Origin: Candidatus Gottesmanbacteria bacterium
GTDB taxonomy: Bacteria > Patescibacteriota > Microgenomatia > UBA10105
DNA: 38,849 nucleotides
Direction: 5' to 3'
Assembly (NCBI GenBank): GCA_023245415.1
Contig: JAHFKJ010000013.1
Location: forward strand, 1,027 to 39,875
This document shows positions 1 through 38,849 of this stretch, one piece after another. Each line of letters starts with the position of its first letter. The stretch's first letter is position 1. The position numbers and the translations under genes were made by a program. The notes under the pieces were generated by a model. The model saw only the letters and a list, made by a program, of their open reading frames with translations. It did no database searches and had not been told where the DNA came from.

Positions 1-765
1 ATAAATAAAATTAAACGAAATTTAAAAGTTGTTGGCCTAACATTTGTTCAATGGGTTACACTTTTTTTAAGTACGAAAGTTATTGTTTTCAGTAAGTATG
101 CACAAAATCATGTTTGGCAACGGTTCAAAATATCTAACGATAAAACGATTTTAATCCCTGGAACAATAGATAAAAACATACAATTTGCTAGTTTGAAACT
201 TAGGATAAAAAAAAGAAGCAATAAATTTACACTTCTCAATATTTCACGTTTCGAAAATAGAAAAGGTCATGATATTTTGCTTTATGCTGTCGATTTGCTT
301 TTGAAAAGAGGACTTAATGTTCAACTCATCATTCGTGGCCCCATAAGTGGAGAAATTATATCCGTTTTAAAAATTTATGAGTCCCTTAACCTTAAAAACC
401 ATATTTCGATACTCTATTCAGTAACGGAAAAAGAAAGACTTGAGCTTATGAAAACTGCAGATTTGTTCGTAATGCCGTCGCGAGAACTTGAAACTTTTGG
501 ATTAACTATTGTCGAATCCTTGGCTTGCGGTACACCAGTAGTAGGCACACCAGTAGGAGCTATACCCGAAATACTTTCTCTAGTTAATAAACACCTCATT
601 GCGAAATCATCCAGTCCTACAGATTTGGCAAACGCTATTTTTTGGTATATGAACCAAAATGTACGTCAAAGACGAAAAATTGCAAAGAAATGCCAGAAAG
701 TGATACTTAAACATTTTGAACAATCGTTGATAGTTAATAAGCTGAAACATATTTATAAACTATAA
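1..765 (+). CDS. Glycosyltransferase family 4 (GT-B), 5'-truncated by window edge
   Basis: The reading frame is open from base 1, so the N-terminal Rossmann half lies outside the window and the first visible start-like codon (TTG at 193) is not the real start. The visible part carries the GT4 C-terminal domain: 'LLNISRFENRKGHD', then 'ADLFVMPSRELETFGLTIVESLACGTPVVGTPVGAIPEIL', which holds the E-x7-E nucleotide-sugar/phosphate-binding motif and the usual Gly-rich turn. GT4 enzymes move a sugar from an NDP-sugar onto a lipid-linked or glycan acceptor at the cytoplasmic membrane face. It is the first gene of the AT-rich surface-glycan locus. Donor and acceptor cannot be read from the sequence. 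The family call is firm. Confidence 0.88.
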   Translation: MNKIKRNLKVVGLTFVQWVTLFLSTKVIVFSKYAQNHVWQRFKISNDKTILIPGTIDKNIQFASLKLRIKKRSNKFTLLNISRFENRKGHDILLYAVDLLLKRGLNVQLIIRGPISGEIISVLKIYESLNLKNHISILYSVTEKERLELMKTADLFVMPSRELETFGLTIVESLACGTPVVGTPVGAIPEILSLVNKHLIAKSSSPTDLANAIFWYMNQNVRQRRKIAKKCQKVILKHFEQSLIVNKLKHIYKL

Positions 766-805
766 ATATCATTTTTCATATTATTAGTTTTACAAAAAAA
801 TTCCC

Positions 806-2299
806 ATGAGAACTAAGAATAAAAAATTGGGACTTTTGATTTTAACTATTTTTGCAGAAGCTTATTTGATAGCAAACATTGTAGGTATACAAACAAATAT
901 ATTGTATCTGAATGGAAATTGGGAAAGCCAAAAAATGTTGCTAGCAAAAGGCGTTATTGGATCTGTTTCCTACTTTGTAACTCTACCCGCATTAGCTGGA
1001 AATCAATTAGATTTAGGAGCTTGGAACGGCTATCAAGAGATTGTACTGAAAAAAAAAGTTTCTCCTATAAAAATTCAGTTTAAATTTTATTTAGAACAAA
1101 ATACGTATCTAGATTTTCTGTATAACGGTAACGATATAAATTTTTCAGGCATACGCCTAAGCAGTAGTGAAAAGTACCCAAACATTTCATATGATGTAGA
1201 TTTTTCGGGTAAATTTATATCTCAATCAGCATTAACTAATACGCTCTTGAAGGCGAACTACTGGCACTCATTTCAATTAATAAAAGCGGGTCAAATTTAT
1301 AATATATCTTTAGACAACAGACTGCTTTATGAAGGAAACCATTATAAAGATAGTCAATTACTAGGCTTTCGTGGCAGCGCAAAACATTCATATGTTGACA
1401 ATATAACAATTACACAGGCTGACAATTCGGTTTTTTTTGAATCTTTTGAAAATAATCAAGTTAGAATTGTAATATTTACTATTTTAATTGTGGTTTTTAT
1501 GACAGCCGCTTATCTCGGGTACATATTACGAAGAGCTCACTTAACGACTGGTTATTCAACATCTCAGTTTATTCGAACACATTTTATATTTATAGTCTGT
1601 TTAATTATTTTTAACCTCATAAACATGCGTTTGGCTACTTGGTATCCTGATAACCCGGATAATATTAATTGGTATGGTTTTGAATCTAACATGGACAATA
1701 AAAGTACTGTTCTTAGTACAATTCATTACGCCTACTCTAAAGAAAAATTACCAAACGTAAATAGAATTCTGTTTTTGGGCACTTCCCAAACATGGGGAGC
1801 AGGAGCTTCATACGAAAGCAATACACTTGTCCAACAGTTTAGTAAAAAACTTTCTTCTCAGAAGAATAACCATCAGGAATACCAGGTTATTAACGCAGGA
1901 ATTTCAGGGTCTACAGCGACTGAACTTTTTGATTTTTATTCAAAGGAATGGATTTTTATGCATCCAAATACAGTAATACTTAATTTATCTAACAACGACA
2001 CAAATTATATATTATTTAGACAAATTTTAGATAAATTTGCCCATCTTAATAAAACGATGGGTATAACCACAGTATTTATTCTTGAACCGAACAGCGTCGA
2101 GGTTACCAACGAAAATCTAACTAAAAATCATTTAATAATGCAGGATATTGCCTTGAAATACACAATACCTGTAGTAAATATGCATGAGGAATTATCCAAA
2201 TACTCAAATCAAGGATTCCTCTGGTGGGACAGCGTGCATCTTACCGATTATGGACAAGATCAATTTGCCGAGATTTTATTTAAATCTATGCCATGGTGA
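806..2299 (+). CDS. Membrane-anchored SGNH/GDSL-hydrolase-fold protein with extracytoplasmic beta domain
   Basis: This is a 497-residue protein. A hydrophobic segment at about 8-26 is followed by a region of about 180 residues rich in beta strands (85-205), possibly a concanavalin/laminin-G-like fold. Two more membrane segments follow at about 220-241 and 258-276, then a C-terminal SGNH domain (about 318-497). The SGNH blocks are visible: GTSQTWG with the Ser nucleophile near 327, 'NAGISGSTATEL' supplying the Gly, 'NLSNNDTN' supplying the Asn, and 'WWDSVHLTDYG' with the catalytic Asp/His near 474/477. Such domains add or remove acyl groups on polysaccharides. In this locus an O-acetyl (or other acyl) transferase or esterase acting on exported glycan is likely, but the substrate is unknown. 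No Shine-Dalgarno is seen before the ATG. Confidence 0.75.
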   Translation: MRTKNKKLGLLILTIFAEAYLIANIVGIQTNILYLNGNWESQKMLLAKGVIGSVSYFVTLPALAGNQLDLGAWNGYQEIVLKKKVSPIKIQFKFYLEQNTYLDFLYNGNDINFSGIRLSSSEKYPNISYDVDFSGKFISQSALTNTLLKANYWHSFQLIKAGQIYNISLDNRLLYEGNHYKDSQLLGFRGSAKHSYVDNITITQADNSVFFESFENNQVRIVIFTILIVVFMTAAYLGYILRRAHLTTGYSTSQFIRTHFIFIVCLIIFNLINMRLATWYPDNPDNINWYGFESNMDNKSTVLSTIHYAYSKEKLPNVNRILFLGTSQTWGAGASYESNTLVQQFSKKLSSQKNNHQEYQVINAGISGSTATELFDFYSKEWIFMHPNTVILNLSNNDTNYILFRQILDKFAHLNKTMGITTVFILEPNSVEVTNENLTKNHLIMQDIALKYTIPVVNMHEELSKYSNQGFLWWDSVHLTDYGQDQFAEILFKSMPW

Positions 2300-2354
2300 T
2301 ATCAATTAGTTATTTAACAAATGTTTCAAACAAGTATAAACTGAGGTAGAATTC

Positions 2355-3296
2355 CTAAAATGTTTCCCTATTAATACATCTCATGGACATGCCAATTATA
2401 ATCCCATGAATGATTCGTAGTGCTTCACCTACAGAATAACCAATTTCAGTAACTAGTAATAAAATATTAAAGTCAGATTTTCCCTTAATCAATTTTTTGA
2501 TATGAAATTTTATTCCTTCAGAATAGAGTCTATTCCATACATTAATTAGAAAAAGTTTAATTAAATTGAAATCATTTGAATGAATATAATATGTCATATA
2601 TGCAAATTCTCCCGCAGTGTATTTTCCTTGTAATATTCTATACTCATGTTGAGTTAACCAACGATTATGATAATTAATAACCGATGGTTCAAAAGCTAAT
2701 GTGAATTTGCTGCGTAAAATTCTGTATATAATCTCGCCGTCTTCACCCCCTGCAATACCTAAATTTCCTGGTCCAAGCCATTCTTTGAAACCTCCAATAG
2801 TCTTGAATATTTTCTTTCGAAGACTCATGTTGCTTCCTAAACCGAGGACTTGGTGATGAATAATATACGGATCTTTCACAACATTCTGTATATTTTGATA
2901 AAAAATAGAAGGGCAAATTAATTTATGATGCGCTTCAGGATGATAGGGTAAAATTGAACCAAATACGCCATCAACTTGAGCGTTAGTAGATAAAAATGTA
3001 TTGATTTTAAATAACCAATTTTTCGATACAAGGTTATCATCATCAATAAAACTATAAATATCTCCTTTTGATTTTTTAATTGCAGTATTAATTGTTTTTG
3101 TTTTTCCCACGCGATGATCTTTAAAATAGATAAGATTGAAATAATTGTATTTTCGAACAACTTCTTGAGTTAAGTCATTATTGCTTTGATCACCAATGAT
3201 AATTTCGAAATCTTTAAAAGAGTTTTTAAATAAAGACTGCAAACATCTATCAATATGGAATTGTCTATTTTTTGTACTAATAATTACGGATATCAT
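2355..3296 (-). CDS. Glycosyltransferase family 2 (GT-A fold)
   Basis: This 313-residue protein opens with the classic GT2 start 'MISVIISTKNR', followed by 'EIIIGDQSNND' and the metal/nucleotide-binding DDD at residues 85-87 (FIDDDNLV). A further acidic pair, ED at 185-186 in 'GGEDGEIIYRIL', matches the catalytic-base region of GT2 enzymes. No strong membrane span is visible, so it is probably cytoplasmic or peripheral. It would transfer a sugar from an NDP-sugar to a growing lipid-linked glycan. It heads a minus-strand group with the membrane protein and SGNH protein downstream of it in coordinates. Sugar specificity cannot be inferred. A longer overlapping frame inside it is a shadow. Confidence 0.88.
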   Translation of the reverse strand: MISVIISTKNRQFHIDRCLQSLFKNSFKDFEIIIGDQSNNDLTQEVVRKYNYFNLIYFKDHRVGKTKTINTAIKKSKGDIYSFIDDDNLVSKNWLFKINTFLSTNAQVDGVFGSILPYHPEAHHKLICPSIFYQNIQNVVKDPYIIHHQVLGLGSNMSLRKKIFKTIGGFKEWLGPGNLGIAGGEDGEIIYRILRSKFTLAFEPSVINYHNRWLTQHEYRILQGKYTAGEFAYMTYYIHSNDFNLIKLFLINVWNRLYSEGIKFHIKKLIKGKSDFNILLLVTEIGYSVGEALRIIHGIIIGMSMRCINRETF

Positions 3297-3333
3297 AAAA
3301 AAATTATGAACTATTGAAAGAGAACTTCAATCT

Positions 3334-4653
3334 TTACTTCGCAAAGTAACTTAACTTACTATCTTCTAAGATCTTAAGTAGTTCCTTTAAGTAGTCTGTT
3401 CTGTCTGGACTAATTATTAAGAAATTTGTTTTATTTGAACAATAGTCACTATCTTTGGTTTCTAAATAACAGTTCTTCCACTCAGTTGAGCCTATATATA
3501 TATAATTCGCATAGTCGTAGGGTTTTTTTGCATTTAAAAAATCACTGTTATAAATATAAAGCACCAGCAATAAGATCAAGAGTGTCCAACGTAATTTTAA
3601 TTTCTGTACATACCACGTTGCAATATAAATTCCAAAATAGAGTGGTAATTGGTGTGTGATATAGCGGGTCAAATATGCATGTTCAATCCCTGATGACCAA
3701 CGTTGAAAAACTACGAAAATGGCAAACATATAACTATAGAGAAATAAACAAATAACGGGGTAATACTGGGAGAATTTTATATCTCTACTAAGCAAAAAAC
3801 AGACATAACCAAAGTACACTATTGAAATTATAAAAACAACTGGGCTCAATATTTCCATCGATTGCCAGCCAAGTACGCTATTTATTTGTAAATAAATGCT
3901 TTGAATAAAAAACGAAAGGGGAGGCAAAGTATAAATTTTAACAAGAGAAAAATTGTAATTTATGAAGTATCCCCCAATAAAACTTAACATGATTAGCACA
4001 CACACCCAATACATAAGAGATTGTTTACGATGAGATGTATGTAGAGCTTCATATAAAAAGAAAATGCCAGTAAATAAAACCAAATATAACCCTTGGAGTG
4101 AAGAAAATGTACTCAAAAAGGTAATTCCAATTAATAACAAGTTTCGTTTATTAGTTGATTCATGTGTGTATAAATTAAGACCAATTAAAAATAAAAAAAC
4201 TGGGAGAACAAAAGTTAATTGAAACCCGTGCAGCAAATTACCTGATTGCTGTAATGTTAGAAATAAAAACCCGATATAAGCATCTAGTACCGAAATTGAG
4301 TGTGTAAGTCTGTACTTAAGTCGAAACGCAAGCAAACAAGAACATTGCAGAAGACCTACAGTTACTAATGATTCGAATCGTGTGTTCCATTGAGACAATA
4401 TTGCTAAAATTTTTATAATCACCAGTCCAACTCCTATTCGATGCGCATTCTGCTGATATAAAAAAACTTTGAAATAATCTTTTTCACTTACTATTGCATG
4501 CAACACATCTAAATGATCCCAAGAAACAAAGTTAGTAGTATAATTTAAAATAAAAGAATAAAGTCGCAAAGTTAGGCAGACGTACAGAAACAAAAGAATT
4601 ACAGGAGTAAAATATTTATATTTTAGTAAAAATTTTATTATAAAATATTTCAT
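3334..4653 (-). CDS. Polytopic membrane protein, possible GT-C-type glycosyltransferase
   Basis: This 439-residue protein has about ten hydrophobic segments. After the first span comes an extracytoplasmic-type loop, 'NFVSWDHLDVLHAIVSEKDYFKVFLYQQNAHRIG', whose acidic and His residues are placed like the catalytic loop of lipid-linked-sugar-dependent GT-C enzymes. The C-terminal hydrophilic tail contains several Cys residues (about 395-410). No signature decides the family: it could be a GT-C transferase, an O-antigen polymerase-like protein or another glycan-locus membrane protein. It sits 5 nt from the SGNH protein gene upstream of it and is surely co-transcribed. The glycan role rests on the neighbourhood. 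Confidence 0.55.
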   Translation of the reverse strand: MKYFIIKFLLKYKYFTPVILLFLYVCLTLRLYSFILNYTTNFVSWDHLDVLHAIVSEKDYFKVFLYQQNAHRIGVGLVIIKILAILSQWNTRFESLVTVGLLQCSCLLAFRLKYRLTHSISVLDAYIGFLFLTLQQSGNLLHGFQLTFVLPVFLFLIGLNLYTHESTNKRNLLLIGITFLSTFSSLQGLYLVLFTGIFFLYEALHTSHRKQSLMYWVCVLIMLSFIGGYFINYNFSLVKIYTLPPLSFFIQSIYLQINSVLGWQSMEILSPVVFIISIVYFGYVCFLLSRDIKFSQYYPVICLFLYSYMFAIFVVFQRWSSGIEHAYLTRYITHQLPLYFGIYIATWYVQKLKLRWTLLILLLVLYIYNSDFLNAKKPYDYANYIYIGSTEWKNCYLETKDSDYCSNKTNFLIISPDRTDYLKELLKILEDSKLSYFAK

Positions 4654-4658
4654 TTATT

Positions 4659-5834
4659 TCACAATTTTTCCTTTAGTATTTCTTCTAAGTTTTTGGAGAT
4701 AATTTCATTTCCTTCGGGAGTAACATGACATTCATCAATGAATATTGATTCTTGTTCATTATCAAATATTGCTGTTAGATCATAAAAATTTTTGAGATGT
4801 GTTTTCTTTATCCTATCGGTAATGAGGATGTACATGAGCTCTGGATTATTGGGATTGTAGTGATTTATTCTTTTTTCGTCATTCGTTCTGATTTTTTTTG
4901 TGAACAGAAGAGGTTGCCAAACCAATATATACTTAAACCCATACGTTTGAGATAATGCATCAATAACTTTTACGTTTTGTTCATAATTACCGATTACCCG
5001 ATCAACAAAGGTGTCATTCTCTATCTGTGGAACTTGTAAATTTATTTCTGATTTCGTTGTTTTACCTAAAAGATTTTCGATAATTTTTTGTGTGTAATAA
5101 TAAAGCTTAATATATTTAGGGCTATAGTTCTTAATAAGCATAAGTAAATCGCTATTAAACAAACTTAAGTTTGTTGGACTTTCTCTTTGAAAAAATTGCC
5201 ACATATTACCCATTTTAAATTTTATACCCTCTTCATAAAATACTGAATAAGTACTCAACCCATGCTTCAAATCAAAAAATAAATCGTTACAACCATCATA
5301 GAAGATGATTATGCTGGGTTTTTTACCTTCTTTAAGTACTTGTGTAAGATACACTAACTCTTGATTACTATTAAATGCAATCTGCCCAAAATTAGTAACA
5401 CTATAAATATGAGACGCAGTATTTAGATTTTTTGCCAATAATGAAGATATAGTTTCATTATCTGAAGTATAAACTCCCCACAAAGTTGATCCTCCAAACA
5501 TAAAAACTTGAGTTTCATTCTCTAAATAGCCATGACTATTAAACATAGTTTCTCTTATTCTTTCCTGAGTAATGTGTACATGCTCTTTTTGCATAGGACG
5601 CGGAAGCCAACCAAGTAAGGGGTGATAATCAGCATATATCCATGCACTTTCTTCGAATCGCCAGCGGTTTTTTGAATTACGCAGATACCAATTCTCCGAA
5701 ATTTGTCGTTTTAAGTAGAGATTATCTTGATATTTATAATAAAGGTATCGTCCCAATGAAACTAATTGCAATAATAACTCTATGATAAAAAGAAGTTTTA
5801 AAACATTTACCCCAAACTTAACACCTATTGACAT
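4659..5834 (-). CDS. Membrane-anchored SGNH/GDSL-hydrolase-fold protein
   Basis: This 391-residue protein has an N-terminal membrane anchor (about 8-27) and a complete set of SGNH blocks: 'FMFGGSTLWG' (Ser nucleophile), 'VTNFGQIAFNS' (Gly), 'IIFYDGCNDLFFD' (G-x-N-D, Asn) and 'FIDECHVTPEGNEI' (Asp-x-x-His). The catalytic domain would lie outside the membrane. Related proteins are esterases or acyltransferases acting on surface carbohydrates. It is a second SGNH protein in the same locus as the one at 806-2299, but the two share little beyond the motifs. It lies between the ABC transporter genes and the polytopic membrane protein on the same strand, with gaps of 25 and 4 nt. The substrate is unknown. 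Confidence 0.78.
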   Translation of the reverse strand: MSIGVKFGVNVLKLLFIIELLLQLVSLGRYLYYKYQDNLYLKRQISENWYLRNSKNRWRFEESAWIYADYHPLLGWLPRPMQKEHVHITQERIRETMFNSHGYLENETQVFMFGGSTLWGVYTSDNETISSLLAKNLNTASHIYSVTNFGQIAFNSNQELVYLTQVLKEGKKPSIIIFYDGCNDLFFDLKHGLSTYSVFYEEGIKFKMGNMWQFFQRESPTNLSLFNSDLLMLIKNYSPKYIKLYYYTQKIIENLLGKTTKSEINLQVPQIENDTFVDRVIGNYEQNVKVIDALSQTYGFKYILVWQPLLFTKKIRTNDEKRINHYNPNNPELMYILITDRIKKTHLKNFYDLTAIFDNEQESIFIDECHVTPEGNEIISKNLEEILKEKL

Positions 5835-5859
5835 GATTTTCCCACAATCTGATTAAGCA

Positions 5860-6561
5860 TTATAAAACACAACCATTTTCCAAAGTAAGTATCCGGTCGC
5901 AGTTTTTTCGTATGTACTCCAACCAATGAGATGCTATTACAATTGTTTTTCCCTGTTCAAAATAGTCTTGAATTTTAGCATTCGATTTTTGTTGAAATTT
6001 AACATCTCCAGTATTTAACCCTTCATCAAGAATAAGAACAGCTGGATCAGCATGGACAGCAATAGAAAATCCTAATCTTAATTTCATTCCCTCGGAATAA
6101 ATAAACAAAGAAGCGTCTATAAATTGACCGATGTCTGCGAAAGCGATGATCGAATCTAATTTGCATTCTATTTCTTTTTTATTCATTCCTAAAAGCATCC
6201 CATTTAAATAAATGTTGTCTATCCCAGTCAAATCTGGGTGAAATCCAGCTTCTAAGTCAATTAAAGACACAACCTTACCGTAAGTTATAACAGTACCTGA
6301 AGTTGGAGAAGTGATACCGGAAATAATTTTCAAAAGTGTGGTTTTGCCGCTGCCGTTAGGGCCGATGATGCCGATTTTTTCACCTTTTTTAATGGTCAAG
6401 TTAATATCCTTTAAAGCCCAAAACTCTTCAGTCTTTCCTTTTATGAGATGTTCGACAAGCGTTGGTTTTTCATGGTGTATTGTATAGCGCTTCGACACAC
6501 CTGATAACTTGATTGCTATATCTGCATGTGATCTTGAGTTTCGATTCTTAACTGTCTTCAT
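5860..6561 (-). CDS. ABC exporter ATP-binding protein (Wzt/TagH-like), polysaccharide export
   Basis: I choose the ATG at 6561 (233 residues). It overlaps the permease stop as ATGA, the usual coupled arrangement. A TTG two codons upstream is the alternative start (6567). Walker A is GPNGSGKT (67-74), the family-typical 'FHPDLTG' precedes the signature, and the signature is 'YSEGMKLRLGF' (about 155-165). Walker B 'AVLILDEGLNTGD' and the H-loop 'IASHW' (His212) follow. The pattern is that of the exporters of O-antigen, teichoic acid and capsule. The protein ends right after the nucleotide-binding domain, so it lacks the C-terminal carbohydrate-binding domain of the E. coli O9a Wzt type. It would power glycan export with the adjacent permease. 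Confidence 0.9.
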   Translation of the reverse strand: MKTVKNRNSRSHADIAIKLSGVSKRYTIHHEKPTLVEHLIKGKTEEFWALKDINLTIKKGEKIGIIGPNGSGKTTLLKIISGITSPTSGTVITYGKVVSLIDLEAGFHPDLTGIDNIYLNGMLLGMNKKEIECKLDSIIAFADIGQFIDASLFIYSEGMKLRLGFSIAVHADPAVLILDEGLNTGDVKFQQKSNAKIQDYFEQGKTIVIASHWLEYIRKNCDRILTLENGCVL

Positions 6562-7334
6562 ACCCAATCGTCGAAATTTTTACTTTCAAGTTTAAACACA
6601 ATAATACCTAATACTAGGAATAGCATAGATATCGACAAGTTTATAAGCAGCATTCCCCATCCCGGAGGAGGAGCACCTGAAAAAATAAACTGAAATAACT
6701 GGACAATTGAGGTTAAGGGATTGATCCGCCATAACCACATGAGGTTATAAGGAACAACGGAAATCGAGTAAACAATCGGCGTAGCGTAAAACCAGAGTAT
6801 TAATACGGCTTGAACAAAAAAATTCACATCGCGAAATCTCACATTCAGAGCTGATGTGAATAAACTTATACCAATTGAAAATATCAGTAATAAGAATAAG
6901 GCGATGAGTAAGATGGGTATATTTTTAATATCGAATAAGCCGTTAATAACGACAGGTACGGAAAATAATCCTAAGGCTATAACTAAGTTAATTGCATTTG
7001 AAAAAATAATGGAAAGTGGAATAACTGAATGCGGAAATCTGGATTTTTTGATAAGTGAACGTTCGTAAACAATCGAAGGTGTGGTTTTTGAGAGTGTCAG
7101 GCTGAAAAAATTCCAGACTAATAGTCCGCAAAAAAGATAATAAAAATAGTTGGATATCGGCTCTTTTATAAACAATCTGAATATAAAACCGATAACCAGC
7201 ATTTGTAGAAGTGGATTAATCAATATCCACAAAAATCCAAACACTGTATGTTTATATCGGGATTTTAATTCTTTCTCAGTCATTCCGCAAAGTAAATCCC
7301 AGAATAGCCTAATTTCATAACTTTTACTTTTCAT
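6558..7334 (-). CDS. ABC-2-type permease of polysaccharide exporter (Wzm/TagG-like)
   Basis: This 258-residue protein has about six membrane spans. The N-terminal amphipathic start 'LLCGMTEKELKSRYKHTVFGFLWILINPLLQMLVIGFIF' is characteristic of the ABC-2 polysaccharide/teichoic-acid exporter permeases, as is the later 'LNVRFRDVNFFVQAVLILWFYATPIVYS'. It forms the membrane channel for lipid-linked glycan and pairs with the ATPase encoded downstream (4-nt overlap). Its promoter appears to share a palindromic -10 region with the divergent sugar transferase gene. Length is normal for the family. Confidence 0.9.
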   Translation of the reverse strand: MKSKSYEIRLFWDLLCGMTEKELKSRYKHTVFGFLWILINPLLQMLVIGFIFRLFIKEPISNYFYYLFCGLLVWNFFSLTLSKTTPSIVYERSLIKKSRFPHSVIPLSIIFSNAINLVIALGLFSVPVVINGLFDIKNIPILLIALFLLLIFSIGISLFTSALNVRFRDVNFFVQAVLILWFYATPIVYSISVVPYNLMWLWRINPLTSIVQLFQFIFSGAPPPGWGMLLINLSISMLFLVLGIIVFKLESKNFDDWV

Positions 7335-7345
7335 AAAGATGTTTC

Positions 7346-7355
7346 ATTATATAAT
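7346..7355. promoter_or_regulatory. Overlapping divergent -10 boxes (ATTATATAAT)
   Basis: The palindrome ATTATATAAT contains TATAAT on both strands: plus at 7350-7355, minus at 7351-7346. On the minus strand the box ends 11 nt before the permease ATG. On the plus strand it ends 6 nt before a TTG (7362) and 15 nt before the ATG (7371) of the sugar transferase gene. Neither gene has a recognisable Shine-Dalgarno, so both mRNAs would have almost no leader. No clear -35 boxes are seen. Confidence 0.55.
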
Positions 7356-7370
7356 ACAAATTTGCTTTAT

Positions 7371-7982
7371 ATGAAAATTCTATCGTTTATATTATTTATG
7401 TTGTTTTTAAATTGCTTAATTTTGGTGTGTATTCCAATATTAATCTTCATAAGTCTGATAATAGTAATGACATCCGGTTTACCTATTTTCTTTATAGAAG
7501 ATCGTGTGGGATTAAATGGAAAAAATTTTAGACTCTTCAAATTCCGTACAATGGTAAAAAACGCACCACGATTAAAGTCTAAAGTGAAATACTTAAATGA
7601 AGCAGATGGTCCGGTTTTCAAAATTCATCATGACCCCCGTTTTACTAAAATCGGCCGATATTTAAGTCACACCGGTCTCGATGAATTACCGCAACTTTTT
7701 AATGTTTTAAAAGGGGAAATGGCGTTAATCGGCCCGCGACCGTTACCTATTGCAGAATCTTCGAAGTTAAAAAGCTGGCAATTAAAACGTTTACAAATTA
7801 AACCGGGAATCATCTCACCCTGGATCGTCAGTGGCTATCACAATCAATCTTTTAGCAAATGGATGAAAAGTGATATTAAGTATGTTCAAAATAAAAATTT
7901 TTTTATTGACGTAGTTGTACTGATTCAAAGTATTGTATTTGTGATAAAACAACTTATACATGAAACTAAAATTTCAATTTAA
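7371..7982 (+). CDS. Phosphoglycosyl transferase (bacterial sugar transferase, WcaJ/PglC-like)
   Basis: The product is about 203 residues from the ATG at 7371. A TTG at 7362 would add three residues and is an alternative start because the -10 box is so close. One N-terminal hydrophobic re-entrant helix (about 1-35) is followed by the conserved core 'IEDRVGLNGKNFRLFKFRTM', then 'FTKIGRYLSHTGLDELPQLFNVLKGEMALIGPRPLP', with the Asp-Glu dyad at about 104-105. Monotopic phosphoglycosyl transferases move a sugar-1-phosphate from an NDP-sugar to undecaprenyl phosphate, the first step of glycan assembly. It fits the neighbouring glycosyltransferases and ABC exporter. It has only the minimal catalytic domain, without the N-terminal four-helix/CoA-binding part of long WcaJ proteins. 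Confidence 0.9.
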   Translation: MKILSFILFMLFLNCLILVCIPILIFISLIIVMTSGLPIFFIEDRVGLNGKNFRLFKFRTMVKNAPRLKSKVKYLNEADGPVFKIHHDPRFTKIGRYLSHTGLDELPQLFNVLKGEMALIGPRPLPIAESSKLKSWQLKRLQIKPGIISPWIVSGYHNQSFSKWMKSDIKYVQNKNFFIDVVVLIQSIVFVIKQLIHETKISI

Positions 7983-7989
7983 CGCTTGA

Positions 7990-8526
7990 TTATTTGTTTC
8001 TTAAGCTCACTTGTGTTTTAAATAATTGAAAAGACGTTTCTGCCGCAGTTTTATTTGTTCCAGCTTCTTTCAAGTTAAACGCTATAGATATCGCTTTTGC
8101 GCCGGTCGTTGACGATGTGCAGGTAAATGCAATATTTGCCGTATCACAAGCGGGAACAGCTACTGCCGAATTAGTCAACACTCGAATTGTTCCAGATATG
8201 TTTTCTTCGATTGCTAATGAAGTTGAATTGCATTGAAATGTCGACTGGGTATTGTCAGAATTAAGAATAGTTAATTGATTGCTTGCTACTCCTGTACAAG
8301 TAGACACATCAAGGGAGTTGCGGATTTTTATTTCCATTACTGCCACAGTATAATCTCCATTCTGTTTTATTTCCTTAATAATATCTGCTTTTGAAGCTCC
8401 ATGAAGCAAACCGAATAGAGCAGCGCTTAAAACAGTCGAAATGATCCCCACTATAACGATAGTGATCATCATTTCAATTAAGGAAAATCCATAACTGTGC
8501 CGGCGGTAGTTCATATTTATTGCCAT
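7990..8526 (-). CDS. Type IV minor pilin / pseudopilin, PilW/GspJ-like
   Basis: This 178-residue protein has a prepilin leader ending in Gly: '...RRHSYG|FSLIEMMITIVIVGIISTVLSAALFGLLHG', with Glu at +5, which is the prepilin peptidase site plus the alpha1 assembly helix. The rest is a beta-rich extracellular head. The pattern 'FSLIEMMI' and the position as last gene of the minor pilin run suggest a GspJ/PilW-type subunit. The start is at 8526, overlapping the preceding pilin by 10 nt; the second ATG at 8514 is an alternative that removes the overlap. It is the final gene of the pilus operon and converges with the sugar transferase gene, with only 7 nt between the two stops. Confidence 0.82.
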   Translation of the reverse strand: MAINMNYRRHSYGFSLIEMMITIVIVGIISTVLSAALFGLLHGASKADIIKEIKQNGDYTVAVMEIKIRNSLDVSTCTGVASNQLTILNSDNTQSTFQCNSTSLAIEENISGTIRVLTNSAVAVPACDTANIAFTCTSSTTGAKAISIAFNLKEAGTNKTAAETSFQLFKTQVSLRNK

Positions 8527-8996
8527 TTGGTCAAGTACGTATCCAAGGTGATTTGCGAAGTACGGCTGCCTTGAGGCCAGGAAACGGTTACCATGATACT
8601 GACCCGGTCTTGATTGTTTCCCGGACTGACACCATTGCCGTCAAGAACTGCAGTCCGCGTAAAAATGGTACCAGCGATTTCTGATCCTGACGTACACGCG
8701 CTACTGGTCCATGAAAGTGTCTGTAGGCAATAATTTCTACCCGCATCAGTCGCATTTGTGTAAAATAGCGTCCAGCCGAGTGTGTCACGCTGACTGCGAA
8801 ACCACTCAATCGACTCCTGGCCATATTTACTCGCAAGTGTTTTATTTTTAGCAAATTGAGCATTACTAAGTGAGAATGTGATGGCAGTAATCAATCCCAC
8901 CAGTACAAGCGTCACCAGTCCGACAACGACGATAACTTCGACTATTGATTGACCAATCACAGCGGTTGATGAACGACTATTTATGTGCAGGTGCAT
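8517..8996 (-). CDS. Type IV minor pilin / pseudopilin with unusual cleavage site (PilV/GspI-like)
   Basis: This 159-residue protein begins with '...SSTAVIG|QSIVEVIVVVGLVTLVLVGLITAITFS', a prepilin-type leader and hydrophobic helix with Glu at +5. The residue after the cleavage Gly is Gln rather than the usual Phe/Met/Leu. The head contains two Cys residues and ends with a strand-rich stretch ('VTVSWPQGSRTSQITLDTYLTKWQ') resembling GspI/PilV minor pilins. It overlaps the preceding pilin gene by 16 nt, so translation is coupled. It probably forms part of the pilus tip complex with its neighbours. The specific subunit assignment is inference. Confidence 0.75.
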   Translation of the reverse strand: MHLHINSRSSTAVIGQSIVEVIVVVGLVTLVLVGLITAITFSLSNAQFAKNKTLASKYGQESIEWFRSQRDTLGWTLFYTNATDAGRNYCLQTLSWTSSACTSGSEIAGTIFTRTAVLDGNGVSPGNNQDRVSIMVTVSWPQGSRTSQITLDTYLTKWQ

Positions 8997-9514
8997 GTTG
9001 GCAAGGACGCACTTATAGTATACCCGCAGCCATTTGATGTCGAGTCATCAATATCTCCGCTCGTTTTGACGCAAATCCCATACCATTTTGTCTTACTGCC
9101 CAACGACCCGCTCGTCCGCACAAAAATTACCCTATTGACGCCTGACGTCCCTTGTGCCAGTACACTAAAAGTAAAACTTGAGGGGATAGAATTAAATATA
9201 AAATTCTGCGGTAATGTGTAAGTCACTATGTTGCCGGATGCGCCGCTTGCACAACTTGCATCGATTTGATAGGAAGAAACCGCAAAAGTAACTTGATAAC
9301 CTAATAAGTTCCCAACACAGCCGCTTAGTGGACGGTTACCGCTAATTGCCCCTATTTCGGCATCGCGCAAATTATTTTTGATCGTAAGTCCCGTATTTTT
9401 AATAACCTGCGTCCGATTGAAATCTACATACCGGATGATACCCCAACCCATCATCAATATACTGATAGACATCACTAGCATCAGTTCGACTATAGTAAAT
9501 CCTGGTGATTTCAT
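8981..9514 (-). CDS. Type IV minor pilin / pseudopilin, GspH/FimT-like
   Basis: This 177-residue protein has a very short leader, 'MKSPG|FTIVELMLVMSISILMMGWGIIRYVDFNRTQ', with a canonical prepilin peptidase site (Glu at +5). The head contains repeated Gly/Ser-rich beta strands, and the C-terminus carries clustered Cys residues (CGYTISASLPTCTCT), possibly a terminal disulfide. GspH/FimT-like proteins are minor pilins of the tip-initiating complex. It starts 8 nt after the stop of the pilin gene upstream. The fold class is firm, the FimT/GspH assignment less so. Confidence 0.78.
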   Translation of the reverse strand: MKSPGFTIVELMLVMSISILMMGWGIIRYVDFNRTQVIKNTGLTIKNNLRDAEIGAISGNRPLSGCVGNLLGYQVTFAVSSYQIDASCASGASGNIVTYTLPQNFIFNSIPSSFTFSVLAQGTSGVNRVIFVRTSGSLGSKTKWYGICVKTSGDIDDSTSNGCGYTISASLPTCTCT

Positions 9515-9522
9515 AAATCCGG

Positions 9523-10020
9523 TTAAGGTTGGGTTAAACCATAGTTACAGCTCACATTACCACCAACCGTTTTGCATTCTATTGCTGTATTGGGACACGC
9601 GGGATCGCCTGATTTTGGGGACTCCAGATATGTACAGATTCGATAGGTATTGACGCCTCCGCCTCCGGGATTAACTTGATAGTAATAATAGTAATTCAGA
9701 TTAGTTTGTGGATCTTTGGGGACATTTGCCGGGTTTATGTAGGTATTAGGTACGGACAAAGGCGTAGCCAACACCGTAGTCGCGTTACCAACGGCACCAG
9801 GATATCCAATCGTAGGATTGTCGCTTCTATAAAGCTCCAGTGCCTGTCGTAGAACTTCTAAATCAGCTTTACGTTTACCATCCCGCGAATTTTTCTGCGA
9901 TCCCAAATATGAAGTCAATCCAGCAGTCAACAGCAGTCCAATAAGTGCCATTACCACTAATAATTCAATTAGCGTGTAACCCCTGCGAGTATTTTTTAAT
10001 GTAAAAAATTGAGATACCAT
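9523..10020 (-). CDS. Type IV pilin-like protein (GspG/PilE-type)
   Basis: This 165-residue protein has the leader 'MVSQFFTLKNTRRG|YTLIELLVVMALIGLLLTAGLTSYLGSQKNSRDGKRKADLEVLRQALELYRSDN'. The region after the hydrophobic helix (K-R-K-A-D-L-E-V-L-R-Q-A-L-E-L-Y) is typical of GspG-like pilins of Patescibacteria and Gram-positive bacteria. A Tyr-rich stretch and two pairs of Cys lie in the C-terminal head. It overlaps the pilD gene by 25 nt. It may be an alternative major or a minor subunit beside the pilin at 15021-15536. Confidence 0.82.
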   Translation of the reverse strand: MVSQFFTLKNTRRGYTLIELLVVMALIGLLLTAGLTSYLGSQKNSRDGKRKADLEVLRQALELYRSDNPTIGYPGAVGNATTVLATPLSVPNTYINPANVPKDPQTNLNYYYYYQVNPGGGGVNTYRICTYLESPKSGDPACPNTAIECKTVGGNVSCNYGLTQP

Positions 10021-10799
10021 AATATAATTTCTTCACCTAAATAATAACTCATCACTGCTCCCAATAGCATGAATGGGCCAAAGGCAATTCGCTGTTTAAG
10101 CTTTTTTATTTTTAATAAAATTAGTATGATAGAAACAACAGCACCTGTCAAGAAAGCCAAATAAAGTGCCAGCAATCCTTTTTGGAGACCTAATACGTAT
10201 CCAATTACGAAGGCTAATTTTACGTCTCCAAACCCCATGCCTTTTCCACGGGTCAAATGGTAAATAATTAAAAATAAGCTAAAACAAATTACTCCTGATA
10301 TGATATATTCAATCTTGTTGGAGCGGCTCATTAATTGAAATAATAAAACACACGTAAAAATAATGAACAGCATTTCATCTGGAATAATTTGATATTTTAA
10401 GTCGCATACGAAAATAACCAAAAAACAAGCACCGATGAGAAAAAGAGGTAATATCCTGATACCACAACTGATAGCAGACGTTTGGGCAGAGCTCAAGGCA
10501 GGAAGTTGACAACCGAATATTTGAATTGCCTGCAAGAATATAAATACAAACATGCAACCTGTAATAAATTCAACTAGCGGATATTGCCAGGATAACTTTT
10601 TTTTACAGTAGCGGCATTTTCCTTCAAGAACAATAAATGAGGCTATTGGGATCAGGTCAATTGGGGAGAGTGATTTATGACAAAAATCACAATGTGACCG
10701 ACCCGTAAGTGAACTTACTCCCGCTCTTGATCTATCAATAAAAACGTTTAAAAACGATCCAACACAAAGTCCTAAAATAAATATAAATACAATCATCAC
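9996..10799 (-). CDS. pilD: Prepilin peptidase / leader peptidase (PilD/GspO family)
   Basis: This 267-residue membrane protein has about eight spans. The N-terminal cytosolic domain carries the two CxxC zinc pairs (Cys37/40 and 62/65: 'CDFC', 'CRYC'). The two catalytic aspartates of this aspartyl protease family are visible: Asp133 in 'CDLKYQIIPD' and Asp192 in 'GKGMGFGDVKLA'. It cleaves the type III leader after the conserved Gly of the pilins encoded next to it, and the presence of the zinc domain suggests it also N-methylates the new N-terminus. It sits in the middle of the pilus operon, overlapping the following pilin gene. Length is normal. Confidence 0.93.
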   Translation of the reverse strand: MMIVFIFILGLCVGSFLNVFIDRSRAGVSSLTGRSHCDFCHKSLSPIDLIPIASFIVLEGKCRYCKKKLSWQYPLVEFITGCMFVFIFLQAIQIFGCQLPALSSAQTSAISCGIRILPLFLIGACFLVIFVCDLKYQIIPDEMLFIIFTCVLLFQLMSRSNKIEYIISGVICFSLFLIIYHLTRGKGMGFGDVKLAFVIGYVLGLQKGLLALYLAFLTGAVVSIILILLKIKKLKQRIAFGPFMLLGAVMSYYLGEEIILWYLNFLH

Positions 10800-10804
10800 A
10801 ATAT

Positions 10805-12985
10805 TTATCTACTTTTCTTTCTACTTATCCAAGTAAAATTTCTAATCCAGATTAATAATACGAAAAATAAAGATAGAGTAATAGATGTGCCGCTAATTGC
10901 AGCTCCAATCATCAGGCTCTTCGGCTGGTAATTAAAAATAATTGAATGAGTACCTTGTGGCACAACAACGGCCCGTTGAGAAATATTTGCGGGATAAATT
11001 TTTGTTGTTATCCCGTCTATGGTAGCTTGCCATCCTGGAAAATAAGTATCAGTAACATTCAAAATAGACTTTTCCTGAGTGCTGAAAGTTTTAATTTCCA
11101 TGTTTTTATCACTCTCATTAACAATTTCTACACTTCCTGTTGATTTTTCAATTGGAACTTGCAAATTTTCCTCAGTTAAAATCGACTCTCCGGGAATAAA
11201 ACGCGCATCGTTGAGTTTATGAGCGGCTTCCTCAACTGTTTTGACCACTGAAGTTGAATTAACTAAATAAGCTCGAGGCAGAGATTTCAGATTTTTGTAG
11301 ATATATATTGAATCTAAGCCTTGTGTAAAAACCGTCTGTTGCACTAAATTAGTACTCGTTAATTGCCGTAAAGACAAAACAGTATCAATGCTTAGTAGAT
11401 TTAAAAGTTTTTCTCCCACCGGACTAACAAGCATTTTTCCATCTGCAGGGACGAATGAACTTTGCAACAAGTTGTCAATAAAAGCCGATCGTCGTAGTTT
11501 TCTTCCGGCAACTAATCCGTAAACGGGTATGTTCCATATCAGATTTGAGTTTGGGGCGATTGAATGTTTCAAAAACTCATACGGTTCTGACTTTTCCCAA
11601 CCTTTACTAAAATAGCGATAATACGCATCTTCTGAAAATAGTGTTAGCGTTCTTTTTGAGCCGTTTGTATATTTTTGCGTCTGGGGTTTGGCTAACCAAT
11701 GTGCAGACTGCCCTAAAAGATGGTAATCCCACCAAGGATAGATCAACTGACAGGTGTTTATAGCGGTAAAGATGAGAATTATTGTGTTTACTAAAACTTT
11801 TCGACGCGTTGATCTGTGCCATATTTCTAATCCTATCGTAGCTAACGTCACCAGCGATATAACAAAAGTCCATATAAATCGTGATGGAACTCGAAACTGA
11901 TTAAACGGCCAAAGAAGATAAACTAAATATACCGGGGAGTATTTCCCCAACATCAGTAAAAATGACACGCTTAAAACCGCTAGCAAAAACCAGCACAACA
12001 TTTTCTCCTTACTATCCAACTTTTTTCTAAATAGCACTAAGAGCAAAATTCCCAGAAAGGGAATTAGGCCAATATAGCCGCTATTTTCCCAAAAAATACT
12101 TTCATCAAATTTATATAAATCTGGATAAGTTCCAAACTTAGGATTGCCTAATAAAAATGGGTCCAAGAAGGTTAACAAATGCTTAAGCGGATACCCGTAG
12201 CGTGTGGCGTCTGCAATGGCAAAACCTTTTGGTACGACTGACTGTTGAATAAATTCTTGGGCCGGTATTATGTGGATAGCTGAAAAAGCCACCGTTAACA
12301 TAAGCGACATTACAAAAAGAGAAACATATCTAAGATTTTTAAGATTAAAATTATTAAGCTGAAGAAAGTAAAAAAATGCAAAAAGTATGGATATCACTGA
12401 AGTTTGAGTAAACCCAGTAAGTAACTGCTGGGAAGAAACAAAGGCAAATAAAAAAATTGAATAAAATGATCGTTTTTTGTAGAGATAATATGTACTCACA
12501 ACTACCCATGGCAGCAAACTTAGACTTTGGAATACTGCTAAATGTGTCAACCTGGCAAAAGTTATTCCGGAAAAATCTAACGTTAAAGCGCCAAAGAGTG
12601 CAGTAGTTTCATGCAGTCCAATCAAGCGCAACCACACATACATTCCCAAACCAAACAATATAAAAGTCAAAACAAAACTTAAATTAAATGCAGTCGCAAA
12701 GTTTAATAATTTGAACAACACGAGATTGGGGAAGAAGAACAAACCCGTTTGTCCATCACCAAGGATAGGAAAACCTGAATTTATTTTTGGAGACCAAAGC
12801 GGTAAATTGTTATGTCTCAGTTTTTGTTGATAGACGTATTTCATAACAATTCCCAGATGCCATGAGTCGCTACGAGAAAAGTCTGGAGTAATGATAAGTT
12901 GAGAATAAGGAAAGAATAACTTTATACAAACGGACGTTGACAGAAAACAAATAGCAATGAATGCTACGAAATCTGATTTAGTCAT
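10805..12985 (-). CDS. YfhO-family membrane protein, probable GT-C glycosyltransferase
   Basis: This 726-residue protein has 11-13 predicted membrane spans over the first ~430 residues, a soluble region (about 430-690) and one last C-terminal span. The N-terminal loop 'SRSDSWHLGIVMKYVYQQKLRHNNLPLWSPKINSGFPILGDGQTGLFFFPNLVLF' and the soluble 'YFPGWQATIDG' segment are typical of the YfhO/DUF6541-like GT-C group, which uses polyprenyl-phosphate sugars outside the membrane (in Listeria and Bacillus, YfhO decorates teichoic acids). Here it lies 5 nt from pilD and 24 nt from a second GT-C gene within the pilus operon, so a role in glycosylating pilins or another surface protein is plausible. No experiment can be inferred from sequence alone. 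Confidence 0.78.
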   Translation of the reverse strand: MTKSDFVAFIAICFLSTSVCIKLFFPYSQLIITPDFSRSDSWHLGIVMKYVYQQKLRHNNLPLWSPKINSGFPILGDGQTGLFFFPNLVLFKLLNFATAFNLSFVLTFILFGLGMYVWLRLIGLHETTALFGALTLDFSGITFARLTHLAVFQSLSLLPWVVVSTYYLYKKRSFYSIFLFAFVSSQQLLTGFTQTSVISILFAFFYFLQLNNFNLKNLRYVSLFVMSLMLTVAFSAIHIIPAQEFIQQSVVPKGFAIADATRYGYPLKHLLTFLDPFLLGNPKFGTYPDLYKFDESIFWENSGYIGLIPFLGILLLVLFRKKLDSKEKMLCWFLLAVLSVSFLLMLGKYSPVYLVYLLWPFNQFRVPSRFIWTFVISLVTLATIGLEIWHRSTRRKVLVNTIILIFTAINTCQLIYPWWDYHLLGQSAHWLAKPQTQKYTNGSKRTLTLFSEDAYYRYFSKGWEKSEPYEFLKHSIAPNSNLIWNIPVYGLVAGRKLRRSAFIDNLLQSSFVPADGKMLVSPVGEKLLNLLSIDTVLSLRQLTSTNLVQQTVFTQGLDSIYIYKNLKSLPRAYLVNSTSVVKTVEEAAHKLNDARFIPGESILTEENLQVPIEKSTGSVEIVNESDKNMEIKTFSTQEKSILNVTDTYFPGWQATIDGITTKIYPANISQRAVVVPQGTHSIIFNYQPKSLMIGAAISGTSITLSLFFVLLIWIRNFTWISRKKSR

Positions 12986-13009
12986 TTTTTGTTTCTTAAT
13001 ATAATTTTA

Positions 13010-15019
13010 TTAAAGCGGCGTCTCTAGTTTTTTTTGTCCTTCTAAATATTTTTGTTCGTATTGCCGGGATTTTTCCTCATCTTTAAAACATTCTTTATAT
13101 ATCACGCTCGCTAATTGATTTGTTGAATTTTCAAAAGGAAACAGATCAAACAACTCACTCAGATACTTTTTTGCATCTTCACATTTTGATTCTTTCATTA
13201 GTACATAAGCAAGATCAAAAAAGTTAGCCTGATTTTCAGGTTGATATACCAATGCTCGACTGAGATATTTTTCCGATGCGGAAAATTCTTGAACTCTGGC
13301 GAAGTATTCACCAATTTCCCGCAATGCATTGGCATATATACGCAGTGTATCAGCCAGCATCACGTGTTTATAGCTTGAAAGAGCACCAGATAACGGGTTG
13401 TGAAATTTATCAAATAACTCATTATTTAAAAGTATATATTCTTCTTTTGCAATTAAATCGTTCTTCTTTTGTGCTACCAACAATAATCCGCGTCCCACCC
13501 ACGTATATTCAGAACCGATATCCGTTTTATAGACGGCTAATATCGGATATTTGTTATAGTTTAAATCAACTATAGATTTTATGTGCGCTTGCAGATTAAC
13601 CGTGTTGGGAGGTATTTCAATTTCGTTTTTATAGAGTTGTTTGACAGCTGCTTGATAATAATTTTGGCCTATCGTGCCAGCTTGAATAATTTTGATATTG
13701 CGCCAGTACTTTTGTCCACCGGCGGTAAAATAAACATATTCGACATCAAAAAGCACTGTATCATCCAATAGAAATATTAAAGAATTATCAGGGGCTGATT
13801 GTAATATGTCGTAAACCATATTTTCTGATGTTTGATCGGATTTGAGGGGCGAAATTTTGGGATAGTTGGTTAGTATGAGGATTAAAGGTAATAGGATAAA
13901 AACACTTGGCGTCAGACGCGATTCTTTGTGAATAAGCTTGTGAAAAAGTCCATTAATGACAAAGACAACTGCACACATACCAGACGCCATCACTATTGCA
14001 AGGAAAAAATACGGCATCAGCAAAAAACGCTCCATAGTTCCTAAGTGAAAATTAAGGGTTGAGGGAAAATTGGCATAAAAGAAAAAAATCGGACCTGAAA
14101 AAACTATTGCGGCGGTTACATACCAAAAGAATTTTCTTGAATTTATGAATAAATTAACGAAGCCAAAAATTATCAAAACGAATCCTAATTTCGTAAAGTC
14201 GATAATAACTGTGTCAAACGCTAGCTTAACTTGAAACAATCTATTTAATATATCTTCATGTAATGCGCTATGTGAACGAAAAGTTCCATATTGAATTCTA
14301 AAAATTAAACGCAATAATCCGGTCATATTTTGAGGATTTTCCCAGTTCAGTGCAGGTAGCGATTTGGCTGCCCAAATTACATAAGAATAGGGGACAAAGC
14401 CTAAAATTATGAGTATAAGACAAGTGGTAAATAATTTTTTATTATGTATATTTTCTTTTATTTTATCTTTAAGATAATAAATGAATGCAGGCAACAAAAA
14501 AACAACCGTTTGATGGTGAGCCAATGCAAGTCCCAACAATAAGCAAAAAATGTAAAGCCATTTTTTATCTGCAGTTGACACATACTGCATTTGGGCAAAC
14601 ACAAGTAAAGCCACAATGAAAATATGCAGCATAAATACTTCAGGAACAGAAGCGTACAACCAAAATAGATAGGAAAATCCTAAAGTAAAAATAGTCAAAA
14701 TGGATATAAGTCTGCTTTGAAACAAGTTGCAAAGTATTAAAAATAAAACCCCAAGAGTAAATGCAGCGGGAATACTTGATAATAAAGTTACTCTCCAGGC
14801 AACCGTAAAAAAAGGCAGGTGAGTAAGTAACCAACCCATAAAAGTATATAGTGGATAACCAGGAGGATGAGCTATTCCGCGCAAAAAACTTGCGGTAACT
14901 AAGTCACCTGCATCTCCTCCATAGATTGAAGTAGATTGAAAGAAAACATAAAAGAGGAGAAAAAACAGGCTTATTAGAAACGCACAGATTTTTTCTCCCC
15001 TTTTGACAATAATACTCAT
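13010..15019 (-). CDS. DUF2723/TMTC-like membrane glycosyltransferase with C-terminal TPR
   Basis: I place the start at the ATG at 15019 (about 669 residues). The open frame continues to 15181, but that part runs through the pilin gene. The N-terminal span is followed by 'YGGDAGDLVTASFLRGIAHPPGYPLYTFMGWLL', the DUF2723 signature with the acidic catalytic-type loop and HPPGYPL. About ten spans follow, then a soluble domain and C-terminal TPR-like helices ('ASEKYLSRALVYQPENQANFFDLAYVLMKESKCEDAKKYL'). This architecture resembles protein O-mannosyltransferases of the TMTC kind, which use a lipid-linked sugar on the extracytoplasmic side. Its ATG follows the pilin stop after a single base, so it is co-translated with the pilin. 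Pilin as substrate is an inference from that position. Confidence 0.78.
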   Translation of the reverse strand: MSIIVKRGEKICAFLISLFFLLFYVFFQSTSIYGGDAGDLVTASFLRGIAHPPGYPLYTFMGWLLTHLPFFTVAWRVTLLSSIPAAFTLGVLFLILCNLFQSRLISILTIFTLGFSYLFWLYASVPEVFMLHIFIVALLVFAQMQYVSTADKKWLYIFCLLLGLALAHHQTVVFLLPAFIYYLKDKIKENIHNKKLFTTCLILIILGFVPYSYVIWAAKSLPALNWENPQNMTGLLRLIFRIQYGTFRSHSALHEDILNRLFQVKLAFDTVIIDFTKLGFVLIIFGFVNLFINSRKFFWYVTAAIVFSGPIFFFYANFPSTLNFHLGTMERFLLMPYFFLAIVMASGMCAVVFVINGLFHKLIHKESRLTPSVFILLPLILILTNYPKISPLKSDQTSENMVYDILQSAPDNSLIFLLDDTVLFDVEYVYFTAGGQKYWRNIKIIQAGTIGQNYYQAAVKQLYKNEIEIPPNTVNLQAHIKSIVDLNYNKYPILAVYKTDIGSEYTWVGRGLLLVAQKKNDLIAKEEYILLNNELFDKFHNPLSGALSSYKHVMLADTLRIYANALREIGEYFARVQEFSASEKYLSRALVYQPENQANFFDLAYVLMKESKCEDAKKYLSELFDLFPFENSTNQLASVIYKECFKDEEKSRQYEQKYLEGQKKLETPL

Positions 15020-15020
15020 T

Positions 15021-15536
15021 TCACCTTGCACACCAAAACCATCCACTATCAGTAGTTCCTGGATTAATTCCTTCTGTTGGAGGGTAAGCAGCAAGACTAC
15101 TAAATATCGACGATGGATCACGACTAATAGATTTGGATTCGGGATCAAAACAAACTGCAAATCCTCCTCCACTAATTCCACCCATTACGGTTAACGCTCC
15201 GCCAAAATTCCCTGGCAATGCACCCATAAAGGTGGGTTTTAATTCTCCTGCACCTGTTAACAGGTTTACTGGAGCTGTAAATGTCGATAACGCTTCCGCT
15301 GCTAATGCTGCATTTCCCCAAGGCATAGTACCAAACACTGCATAGTACCTGATAACCGCATTATTCAGTTCAATTGCAATACCGCGCTTAGATTGATCCC
15401 GGCCTTTTTTTAGTTGCTCCAAAGGATCAATCGCTGCCAGAAGCCCGGCTGCTAATATACCCAATATACCGATGACAACCAATAGTTCGACAAGTGTAAA
15501 ACCCCTAATTCGTGAAATATGTCGTAATTGTTTCAT
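15021..15536 (-). CDS. Type IV pilin, probable major subunit
   Basis: This 171-residue protein has the leader 'MKQLRHISRIRG|FTLVELLVVIGILGILAAGLLAAIDPLEQLKKGRDQSKRGIAIELNNAVIRYYAVFG', a canonical prepilin site with Glu at +5. 'AAIDPLEQ' after the helix is common in Patescibacteria and Chloroflexi pilins. The head has Gly/Ala-rich strands and two Cys residues, one near the C-terminus. It has the strongest Shine-Dalgarno in the window (AGGAGGTG at 15548-15541, about 6 nt before the ATG), as expected for an abundant structural protein, and it directly follows pilC. I call it the major pilin on that basis. Confidence 0.85.
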   Translation of the reverse strand: MKQLRHISRIRGFTLVELLVVIGILGILAAGLLAAIDPLEQLKKGRDQSKRGIAIELNNAVIRYYAVFGTMPWGNAALAAEALSTFTAPVNLLTGAGELKPTFMGALPGNFGGALTVMGGISGGGFAVCFDPESKSISRDPSSIFSSLAAYPPTEGINPGTTDSGWFWCAR

Positions 15537-15540
15537 ATTT

Positions 15541-15548
15541 CACCTCCT
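15541..15548 (-). promoter_or_regulatory. Strong Shine-Dalgarno of major pilin (AGGAGGTG)
   Basis: On the minus strand AGGAGGTG precedes the pilin ATG with about 6 nt between AGGAGG and ATG. It is the best match to the anti-Shine-Dalgarno seen in the window, and contrasts with most genes here, which lack one. Confidence 0.85.
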
Positions 15549-15562
15549 CTCAATATTTAAAT

Positions 15563-15617
15563 GAATTAAGAAGTGCTAACGTCAAATGCGTAATTCGAAA
15601 ATCTTTTTTCTTAATTC
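15563..15617. repeat. 10-bp inverted repeat between pilC and pilin gene
   Basis: GAATTAAGAA at 15563-15572 and its perfect complement TTCTTAATTC at 15608-15617 enclose 35 nt that include 'GTAATTCG', the same core as the tandem repeat inside tgt. It could fold as an mRNA hairpin between pilC and the pilin gene, affecting relative expression, or be the remnant of a small palindromic element. It has no run of T typical of a terminator. Confidence 0.5.
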
Positions 15618-15622
15618 TAATT

Positions 15623-16825
15623 TTATTTGAACTGACTAGTTAAATTGTATATCGGAGTAATGATTGCAAATACAATAAAGCCTACACCTACACCTAGTAT
15701 TATCATAATTACAGGTTCAATTGCAGTTGTCAACCCCTTGACCGTATGATCTGATTCCTGCTCAAAAAAAGTCGATAATCTAATAAGCGTCTCATCCATT
15801 TTCCCGGTTTCTTCGCCGACTTTGATCATTTGCGGCAATATAGGCGGAAAGATCGGATATTGTGCAAACAACATCCCCATCGGAAAACCTTTTTCGACAT
15901 TCTTGGTTATTTCTTCAAGTGCCAGCCTGAAATGAATATTCCCGACAGAATCGGAAAGAATTTTGAGCGAATCTAGAATATGCACGCCGGCACTTACAAG
16001 CATTCCCAATGTTCGGGTAAATTCAACGAGAATGATCTCTTTTTGCAGAGGGCCGAACAAAGGCAGCTGCAGCAAAAATCCATCCCAAACTTTTTTACCT
16101 GGGGTCGTCTTTTTCCAGCGGTTAAAAATATTCCATCCAATAAATCCTGCGATTAGTATGATCCACCAAAAAGAAACTGTGAAATTGGATATGCCCTGCA
16201 GAATTCGCGTAGGTAAAGGTAAATCTGTACCAAATTCAACATATAATTCATTCAGCTTCGGCACCACAACCACCATTAAAACGATAAATACCGCTACCAT
16301 TGCGACTAAAATAATTACCGGATAAATGAGCGCCTGCTTAATTTTTGATTGAAATTCCTGCTCTTTTTCCAAATTTTCCGCTAGTCTGACTAATATTTTC
16401 TCGAGACTTCCCGATGCTTCACCGGCCTTCACCAGAGCTATATATGAATTTGAAAATAATTTAGGATGGGCAGATAGCGCCGAAGCAAAATTTCCGCCCT
16501 CTTGAATTTCACGCGAAATCTTACTAATAAGGTCTGTGACCGCCTGCTTGTTCGATTGCGATTTGAGCAGGGATAATGCTTCCTGTATCTGTAAACCTGC
16601 AGTTAACATCGTCGCAAGCTGGCGGGTAAAATTGACTATATCATTAAATGACGCATGTCGAAATTGAGCCAGGACCTGGAGCCGATTTTCTTTGGGTACA
16701 AGTTTTGTGAGAAATAATCCACGTTCACGAATCAGTGAAACCGCTTCCTTTTCGCTCCCTGCTTCAACTATCCCATGACGTAAACCACCTGCTTGATCTC
16801 TAGCGGTATAGTTAAAAACTGACAT
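15623..16825 (-). CDS. pilC: Type IV pilus inner-membrane platform protein PilC (GspF family)
   Basis: This 400-residue protein is the normal length for PilC/GspF. The N-terminal 'MSVFNYTARDQAGGLRHGIVEAGSEKEAVSLIRERGLFLTKL' is followed by two GspF repeats (about 65-190 and 270-390). Each carries 'FTRQLATMLTAGLQIQEALSLL' or 'FTRTLGMLVSAGVHILDSLKIL' and a G-E-x-(S/T)-G motif ('KAGEASGSLEKIL', 'KVGEETGKMDETL'), with three membrane spans. PilC couples the PilB and PilT motors to pilin insertion. A Shine-Dalgarno AGAGG lies 7 nt upstream of the ATG, just after the pilT stop. Confidence 0.95.
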   Translation of the reverse strand: MSVFNYTARDQAGGLRHGIVEAGSEKEAVSLIRERGLFLTKLVPKENRLQVLAQFRHASFNDIVNFTRQLATMLTAGLQIQEALSLLKSQSNKQAVTDLISKISREIQEGGNFASALSAHPKLFSNSYIALVKAGEASGSLEKILVRLAENLEKEQEFQSKIKQALIYPVIILVAMVAVFIVLMVVVVPKLNELYVEFGTDLPLPTRILQGISNFTVSFWWIILIAGFIGWNIFNRWKKTTPGKKVWDGFLLQLPLFGPLQKEIILVEFTRTLGMLVSAGVHILDSLKILSDSVGNIHFRLALEEITKNVEKGFPMGMLFAQYPIFPPILPQMIKVGEETGKMDETLIRLSTFFEQESDHTVKGLTTAIEPVIMIILGVGVGFIVFAIITPIYNLTSQFK

Positions 16826-16837
16826 AGAATAACCTCT

Positions 16838-17893
16838 TTAGGATGATGAAAAAATTCGGATCAAATCTTCCGGCCTTAAAGCATATTCCTTGGCCACATC
16901 CAGAGTCACCAGTCCTTTTTTGACCAGCTGTGCCAACGACACTTCAAGAAGAGCCATTCCAATATCGCCTGAAGTTTGAATAATATTGTCAATCAAGTGA
17001 GTTTTGCTTTCCCGGATGGCTGTAGAAATAGCTGGAGTAGACAGAAGAATCTCAGTTGCCGGACGTCGCCCGCCCCCAATTGTAGGTATCAAGCGTTGAG
17101 ATAATACTGCTTCAAGTGTTGCCGCAAGCTGTAATTTTATTTGCGGCTGCTGGTTTTCGGGAAAAACATCCACAATCCGGTCAATCGTTTGCGACGCAGA
17201 GTTGGTATGCAGTGTCGCAAATACCAGATGCCCCGTTTCAGCGATAGTCAAAGCTGCAGCGATCGTTTCATGATCACGCATTTCCCCGATCAAGACGACA
17301 TCCGGATCTTCGCGTAAAATACTCCTTAAAGCAACCCCCCAGGAATGTGTATCTCCATGCATTTCTCTTTGCGAAACGATTGATTTACCCCTCGGATAAA
17401 CATACTCAATCGGATCTTCGATTGTCACAATATGCGCATCTCTGGTTTGATTGATTTCATTTAAAATCGACGCCAGCGTCGTGGATTTTCCGTGACCGGT
17501 AGGTCCGGTAACCAGTATAAACCCCTGGCGCAGCGATACAAACTCGTGATAGATCCTGGGTAGTCCAAGGTCATCAATAGTTTTTATAGTATCAGACAGA
17601 TATCGAAATGATGCTGCCAGCGATCCTTTTTGATAATATGCATTTACCCGATAACGTGCGTTTGCATATGAATATGAAAAGTCGATTTCCCGGTTATTTG
17701 TCAATAAATCTTTCTGTTCTTCATTAAGAAGCGTAAAAATGAGCCGTTCGCTAAGTTCTGCATTTAGTACAGCTTCGCCGGGAATTTGAAATAGTTTTGA
17801 ATCGATGCGAATGACCGGCGGATATCCAACCAGTAAATGTAAATCTGAAGCAGAATGTTTGGCTGTATATTCCAGTAATTCTTTAATTTCCAT
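16838..17893 (-). CDS. pilT: Type IV pilus retraction ATPase PilT
   Basis: This 351-residue protein contains 'SDLHLLVGYPPVIRID' at the N-terminus, Walker A GPTGHGKST (130-138), an Asp box 'TIEDPIEYV', Walker B 'DVVLIGEMRD' (199 onward), a His box 'GHLVFATLHTNSASQTIDRIVDVFPE' and the PilT-specific 'AATLEAVLSQRLIP'. The C-terminal 'LLSTPAISTAIRESKTHLIDNIIQTS' matches the AIRNLIRE/REGKTHQI region of PilT, with Ser in place of the usual Gly. It hydrolyses ATP to depolymerise the pilus, allowing twitching or DNA uptake. The ATG is separated from the pilB stop by a 75-bp spacer that looks like an inserted element. Confidence 0.93.
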   Translation of the reverse strand: MEIKELLEYTAKHSASDLHLLVGYPPVIRIDSKLFQIPGEAVLNAELSERLIFTLLNEEQKDLLTNNREIDFSYSYANARYRVNAYYQKGSLAASFRYLSDTIKTIDDLGLPRIYHEFVSLRQGFILVTGPTGHGKSTTLASILNEINQTRDAHIVTIEDPIEYVYPRGKSIVSQREMHGDTHSWGVALRSILREDPDVVLIGEMRDHETIAAALTIAETGHLVFATLHTNSASQTIDRIVDVFPENQQPQIKLQLAATLEAVLSQRLIPTIGGGRRPATEILLSTPAISTAIRESKTHLIDNIIQTSGDIGMALLEVSLAQLVKKGLVTLDVAKEYALRPEDLIRIFSSS

Positions 17894-17978
17894 ATTAGTC
17901 TTGTAAATACCCTCTCACCACAAATTGACAATTACTAATTTCAAATTTGGATTTACTAGTATTTATTTATTAGTCTTG
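17893..17978. mobile_element. Mini-element (MITE-like) flanked by an 11-bp duplication between pilB and pilT
   Basis: The 11-mer TATTAGTCTTG occurs at 17893-17903 and 17968-17978. On the minus strand the copies read CAAGACTAATA: one contains the pilB stop, the other abuts the pilT ATG. The 64-bp interior begins and ends with TAAATAC/GTATTTA inverted ends. Removing one copy and the interior would restore pilB stop and pilT ATG joined as ...GACTAATATGG. This looks like insertion of a tiny palindromic element with target duplication. No transposase is encoded. The interior shares TCACCACAAAT and GTATTTATTT with the ppa-gyrA spacer element. Confidence 0.5.
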
Positions 17979-19676
17979 GGCGACCCGTAAAACTTCTTCT
18001 ATCGCAGTCACGCCTTCTAACACTTTCAAATATCCATCCTGTTTCATCGTCACCATGCCTTCTACGATTCCTTCTTTTTCCACATCTGAAGTCGAAGCCC
18101 GCTCCAGTACCATTTTGCCAATTTTTTCAGTAACTGGCAAGACTTCAAAAATACCTACCCTGCCTTGATAACCAGTGCTGTTACATTCAGCGCAGCCTCT
18201 TCCCCGAAATAGTTTTGTGGGCTGAAGTGGGTCTCCGATATACATTTTTCCTAAAACCTTTTTAATGTCATCAGCTACCTCAAACGGCGCCTCAAAATTT
18301 TGCTTGCAAAAATTACAAATCTTCCGGCAAATACGCTGGCCAATCGCGCAATTTAGAGCAGAAGCGACTAAAAATGGCTCAGCACCCATATCGAGTAAGC
18401 GGGGAAGTGCCCCAGAGGCATTATTAGTATGAAGTGTGGAAAAGACTAAATGTCCGGTTAATGCCGCCTGTATTGCCAGACTGGTGGTTTCAGAATCACG
18501 AATCTCTCCCACTAATATTATGTTCGGATCCTGGCGTAAAAATGACCGCAGTCCATTGGCGAACGATAAACCCGCGGCCGGGTTTATTTGGACCTGGTTA
18601 ATTCCGCCAATTTGATATTCAACCGGGTCTTCCAGCGTGACGATATTTATTTTTGTAGTATTTAGACGGGATAAAACTGAATAGAGCGTCGTCGTTTTTC
18701 CTGATCCGGTCGGACCCGTTACGAGAACGATTCCATGAGGCCGGATAATCTGTTCTTCCAGTGATCTTAACGCAGTTCCGCGAAGCCCTAACTCACCAAG
18801 TGTCGGAATACCGCCGGTTTTCTTGAGCAAACGCATTACAACTTTTTCTCCATGAACAGTGGGAAGTGTGGAGACCCGAAGATCTACTTCATCAAGACCC
18901 ATCCGAAAGTTAAACCGTCCATCTTGAGGGATGCGTTTTTCATCAATTTTCATATCCGAAAGGATTTTGATCCGCGACACCAGAGCTGCATGTAGAGATC
19001 TGGGAAGGGCAAGTTTTTCATGCAGGATTCCATCAATTCGGTAGCGGACACGTGTTTTTCCTTCCTGCGGCTCTATGTGTATATCGGAAACTCGATTTTT
19101 GGTGGCAAACTCAAGCAGCGTCGAAACAATTTTGGCTATAGGTGCTTCTTTTATTATTTCACCTAATTTTCCGGCTTCAATTGTGCGGATCTCCGGAGCG
19201 GCGGTTTCTTTAAGTGCTGCTGTTACTTCCACTCCTAAACTTTGGGCATAGCGTTCATCCACAGACTCAATGATATCAGCCGGAAGCGCCATATAAGCTT
19301 TTATTCTCTTTGATGTTTTCTGTTCCAAAAACTCAATCACCTGCAGATCAAACGGATCTTCCATCGCCACATGCAATACATTATTTATTCCGTCATAATC
19401 GAAAGGGAAAATAACATATCGCCGCGCAACCGGTTCGGGGATAAAGTTTATTACTTCCGGAGAAACGCCTTTTCCCGCGAGTTTGATATATGGAACATCC
19501 AGTACTTTAGCTCGGGCTTGAACCAATTGATCTTCACTGACGAGTTTTTTCTTAAGAACATAGTCTTCAATCTCTTGGCCGGTTTGCACCAGAACTGCGC
19601 GTATTTCTTCTGCTTGTTTCGTTTCCAGCGCTTTAAGTTCTACAAATGCATCGAGTAATTTTTGGGCAGAAATCAT
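17970..19676 (-). CDS. pilB: Type IV pilus assembly ATPase PilB (GspE family)
   Basis: This 568-residue protein has an N-terminal MshEN/GspE-N domain (about 1-150) and a central 'SDIHIEPQEGKTRVRYRIDG' (197 onward). Walker A is GPTGSGKTT (321-329), the Asp box is 'TLEDPVEYQ', Walker B is 'IILVGEIRDSET' (386 onward) and the His box is 'FSTLHTN'. Two zinc-binding CxxC pairs follow (Cys454/457 and 495/498). It drives pilin polymerisation. It is the first gene of the operon, with a TATAAT box 14 nt upstream of its ATG, divergent from the polymerase delta' gene. Length and motifs are complete. Confidence 0.95.
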   Translation of the reverse strand: MISAQKLLDAFVELKALETKQAEEIRAVLVQTGQEIEDYVLKKKLVSEDQLVQARAKVLDVPYIKLAGKGVSPEVINFIPEPVARRYVIFPFDYDGINNVLHVAMEDPFDLQVIEFLEQKTSKRIKAYMALPADIIESVDERYAQSLGVEVTAALKETAAPEIRTIEAGKLGEIIKEAPIAKIVSTLLEFATKNRVSDIHIEPQEGKTRVRYRIDGILHEKLALPRSLHAALVSRIKILSDMKIDEKRIPQDGRFNFRMGLDEVDLRVSTLPTVHGEKVVMRLLKKTGGIPTLGELGLRGTALRSLEEQIIRPHGIVLVTGPTGSGKTTTLYSVLSRLNTTKINIVTLEDPVEYQIGGINQVQINPAAGLSFANGLRSFLRQDPNIILVGEIRDSETTSLAIQAALTGHLVFSTLHTNNASGALPRLLDMGAEPFLVASALNCAIGQRICRKICNFCKQNFEAPFEVADDIKKVLGKMYIGDPLQPTKLFRGRGCAECNSTGYQGRVGIFEVLPVTEKIGKMVLERASTSDVEKEGIVEGMVTMKQDGYLKVLEGVTAIEEVLRVAQD

Positions 19677-19690
19677 AAGTTATTTAATTT

Positions 19691-19720
19691 ATTATAAAAT
19701 ATATACAGGCCTGGTACAAT
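19691..19720. promoter_or_regulatory. Divergent promoters for pilB (minus) and delta' gene (plus)
   Basis: On the minus strand TATAAT (19696-19691) lies 14 nt before the pilB ATG and would start the whole pilus operon with a leader of a few bases. On the plus strand TACAAT (19715-19720) is preceded by TGG, forming an extended -10 (TGn-TACAAT), about 29 nt before the ATG at 19750. No strong -35 is seen for either. Confidence 0.55.
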
Positions 19721-19749
19721 ACTAAAATATTTATTTAACTTTAGCACAT

Positions 19750-20463
19750 ATGCAAAAAAATAAACCGTTGACTTTTCAAACATATATTGTGGAACACCCT
19801 GATTTCGCTGTCAGAGAGTCGATCATCAAAAATCTGCTCACAAAACAAAACGTACAACCCGTAGATATACTCTGGCTCATAACTCAACATTCGCTAACAA
19901 TAGCCGAAGTCCAAAAAATGATTCGGTTTATTTCATTTAAGCCATACGCGTCATTGACAAAAGCGGTAATACTTTCCGGACACAGATTAACGCCCGAAGC
20001 CCAGCAGGCCCTCCTCAAAACTCTCGAAGAATCAGCAGGCAACAACCTTTTTTTTATTGAAGTACCCAGGCGAGAACTACTGCTACCAACGATTATTTCA
20101 CGCGCAGTTTTACTAAATTCACGCTCTCCTGTAGTTTCAGAAGTTATCGGGGCATCTCAAATACAATTTTGGGGAGCTATTTTGCGTTTTTCACTAGGCG
20201 ATCGTCTCAAAATTTGTGGTGAAATTATTAAAGATCGAAGCGAGACGATTCTCTGGCTGGAAGAACAAATTCATTTTTTCCGTATGTGTCTCATTTCTTC
20301 AATTACTCAGGGGAGATCTAGGATAGAATTATCAAATATTCATTTAGTTCAACTGGTACGCCTGACGGCGATAACACGTGATTTACTCGAAAAAAATATT
20401 TCCGTTAAACTAGCCCTGGATCACCTTTTTCTTGGGATACCGCAATCGCCTGCCTTGTCCTGA
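19750..20463 (+). CDS. DNA polymerase III delta'-like clamp-loader subunit
   Basis: This 237-residue protein matches the RuvB-like clamp-loader region of HolB/DnaX: 'VQKMIRFISFKPYASLTKAVILSGHRLTPEAQQALLKTLEESAGNNLFFIEVPRRELLLPTIISRAVLLN' contains the sensor-type 'LTPEAQQALLKTLEE' and 'LLPTIISR' motifs. No Walker A is present, as expected for an ATPase-inactive delta' subunit. The protein is short (E. coli HolB has 334 residues), lacking most of domain III. It would help load the sliding clamp during replication. It lies 56 nt upstream of gyrB with its own promoter. A diverged short DnaX paralogue is less likely. Confidence 0.75.
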   Translation: MQKNKPLTFQTYIVEHPDFAVRESIIKNLLTKQNVQPVDILWLITQHSLTIAEVQKMIRFISFKPYASLTKAVILSGHRLTPEAQQALLKTLEESAGNNLFFIEVPRRELLLPTIISRAVLLNSRSPVVSEVIGASQIQFWGAILRFSLGDRLKICGEIIKDRSETILWLEEQIHFFRMCLISSITQGRSRIELSNIHLVQLVRLTAITRDLLEKNISVKLALDHLFLGIPQSPALS

Positions 20464-20483
20464 AGTCCGGCTTTATGTATAAT
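20455..20483 (+). promoter_or_regulatory. gyrB promoter (TTGTCC-17-TATAAT)
   Basis: TTGTCC (20455-20460) and TATAAT (20478-20483) are separated by 17 bp. The -35 half overlaps the end of the upstream gene. The predicted transcript would have a leader of about 30 nt before the ATG at 20520. No Shine-Dalgarno is evident in that leader. Confidence 0.6.
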
Positions 20484-20516
20484 AGTTTTCTACTTTTGAA
20501 TTAACAATTAAACTAA

Positions 20517-23756
<3,240 letters not shown>

Positions 23757-23835
23757 TACGTGCAAATTTTATCCTGATCTTGCCGAAGGACCAAATTAGC
23801 TACGTTCGATTTATAAAAATTGATATCCGCCTTCG

Positions 23836-23850
23836 CTCGATATAATCGAG
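23836..23850 (+). promoter_or_regulatory. ppa promoter: -10 box within CTCGAT-ATA-ATCGAG palindrome
   Basis: TATAAT at 23841-23846 lies inside a perfect 6-3-6 inverted repeat (23836-23850). A possible -35, TTGATA, lies at 23820-23825 with a short 15-bp spacer. The palindrome over the -10 would suit an operator. The transcript would start near 23853 and include the Shine-Dalgarno at 23868. Confidence 0.45.
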
Positions 23851-23877
23851 ACTTGGGGCAAGATAATGGAGGTTAAT

Positions 23878-24387
23878 ATGAAAAATTTATCACCTGGGAA
23901 AAATCCACCTGAGGAAATAAATGTTTTTATCGAAATACCTCAAGGGAGTCTGGTTAAATATGAACTTGATAAGGATTCCGGGTATATATTCGTTGACCGG
24001 TTTGCTTTTACTACCATGGGGTATCCGGCTAATTATGGCTTCGTGCCAAATACTATCTCGGGCGACGGAGATCCGGTTGATGTGCTAGTTTTATCGGTGC
24101 AGCCGGTAGCTCCCGGTACCGTTATTCCAGCTACGCCAATCGGTTTATTGGAAATGGAAGATGAGGCCGGGGTAGACGCAAAAGTAATTGCAGTACCACC
24201 TTTGAATGTCGATCCATTTTATGGCAGATATAAAGATATTAGTGATCTTGACGAAGCTGTCAAAAACAGAATTAAGCATTTTTTTGAGCACTACAAAGAA
24301 CTCGAGCCTAAAAAATGGGTGAAAGTAAAAAACTGGCACGGTAAAGAAGCTGCGCTTGAAGAAGTGCGGAAGGGGCTAATTAAATAA
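23878..24387 (+). CDS. ppa: Inorganic pyrophosphatase (family I)
   Basis: I choose the ATG at 23878 (169 residues). It has a good Shine-Dalgarno GGAGG at 23868-23872 with 5-nt spacing, and the resulting N-terminus '[24 protein letters not shown]' aligns with family I enzymes. An upstream ATG at 23866 would put the Shine-Dalgarno inside the gene. Metal-binding aspartates are Asp63, Asp68 (DGDPVD) and Asp100 (DEAGVDAK). 'KYELDKDSG', 'YPANYGFVP' and '[10 protein letters not shown]' are conserved. The soluble hexameric enzyme hydrolyses PPi, pulling nucleotide and nucleotide-sugar reactions forward. It stands between the two gyrase genes with its own promoter. Confidence 0.96.
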
Positions 24388-24491
24388 TTACCGATAGATA
24401 CAAATCACCACAAATAAACACAAATAAGTACCATACATTTGTATTTATTTGTAGTATTTAACATTGGTAGTTATTGGTATTTATTTTTAAA
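24384..24491. repeat. Long imperfect palindrome filling the ppa-gyrA spacer
   Basis: The core arms ACAAATAAACACAAAT (24410-24425) and ATTTGTATTTATTTGT (24437-24452) pair with one mismatch across an 11-nt loop. The outer flanks also pair imperfectly: AATAATTACCGATAG at the left against the complement of TATTGGTATTTATT at the right. The whole ~105-nt spacer is thus one AT-rich imperfect hairpin ending right before the gyrA ATG. It lacks a GC stem plus T-run, so it is not an ordinary terminator. It shares short motifs with the pilB-pilT element and is probably a small dispersed repeat. Confidence 0.55.
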
Positions 24492-24492
24492 T

Positions 24493-26964
24493 ATGAATAT
24501 TGGTAAAGTCATTCCAACTGAAATAGTTTCTGCAATGCAAAAGTCGTACCTGGATTATGCGATGTCTGTCATCGTGGCCAGGGCATTGCCAGATGTAAAA
24601 GACGGGCTTAAACCTGTGCATCGGCGTGTTCTCTACGCCATGCAACAAATGGGTTTATCCCATCCCAGCCGCTATACAAAGGCAGCAAAAGTAGTCGGAG
24701 AAGTTTTGGGTAAATTTCATCCCCATGGTGACATGCCGGTTTATGATTCACTGGTACGCCTGGCTCAAAGCTTCTCAATGCGCTATCCCCTCATTGATGG
24801 TCAAGGTAATTTTGGATCGATAGATGGCGATCCACCAGCAGCCATGCGCTATACCGAATGTCGCTTGGCGGCAATTTCTACGGAAATGCTTCTGGATATT
24901 GACAAAAATACAGTCGATTTTGTTGACAATTTCGACGCAACGCTTAAAGAACCGCTTTTTTTACCGGCAAAACTTCCCAATCTGCTGCTTATGGGCGCTG
25001 AAGGCATAGCTGTGGGTATGGCTACCAAAATTCCTCCGCATAATTTAATCGAAGTGGTTGATGCCCTCATCTATATGATAGACAAGGGAAAAATTTCTCA
25101 GGAAGAAGGGAAAAATGTTTTTACGTCAAAAACATTACTTGAGGAATTGATGCAGTTTATTAAAGGTCCCGATTTTCCCACTTCGGGCGTTATTTACGAT
25201 ATTAAAGAAATTATGGCAGCCTACTCAACGGGCAGGGGCCGGATCGTAATGCGGGGTAAGGCCGATATTGAAGAAATCGGCAATGGCAAAAGTGCTATCA
25301 TCATCACAGAATTACCCTATCAGGTCAACAAAGCTCTCCTGGTTGCCAAAATTGCCGATTTGGCTAAGGACAAAAAATTGGACGGAATATCAGACTTACG
25401 CGACGAGTCAGACCGACACGGTATCCGGGTAGTTGTTGAACTAAAACGCGACGCCAAACCCAGGTCGGTACTCAATAATATATTCAAGCATACCGCTCTA
25501 CAAACAATCTTTCCGGTCAACATGGTAGCACTGGTTGATGGTACACCCAAAACACTCGCTCTTAAAACAATTCTCGAGGAATATGTGAAGCATCGCTTGG
25601 AAGTGATCCGTAAACGCAGTGAATTTGAACTACACCGGGCCCGGGAACGCGCACATATTTTGGAAGGGTTATTGATTGCGGTCAATAATATTGACGCAGT
25701 TATCGAAACGATAAAAAAATCCATTGATGCGGATGATGCGAAAACCAACCTGATGGTCAAGTTTAAGCTCAGCCAGATTCAATCAATTGCAATTCTTGAT
25801 ATGCAACTTCGTCGCTTGGCAGCACTGGAACGACAAAAGCTGGAAGACGAATACAAAATGGTCAAAGAAACTATTGCCTATCTTGAAGATTTACTTTCCC
25901 ATCCCGTGAAAATGCTCAAAATTATTAAGGATGAACTAAGTAAAGTAAAGGATAAATTCGGTGATCAAAGGCGGACACGGGTATACAAATCAAAAGTCGG
26001 CGAATTCGCGGAAGAGGATTTGATCGCCAACGAAGAAACAATAATCACCCTTACCAGAACCGGCTATATAAAGCGTCTACCAAAGACCACCTTTAAAATG
26101 CAAGGCAGAGGTGGAAAAGGCGTGATCGGACAAACGCTCAAAGAAGAAGATGAGGTAGACAAAATAGCCTCGGCAATGACGCATGACAACGTTTTATTTT
26201 TTACCAATAAGGGTAAAGTGTATCAGATCAAAGCGTGGGATCTGTCCGAAACCTCCCGACAAGCCAAAGGCCAGGCGATCGTCAATTTGATAAATATTGA
26301 ACAAGGAGAACAAGTCACATCAATGCTCACGTATGGCAAACTGGAAATGGAAAAAGCCAAGTACATATTTATGTCGACCAAAAATGGCACCGTGAAAAAA
26401 ACAAATTTAACCGAATATGAAAATATCCGTAAAAACGGCCTGGTAGCAATCAAGCTGGAAAAAAGTGACGCACTTTCCTGGACGGCATTATCCACCGGTA
26501 GTGACGATATTTTGCTGGCAACTCATGACGGCAAATCTATCAGATTTCACGAACGGGAAGTCAGACCTACGGGACGTGATACCATGGGTGTCAGAGGTAT
26601 CATTCTTAAACCAAGCGACTATCTTATCAGTATGGATATAATAAACGAACAGAGTCAGAACTGTGATTTTCTGACCATCATGGAAAGAGGCTTAGGCAAA
26701 AAAACACCGGTAAAGGGTTTTCCTAAACAAAAACGCGGTGGACAGGGTGTAAAAGTCGCGCAAGTTACTCCAAAAACCGGCAAAGCGGTCGTTTCGCAAT
26801 TTATTCCACCTGAATGTGAAGCGATTATCATCACTTCACTTAAAGGTCAGGTAGTTAAACTGCCTATTACCTCAATTCCCAAGCTTTCCCGGGCAACTTC
26901 AGGTGTGATTTTGATGCGTTTTGCAGATAAAGGAGATATTGTGGCGGCGGCAGCGTGCATTTAG
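24493..26964 (+). CDS. gyrA: DNA gyrase subunit A
   Basis: I choose the ATG at 24493 (823 residues). An upstream TTG frame from 24439 runs through the palindromic spacer and is not conserved. The N-terminus '[37 protein letters not shown]' and the catalytic Tyr120 in 'AAMRYTE' are clear. The GyrA box in the C-terminal beta-pinwheel ('[12 protein letters not shown]') separates it from ParC. Six pinwheel blades with '[10 protein letters not shown]' and 'STKNGTVKK'-type strands follow. It cuts and reseals DNA in the gyrase A2B2 complex. The quinolone-region sequence is [10 protein letters not shown], with Met and Pro at the positions equal to E. coli Ser83 and Ala84. Confidence 0.96.
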
Positions 26965-27007
26965 AAACAGAAATATGACTTACGATTGATCTAAACCTTA
27001 TCTTCCT

Positions 27008-27874
27008 ATGCGTGTAGATGGAAAATTAATAGCTGCTAAGTTACTTGACCGACTTAAAATTCAAGTAAATCAACTTAAACAAAAAAATATCCTCCCCCAT
27101 TTGGCAGTTGTATTGGTAGGGGATAATCCGGACTCGCTGACATATATCAAACAGAAACAAAAATCGGCAATTACAATCGGTATCCGCTTTAGTTTATATC
27201 ATCTTACTGAAAGTACTGCCCCAACCAAACTCTCAAGCCTAGTCAAAAATCTGGCAAAAGCTGGAAACGTTCATGCCCTCATTGTGCAAAGACCATTGCC
27301 AAATCGCTTTGATACTGCAGCCACTACCGAGTTAGTCCCCGTGCAAAAAGATGTTGATGGCTTCGGGGAGCGTTCCCAGTTTTATCCGCCCATCGCACTT
27401 TCGGTCATTAAAATATTGAATGAGATATATTTTACACACATCGTGGGGCAAACGAGATTTACGGATGATTTCACAGCACCTTTCATTTCCTGGCTAAAAA
27501 GCAAACATATCGTATTAATTGGAATTGGTGATACCGCAGGATTTCCGATATCCAATACCTTTGTTAAAAATGATGTACCTTTCGCAATTGTTACAAGCAA
27601 ATCACCAAACAGAGAAGAAATATTAATCCAGGCTGATATAATTATCACTGCTGTGGGCAAATCTGAAATCATTACTGTTCAACAAATAAAAACAGGTGTT
27701 ATAATTATTGGCGTTGGATTACATAGCGAAAATGGAAAACTGAGAAATGATTACGTTGACGCAGATATAGCTCAAAAGGCGGCTTTTTATACACCAACGC
27801 CTGGTGGAACTGGACCTGTGAATGTAGCCAGTTTAATGGAAAACGTGGTCAAGGCAGCTCAAACTCAAGGCTGA
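27008..27874 (+). CDS. folD: Bifunctional methylene-THF dehydrogenase / methenyl-THF cyclohydrolase
   Basis: This 288-residue protein is the normal FolD length. The catalytic 'YIKQKQK' has Lys50 in the position of the conserved Y-x3-K lysine. 'IVQRPLP' corresponds to QLPLP (Gln94), 'KDVDGF' (Asp115/Asp117) is intact, the Rossmann segment is 'VLIGIGDTAGFPI', and 'PTPGGTGPVN' is the C-terminal signature. It interconverts methylene-, methenyl- and formyl-THF with NADP, feeding one-carbon units to purines, thymidylate or formyl-Met. Two deviations are Arg for Leu in QLPLP and GDT for the usual GRS that contacts the NADP phosphate. It follows gyrA by 43 nt and may be co-transcribed. Confidence 0.92.
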   Translation: MRVDGKLIAAKLLDRLKIQVNQLKQKNILPHLAVVLVGDNPDSLTYIKQKQKSAITIGIRFSLYHLTESTAPTKLSSLVKNLAKAGNVHALIVQRPLPNRFDTAATTELVPVQKDVDGFGERSQFYPPIALSVIKILNEIYFTHIVGQTRFTDDFTAPFISWLKSKHIVLIGIGDTAGFPISNTFVKNDVPFAIVTSKSPNREEILIQADIIITAVGKSEIITVQQIKTGVIIIGVGLHSENGKLRNDYVDADIAQKAAFYTPTPGGTGPVNVASLMENVVKAAQTQG

Positions 27875-27886
27875 TTGTCTTGCTAT

Positions 27887-27905
27887 TTGTCAATATATTT
27901 GACAA
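27887..27905. promoter_or_regulatory. Perfect inverted repeat TTGTCAA-TATAT-TTGACAA
   Basis: A 7-5-7 perfect inverted repeat lies between folD and the next gene, 7 nt before its ATG at 27913. It could be an operator or an RNA hairpin affecting translation of the small downstream gene. TTGACA within it could be a -35, but a matching -10 would fall inside the coding region. Confidence 0.35.
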
Positions 27906-27912
27906 TAAATAT

Positions 27913-28377
27913 ATGTCAATTAATACAACGGGTGACAATTCTCCTCGACCAATAGATAGAAATAGTCCTCATTATAATGCCAACGATTTGTACACTCTGC
28001 AAATTCGAAACTCGCCTGAACTTACCGGTAAATCTTATTTTATGCTCAATTGGGCTCAAGTTGAGACTCTCAGACTTAAGCTTACGGAAGAAGATATGCA
28101 ATCTACCTCAGAAACAGACCCAACGAACTTAAATAGATTAGCTCTGTTTGATAAGCGTTTAATTGAAATGAAAACTTTAATGGATAAACCGGAACAATTG
28201 AGACAAATTCGTCGAGAGATGATCAATTTATTTTTTACGTACAAATATAATAATTTGAATTTTGCGTTTTTAGACCCTGAAGAAACTAACGGAAAAACTC
28301 ATGTATCAACAGTCTCATTTCCACTTGCCGTTTCTCCAGATTTATTATCAAAGATTACCCAGGATTTGGAAGAGTAA
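27913..28377 (+). CDS. Hypothetical protein, 154 residues
   Basis: I prefer the ATG at 27913, since an in-frame TTG at 27880 would run through an inverted repeat. The protein is soluble, with no signal or membrane span. It has an N-terminal Asn/Pro-rich segment, then charged helices ('AQVETLRLKLTEEDMQ', 'LFDKRLIEMKTLMDKPEQLRQIRREMINLFFTYKY') and an Asp/Glu-rich C-terminus. I do not recognise the family. It lies 38 nt after folD and converges with the recombinase gene, with 17 nt between the stops. The length, codon use and lack of a competing frame support it as real. Confidence 0.6.
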   Translation: MSINTTGDNSPRPIDRNSPHYNANDLYTLQIRNSPELTGKSYFMLNWAQVETLRLKLTEEDMQSTSETDPTNLNRLALFDKRLIEMKTLMDKPEQLRQIRREMINLFFTYKYNNLNFAFLDPEETNGKTHVSTVSFPLAVSPDLLSKITQDLEE

Positions 28378-28394
28378 TTTAAGATCCTATATTT

Positions 28395-29321
28395 TTACTT
28401 TCCGTGGAATTTCCTATGGATTTCTTTAAGTTGCGGGTTGGTCACATGGGTATACACTTGAGTAGTTGAAACATTTTTGTGTCCAAGCATTTCCTGAATC
28501 GCCCTCAGATCTGCTCCAGCTGACAATAAATCAGTGGCAAAGGTGTGACGTATTCCGTGAGGAGTGATCTTAATCGGTAATTTAGCTTTCTTTACATATT
28601 TTTCAACCGCCCGCTGGACACTTCTTGCACTGAGGCGTATCCCTTCTTCACCTTTGCCTTTGCCGACTTTTTTGCCCGAATAGCGTACAAACAATGGTTT
28701 GTAGGGATCCACGCGGTAGCTCAAATATTTCTGCAGCCACTCAAGTGCCGTGTCAGAGATAAATACTAAGCGCGGTTTACTGCCCTTGCCGATGATACCG
28801 AGTTCGCGGGTTTTGAAATCAATCTGGTCGCGATTAAGCTTCACGAGTTCTGATACTCTAAGTCCTGTGGAAAACAACAGTTCAATCATCGCTTTGTCGC
28901 GCATCCCCTGGGCTGTGGACATATCGGGTTGATTGACAAGCCGCGTCAATTGATCACGACTTAAAAATTTAAGACTGTGGGACTCGGCTTTTCCCAATTC
29001 AATTTTTTCCGGGGAAAGCGTTTGAATATCTTTCCGGGCAAGAAACCGCAAAAATGTCCGCAGTGCAATCAAGTGATAATTTTGCGTAATACGTTTTAGC
29101 GTTAGACCTTTGGCATTGCTAAGGCGGGTGAGAAACAAACGGTAACGGCGAATCGTATCCTGATTTATGTCTTTGTTATCTGGCACAGTAGGGGAGCAGT
29201 CTGCCAACCAGTTGGAAAAGCGCTTCAGATAATGTCTGTAGTTACGGATAGTAAGCGGGGAGACATTTTTCTCAATTTCGAGGAATTCTAGAAATTCAGT
29301 GATAAGTTCAGGAATTTTCAT
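28395..29321 (-). CDS. Tyrosine recombinase, XerC/XerD-like
   Basis: This 308-residue protein has an N-terminal SAM-like core-binding domain (about 1-95: 'FLEFLEIEKNVSPLTIRNYRHYLKRF') and a catalytic domain with the full set of active-site residues. These are Arg155 ('STGLRVSEL'), Lys179 ('GKGSKPR'), His256-x-x-Arg259 ('HGIRHTF'), His281 ('LGHKN') and Tyr290 ('TQVYTHV'). Size and spacing are those of chromosomal XerC/XerD proteins, which resolve chromosome dimers at dif. It stands alone with no integrase-like mobile genes around, so a housekeeping Xer is more likely than a phage integrase. CPR genomes often encode a single Xer-type enzyme. Confidence 0.9.
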   Translation of the reverse strand: MKIPELITEFLEFLEIEKNVSPLTIRNYRHYLKRFSNWLADCSPTVPDNKDINQDTIRRYRLFLTRLSNAKGLTLKRITQNYHLIALRTFLRFLARKDIQTLSPEKIELGKAESHSLKFLSRDQLTRLVNQPDMSTAQGMRDKAMIELLFSTGLRVSELVKLNRDQIDFKTRELGIIGKGSKPRLVFISDTALEWLQKYLSYRVDPYKPLFVRYSGKKVGKGKGEEGIRLSARSVQRAVEKYVKKAKLPIKITPHGIRHTFATDLLSAGADLRAIQEMLGHKNVSTTQVYTHVTNPQLKEIHRKFHGK

Positions 29322-29341
29322 ATTTTTTACCCATGAGCTAT

Positions 29342-29372
29342 ATTGCGATGATATTTTCTATATCGTGGCAAT
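29342..29372. repeat. Imperfect hairpin between xer and TIM-barrel genes
   Basis: ATTGCGATGATAT (29342-29354) pairs with ATATCGTGGCAAT (29360-29372) at 11 of 13 positions across a 5-nt loop. It lies in the divergent spacer about 20 bp upstream of the recombinase ATG. It could be a protein-binding site or an RNA hairpin. There is no T-run on either side strong enough for a terminator. Confidence 0.35.
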
Positions 29373-29447
29373 AATGTGAGATTGTAGGACATTTATAAAG
29401 TCTACCTCATAACTTATTTTGCGACGTCTCAATTAAAAATTAACTCA

Positions 29448-29467
29448 ATTTGACTAATTAGTCAAAT
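29448..29467. promoter_or_regulatory. Perfect 20-bp palindrome, probable operator
   Basis: ATTTGACTAATTAGTCAAAT is its own reverse complement. It covers the place where the -35 box of the downstream promoter would be. A further half-site, TTTGACTA, overlaps the start of the -10 region at 29476-29483. This arrangement suits a homodimeric repressor (for example of the MarR or TetR kind, not encoded nearby) controlling the TIM-barrel gene. Confidence 0.6.
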
Positions 29468-29481
29468 ATGGGAAATTTGAC

Positions 29482-29487
29482 TATAAT
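29482..29487 (+). promoter_or_regulatory. -10 box of TIM-barrel gene, leaderless arrangement
   Basis: TATAAT ends directly before an ATG (29488) and 6 nt before the next in-frame ATG (29494). Transcription would start at about the second ATG, so the mRNA is probably leaderless and the protein begins at 29494. Confidence 0.6.
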
Positions 29488-29493
29488 ATGCTA

Positions 29494-30408
29494 ATGAAAT
29501 TAGGCATTAAAATAGGTCTAAAAAGTAACTGGAAAAGTGACTTGCTGGCAACCCGTCCGGATTTCTGCGAAATTTGGTTTGACAGCCGAAAAATATCTCT
29601 CTATGAACCTATTTTTAAATTTGTTCGGGAAATCGGCTGCCAAGTGGGCTTACATTTTTGGGGGGCGTTACCGGATGGAACACTTACTAACCTGGCTTAT
29701 CCTGATAAAGAAATATTAAACGCTTCGCGTACATTAGTAAAAAAGACTATTGAAACTGCAGCTAAATATGATGCGCTATATGTAAACATTCACCCCGGCG
29801 GGACGCTTTTAACCCGAGTAGATTTTGAACGGCAGCAATTTTTGCCCTATACCAAACTTCTATCCTATGACACAACTCTGAATATTCTTCGTCAATCGTT
29901 AGAAGAATTAAGCAGTTTTGCATCTGTGCAGGGAATTCTGTTCTGTGTCGAAAGTGTACCGTACCTGGCTCTGGGACATCCCTGGCATGGCAAATCAGGA
30001 CGTTACAATCCTGTAAATATTGGTGAAATCCCGATTACTGAATTGAAACGCTTGTTACCGATGGAAAACGTCTACTTCGCCAATGATTTTGGACATACCT
30101 GTGCTAATCTGACCATACCGGACCGGGAAATAATCAAATCCTGGCTATTTCGAACAACTTTGGAATTTGCCCAAAATACCAAACTTATACATGTCAGCTA
30201 TATAGTACCACCGTATAATGGCACCGATTACCACGGTAGTCTCTACTTTGATGAATTTAAAACTCAAGCTGCATTACCAAATTATTCTGAAATGCTGGAA
30301 CTTCTGAAAGTATTTAAGAACCGCAGCGATATTCATGCACTGGTCGAACCCGAATCGGATCATATAGGTAATTTTAAATTCCTTAAAATTCTCGTCGAAA
30401 GATTATAA
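29494..30408 (+). CDS. Xylose-isomerase-like TIM-barrel protein (AP endonuclease 2 superfamily)
   Basis: The product is 304 residues from the ATG at 29494; the ATG at 29488 would sit on the -10 box. The order of metal-ligand-like residues fits the sugar-phosphate isomerase/epimerase and AP endonuclease 2 superfamily: 'VGLHFWG', 'YVNIHPGG', 'LFCVESVPY', 'YFANDFGHTCAN', 'LIHVSY', 'DYHGSLYFDEF' and 'ALVEPESDH'. Such proteins act as soluble isomerases, epimerases or endonucleases with two or three divalent metals. Exact activity cannot be told, and no pathway neighbours are present. The palindrome upstream suggests it is specifically regulated. Confidence 0.65.
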   Translation: MKLGIKIGLKSNWKSDLLATRPDFCEIWFDSRKISLYEPIFKFVREIGCQVGLHFWGALPDGTLTNLAYPDKEILNASRTLVKKTIETAAKYDALYVNIHPGGTLLTRVDFERQQFLPYTKLLSYDTTLNILRQSLEELSSFASVQGILFCVESVPYLALGHPWHGKSGRYNPVNIGEIPITELKRLLPMENVYFANDFGHTCANLTIPDREIIKSWLFRTTLEFAQNTKLIHVSYIVPPYNGTDYHGSLYFDEFKTQAALPNYSEMLELLKVFKNRSDIHALVEPESDHIGNFKFLKILVERL

Positions 30409-30830
30409 ATCCAGGTATTAGGCTATACGCCTCTACAATGACCTAGAACGGCTGAAATTTAGGTTAACTGGCATTTCTGAGCAAAAAAATATCAGATGTT
30501 ATGATTTGTGCTAAGCTTGAACACCAGTTTTATTCGTAAATCCGGTTACATTGAAATTAAATAATTAAATTATTGATTGTATATAAGTAAACATTATGCC
30601 TGGAATCTGGAGAATTAAGACAATAATTCAAGTTTTTCAGCATTAGAAGTAGAAATAATCAGAATTACTATTTGTCCAAAAATCGGACTTCTCCGCACAA
30701 AACCTCAATTTAACGTCGCAAAAGTATTATTGTGCGACATCGTAGTTTTAGCCTGAAATCTCTCTTCTCTTAATTTGCCTAAGTTTTATTAATTCTAACC
30801 TGACACAAGTCCTACAGAACGAAATATCGT

Positions 30831-30857
30831 CTCCGTTTACCCATAGAGGGAACGGAG
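30831..30857. ncRNA. Stable bulged hairpin of possible structured RNA
   Basis: CTCCGTT (30831-30837) pairs perfectly with AACGGAG (30851-30857). Inside, CCC (30840-30842) pairs with GGG (30848-30850) over an ATAGA loop, leaving a 2-nt bulge. A 10-bp GC-containing stem in an AT-rich spacer suggests a piece of a structured RNA. The possible terminator 96 nt downstream could mark its 3' end. The RNA family is not recognised. Confidence 0.35.
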
Positions 30858-30913
30858 TTTATTGGAAGAATTCACTAGCTGCTCTAAAACGTAAGACGCT
30901 GACGATTATTCTG

Positions 30914-31421
30914 TATAAAAATACGTGAGTTAGAACTTAAGAAGGCATTTACAAGAGTCTCTTATCAACTCTTTTTTTTTGCAGACTTGCAGTTCGATTT
31001 AGGCTGTCTTAATAGTCTAAACATTCTAATTCGAAGCTAATATAAGTAAACGCATTAATAGATTCATCTCATTGAAAGGTGATTATTTAGCTGTCAGAAC
31101 AATCTCAGCCGTCATTTCCGAAGTTATAGATATTTTTCCCGCAACCACGTAAATATTACCATGTTGACTGTATTCTGATCTACGACAATTATTAATCTTA
31201 TTTTAGAGCCTTAATATGCTCCGTAGTCACCATTTTGAAGCTGAAAAACACGGATTAAAAAATTTAACCAGCACTTATATTTGAGAGTACATGGTACTTA
31301 TTGAGGGTATAAAGATAACATCACACGCGGTAAAGGTGCATTAAATCCTTAGTGAACCAGACTTTAGAAAGTTAAGGCAAAGATATACAAAAATTGTGAA
31401 ATAACATATAAAAATACGTGA
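30914..31421 (+). repeat. 15-bp direct repeat TATAAAAATACGTGA, two copies
   Basis: Identical copies lie at 30914-30928 and 31407-31421, about 490 bp apart in non-coding DNA. A 15-mer match is unlikely by chance in a stretch this short, even allowing for AT richness. The second copy is only 4 nt from the consensus DnaA box. Each copy could be a protein-binding site or a -10-containing promoter element. Confidence 0.5.
30953..30980 (+). terminator. Possible Rho-independent terminator
   Basis: AAGAGT (30953-30958) and ACTCTT (30968-30973) form a 6-bp stem with a 9-nt loop, followed by a run of nine T (30972-30980). The stem is weak in GC, but the T-run is the longest in this spacer. It would end a plus-strand transcript, either from the TIM-barrel gene or from a non-coding RNA in the gap. 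Confidence 0.4.
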
Positions 31422-31425
31422 AAAC

Positions 31426-31434
31426 TTATCCACA
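31426..31434 (+). promoter_or_regulatory. Consensus DnaA box TTATCCACA
   Basis: This is an exact match to the high-affinity DnaA box. It is followed within about 70 bp by a ~120-bp segment made almost only of A and T (31500-31620), which resembles a DNA-unwinding element. Only one perfect box is seen; TTATCAACT at 30962 is a weak second. Single boxes also occur by chance, so an origin is only a possibility. Confidence 0.4.
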
Positions 31435-31626
31435 TACTATAGGTTTGAATAGGTCAAACTGCATCACAAGTCTTCTATTCGAACCACTTCCCTCTTCCCT
31501 GAAAAAAGATAAGCATTTTAAATTAATAATTATTTAAGATAACTAAATAAATTAATATTAAATTAATTATTTTTTATATATTCAAAAATTCGAATTTATG
31601 ATAAGTAATTAGAAAATAGAAATTTC

Positions 31627-32457
31627 TTAAAGTATCCCCTCTCCCCATTTAGTCGTAAAGACTACTAACAAAAAAACGACTACCAGAACCAGTACAAATT
31701 CACGAATTGTTTTGGTAAACAAACGCTCCACCAAATATTGTTGGGTCATGCCAACAAGTGTATACAGAACTGCTGTAACAAGTACCGCCTCCTGAATTAG
31801 TTGAATTGGCCAAAACGACAGAATAATCACCAATTCTGTTATAACAAGAGTGATTACCAGTGATCCTATCCAGGCAGCAGAGGAAACCGCAGACGTTAAC
31901 TCCATTGACCATAACGCTTGTAAGACTAACGGAAATGTGATGAGTATAGTAAGCAGGGCATTCATGAAAAATGGCAAGTGTAGGGAAAGAGCCGTATCGA
32001 TAAGTAAATACTCGGTAACGAGTGTTAATATAAGACCGATACTATGAGCAGCTCTAAGTAGCTGGATGTTTCTTTCAGCAGCGATATTAAATATATTTTC
32101 GCATAATAAAATGGCATACATTCCCACAGCGTACAAAGCTAAAATAGGTAATCTAGTCAACCAGCGCGCTGGTAAAAGATAATAGAATAAAAACACAGCA
32201 GCTGTAAAAAATGTGGGCAGCGTCAGAAGTGTGACATATTCCCAACCCGCCAGCACATCTCTCAGGACTATAGCAGACAGCAGATACGTACCGGCTATTA
32301 AAACTAGCAACAGATCTACACGGATGCTTCCGGAAATAAGCTGAGTTGCGGCTAAGGTACTCGCTAAAATAAGAGTGGCTATAACAAACTGCTGGCGTTT
32401 GGAAAATGAAAATGCATTATTGAGCGTTCTTCCAATATTATGTAATAATTTATTCAT
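31627..32457 (-). CDS. Polytopic membrane protein of unknown function, partner of yebC
   Basis: This 276-residue protein has about eight hydrophobic segments spread along its length and short loops. No catalytic motif is seen. Its ATG overlaps the yebC stop as ATGA (32457-32454), so the two are translated together. I recall similar membrane proteins beside yebC in Patescibacteria (a DUF5656-like family), but I cannot confirm this from sequence alone. Function is unknown. Confidence 0.7.
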   Translation of the reverse strand: MNKLLHNIGRTLNNAFSFSKRQQFVIATLILASTLAATQLISGSIRVDLLLVLIAGTYLLSAIVLRDVLAGWEYVTLLTLPTFFTAAVFLFYYLLPARWLTRLPILALYAVGMYAILLCENIFNIAAERNIQLLRAAHSIGLILTLVTEYLLIDTALSLHLPFFMNALLTILITFPLVLQALWSMELTSAVSSAAWIGSLVITLVITELVIILSFWPIQLIQEAVLVTAVLYTLVGMTQQYLVERLFTKTIREFVLVLVVVFLLVVFTTKWGEGIL

Positions 32458-33197
32458 TTTATAAACTCATTTGGAATTCCTACATTGCTAAATACCTTGT
32501 GCACATCGTCCAACTCTTCCAAAGATTGTAAGAACTTGATGATTTTCGAAGAACTGGTCTGATCGGATAAGCGAATACTTGTTTGAGGTTTATATATAAG
32601 TTCAGCGGAAGTTATAACCAGCCCGTTTTTTTCTAAAATCAGTTTTAATTTATGTAAATCTTGAGGGAGTGATTGAACATAGAACTTGGCTGATCCTTCT
32701 TCGATATCCTGAACTTGAGCCGTTACTGAAATATTAAACAATTCATCATATGAAAGTGTTTTATCGCAAGTAACAATCCCCACCTGTGTAAATATATGAC
32801 GTACGCAACCAGTTGACCCTAAGTGCCCGCCGTGAGCTATAAAGAAATTTTTAAGAAGCGCTGTCGATCGCTGATGATTGTCTGTGACCGCTTCGATAAG
32901 TACTGCGACCCCCAGAGGCGCGAACCCTTCATATAAAATTTCTTCAAGACCTGTTTCTCCGGTATTTATAACAGCCCTTTTAATCGCCCGCTCAATGTTC
33001 TCTTTTGGCATGTTTGCGTCCCTGGCTTTTTCGACCGCCAACCGCAATTTAAAATTGCTCTGCGGATCACTCACCCCTCCTCCATCGCGAACGGCAATGG
33101 TAATTTGCGCCGCAAGTTTGGTAAAAATTCTTCCTTTAGCTTGATCGTTTGCCCCTTTTTGGTGTTTGATAGTTGACCACTTGCTGTGACCTGACAT
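32454..33197 (-). CDS. yebC: YebC/PmpR/TACO1 family protein
   Basis: This 247-residue protein begins with the family hallmark 'MSGHSKWSTIKHQKGANDQAKGRIFTKLAAQITIAVRDGGG', followed by 'NFKLRLAVEKARDANMPKENIERAIKRA' and 'EEILYEGFAPLGVAVLIEAVTDNHQRS'. All three domains are present. Family members were first described as DNA-binding transcription regulators; more recent work links YebC/TACO1 to relieving ribosome stalling on proline stretches. It starts the two-gene unit with the membrane protein. The TATAAT at 33211-33206 ends 8 nt before the ATG, so the transcript should be leaderless. Confidence 0.95.
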   Translation of the reverse strand: MSGHSKWSTIKHQKGANDQAKGRIFTKLAAQITIAVRDGGGVSDPQSNFKLRLAVEKARDANMPKENIERAIKRAVINTGETGLEEILYEGFAPLGVAVLIEAVTDNHQRSTALLKNFFIAHGGHLGSTGCVRHIFTQVGIVTCDKTLSYDELFNISVTAQVQDIEEGSAKFYVQSLPQDLHKLKLILEKNGLVITSAELIYKPQTSIRLSDQTSSSKIIKFLQSLEELDDVHKVFSNVGIPNEFIK

Positions 33198-33205
33198 ACC
33201 AAAGT

Positions 33206-33211
33206 ATTATA
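33206..33211 (-). promoter_or_regulatory. yebC -10 box (TATAAT), 8 nt before ATG
   Basis: On the minus strand TATAAT is followed by 8 nt and then the yebC ATG. The normal distance from -10 to transcription start would place the first base at or next to the A of ATG, giving a leaderless mRNA. Confidence 0.6.
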
Positions 33212-33295
33212 ACATCTTCGTGGAATGTGTTCGGAATAAAATGCAATTTAAAGACAATAATTTTTCGTAATTTATTCATATAAGACTTTTAACAC

Positions 33296-33323
33296 TTGAC
33301 AACAATCCTTAAAAATCTATATT
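33296..33323 (+). promoter_or_regulatory. Promoter of TPR gene (TTGACA-16-TATATT)
   Basis: A perfect -35 TTGACA (33296-33301) and a -10 TATATT (33318-33323) are 16 bp apart. The predicted leader of about 24 nt before the ATG (33354) is A-rich without a clear Shine-Dalgarno. This is the most canonical sigma-70-type promoter in the window. Confidence 0.7.
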
Positions 33324-33353
33324 GTAATGTCTAAACAGTGTAACTGAAAAAAA

Positions 33354-34076
33354 ATGGAAGAAGAATTAGCCGCACAAGCAATTGCGTGTGCCTTAGAGCA
33401 AAAATGGTCTGAAGCAATTCGTCTAAACCTGGAACTTGTTAGGATCAACATGTCAGACATCCCAGCTCATAACCGGTTAGCATATGCGTATTTAAAATCC
33501 GGGGATGTAATAACCGCAAAAAATACCTATCAAAAAGTACTTAAAATTGATAAACATAATCCTATCGCACTCAAAATAGTCAAATGGCTTTCCGGAATAT
33601 CCAAAAGTGATATTCATCAAAACAACCATCACGTAATTCCGACTCCTACAGTGTTCTTAGAAGAGCCGGGAAAAACTAAAGTAGTGACACTGGTTCACAC
33701 AGCCCAGGCGAAAATTTTGTGTAATCTGATTACTGCCCAAAAAGTTAACTTTATTCCTAAAAAACACTCAATTGAAATACGCGACGAAATGAACTTATAT
33801 ATAGGAGCGTTACCTGATGATTTAGCCTATAAACTACTTAAGTTTGTAAACGCAGGAAACGTATATGATGTATATATTAAAGGCGTCGGTCAAAACTCAG
33901 TAATTGTTTTTATACGCGAACTCAAACGCGGCAAGAAATATGCAAGTATTCCTTCATTTACATCAGCCTCTCAACTGCAAAATACATCTACAAAACACAC
34001 GGTTTTGGAAAACGAGGTGAACGAAGAAGATGAGGAAAAATCTAAAGACAAAAACACTGATGAAACTGAAGAATAA
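33354..34076 (+). CDS. TPR protein with conserved C-terminal domain and acidic tail
   Basis: This 240-residue protein has two TPR-like helix pairs at residues ~5-75 ('KWSEAIRLNLELVRINMSDIPAHNRLAYAYLKSGDVITAKNTYQKVLKID'). A mixed alpha/beta region at ~105-195 follows ('VHTAQAKILCNLITAQKVNFIPKKHSIEIRDEMNLYIGALPDDLAYKLLKFVNAGNVYDVYIKG'), and then a low-complexity Glu/Asp/Lys tail. The middle part faintly resembles HIRAN-type nucleic-acid-binding modules, but this is a guess. There is no signal peptide, so it is cytoplasmic. The strong promoter suggests good expression. The function is unknown. Confidence 0.65.
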   Translation: MEEELAAQAIACALEQKWSEAIRLNLELVRINMSDIPAHNRLAYAYLKSGDVITAKNTYQKVLKIDKHNPIALKIVKWLSGISKSDIHQNNHHVIPTPTVFLEEPGKTKVVTLVHTAQAKILCNLITAQKVNFIPKKHSIEIRDEMNLYIGALPDDLAYKLLKFVNAGNVYDVYIKGVGQNSVIVFIRELKRGKKYASIPSFTSASQLQNTSTKHTVLENEVNEEDEEKSKDKNTDETEE

Positions 34077-34117
34077 ATAGGAATATTTAGATGAAACTGT
34101 CTTAATAGACTTCTCCG

Positions 34118-35104
34118 TCAAAAGTGAATCATTTTTTGCGTTTGTACCCACCGTTTTGCAAACTTATCACCAACATACACTGAAAATTCCTGTGGATCAG
34201 TCTGTGAAAGTTCGAGAGAGCAGGCATACTCCCTTTGCAGAAATTGGATTATCTTACTTTTTGCTTTTTCAGTTTTTACGATGAGTTTACATGTACCCAG
34301 CGGCATTTTTTGATTGCCGGTTGAAATAACTTTCCCACCGATCGCAGTTAATATCTGTGCAAATTCACTTGCCACATTAGAAGTATCCGTTGTATTGAAT
34401 ACACTTATCAGCAAAGCTTCCTGATGAATTTGTTCATCTTCAAATCGATGTTCAAGATACTGCTCTAAACGACTTTGATTGAGAATCATTACCCGTGATT
34501 GATCCGGCAACGTGACATGCGTGTATAAAGCCGAATCGGCCGAAGCGTTTAACAAAACCTGCTCGTCTGCTCGTAAAAAAGCGAGCTTTCCGCTCAAAAA
34601 TATTCGATCATATAGGTTAAGTGTGCTAATACGCCGATCCCAAATTAACTTAGTAAATGAGTTGGCATTTTTAAAATCAGTAGTTAACTGCGCTGCTGAA
34701 TTTGTTTTCAAATCAAAGATCGTCGGAAATGATACACTTGCGGATATTTTTAAGTGCAGCAGATCTTCAATCGTGTCTTCAGTCAATCGGGTTTTGTGTT
34801 CGAGCTGGGCCAATTTTTCAGTACTGGCCAATCTATACATCCCATATCCCCATGGTACTTGTACGTATAGATCGTCCGGCAGCGTCACAAATATAACTTT
34901 TTCTGTTTTATTTTTGGGAAAAGAAACCAGCATTAAAGGTCGAGTTTTGAACAATAAATTTACACGCCAATTTTTCTGAAAAACAGATGAGTAATGTAAA
35001 GAGACTAATTTGAGTACGACCATCCCGCAAAATATTGCCGCAACTAATATAGCAAGAATGACCGTGAAATTCCCGTATATTCGTCTTCGTCCAATATAAG
35101 ACAT
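34118..35104 (-). CDS. Membrane-anchored LytR_C-domain protein
   Basis: This 328-residue protein has one N-terminal membrane span (about 13-34) and an extracytoplasmic region. The C-terminal part (about 230-318) looks like a LytR_C domain: 'EALLISVFNTTDTSNVASEFAQILTAIGGKVISTGNQ' matches the V-x-V-x-N-x-T/G...A...L...G pattern. The middle (about 65-200) is not recognised and does not show the arginine-rich active site of LCP phosphotransferases, so it is not a full LytR-CpsA-Psr enzyme. It may act in cell-envelope assembly. It follows tgt after 3 nt, so it is co-transcribed. Confidence 0.6.
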   Translation of the reverse strand: MSYIGRRRIYGNFTVILAILVAAIFCGMVVLKLVSLHYSSVFQKNWRVNLLFKTRPLMLVSFPKNKTEKVIFVTLPDDLYVQVPWGYGMYRLASTEKLAQLEHKTRLTEDTIEDLLHLKISASVSFPTIFDLKTNSAAQLTTDFKNANSFTKLIWDRRISTLNLYDRIFLSGKLAFLRADEQVLLNASADSALYTHVTLPDQSRVMILNQSRLEQYLEHRFEDEQIHQEALLISVFNTTDTSNVASEFAQILTAIGGKVISTGNQKMPLGTCKLIVKTEKAKSKIIQFLQREYACSLELSQTDPQEFSVYVGDKFAKRWVQTQKMIHF

Positions 35105-35107
35105 ATC

Positions 35108-36319
35108 TTAAGCATTTAAAAAATTTCTTTTAAAATCCTGATAATTTCCCGACTGTATGCTACGGCTTATACTTTTTAGCAATTGATTTATAAACTGCAG
35201 ATTATGAATGGTAGCTAACCTATAACCCAATAGTTCTCGAACGCGAAACAGATGATGGATATATCCGCGGGAGAAATGAGTACACGTGTAACAACTGCAG
35301 TTTTTATCAATTGGTTCGACAGCATCGGCATAAATTTTTCTGGCAATATCAAATTGGTATTTTTTAGTATTTTTTGGATAGTTACTGCAAAATAGTATTC
35401 CCATTCTTGCAAGTCTAGTAGGTTGAACACAGTCAAACGTATCTACTCCGCGTTCGATTACTTCAAAAATATCATCTATCTCCCCCACGCCTAATAGGTG
35501 ACGGGGTTTATCATCCGGAAGTCTTGGAATAACCCAATCGCAAACGTCACGCATTTCCTGTTTACTTTCGCCTACTGACACACCACCTATTGCTATTCCG
35601 TCAATATCCAGCGAACTAATATAATCAGCGGATTGCTCCCGTAAATCTCTATATATACCTCCCTGGACAACTCCATATAGCGCCTGGAAAGTTCTATTGT
35701 AATTCGTAATTCGTAATTTATGATTCTCCACAACGCATCTTCTTGCCCACGCGTGAGTTCGATTAAGCGCTTCCTTGGCATTTTCATGGGTGGAAGGATA
35801 TGGAGCACATTCATCAAACGCTATATGGATATCAGAACCTAGTTGCCACTGCAATTGCATTGCTAATTCCGGTGTAAAACGATGTAGGCTGCCATCCCAA
35901 TGCGAAGTAAAGGTGACCCCATCAGCGTCAATTTTAACTAGATCACCCACAGGTCGTTCATTAACACTAAGTTTAGATTTTATTACCTCGATCTGATGAT
36001 TTTTTCTCCCCAGAGAAAATACTTGAAATCCTCCGGAATCGGTGATCAATGGCCCAGACCAGTTCATAAACTTATGCAGTCCGCCAAATTTTTTAATAAC
36101 TTCCATACCTGGCCGTAAGTATGCATGATAGGTATTAACAATAAATATTTCGACTCCAAGAGTACTTAATTCTTCAGGGGTTAACGATTTAACTGTCGCT
36201 TGTGTTCCTACAGGTACAAACGCCGGAGTTTGAATCGTCCCATGAGAAGTGTGAATTTCACCTAGCCTGGCCAGACTTGATTTATCCTCGAGAATGACCG
36301 CAAATCTGAATTTATTCAT
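35108..36319 (-). CDS. tgt: Queuine/preQ1 tRNA-guanine transglycosylase
   Basis: I choose the ATG at 36319 (403 residues); a TTG three codons upstream is the alternative. The general acid Asp94 ('TDSGGFQVFSLG'), 'FDECAPYPS' (Asp169), 'IGGVSVGES', the nucleophile Asp296 ('FDCVQPTRLARMG') and the zinc ligands Cys341, Cys343, Cys346 and His372 ('CSCYTCTHFSRGYIHHL...IH') are all present. It exchanges guanine-34 in GUN-anticodon tRNAs for preQ1. An extra stretch at about 200-209 is encoded by a 7-bp tandem repeat. TATGAT at 36333-36328 ends 8 nt before the ATG, a leaderless arrangement. Confidence 0.95.
   Translation of the reverse strand: MNKFRFAVILEDKSSLARLGEIHTSHGTIQTPAFVPVGTQATVKSLTPEELSTLGVEIFIVNTYHAYLRPGMEVIKKFGGLHKFMNWSGPLITDSGGFQVFSLGRKNHQIEVIKSKLSVNERPVGDLVKIDADGVTFTSHWDGSLHRFTPELAMQLQWQLGSDIHIAFDECAPYPSTHENAKEALNRTHAWARRCVVENHKLRITNYNRTFQALYGVVQGGIYRDLREQSADYISSLDIDGIAIGGVSVGESKQEMRDVCDWVIPRLPDDKPRHLLGVGEIDDIFEVIERGVDTFDCVQPTRLARMGILFCSNYPKNTKKYQFDIARKIYADAVEPIDKNCSCYTCTHFSRGYIHHLFRVRELLGYRLATIHNLQFINQLLKSISRSIQSGNYQDFKRNFLNA
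35699..35719. repeat. Three tandem 7-mers (GTAATTC/T) inside tgt
   Basis: GTAATTC, GTAATTC and GTAATTT follow each other at 35699-35719. On the coding strand they read as AATTAC repeats and encode 'LRITNYN'-like residues in a loop just before the conserved 'ALYGVVQGG' of TGT. Twenty-one bases keep the frame. A GTAATTCG core also occurs in the spacer upstream of the pilin gene (15590 region). Confidence 0.6.
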
Positions 36320-36327
36320 GAATATCA

Positions 36328-36333
36328 ATCATA
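36328..36333 (-). promoter_or_regulatory. tgt -10 box (TATGAT), 8 nt before ATG
   Basis: On the minus strand TATGAT is followed by 8 nt and the ATG at 36319, giving a probable leaderless transcript for tgt and the LytR_C gene. Confidence 0.5.
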
Positions 36334-36405
36334 ACAAACTATTCAAATCTTTTGTACCAAATATTCATGGTCCTCAGAATTTGGGCTATTTATCTGGAAA
36401 TACTG

Positions 36406-36454
36406 TATAATCCTAAAATTCGTATATTGCAGTTTGCGTTTTATTACAGCAGGA
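36406..36454 (+). promoter_or_regulatory. Promoter and Shine-Dalgarno of the Tat lipoprotein gene
   Basis: TATAAT at 36406-36411 (weak -35 TTGGGC at 36381) would start transcription near 36418. AGCAGGA (36448-36454) lies 3 nt before the ATG at 36458. This supports that ATG over the upstream in-frame TTG at 36434, and so exposes the twin-arginine signal at the N-terminus. Confidence 0.5.
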
Positions 36455-36457
36455 TGT

Positions 36458-37123
36458 ATGAAACAATTAGATAACTTAGATAGAAGAAATTTTTTAAGGA
36501 TTAGTTTAGCAGCAGCAGCAGGACTTATGGCAGCTTGTTCTCAAAATGATAGAGCCAAAAAACCTACTGTCCCGGCTCCACCCTACTCACTTGTTCCTGA
36601 AGACGCACTTACAGTTTTATTTAATGATAGAGAATGCTATACACAGGCAAGTACGCCATCCGGTCCATACAATTTTTATAGCTTTAACGATCTTTTAAGA
36701 AGTAATTTAGATGCTGACCAATTTTCGTATTTGCAAACAACACCCGGAGTTTATCCGCTCTATCAAGTTCCTAAAACTTTGGCAAGTCCAACAATCGAAG
36801 GATTTCTAGTTGATCCTGGCGTCTGGACTATAAGACCAAGCAAAGAAAATCTGCTACTGATCACGGATGAACAAATGCTTTGCCATGATAAATCACTCTA
36901 TCCACGAATTCTTGAACTTACGGATAAAAAGGGTAAGGTTCAGAAAAAAAAGGAAAATCCGCCCAAAGAATACTGCGGTCAGGATATGGTGCGATATTTT
37001 GCCTTAAATTTGCTTGACGAAGTTGCGACGATGTTAATTATTAACTATATGAGGATTTATGATCTGCATTTAGCGGATATTGCAACATTCTTGGATGGAA
37101 AAAAATTCCCACTGGTACAATAA
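36458..37123 (+). CDS. Twin-arginine-type lipoprotein of unknown function, ends at in-frame TAA
   Basis: From the ATG at 36458 the product has 221 residues. The N-terminus 'MKQLDNLDRRNFLRISLAAAAGLMAACSQ' has a twin-arginine motif (DRRNFLR), a short hydrophobic stretch of Ala/Leu and a lipobox ending in Cys (LMAAC), so it is probably exported by Tat, lipidated and attached to the membrane. The mature part has no recognised domain; it contains 'DGKKFPLVQ' at the end. The next 95 codons continue in the same frame after a single TAA, so this may be the N-terminal two thirds of a longer protein. No Tat genes are in the window. Confidence 0.65.
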   Translation: MKQLDNLDRRNFLRISLAAAAGLMAACSQNDRAKKPTVPAPPYSLVPEDALTVLFNDRECYTQASTPSGPYNFYSFNDLLRSNLDADQFSYLQTTPGVYPLYQVPKTLASPTIEGFLVDPGVWTIRPSKENLLLITDEQMLCHDKSLYPRILELTDKKGKVQKKKENPPKEYCGQDMVRYFALNLLDEVATMLIINYMRIYDLHLADIATFLDGKKFPLVQ

Positions 37124-37411
37124 TTGAAGAGTTTCTTAAATGAGAGAGAAGTTATTGATGTAGCTTTCAGGAAAAATAATTGCTATTTTCATGAAGGTGG
37201 CGGATCGGTGTTTACAGATTACAAAAATTTACGCGGTCGATATTTTGCAACTATTGCCGAAGAAAACAAAACACTTACTCTCTTTAAATATTTCGGTCAA
37301 TCAGAATCTTATGAACAGGCCGTTTCTAATGCATTAAATCTTACAACTTCCCAAGGTTTACAACGAGCAATAGAAATGGTCACCACCTGGTGGAAAATAC
37401 CGATACCATAA
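37124..37411 (+). CDS. In-frame continuation after TAA; C-terminal part of split gene or separate small ORF
   Basis: It has 95 codons beginning with TTG directly after the TAA (37121-37123) of the preceding gene and in the same frame. There is no ATG or GTG near its beginning and no Shine-Dalgarno, so independent translation is doubtful. The product is soluble and ends 'EQAVSNALNLTTSQGLQRAIEMVTTWWKIPIP', with normal amino-acid composition, so the sequence is still protein-like. Most likely it is the C-terminus of the lipoprotein, separated by a recent nonsense change, a sequencing error or a readthrough codon. It converges with the antiporter gene, with 16 nt between the stops. Confidence 0.5.
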   Translation: MKSFLNEREVIDVAFRKNNCYFHEGGGSVFTDYKNLRGRYFATIAEENKTLTLFKYFGQSESYEQAVSNALNLTTSQGLQRAIEMVTTWWKIPIP

Positions 37412-37427
37412 GTATTACTTTTACGGC

Positions 37428-38849
37428 TTAAAGGCCATGCGCAAGCTTAAGTTGACGGGAATGATCCTGTATTTCGTGTTCTCCCTTGGAGAAAGAGGCT
37501 AATAATTTGTGCGTAATCGACAAAGCAGCTTCAAATTCCGGCTGAATGATTTCCTGGACGCCCAAGTTCTTCAAATATTCCTGATGCTCTTCATGATGCA
37601 CCCTGCAATATACACGAACTCCTGGATTTAGAAGCAGACAGTTGCCGATAATTTGTTTTTGTGTAAGCAAGTCAGGTATCGCTATAACCAGGGCTTTGGC
37701 TTTAGCTGCATTTGCCAGATCCAAAATGTCAATATCCGCTGGATCGCCATAAATTACTGGAGTCCCGTTCTCTTTTAGAATTTTAACGGTGTGCTGGTTA
37801 AAATCTATAACTACATAAGGAATTTTGGCAAGATTTAGAGCCTGACCCACATATTTGCCAACTCTGCCAAAACCGCAGATAATTACATGTTCTGATAAAT
37901 CGAATAATTGATGTGCAGCGGGATGTTCAAAACGATTAAAGTAACGTATATAAAAACCTTTGAAATGTATCTTTAAAAAATCACTCAACCGCGTATATAT
38001 ATACGGCGTGGCTAAAAATAACGGTGGCATGACAAGTATCGAAAGCAAGGCAACAGACAATATATAACCATATACAGTCTGCGAAATAATGTTTTCAGAA
38101 AGCCCCATTCGTGCCAGTATAAAAGCGAATTCACCCACCTCAATCAGTCCGACGCCGACTATAAATGATGTTTTTGCATGCTGGCCAAAGTACACGCTAA
38201 GGCCTGTGACGATAACAAATTTTATCGCGACTACAATCGTGGTTAAAATCAGGATTTGCACAAAATGATCAAATATAAATCCCTGCGGCAGTAATAGTCC
38301 TAGTGTCGTAAAAAATAACAGAGCGCATACATCCCGCAGCGGTCGAATTTCACTAAAAACTGCGTGCTGCTCAATCGATTCAGAAATTAACACGCCGGCC
38401 AAAAACGCGCCAATTGCCCCAGACAAACCAATCGCGTAGGTCAAAAGTGCCGTACCTACCGCAATCGAGAAAACTCCAACTAACAATAGTTCCCGACTTC
38501 TCAATGTGGAGATTGTATCTACCAAAAAAGGTACTAAACGCTTACCCAGGAGTAAAATCACGCCTACGATGAGTATCGATAAGCAAATATGTGAAAAAAC
38601 TTGAAAAATAGTTGAATTATGAATTCCTCCTGCCAAAAATGCTTTACCAAGAAGTGGAAATACTATCATCATCGGCAGTACTGCCAAATCCTGTACCACT
38701 AGCCACGCTACCATTATTTCTCCCTGTACTGTATCCAATTCTCCCCTGTCGGTTAATAACTTAACGACAACTGCAGTTGATGATAATGAGAATGCTGCTG
38801 CCATAAAAAATGATGAAAATGCATCAAAACCTAAGATAATTGCGAGTGC
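37428..38849 (-). CDS. KefB-type cation/proton antiporter with RCK domain, N-terminus beyond window
   Basis: The frame is open to the right edge (it continues upstream of the ATG at 38804 as 'ALAIILGFDAFSSFF', which is conserved in the family), so the gene is cut and the ATG at 38804 is not the start. 'ALSSTAVVVKLL', 'GEIMVAWLVVQDLAVLPMM' and 'GLSGAIGAFLAGVLISES' are hallmarks of the CPA2 Na+/H+ exchanger domain. After about ten spans comes a cytosolic RCK/TrkA-N Rossmann domain, 'VIICGFGRVGKYVGQAL...YVVIDFN...VIYGDPADIDIL', that binds nucleotide. It would exchange K+ or Na+ for H+ and control pH and turgor. Specific ion and ligand are unknown. Confidence 0.9.
   Translation of the reverse strand, partial: ALAIILGFDAFSSFFMAAAFSLSSTAVVVKLLTDRGELDTVQGEIMVAWLVVQDLAVLPMMIVFPLLGKAFLAGGIHNSTIFQVFSHICLSILIVGVILLLGKRLVPFLVDTISTLRSRELLLVGVFSIAVGTALLTYAIGLSGAIGAFLAGVLISESIEQHAVFSEIRPLRDVCALLFFTTLGLLLPQGFIFDHFVQILILTTIVVAIKFVIVTGLSVYFGQHAKTSFIVGVGLIEVGEFAFILARMGLSENIISQTVYGYILSVALLSILVMPPLFLATPYIYTRLSDFLKIHFKGFYIRYFNRFEHPAAHQLFDLSEHVIICGFGRVGKYVGQALNLAKIPYVVIDFNQHTVKILKENGTPVIYGDPADIDILDLANAAKAKALVIAIPDLLTQKQIIGNCLLLNPGVRVYCRVHHEEHQEYLKNLGVQEIIQPEFEAALSITHKLLASFSKGEHEIQDHSRQLKLAHGL

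Follow-up and report, generated by a model that had tools for sequence, protein, structure and literature searches.

A probable dif site and a conserved companion array at the presumed chromosome terminus of a Candidatus Gottesmanbacteria genome

The window, that is, the whole stretch of 38,849 nucleotides that was analysed, stems from a Candidatus Gottesmanbacteria genome of 1.55 Mb in 60 contigs (G000; window G000:C2:1027-39875). It contains a gap of 1,218 bp at 30409-31626 that lacks any listed ORF of at least 80 aa and is bounded by two convergent genes at 29488-30408 (plus strand) and 31627-32457 (minus strand). The second-largest intergenic gap in the window, with the genes taken from the ORF list, comprises only 166 bp, and an earlier note on this DNA had thus rightly singled out the region. 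The gene at 31627-32457 encodes a DUF5656 membrane protein (PF18900) and is followed by a YebC/PmpR-family gene at 32454-33197 (minus strand; NCBIfam NF001030, above cut-off). In the named collection, YebC is most similar to a protein of Candidatus Levybacteria (51%), which suggests a Patescibacterium of the Microgenomates type. The Xer-type gene that the note had reported close to the gap is present at 28395-29321 (minus strand). The AT-rich end that it had described was also found: the GC content is 0.31 for the gap and 0.09 for 31510-31600. The claim of two sets of internal direct repeats was borne out for one exact 15-mer pair, at 30914 and 31407; a repeat of this length occurred in 2 of 200 dinucleotide shuffles. 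As a separate observation, 34 bp just after the TIM-barrel gene (30421-30454) match genome G025 at 88%. In addition, positions 1-8000 of the window have a GC content of 0.314, compared with 0.393 for the remainder, and are possibly a recently acquired block.

Other features proposed for the gap were not confirmed. The T run, taken for a terminator-like site, consists of 9 T at 30972, but the search for intrinsic terminators in the gap yielded 0 against 0.8 expected. The several hairpins were not reflected in the predicted RNA fold of 30450-31400, which was ordinary (z = -0.76, with 5 of 20 shuffles equally stable), and the covariance-model search that the note had proposed found no Rfam family, tRNA or tmRNA in the gap.

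According to the earlier note, a lack of conservation between close relatives together with the lack of a transcript would have spoken for decayed sequence. Two short conserved elements, which were not visible to its author, were found within the gap. When the gap was searched against 59 genomes, its own included, 33 matched, and all 32 other genomes matched on the first of these elements, in one stretch within query positions 269-340. The aligned sequence reads ACGTCGYAAAA-GTATTA-TTGTGCGACAT. For the further analysis 64 loci were aligned, which were obtained from 71 by removing 7 second-site or doubtful matches (L094, L095, L259 and L266-L269). These loci are phylogenetically non-independent, with 51 distinct 28-mers among them, and many were found by searches with the site pattern or with YebC, which favours conserved copies and YebC as a neighbour. 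Strong conservation in this alignment was confined to 30713-30740, plus a weaker tail of about 4 bp downstream.

These 28 bp (plus strand) have the 11-6-11 layout of Xer recombination sites, with two inverted arms of 11 bp that flank a centre of 6 bp: the left arm ACGTCGCAAAA at 30713-30723, the centre GTATTA at 30724-30729, and the right arm TTGTGCGACAT at 30730-30740. The arms are nearly identical, and the centre is more variable. The consensus is RCGTCGYAWAA for the left arm and ATGTCGYACAA for the right arm, read inwards. The two arms differ constantly at position 9, which is A or T on the left and C on the right, and the element is therefore no perfect hairpin. This bears on the proposal of an unknown structured non-coding RNA in the gap, in which the palindrome would form a hairpin. 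The palindrome could indeed fold as GTCGCA/TGCGAC; however, columns 8 and 19 do not pair in 55 of the 64 sites, nor do the outer columns 1 and 26 in 40, the fold and Rfam results given above point the same way, and RNAalifold on 36 copies of the second conserved element returned no structure, albeit from a gappy alignment. We consider an RNA at this place hardly credible.

The distribution of the site was surveyed at two levels. Within the class, the pattern was present at up to 2 mismatches in 220 of 280 genomes, compared with 56 of 280 for the reversed pattern (hand count), so that this threshold is permissive. With no more than 1 mismatch allowed, it was present in 151 of 286 genomes of the whole phylum, compared with 4 of 286 for the reversed control (hand count). 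Four genomes were also scanned in sampled stretches that total about 1.56 Mb without N; the sole match there at up to 3 mismatches was the own site of G003. The sites of G053 and G029 have 1-2 mismatches to the pattern. A second place at up to 2 mismatches occurred in 4 of 15 genomes (G005, G011, G017 and G029), some of them of a distinct kind. There is a single principal site per chromosome, and it is intergenic, with unannotated ORFs of at least 90 aa running across it in 9 of the 64 loci.

The Xer-type gene encodes an XerA-type tyrosine recombinase of 308 aa (hereafter type A), which contains Pfam domains PF00589 and PF02899 and matches the NCBIfam XerC and XerD models with E values of 2e-75 and 6e-73 (254 and 246 bits), both under the curated cut-offs. 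It aligns nearly over its full length with the structure of E. coli XerD (1a0p), including the R, K, HxxR, H and Y residues, which we take to be the catalytic residues of Xer. Of 21 genomes searched, 18 encode a close orthologue (53-100% identity), and in 17 of these 18 the site adjoins the gene, at 0.24 to 6.8 kb and in 15 genomes at no more than 2 kb. The exception is G048, which has a close Xer (65%) but a degenerate site with an intact left and a broken right arm. G047 has a type-A Xer as well; no type-A site was found in the short locus scanned, where the contig ends near the gene. Among the 64 loci, Xer lies within the covered DNA in 39, and 22 of the other 25 span less than 2 kb on that side; in the remaining three (L019, L024 and L026), the covered DNA extends about 4.4 kb from the site in the direction of Xer and contains no Xer match. 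The recombinase encoded 1.4 kb from the site in the window presumably acts on it.

Where visible, the gene order is Xer - site - DUF5656 - YebC, with the site in one orientation; two loci (L031 and L125) were reoriented manually to place DUF5656 at the right. DUF5656 stands beside the site in 61 of the 64 loci. YebC was seen within the covered DNA in 28 of 64, although many loci do not extend far enough to include it; 17 of the 64 come from the YebC search, which selects for this neighbour. A second Xer-like protein with 25-32% identity is encoded in 18 of 21 genomes, and in the five genomes compared (G003, G011, G042, G052 and G057) its gene lies within about 105 kb of dnaA. This paralogue is a possible partner recombinase. 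The copy in G000 (L265:2234-3103 on G000:C59) has 289 aa, and its HxxR motif reads NDLR.

Dif-like second sites were observed in five genomes (L266:5965, L267:6753, L268:5946, L269:5828 and L259:5490). One half of each matches the right arm of the principal site, the other half has diverged, and TTGAGGCTA-type repeats adjoin. Genes that look ftsZ-like by eye are no more than about 4 kb from three of the five, and a tyrosine integrase-like ORF is near two; they are possibly elements that exploit Xer. Apart from Patescibacteria, the central 22 bp of the site occur exactly and once on the Phyllobacterium plasmid NZ_CP104972.1 (L349:1501-1522), where a gene with the annotation recombinase family protein follows after 24 bp. 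With E = 0.2 the match is at chance level and probably fortuitous, though its placement is suggestive. It was the only match in the plasmid collection and is too weak for use, and no match was found in the phage collection or, by exact matches only, among viral contigs.

These observations have to be weighed against the view that a mobile element uses the conserved palindrome for attachment, or left it behind as a residue, and that the nearby Xer is the integrase of that element. It would agree with the adjacency of gene and palindrome, with the position of two second sites (L259 and L268) near other integrases, and with the plasmid match. However, there is one principal site in a conserved gene order in the loci examined, the site occurs across the phylum and lies near the strand switch of the chromosome described below, and mobile elements are unlikely to hold one syntenic place across such distances. 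We therefore regard a mobile-element origin as very unlikely.

The position on the chromosome was assessed with sampled stretches of four relatives assembled in one contig. The distance between the maximum of the detrended cumulative GC skew and the site was 0.2% (G003), 3.1% (G057), 7.1% (G042) and 12.6% (G052) of the chromosome, which, assuming random positions, corresponds to a combined p of 0.003. For G042 and G052 these distances amount to 56 kb and 138 kb, respectively. The skew minimum was close to dnaA, at no more than 19 kb in three relatives and at 45 kb in G057.

When 7-mers were ranked by strand polarity in the four one-contig genomes, a choice that used the split between dnaA and the site, AGGGGAG came first. 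Seven G-rich 7-mers point at the site in the 64 loci, with 148 versus 32 occurrences on the left and 319 versus 30 on the right, and their polarity switches within 100 bp left of the site. The same 7-mers read backwards are also polarised (69:31 left and 222:28 right), so that a general strand bias accounts for some of the polarity; together with the way in which the motifs were chosen, this leaves the strand switch firm and the exact motif less so. A CTTCTCC block at 30688-30694 (plus strand; GGAGAAG on the minus strand), 19-25 bp left of the site, is a motif of the polar type with right-hand polarity; it is weakly conserved, with 0.2-0.6 bit for each of the columns -25 to -19. Counted per sampled stretch, AGGGGAG/GGGGAGA change strand around the site in G003, G042 and G052, and in G052 and G042 this switch lies nearer to the site than the GC-skew maximum does. 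In G057, the stretch just before the site (770-790 kb) already shows 1:3, a small count, so that the switch occurs one sampled stretch earlier; the other strand switch of the motifs lies nearer to 310 kb than to dnaA at 190 kb. In summary, KOPS-like polar sequences converge on the site, which is firmly established for the strand switch and less certain for the identity of the motif.

The FtsK-gamma domain is encoded in 20 of 21 genomes, including G000; it was not found in G030. Short open frames of 94-245 aa with an FtsK-gamma domain also occur apart from the full FtsK (G052:C1:684210-684392, G046:C4:19796-19975, G029:C4:242402-242578 and G028:C2:2837-3010), and might be decoys or parts of mobile elements.

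G057 is also of interest with respect to the skew itself. Excerpts of PMC7143001 describe that in some Microgenomates the cumulative GC skew only falls, with unidirectional replication among the proposed explanations. The skew of G057 (L174-L193) resembles that of the genomes in these excerpts, as it is negative in all sampled segments listed (mean -0.137). Its polar motifs are distributed 33:25 on one arm between dnaA and the site and 5:47 on the other, and the strand change near the site thus argues for two replication arms.

In the class, 27 genomes that had no type-A match in the class survey were searched for a diverged Xer. A scan for any 11-6-11 palindrome near diverged Xer genes was too weak on its own, but supplied the lead to type B. 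A diverged Xer with about 35% identity to the window Xer (type B) was complete in 17 of the 27 genomes and present as a fragment in G154. It was not found in the other nine (G058, G098, G115, G093, G078, G092, G117, G047 and G048), of which G047 and G048 have the type-A Xer instead. Adjoining the type-B gene is another 11-6-11 palindrome, ACTGAGTGTAA-GRGATA-TTATACTCAGT (pattern from G046). It was found at up to 5 mismatches in 13 of the 17 genomes and at 6 in G107, but not in G028, G128 and G181; in the sampled stretches the pattern had 0 matches at up to 5 mismatches and 11 at 6. In type-B loci with enough covered DNA, DUF5656 and YebC again came next. In a FastTree of the Xer proteins, 35 type-A sequences formed one clade apart from 18 of type B, but the type-A node had a support of 0.15 and, with the outgroup chosen, the type-B sequences were not monophyletic; therefore, the types are told apart by their identities. 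In G154, the fragment (L326, G154:C19) is a C-terminal part of a type-B Xer (94 aa at 75% identity) with type-A-like Xer genes next to it, and we read it as a putative broken or replaced terminus recombinase.

Both types occur in family f4. G052 has the type-A Xer gene and the type-A site. G083, G209 and G112 keep this gene, but have in addition a type-B Xer and a type-B-like site between it and DUF5656. The type-B-like site occupies the place of the type-A site of G052, and no type-A site at up to 5 mismatches was left at the locus. This comparison indicates that recombinase and target change together and in place. Judged from these sequences, the exchange of Xer and site at one locus appears to be a natural swap, and it offers a natural experiment on the joint change of a recombinase and its target within one family.

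The second conserved element of the gap is an array between the site and DUF5656 on the plus strand. It starts with TGTGAAA ... CGTGAAAA at 31395-31424, with copies 22 bp apart, followed by one copy of TTATCCACA at 31426-31434. The last part, 31437-31466, comprises CTATAGG at 31437-31443 and a degenerate copy of CTATATCA-N2-CTATATCA at 31450-31466. A GTGAAA(A) doublet with a distance of about 22 bp was present on either strand up to 1.2 kb on the DUF5656 side of the site in 48 of the 64 loci. The CTATATCA-N2-CTATATCA repeat, at up to 2 mismatches, was found in 51 of 64 loci, compared with 5 matches away from the site in the sampled stretches; the repeat of the window itself is too degenerate to be among the 51 and was assigned by position and by eye. 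CCTATAR or CTATAGG was also seen in the array by eye. The CGTGAAAA repeats were considered as parS, but no canonical parS was present in the sampled stretches, the dnaA loci or the window, and in the own genome only a 2-mismatch match on C60 was found, with the reversed control matching equally often, so that the repeats were not taken for parS.

Exactly one TTATCCACA, which we take to be the DnaA-box consensus, was found in 36 of the 64 loci, compared with 2.9 expected from its density in four genomes. It is always on the DUF5656 side, 149 to 952 bp from the site and with constant strand. The same sequence is enriched at dnaA, with 29 copies in 48.7 kb or about 39 times the background, so that a box of the DnaA type stands at the presumed terminus. 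That the gap holds a replication origin, as the earlier note had also considered, would fit this conserved box at 31426 next to direct repeats and an AT-rich stretch. However, TTATCCACA is present beside dnaA in 14 of 14 dnaA loci, at least two TTATNCACA boxes accompany it in 10 of these, and dnaA lies near the skew minimum. An oriC is recognised by a cluster of DnaA boxes at the minimum of the GC skew; the gap has a single box and is located, in the four relatives, near the maximum. An origin in the gap is accordingly extremely improbable.

The array lies downstream of both flanking genes and thus is no promoter for them. Near the type-B sites, at least one of the three scored array motifs was found in 17 of 18 loci examined, with 3 mismatches allowed for the repeat; in the eighteenth (L325), the covered DNA ends before the array side. 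Because the array persists whichever type of Xer and site adjoins, it may serve the terminus rather than the recombinase. We read 31395-31466 as a separate conserved DNA element of the terminus that is probably bound by protein. It is conceivable, although we advance this only tentatively and as possible rather than probable, that the array forms a hitherto undescribed nucleoprotein element at the terminus of Patescibacteria; it might, for instance, trap forks or organise the terminus by recruiting the initiator DnaA, or another reader of the same box, to the site where replication finishes.

Taken together, the gap very probably represents the chromosome terminus locus, with 30713-30740 as the dif site for dimer resolution by Xer. 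Among the earlier proposals it is the Xer/segregation site that is strongly supported, by architecture, conservation, a single principal placement, linkage to Xer, the terminus position in relatives, the strand switch of polar motifs, and the matched change of Xer and site. The site shows each defining feature of dif that can be tested computationally. An odd number of crossovers after replication would link the two circles into a dimer. At the septum, FtsK would then pump the DNA, steered by the polar G-rich sequences aimed at dif, until two copies of dif meet. Xer, whose gene lies 1.4 kb from dif, would bind both 11-bp arms, either by itself or together with a partner, cut at the 6-bp centre and exchange the strands, yielding two monomers. 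Binding, cleavage and activation by FtsK are predicted from the sequence, as is the possible action of Xer on its own or with a partner.

Among the matches listed from the open-licence literature, which includes few subscription journals and preprints, there was neither a published dif site of Patescibacteria nor a DnaA box beside dif. Apparently new here are two interchangeable Xer/dif specificities and a conserved companion array, and the real novelty may lie in the array, which raises the question of which factor binds a box of the DnaA type located there. In addition, dif provides a tag by which the terminus can be recognised in the sequences of a large phylum with few cultured members, and this tag makes the puzzle of the falling skew in Microgenomates testable.

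The system resembles known dif/Xer systems to different extents; the published features compared here are those given in excerpts of the sources. Like E. coli dif with XerCD (PMC5357621, PMC3025954), the site has 28 bp with 11-bp arms and a 6-bp centre, is intergenic and at the terminus, and is accompanied by FtsK-gamma and polar G-rich sequences; unlike E. coli dif, it has its own arm consensus. According to Kono et al., xerC mostly lies close to dif, with xerD close to the origin and ftsK in between, whereas here Xer is usually beside the site; the second, weaker paralogue, a possible partner, is likewise found towards dnaA. Recombinase gene and site are linked as a module, as in difSL/XerS and difH/XerH (PMC2731167, PMC5357621). 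However, difSL measures 31 bp and has a centre of 11 bp, in contrast to the 6-bp centre found here. The window Xer scores 142 bits against the XerS model (cut-off 267), compared with its XerC and XerD scores given above, and its E value is 1e-37 against the XerD structure and 3e-10 against XerH; site and Xer of the window thus do not belong to the single-recombinase difSL/XerS type. Archaeal dif/XerA also has a 28-bp site of 11-6-11, and the window Xer reaches 213.6 against the archaeal XerA model NF040815 (cut-off 220), but dimer resolution in archaea reportedly proceeds without FtsK (PMC5357621), whereas FtsK-gamma is present here. Lastly, Legionella XerL/dif had likewise been overlooked because of sequence divergence (PMC9765430); in Legionella, more than 400 kb separate dif from xerL, whereas in the genomes studied here the site and Xer are neighbours.
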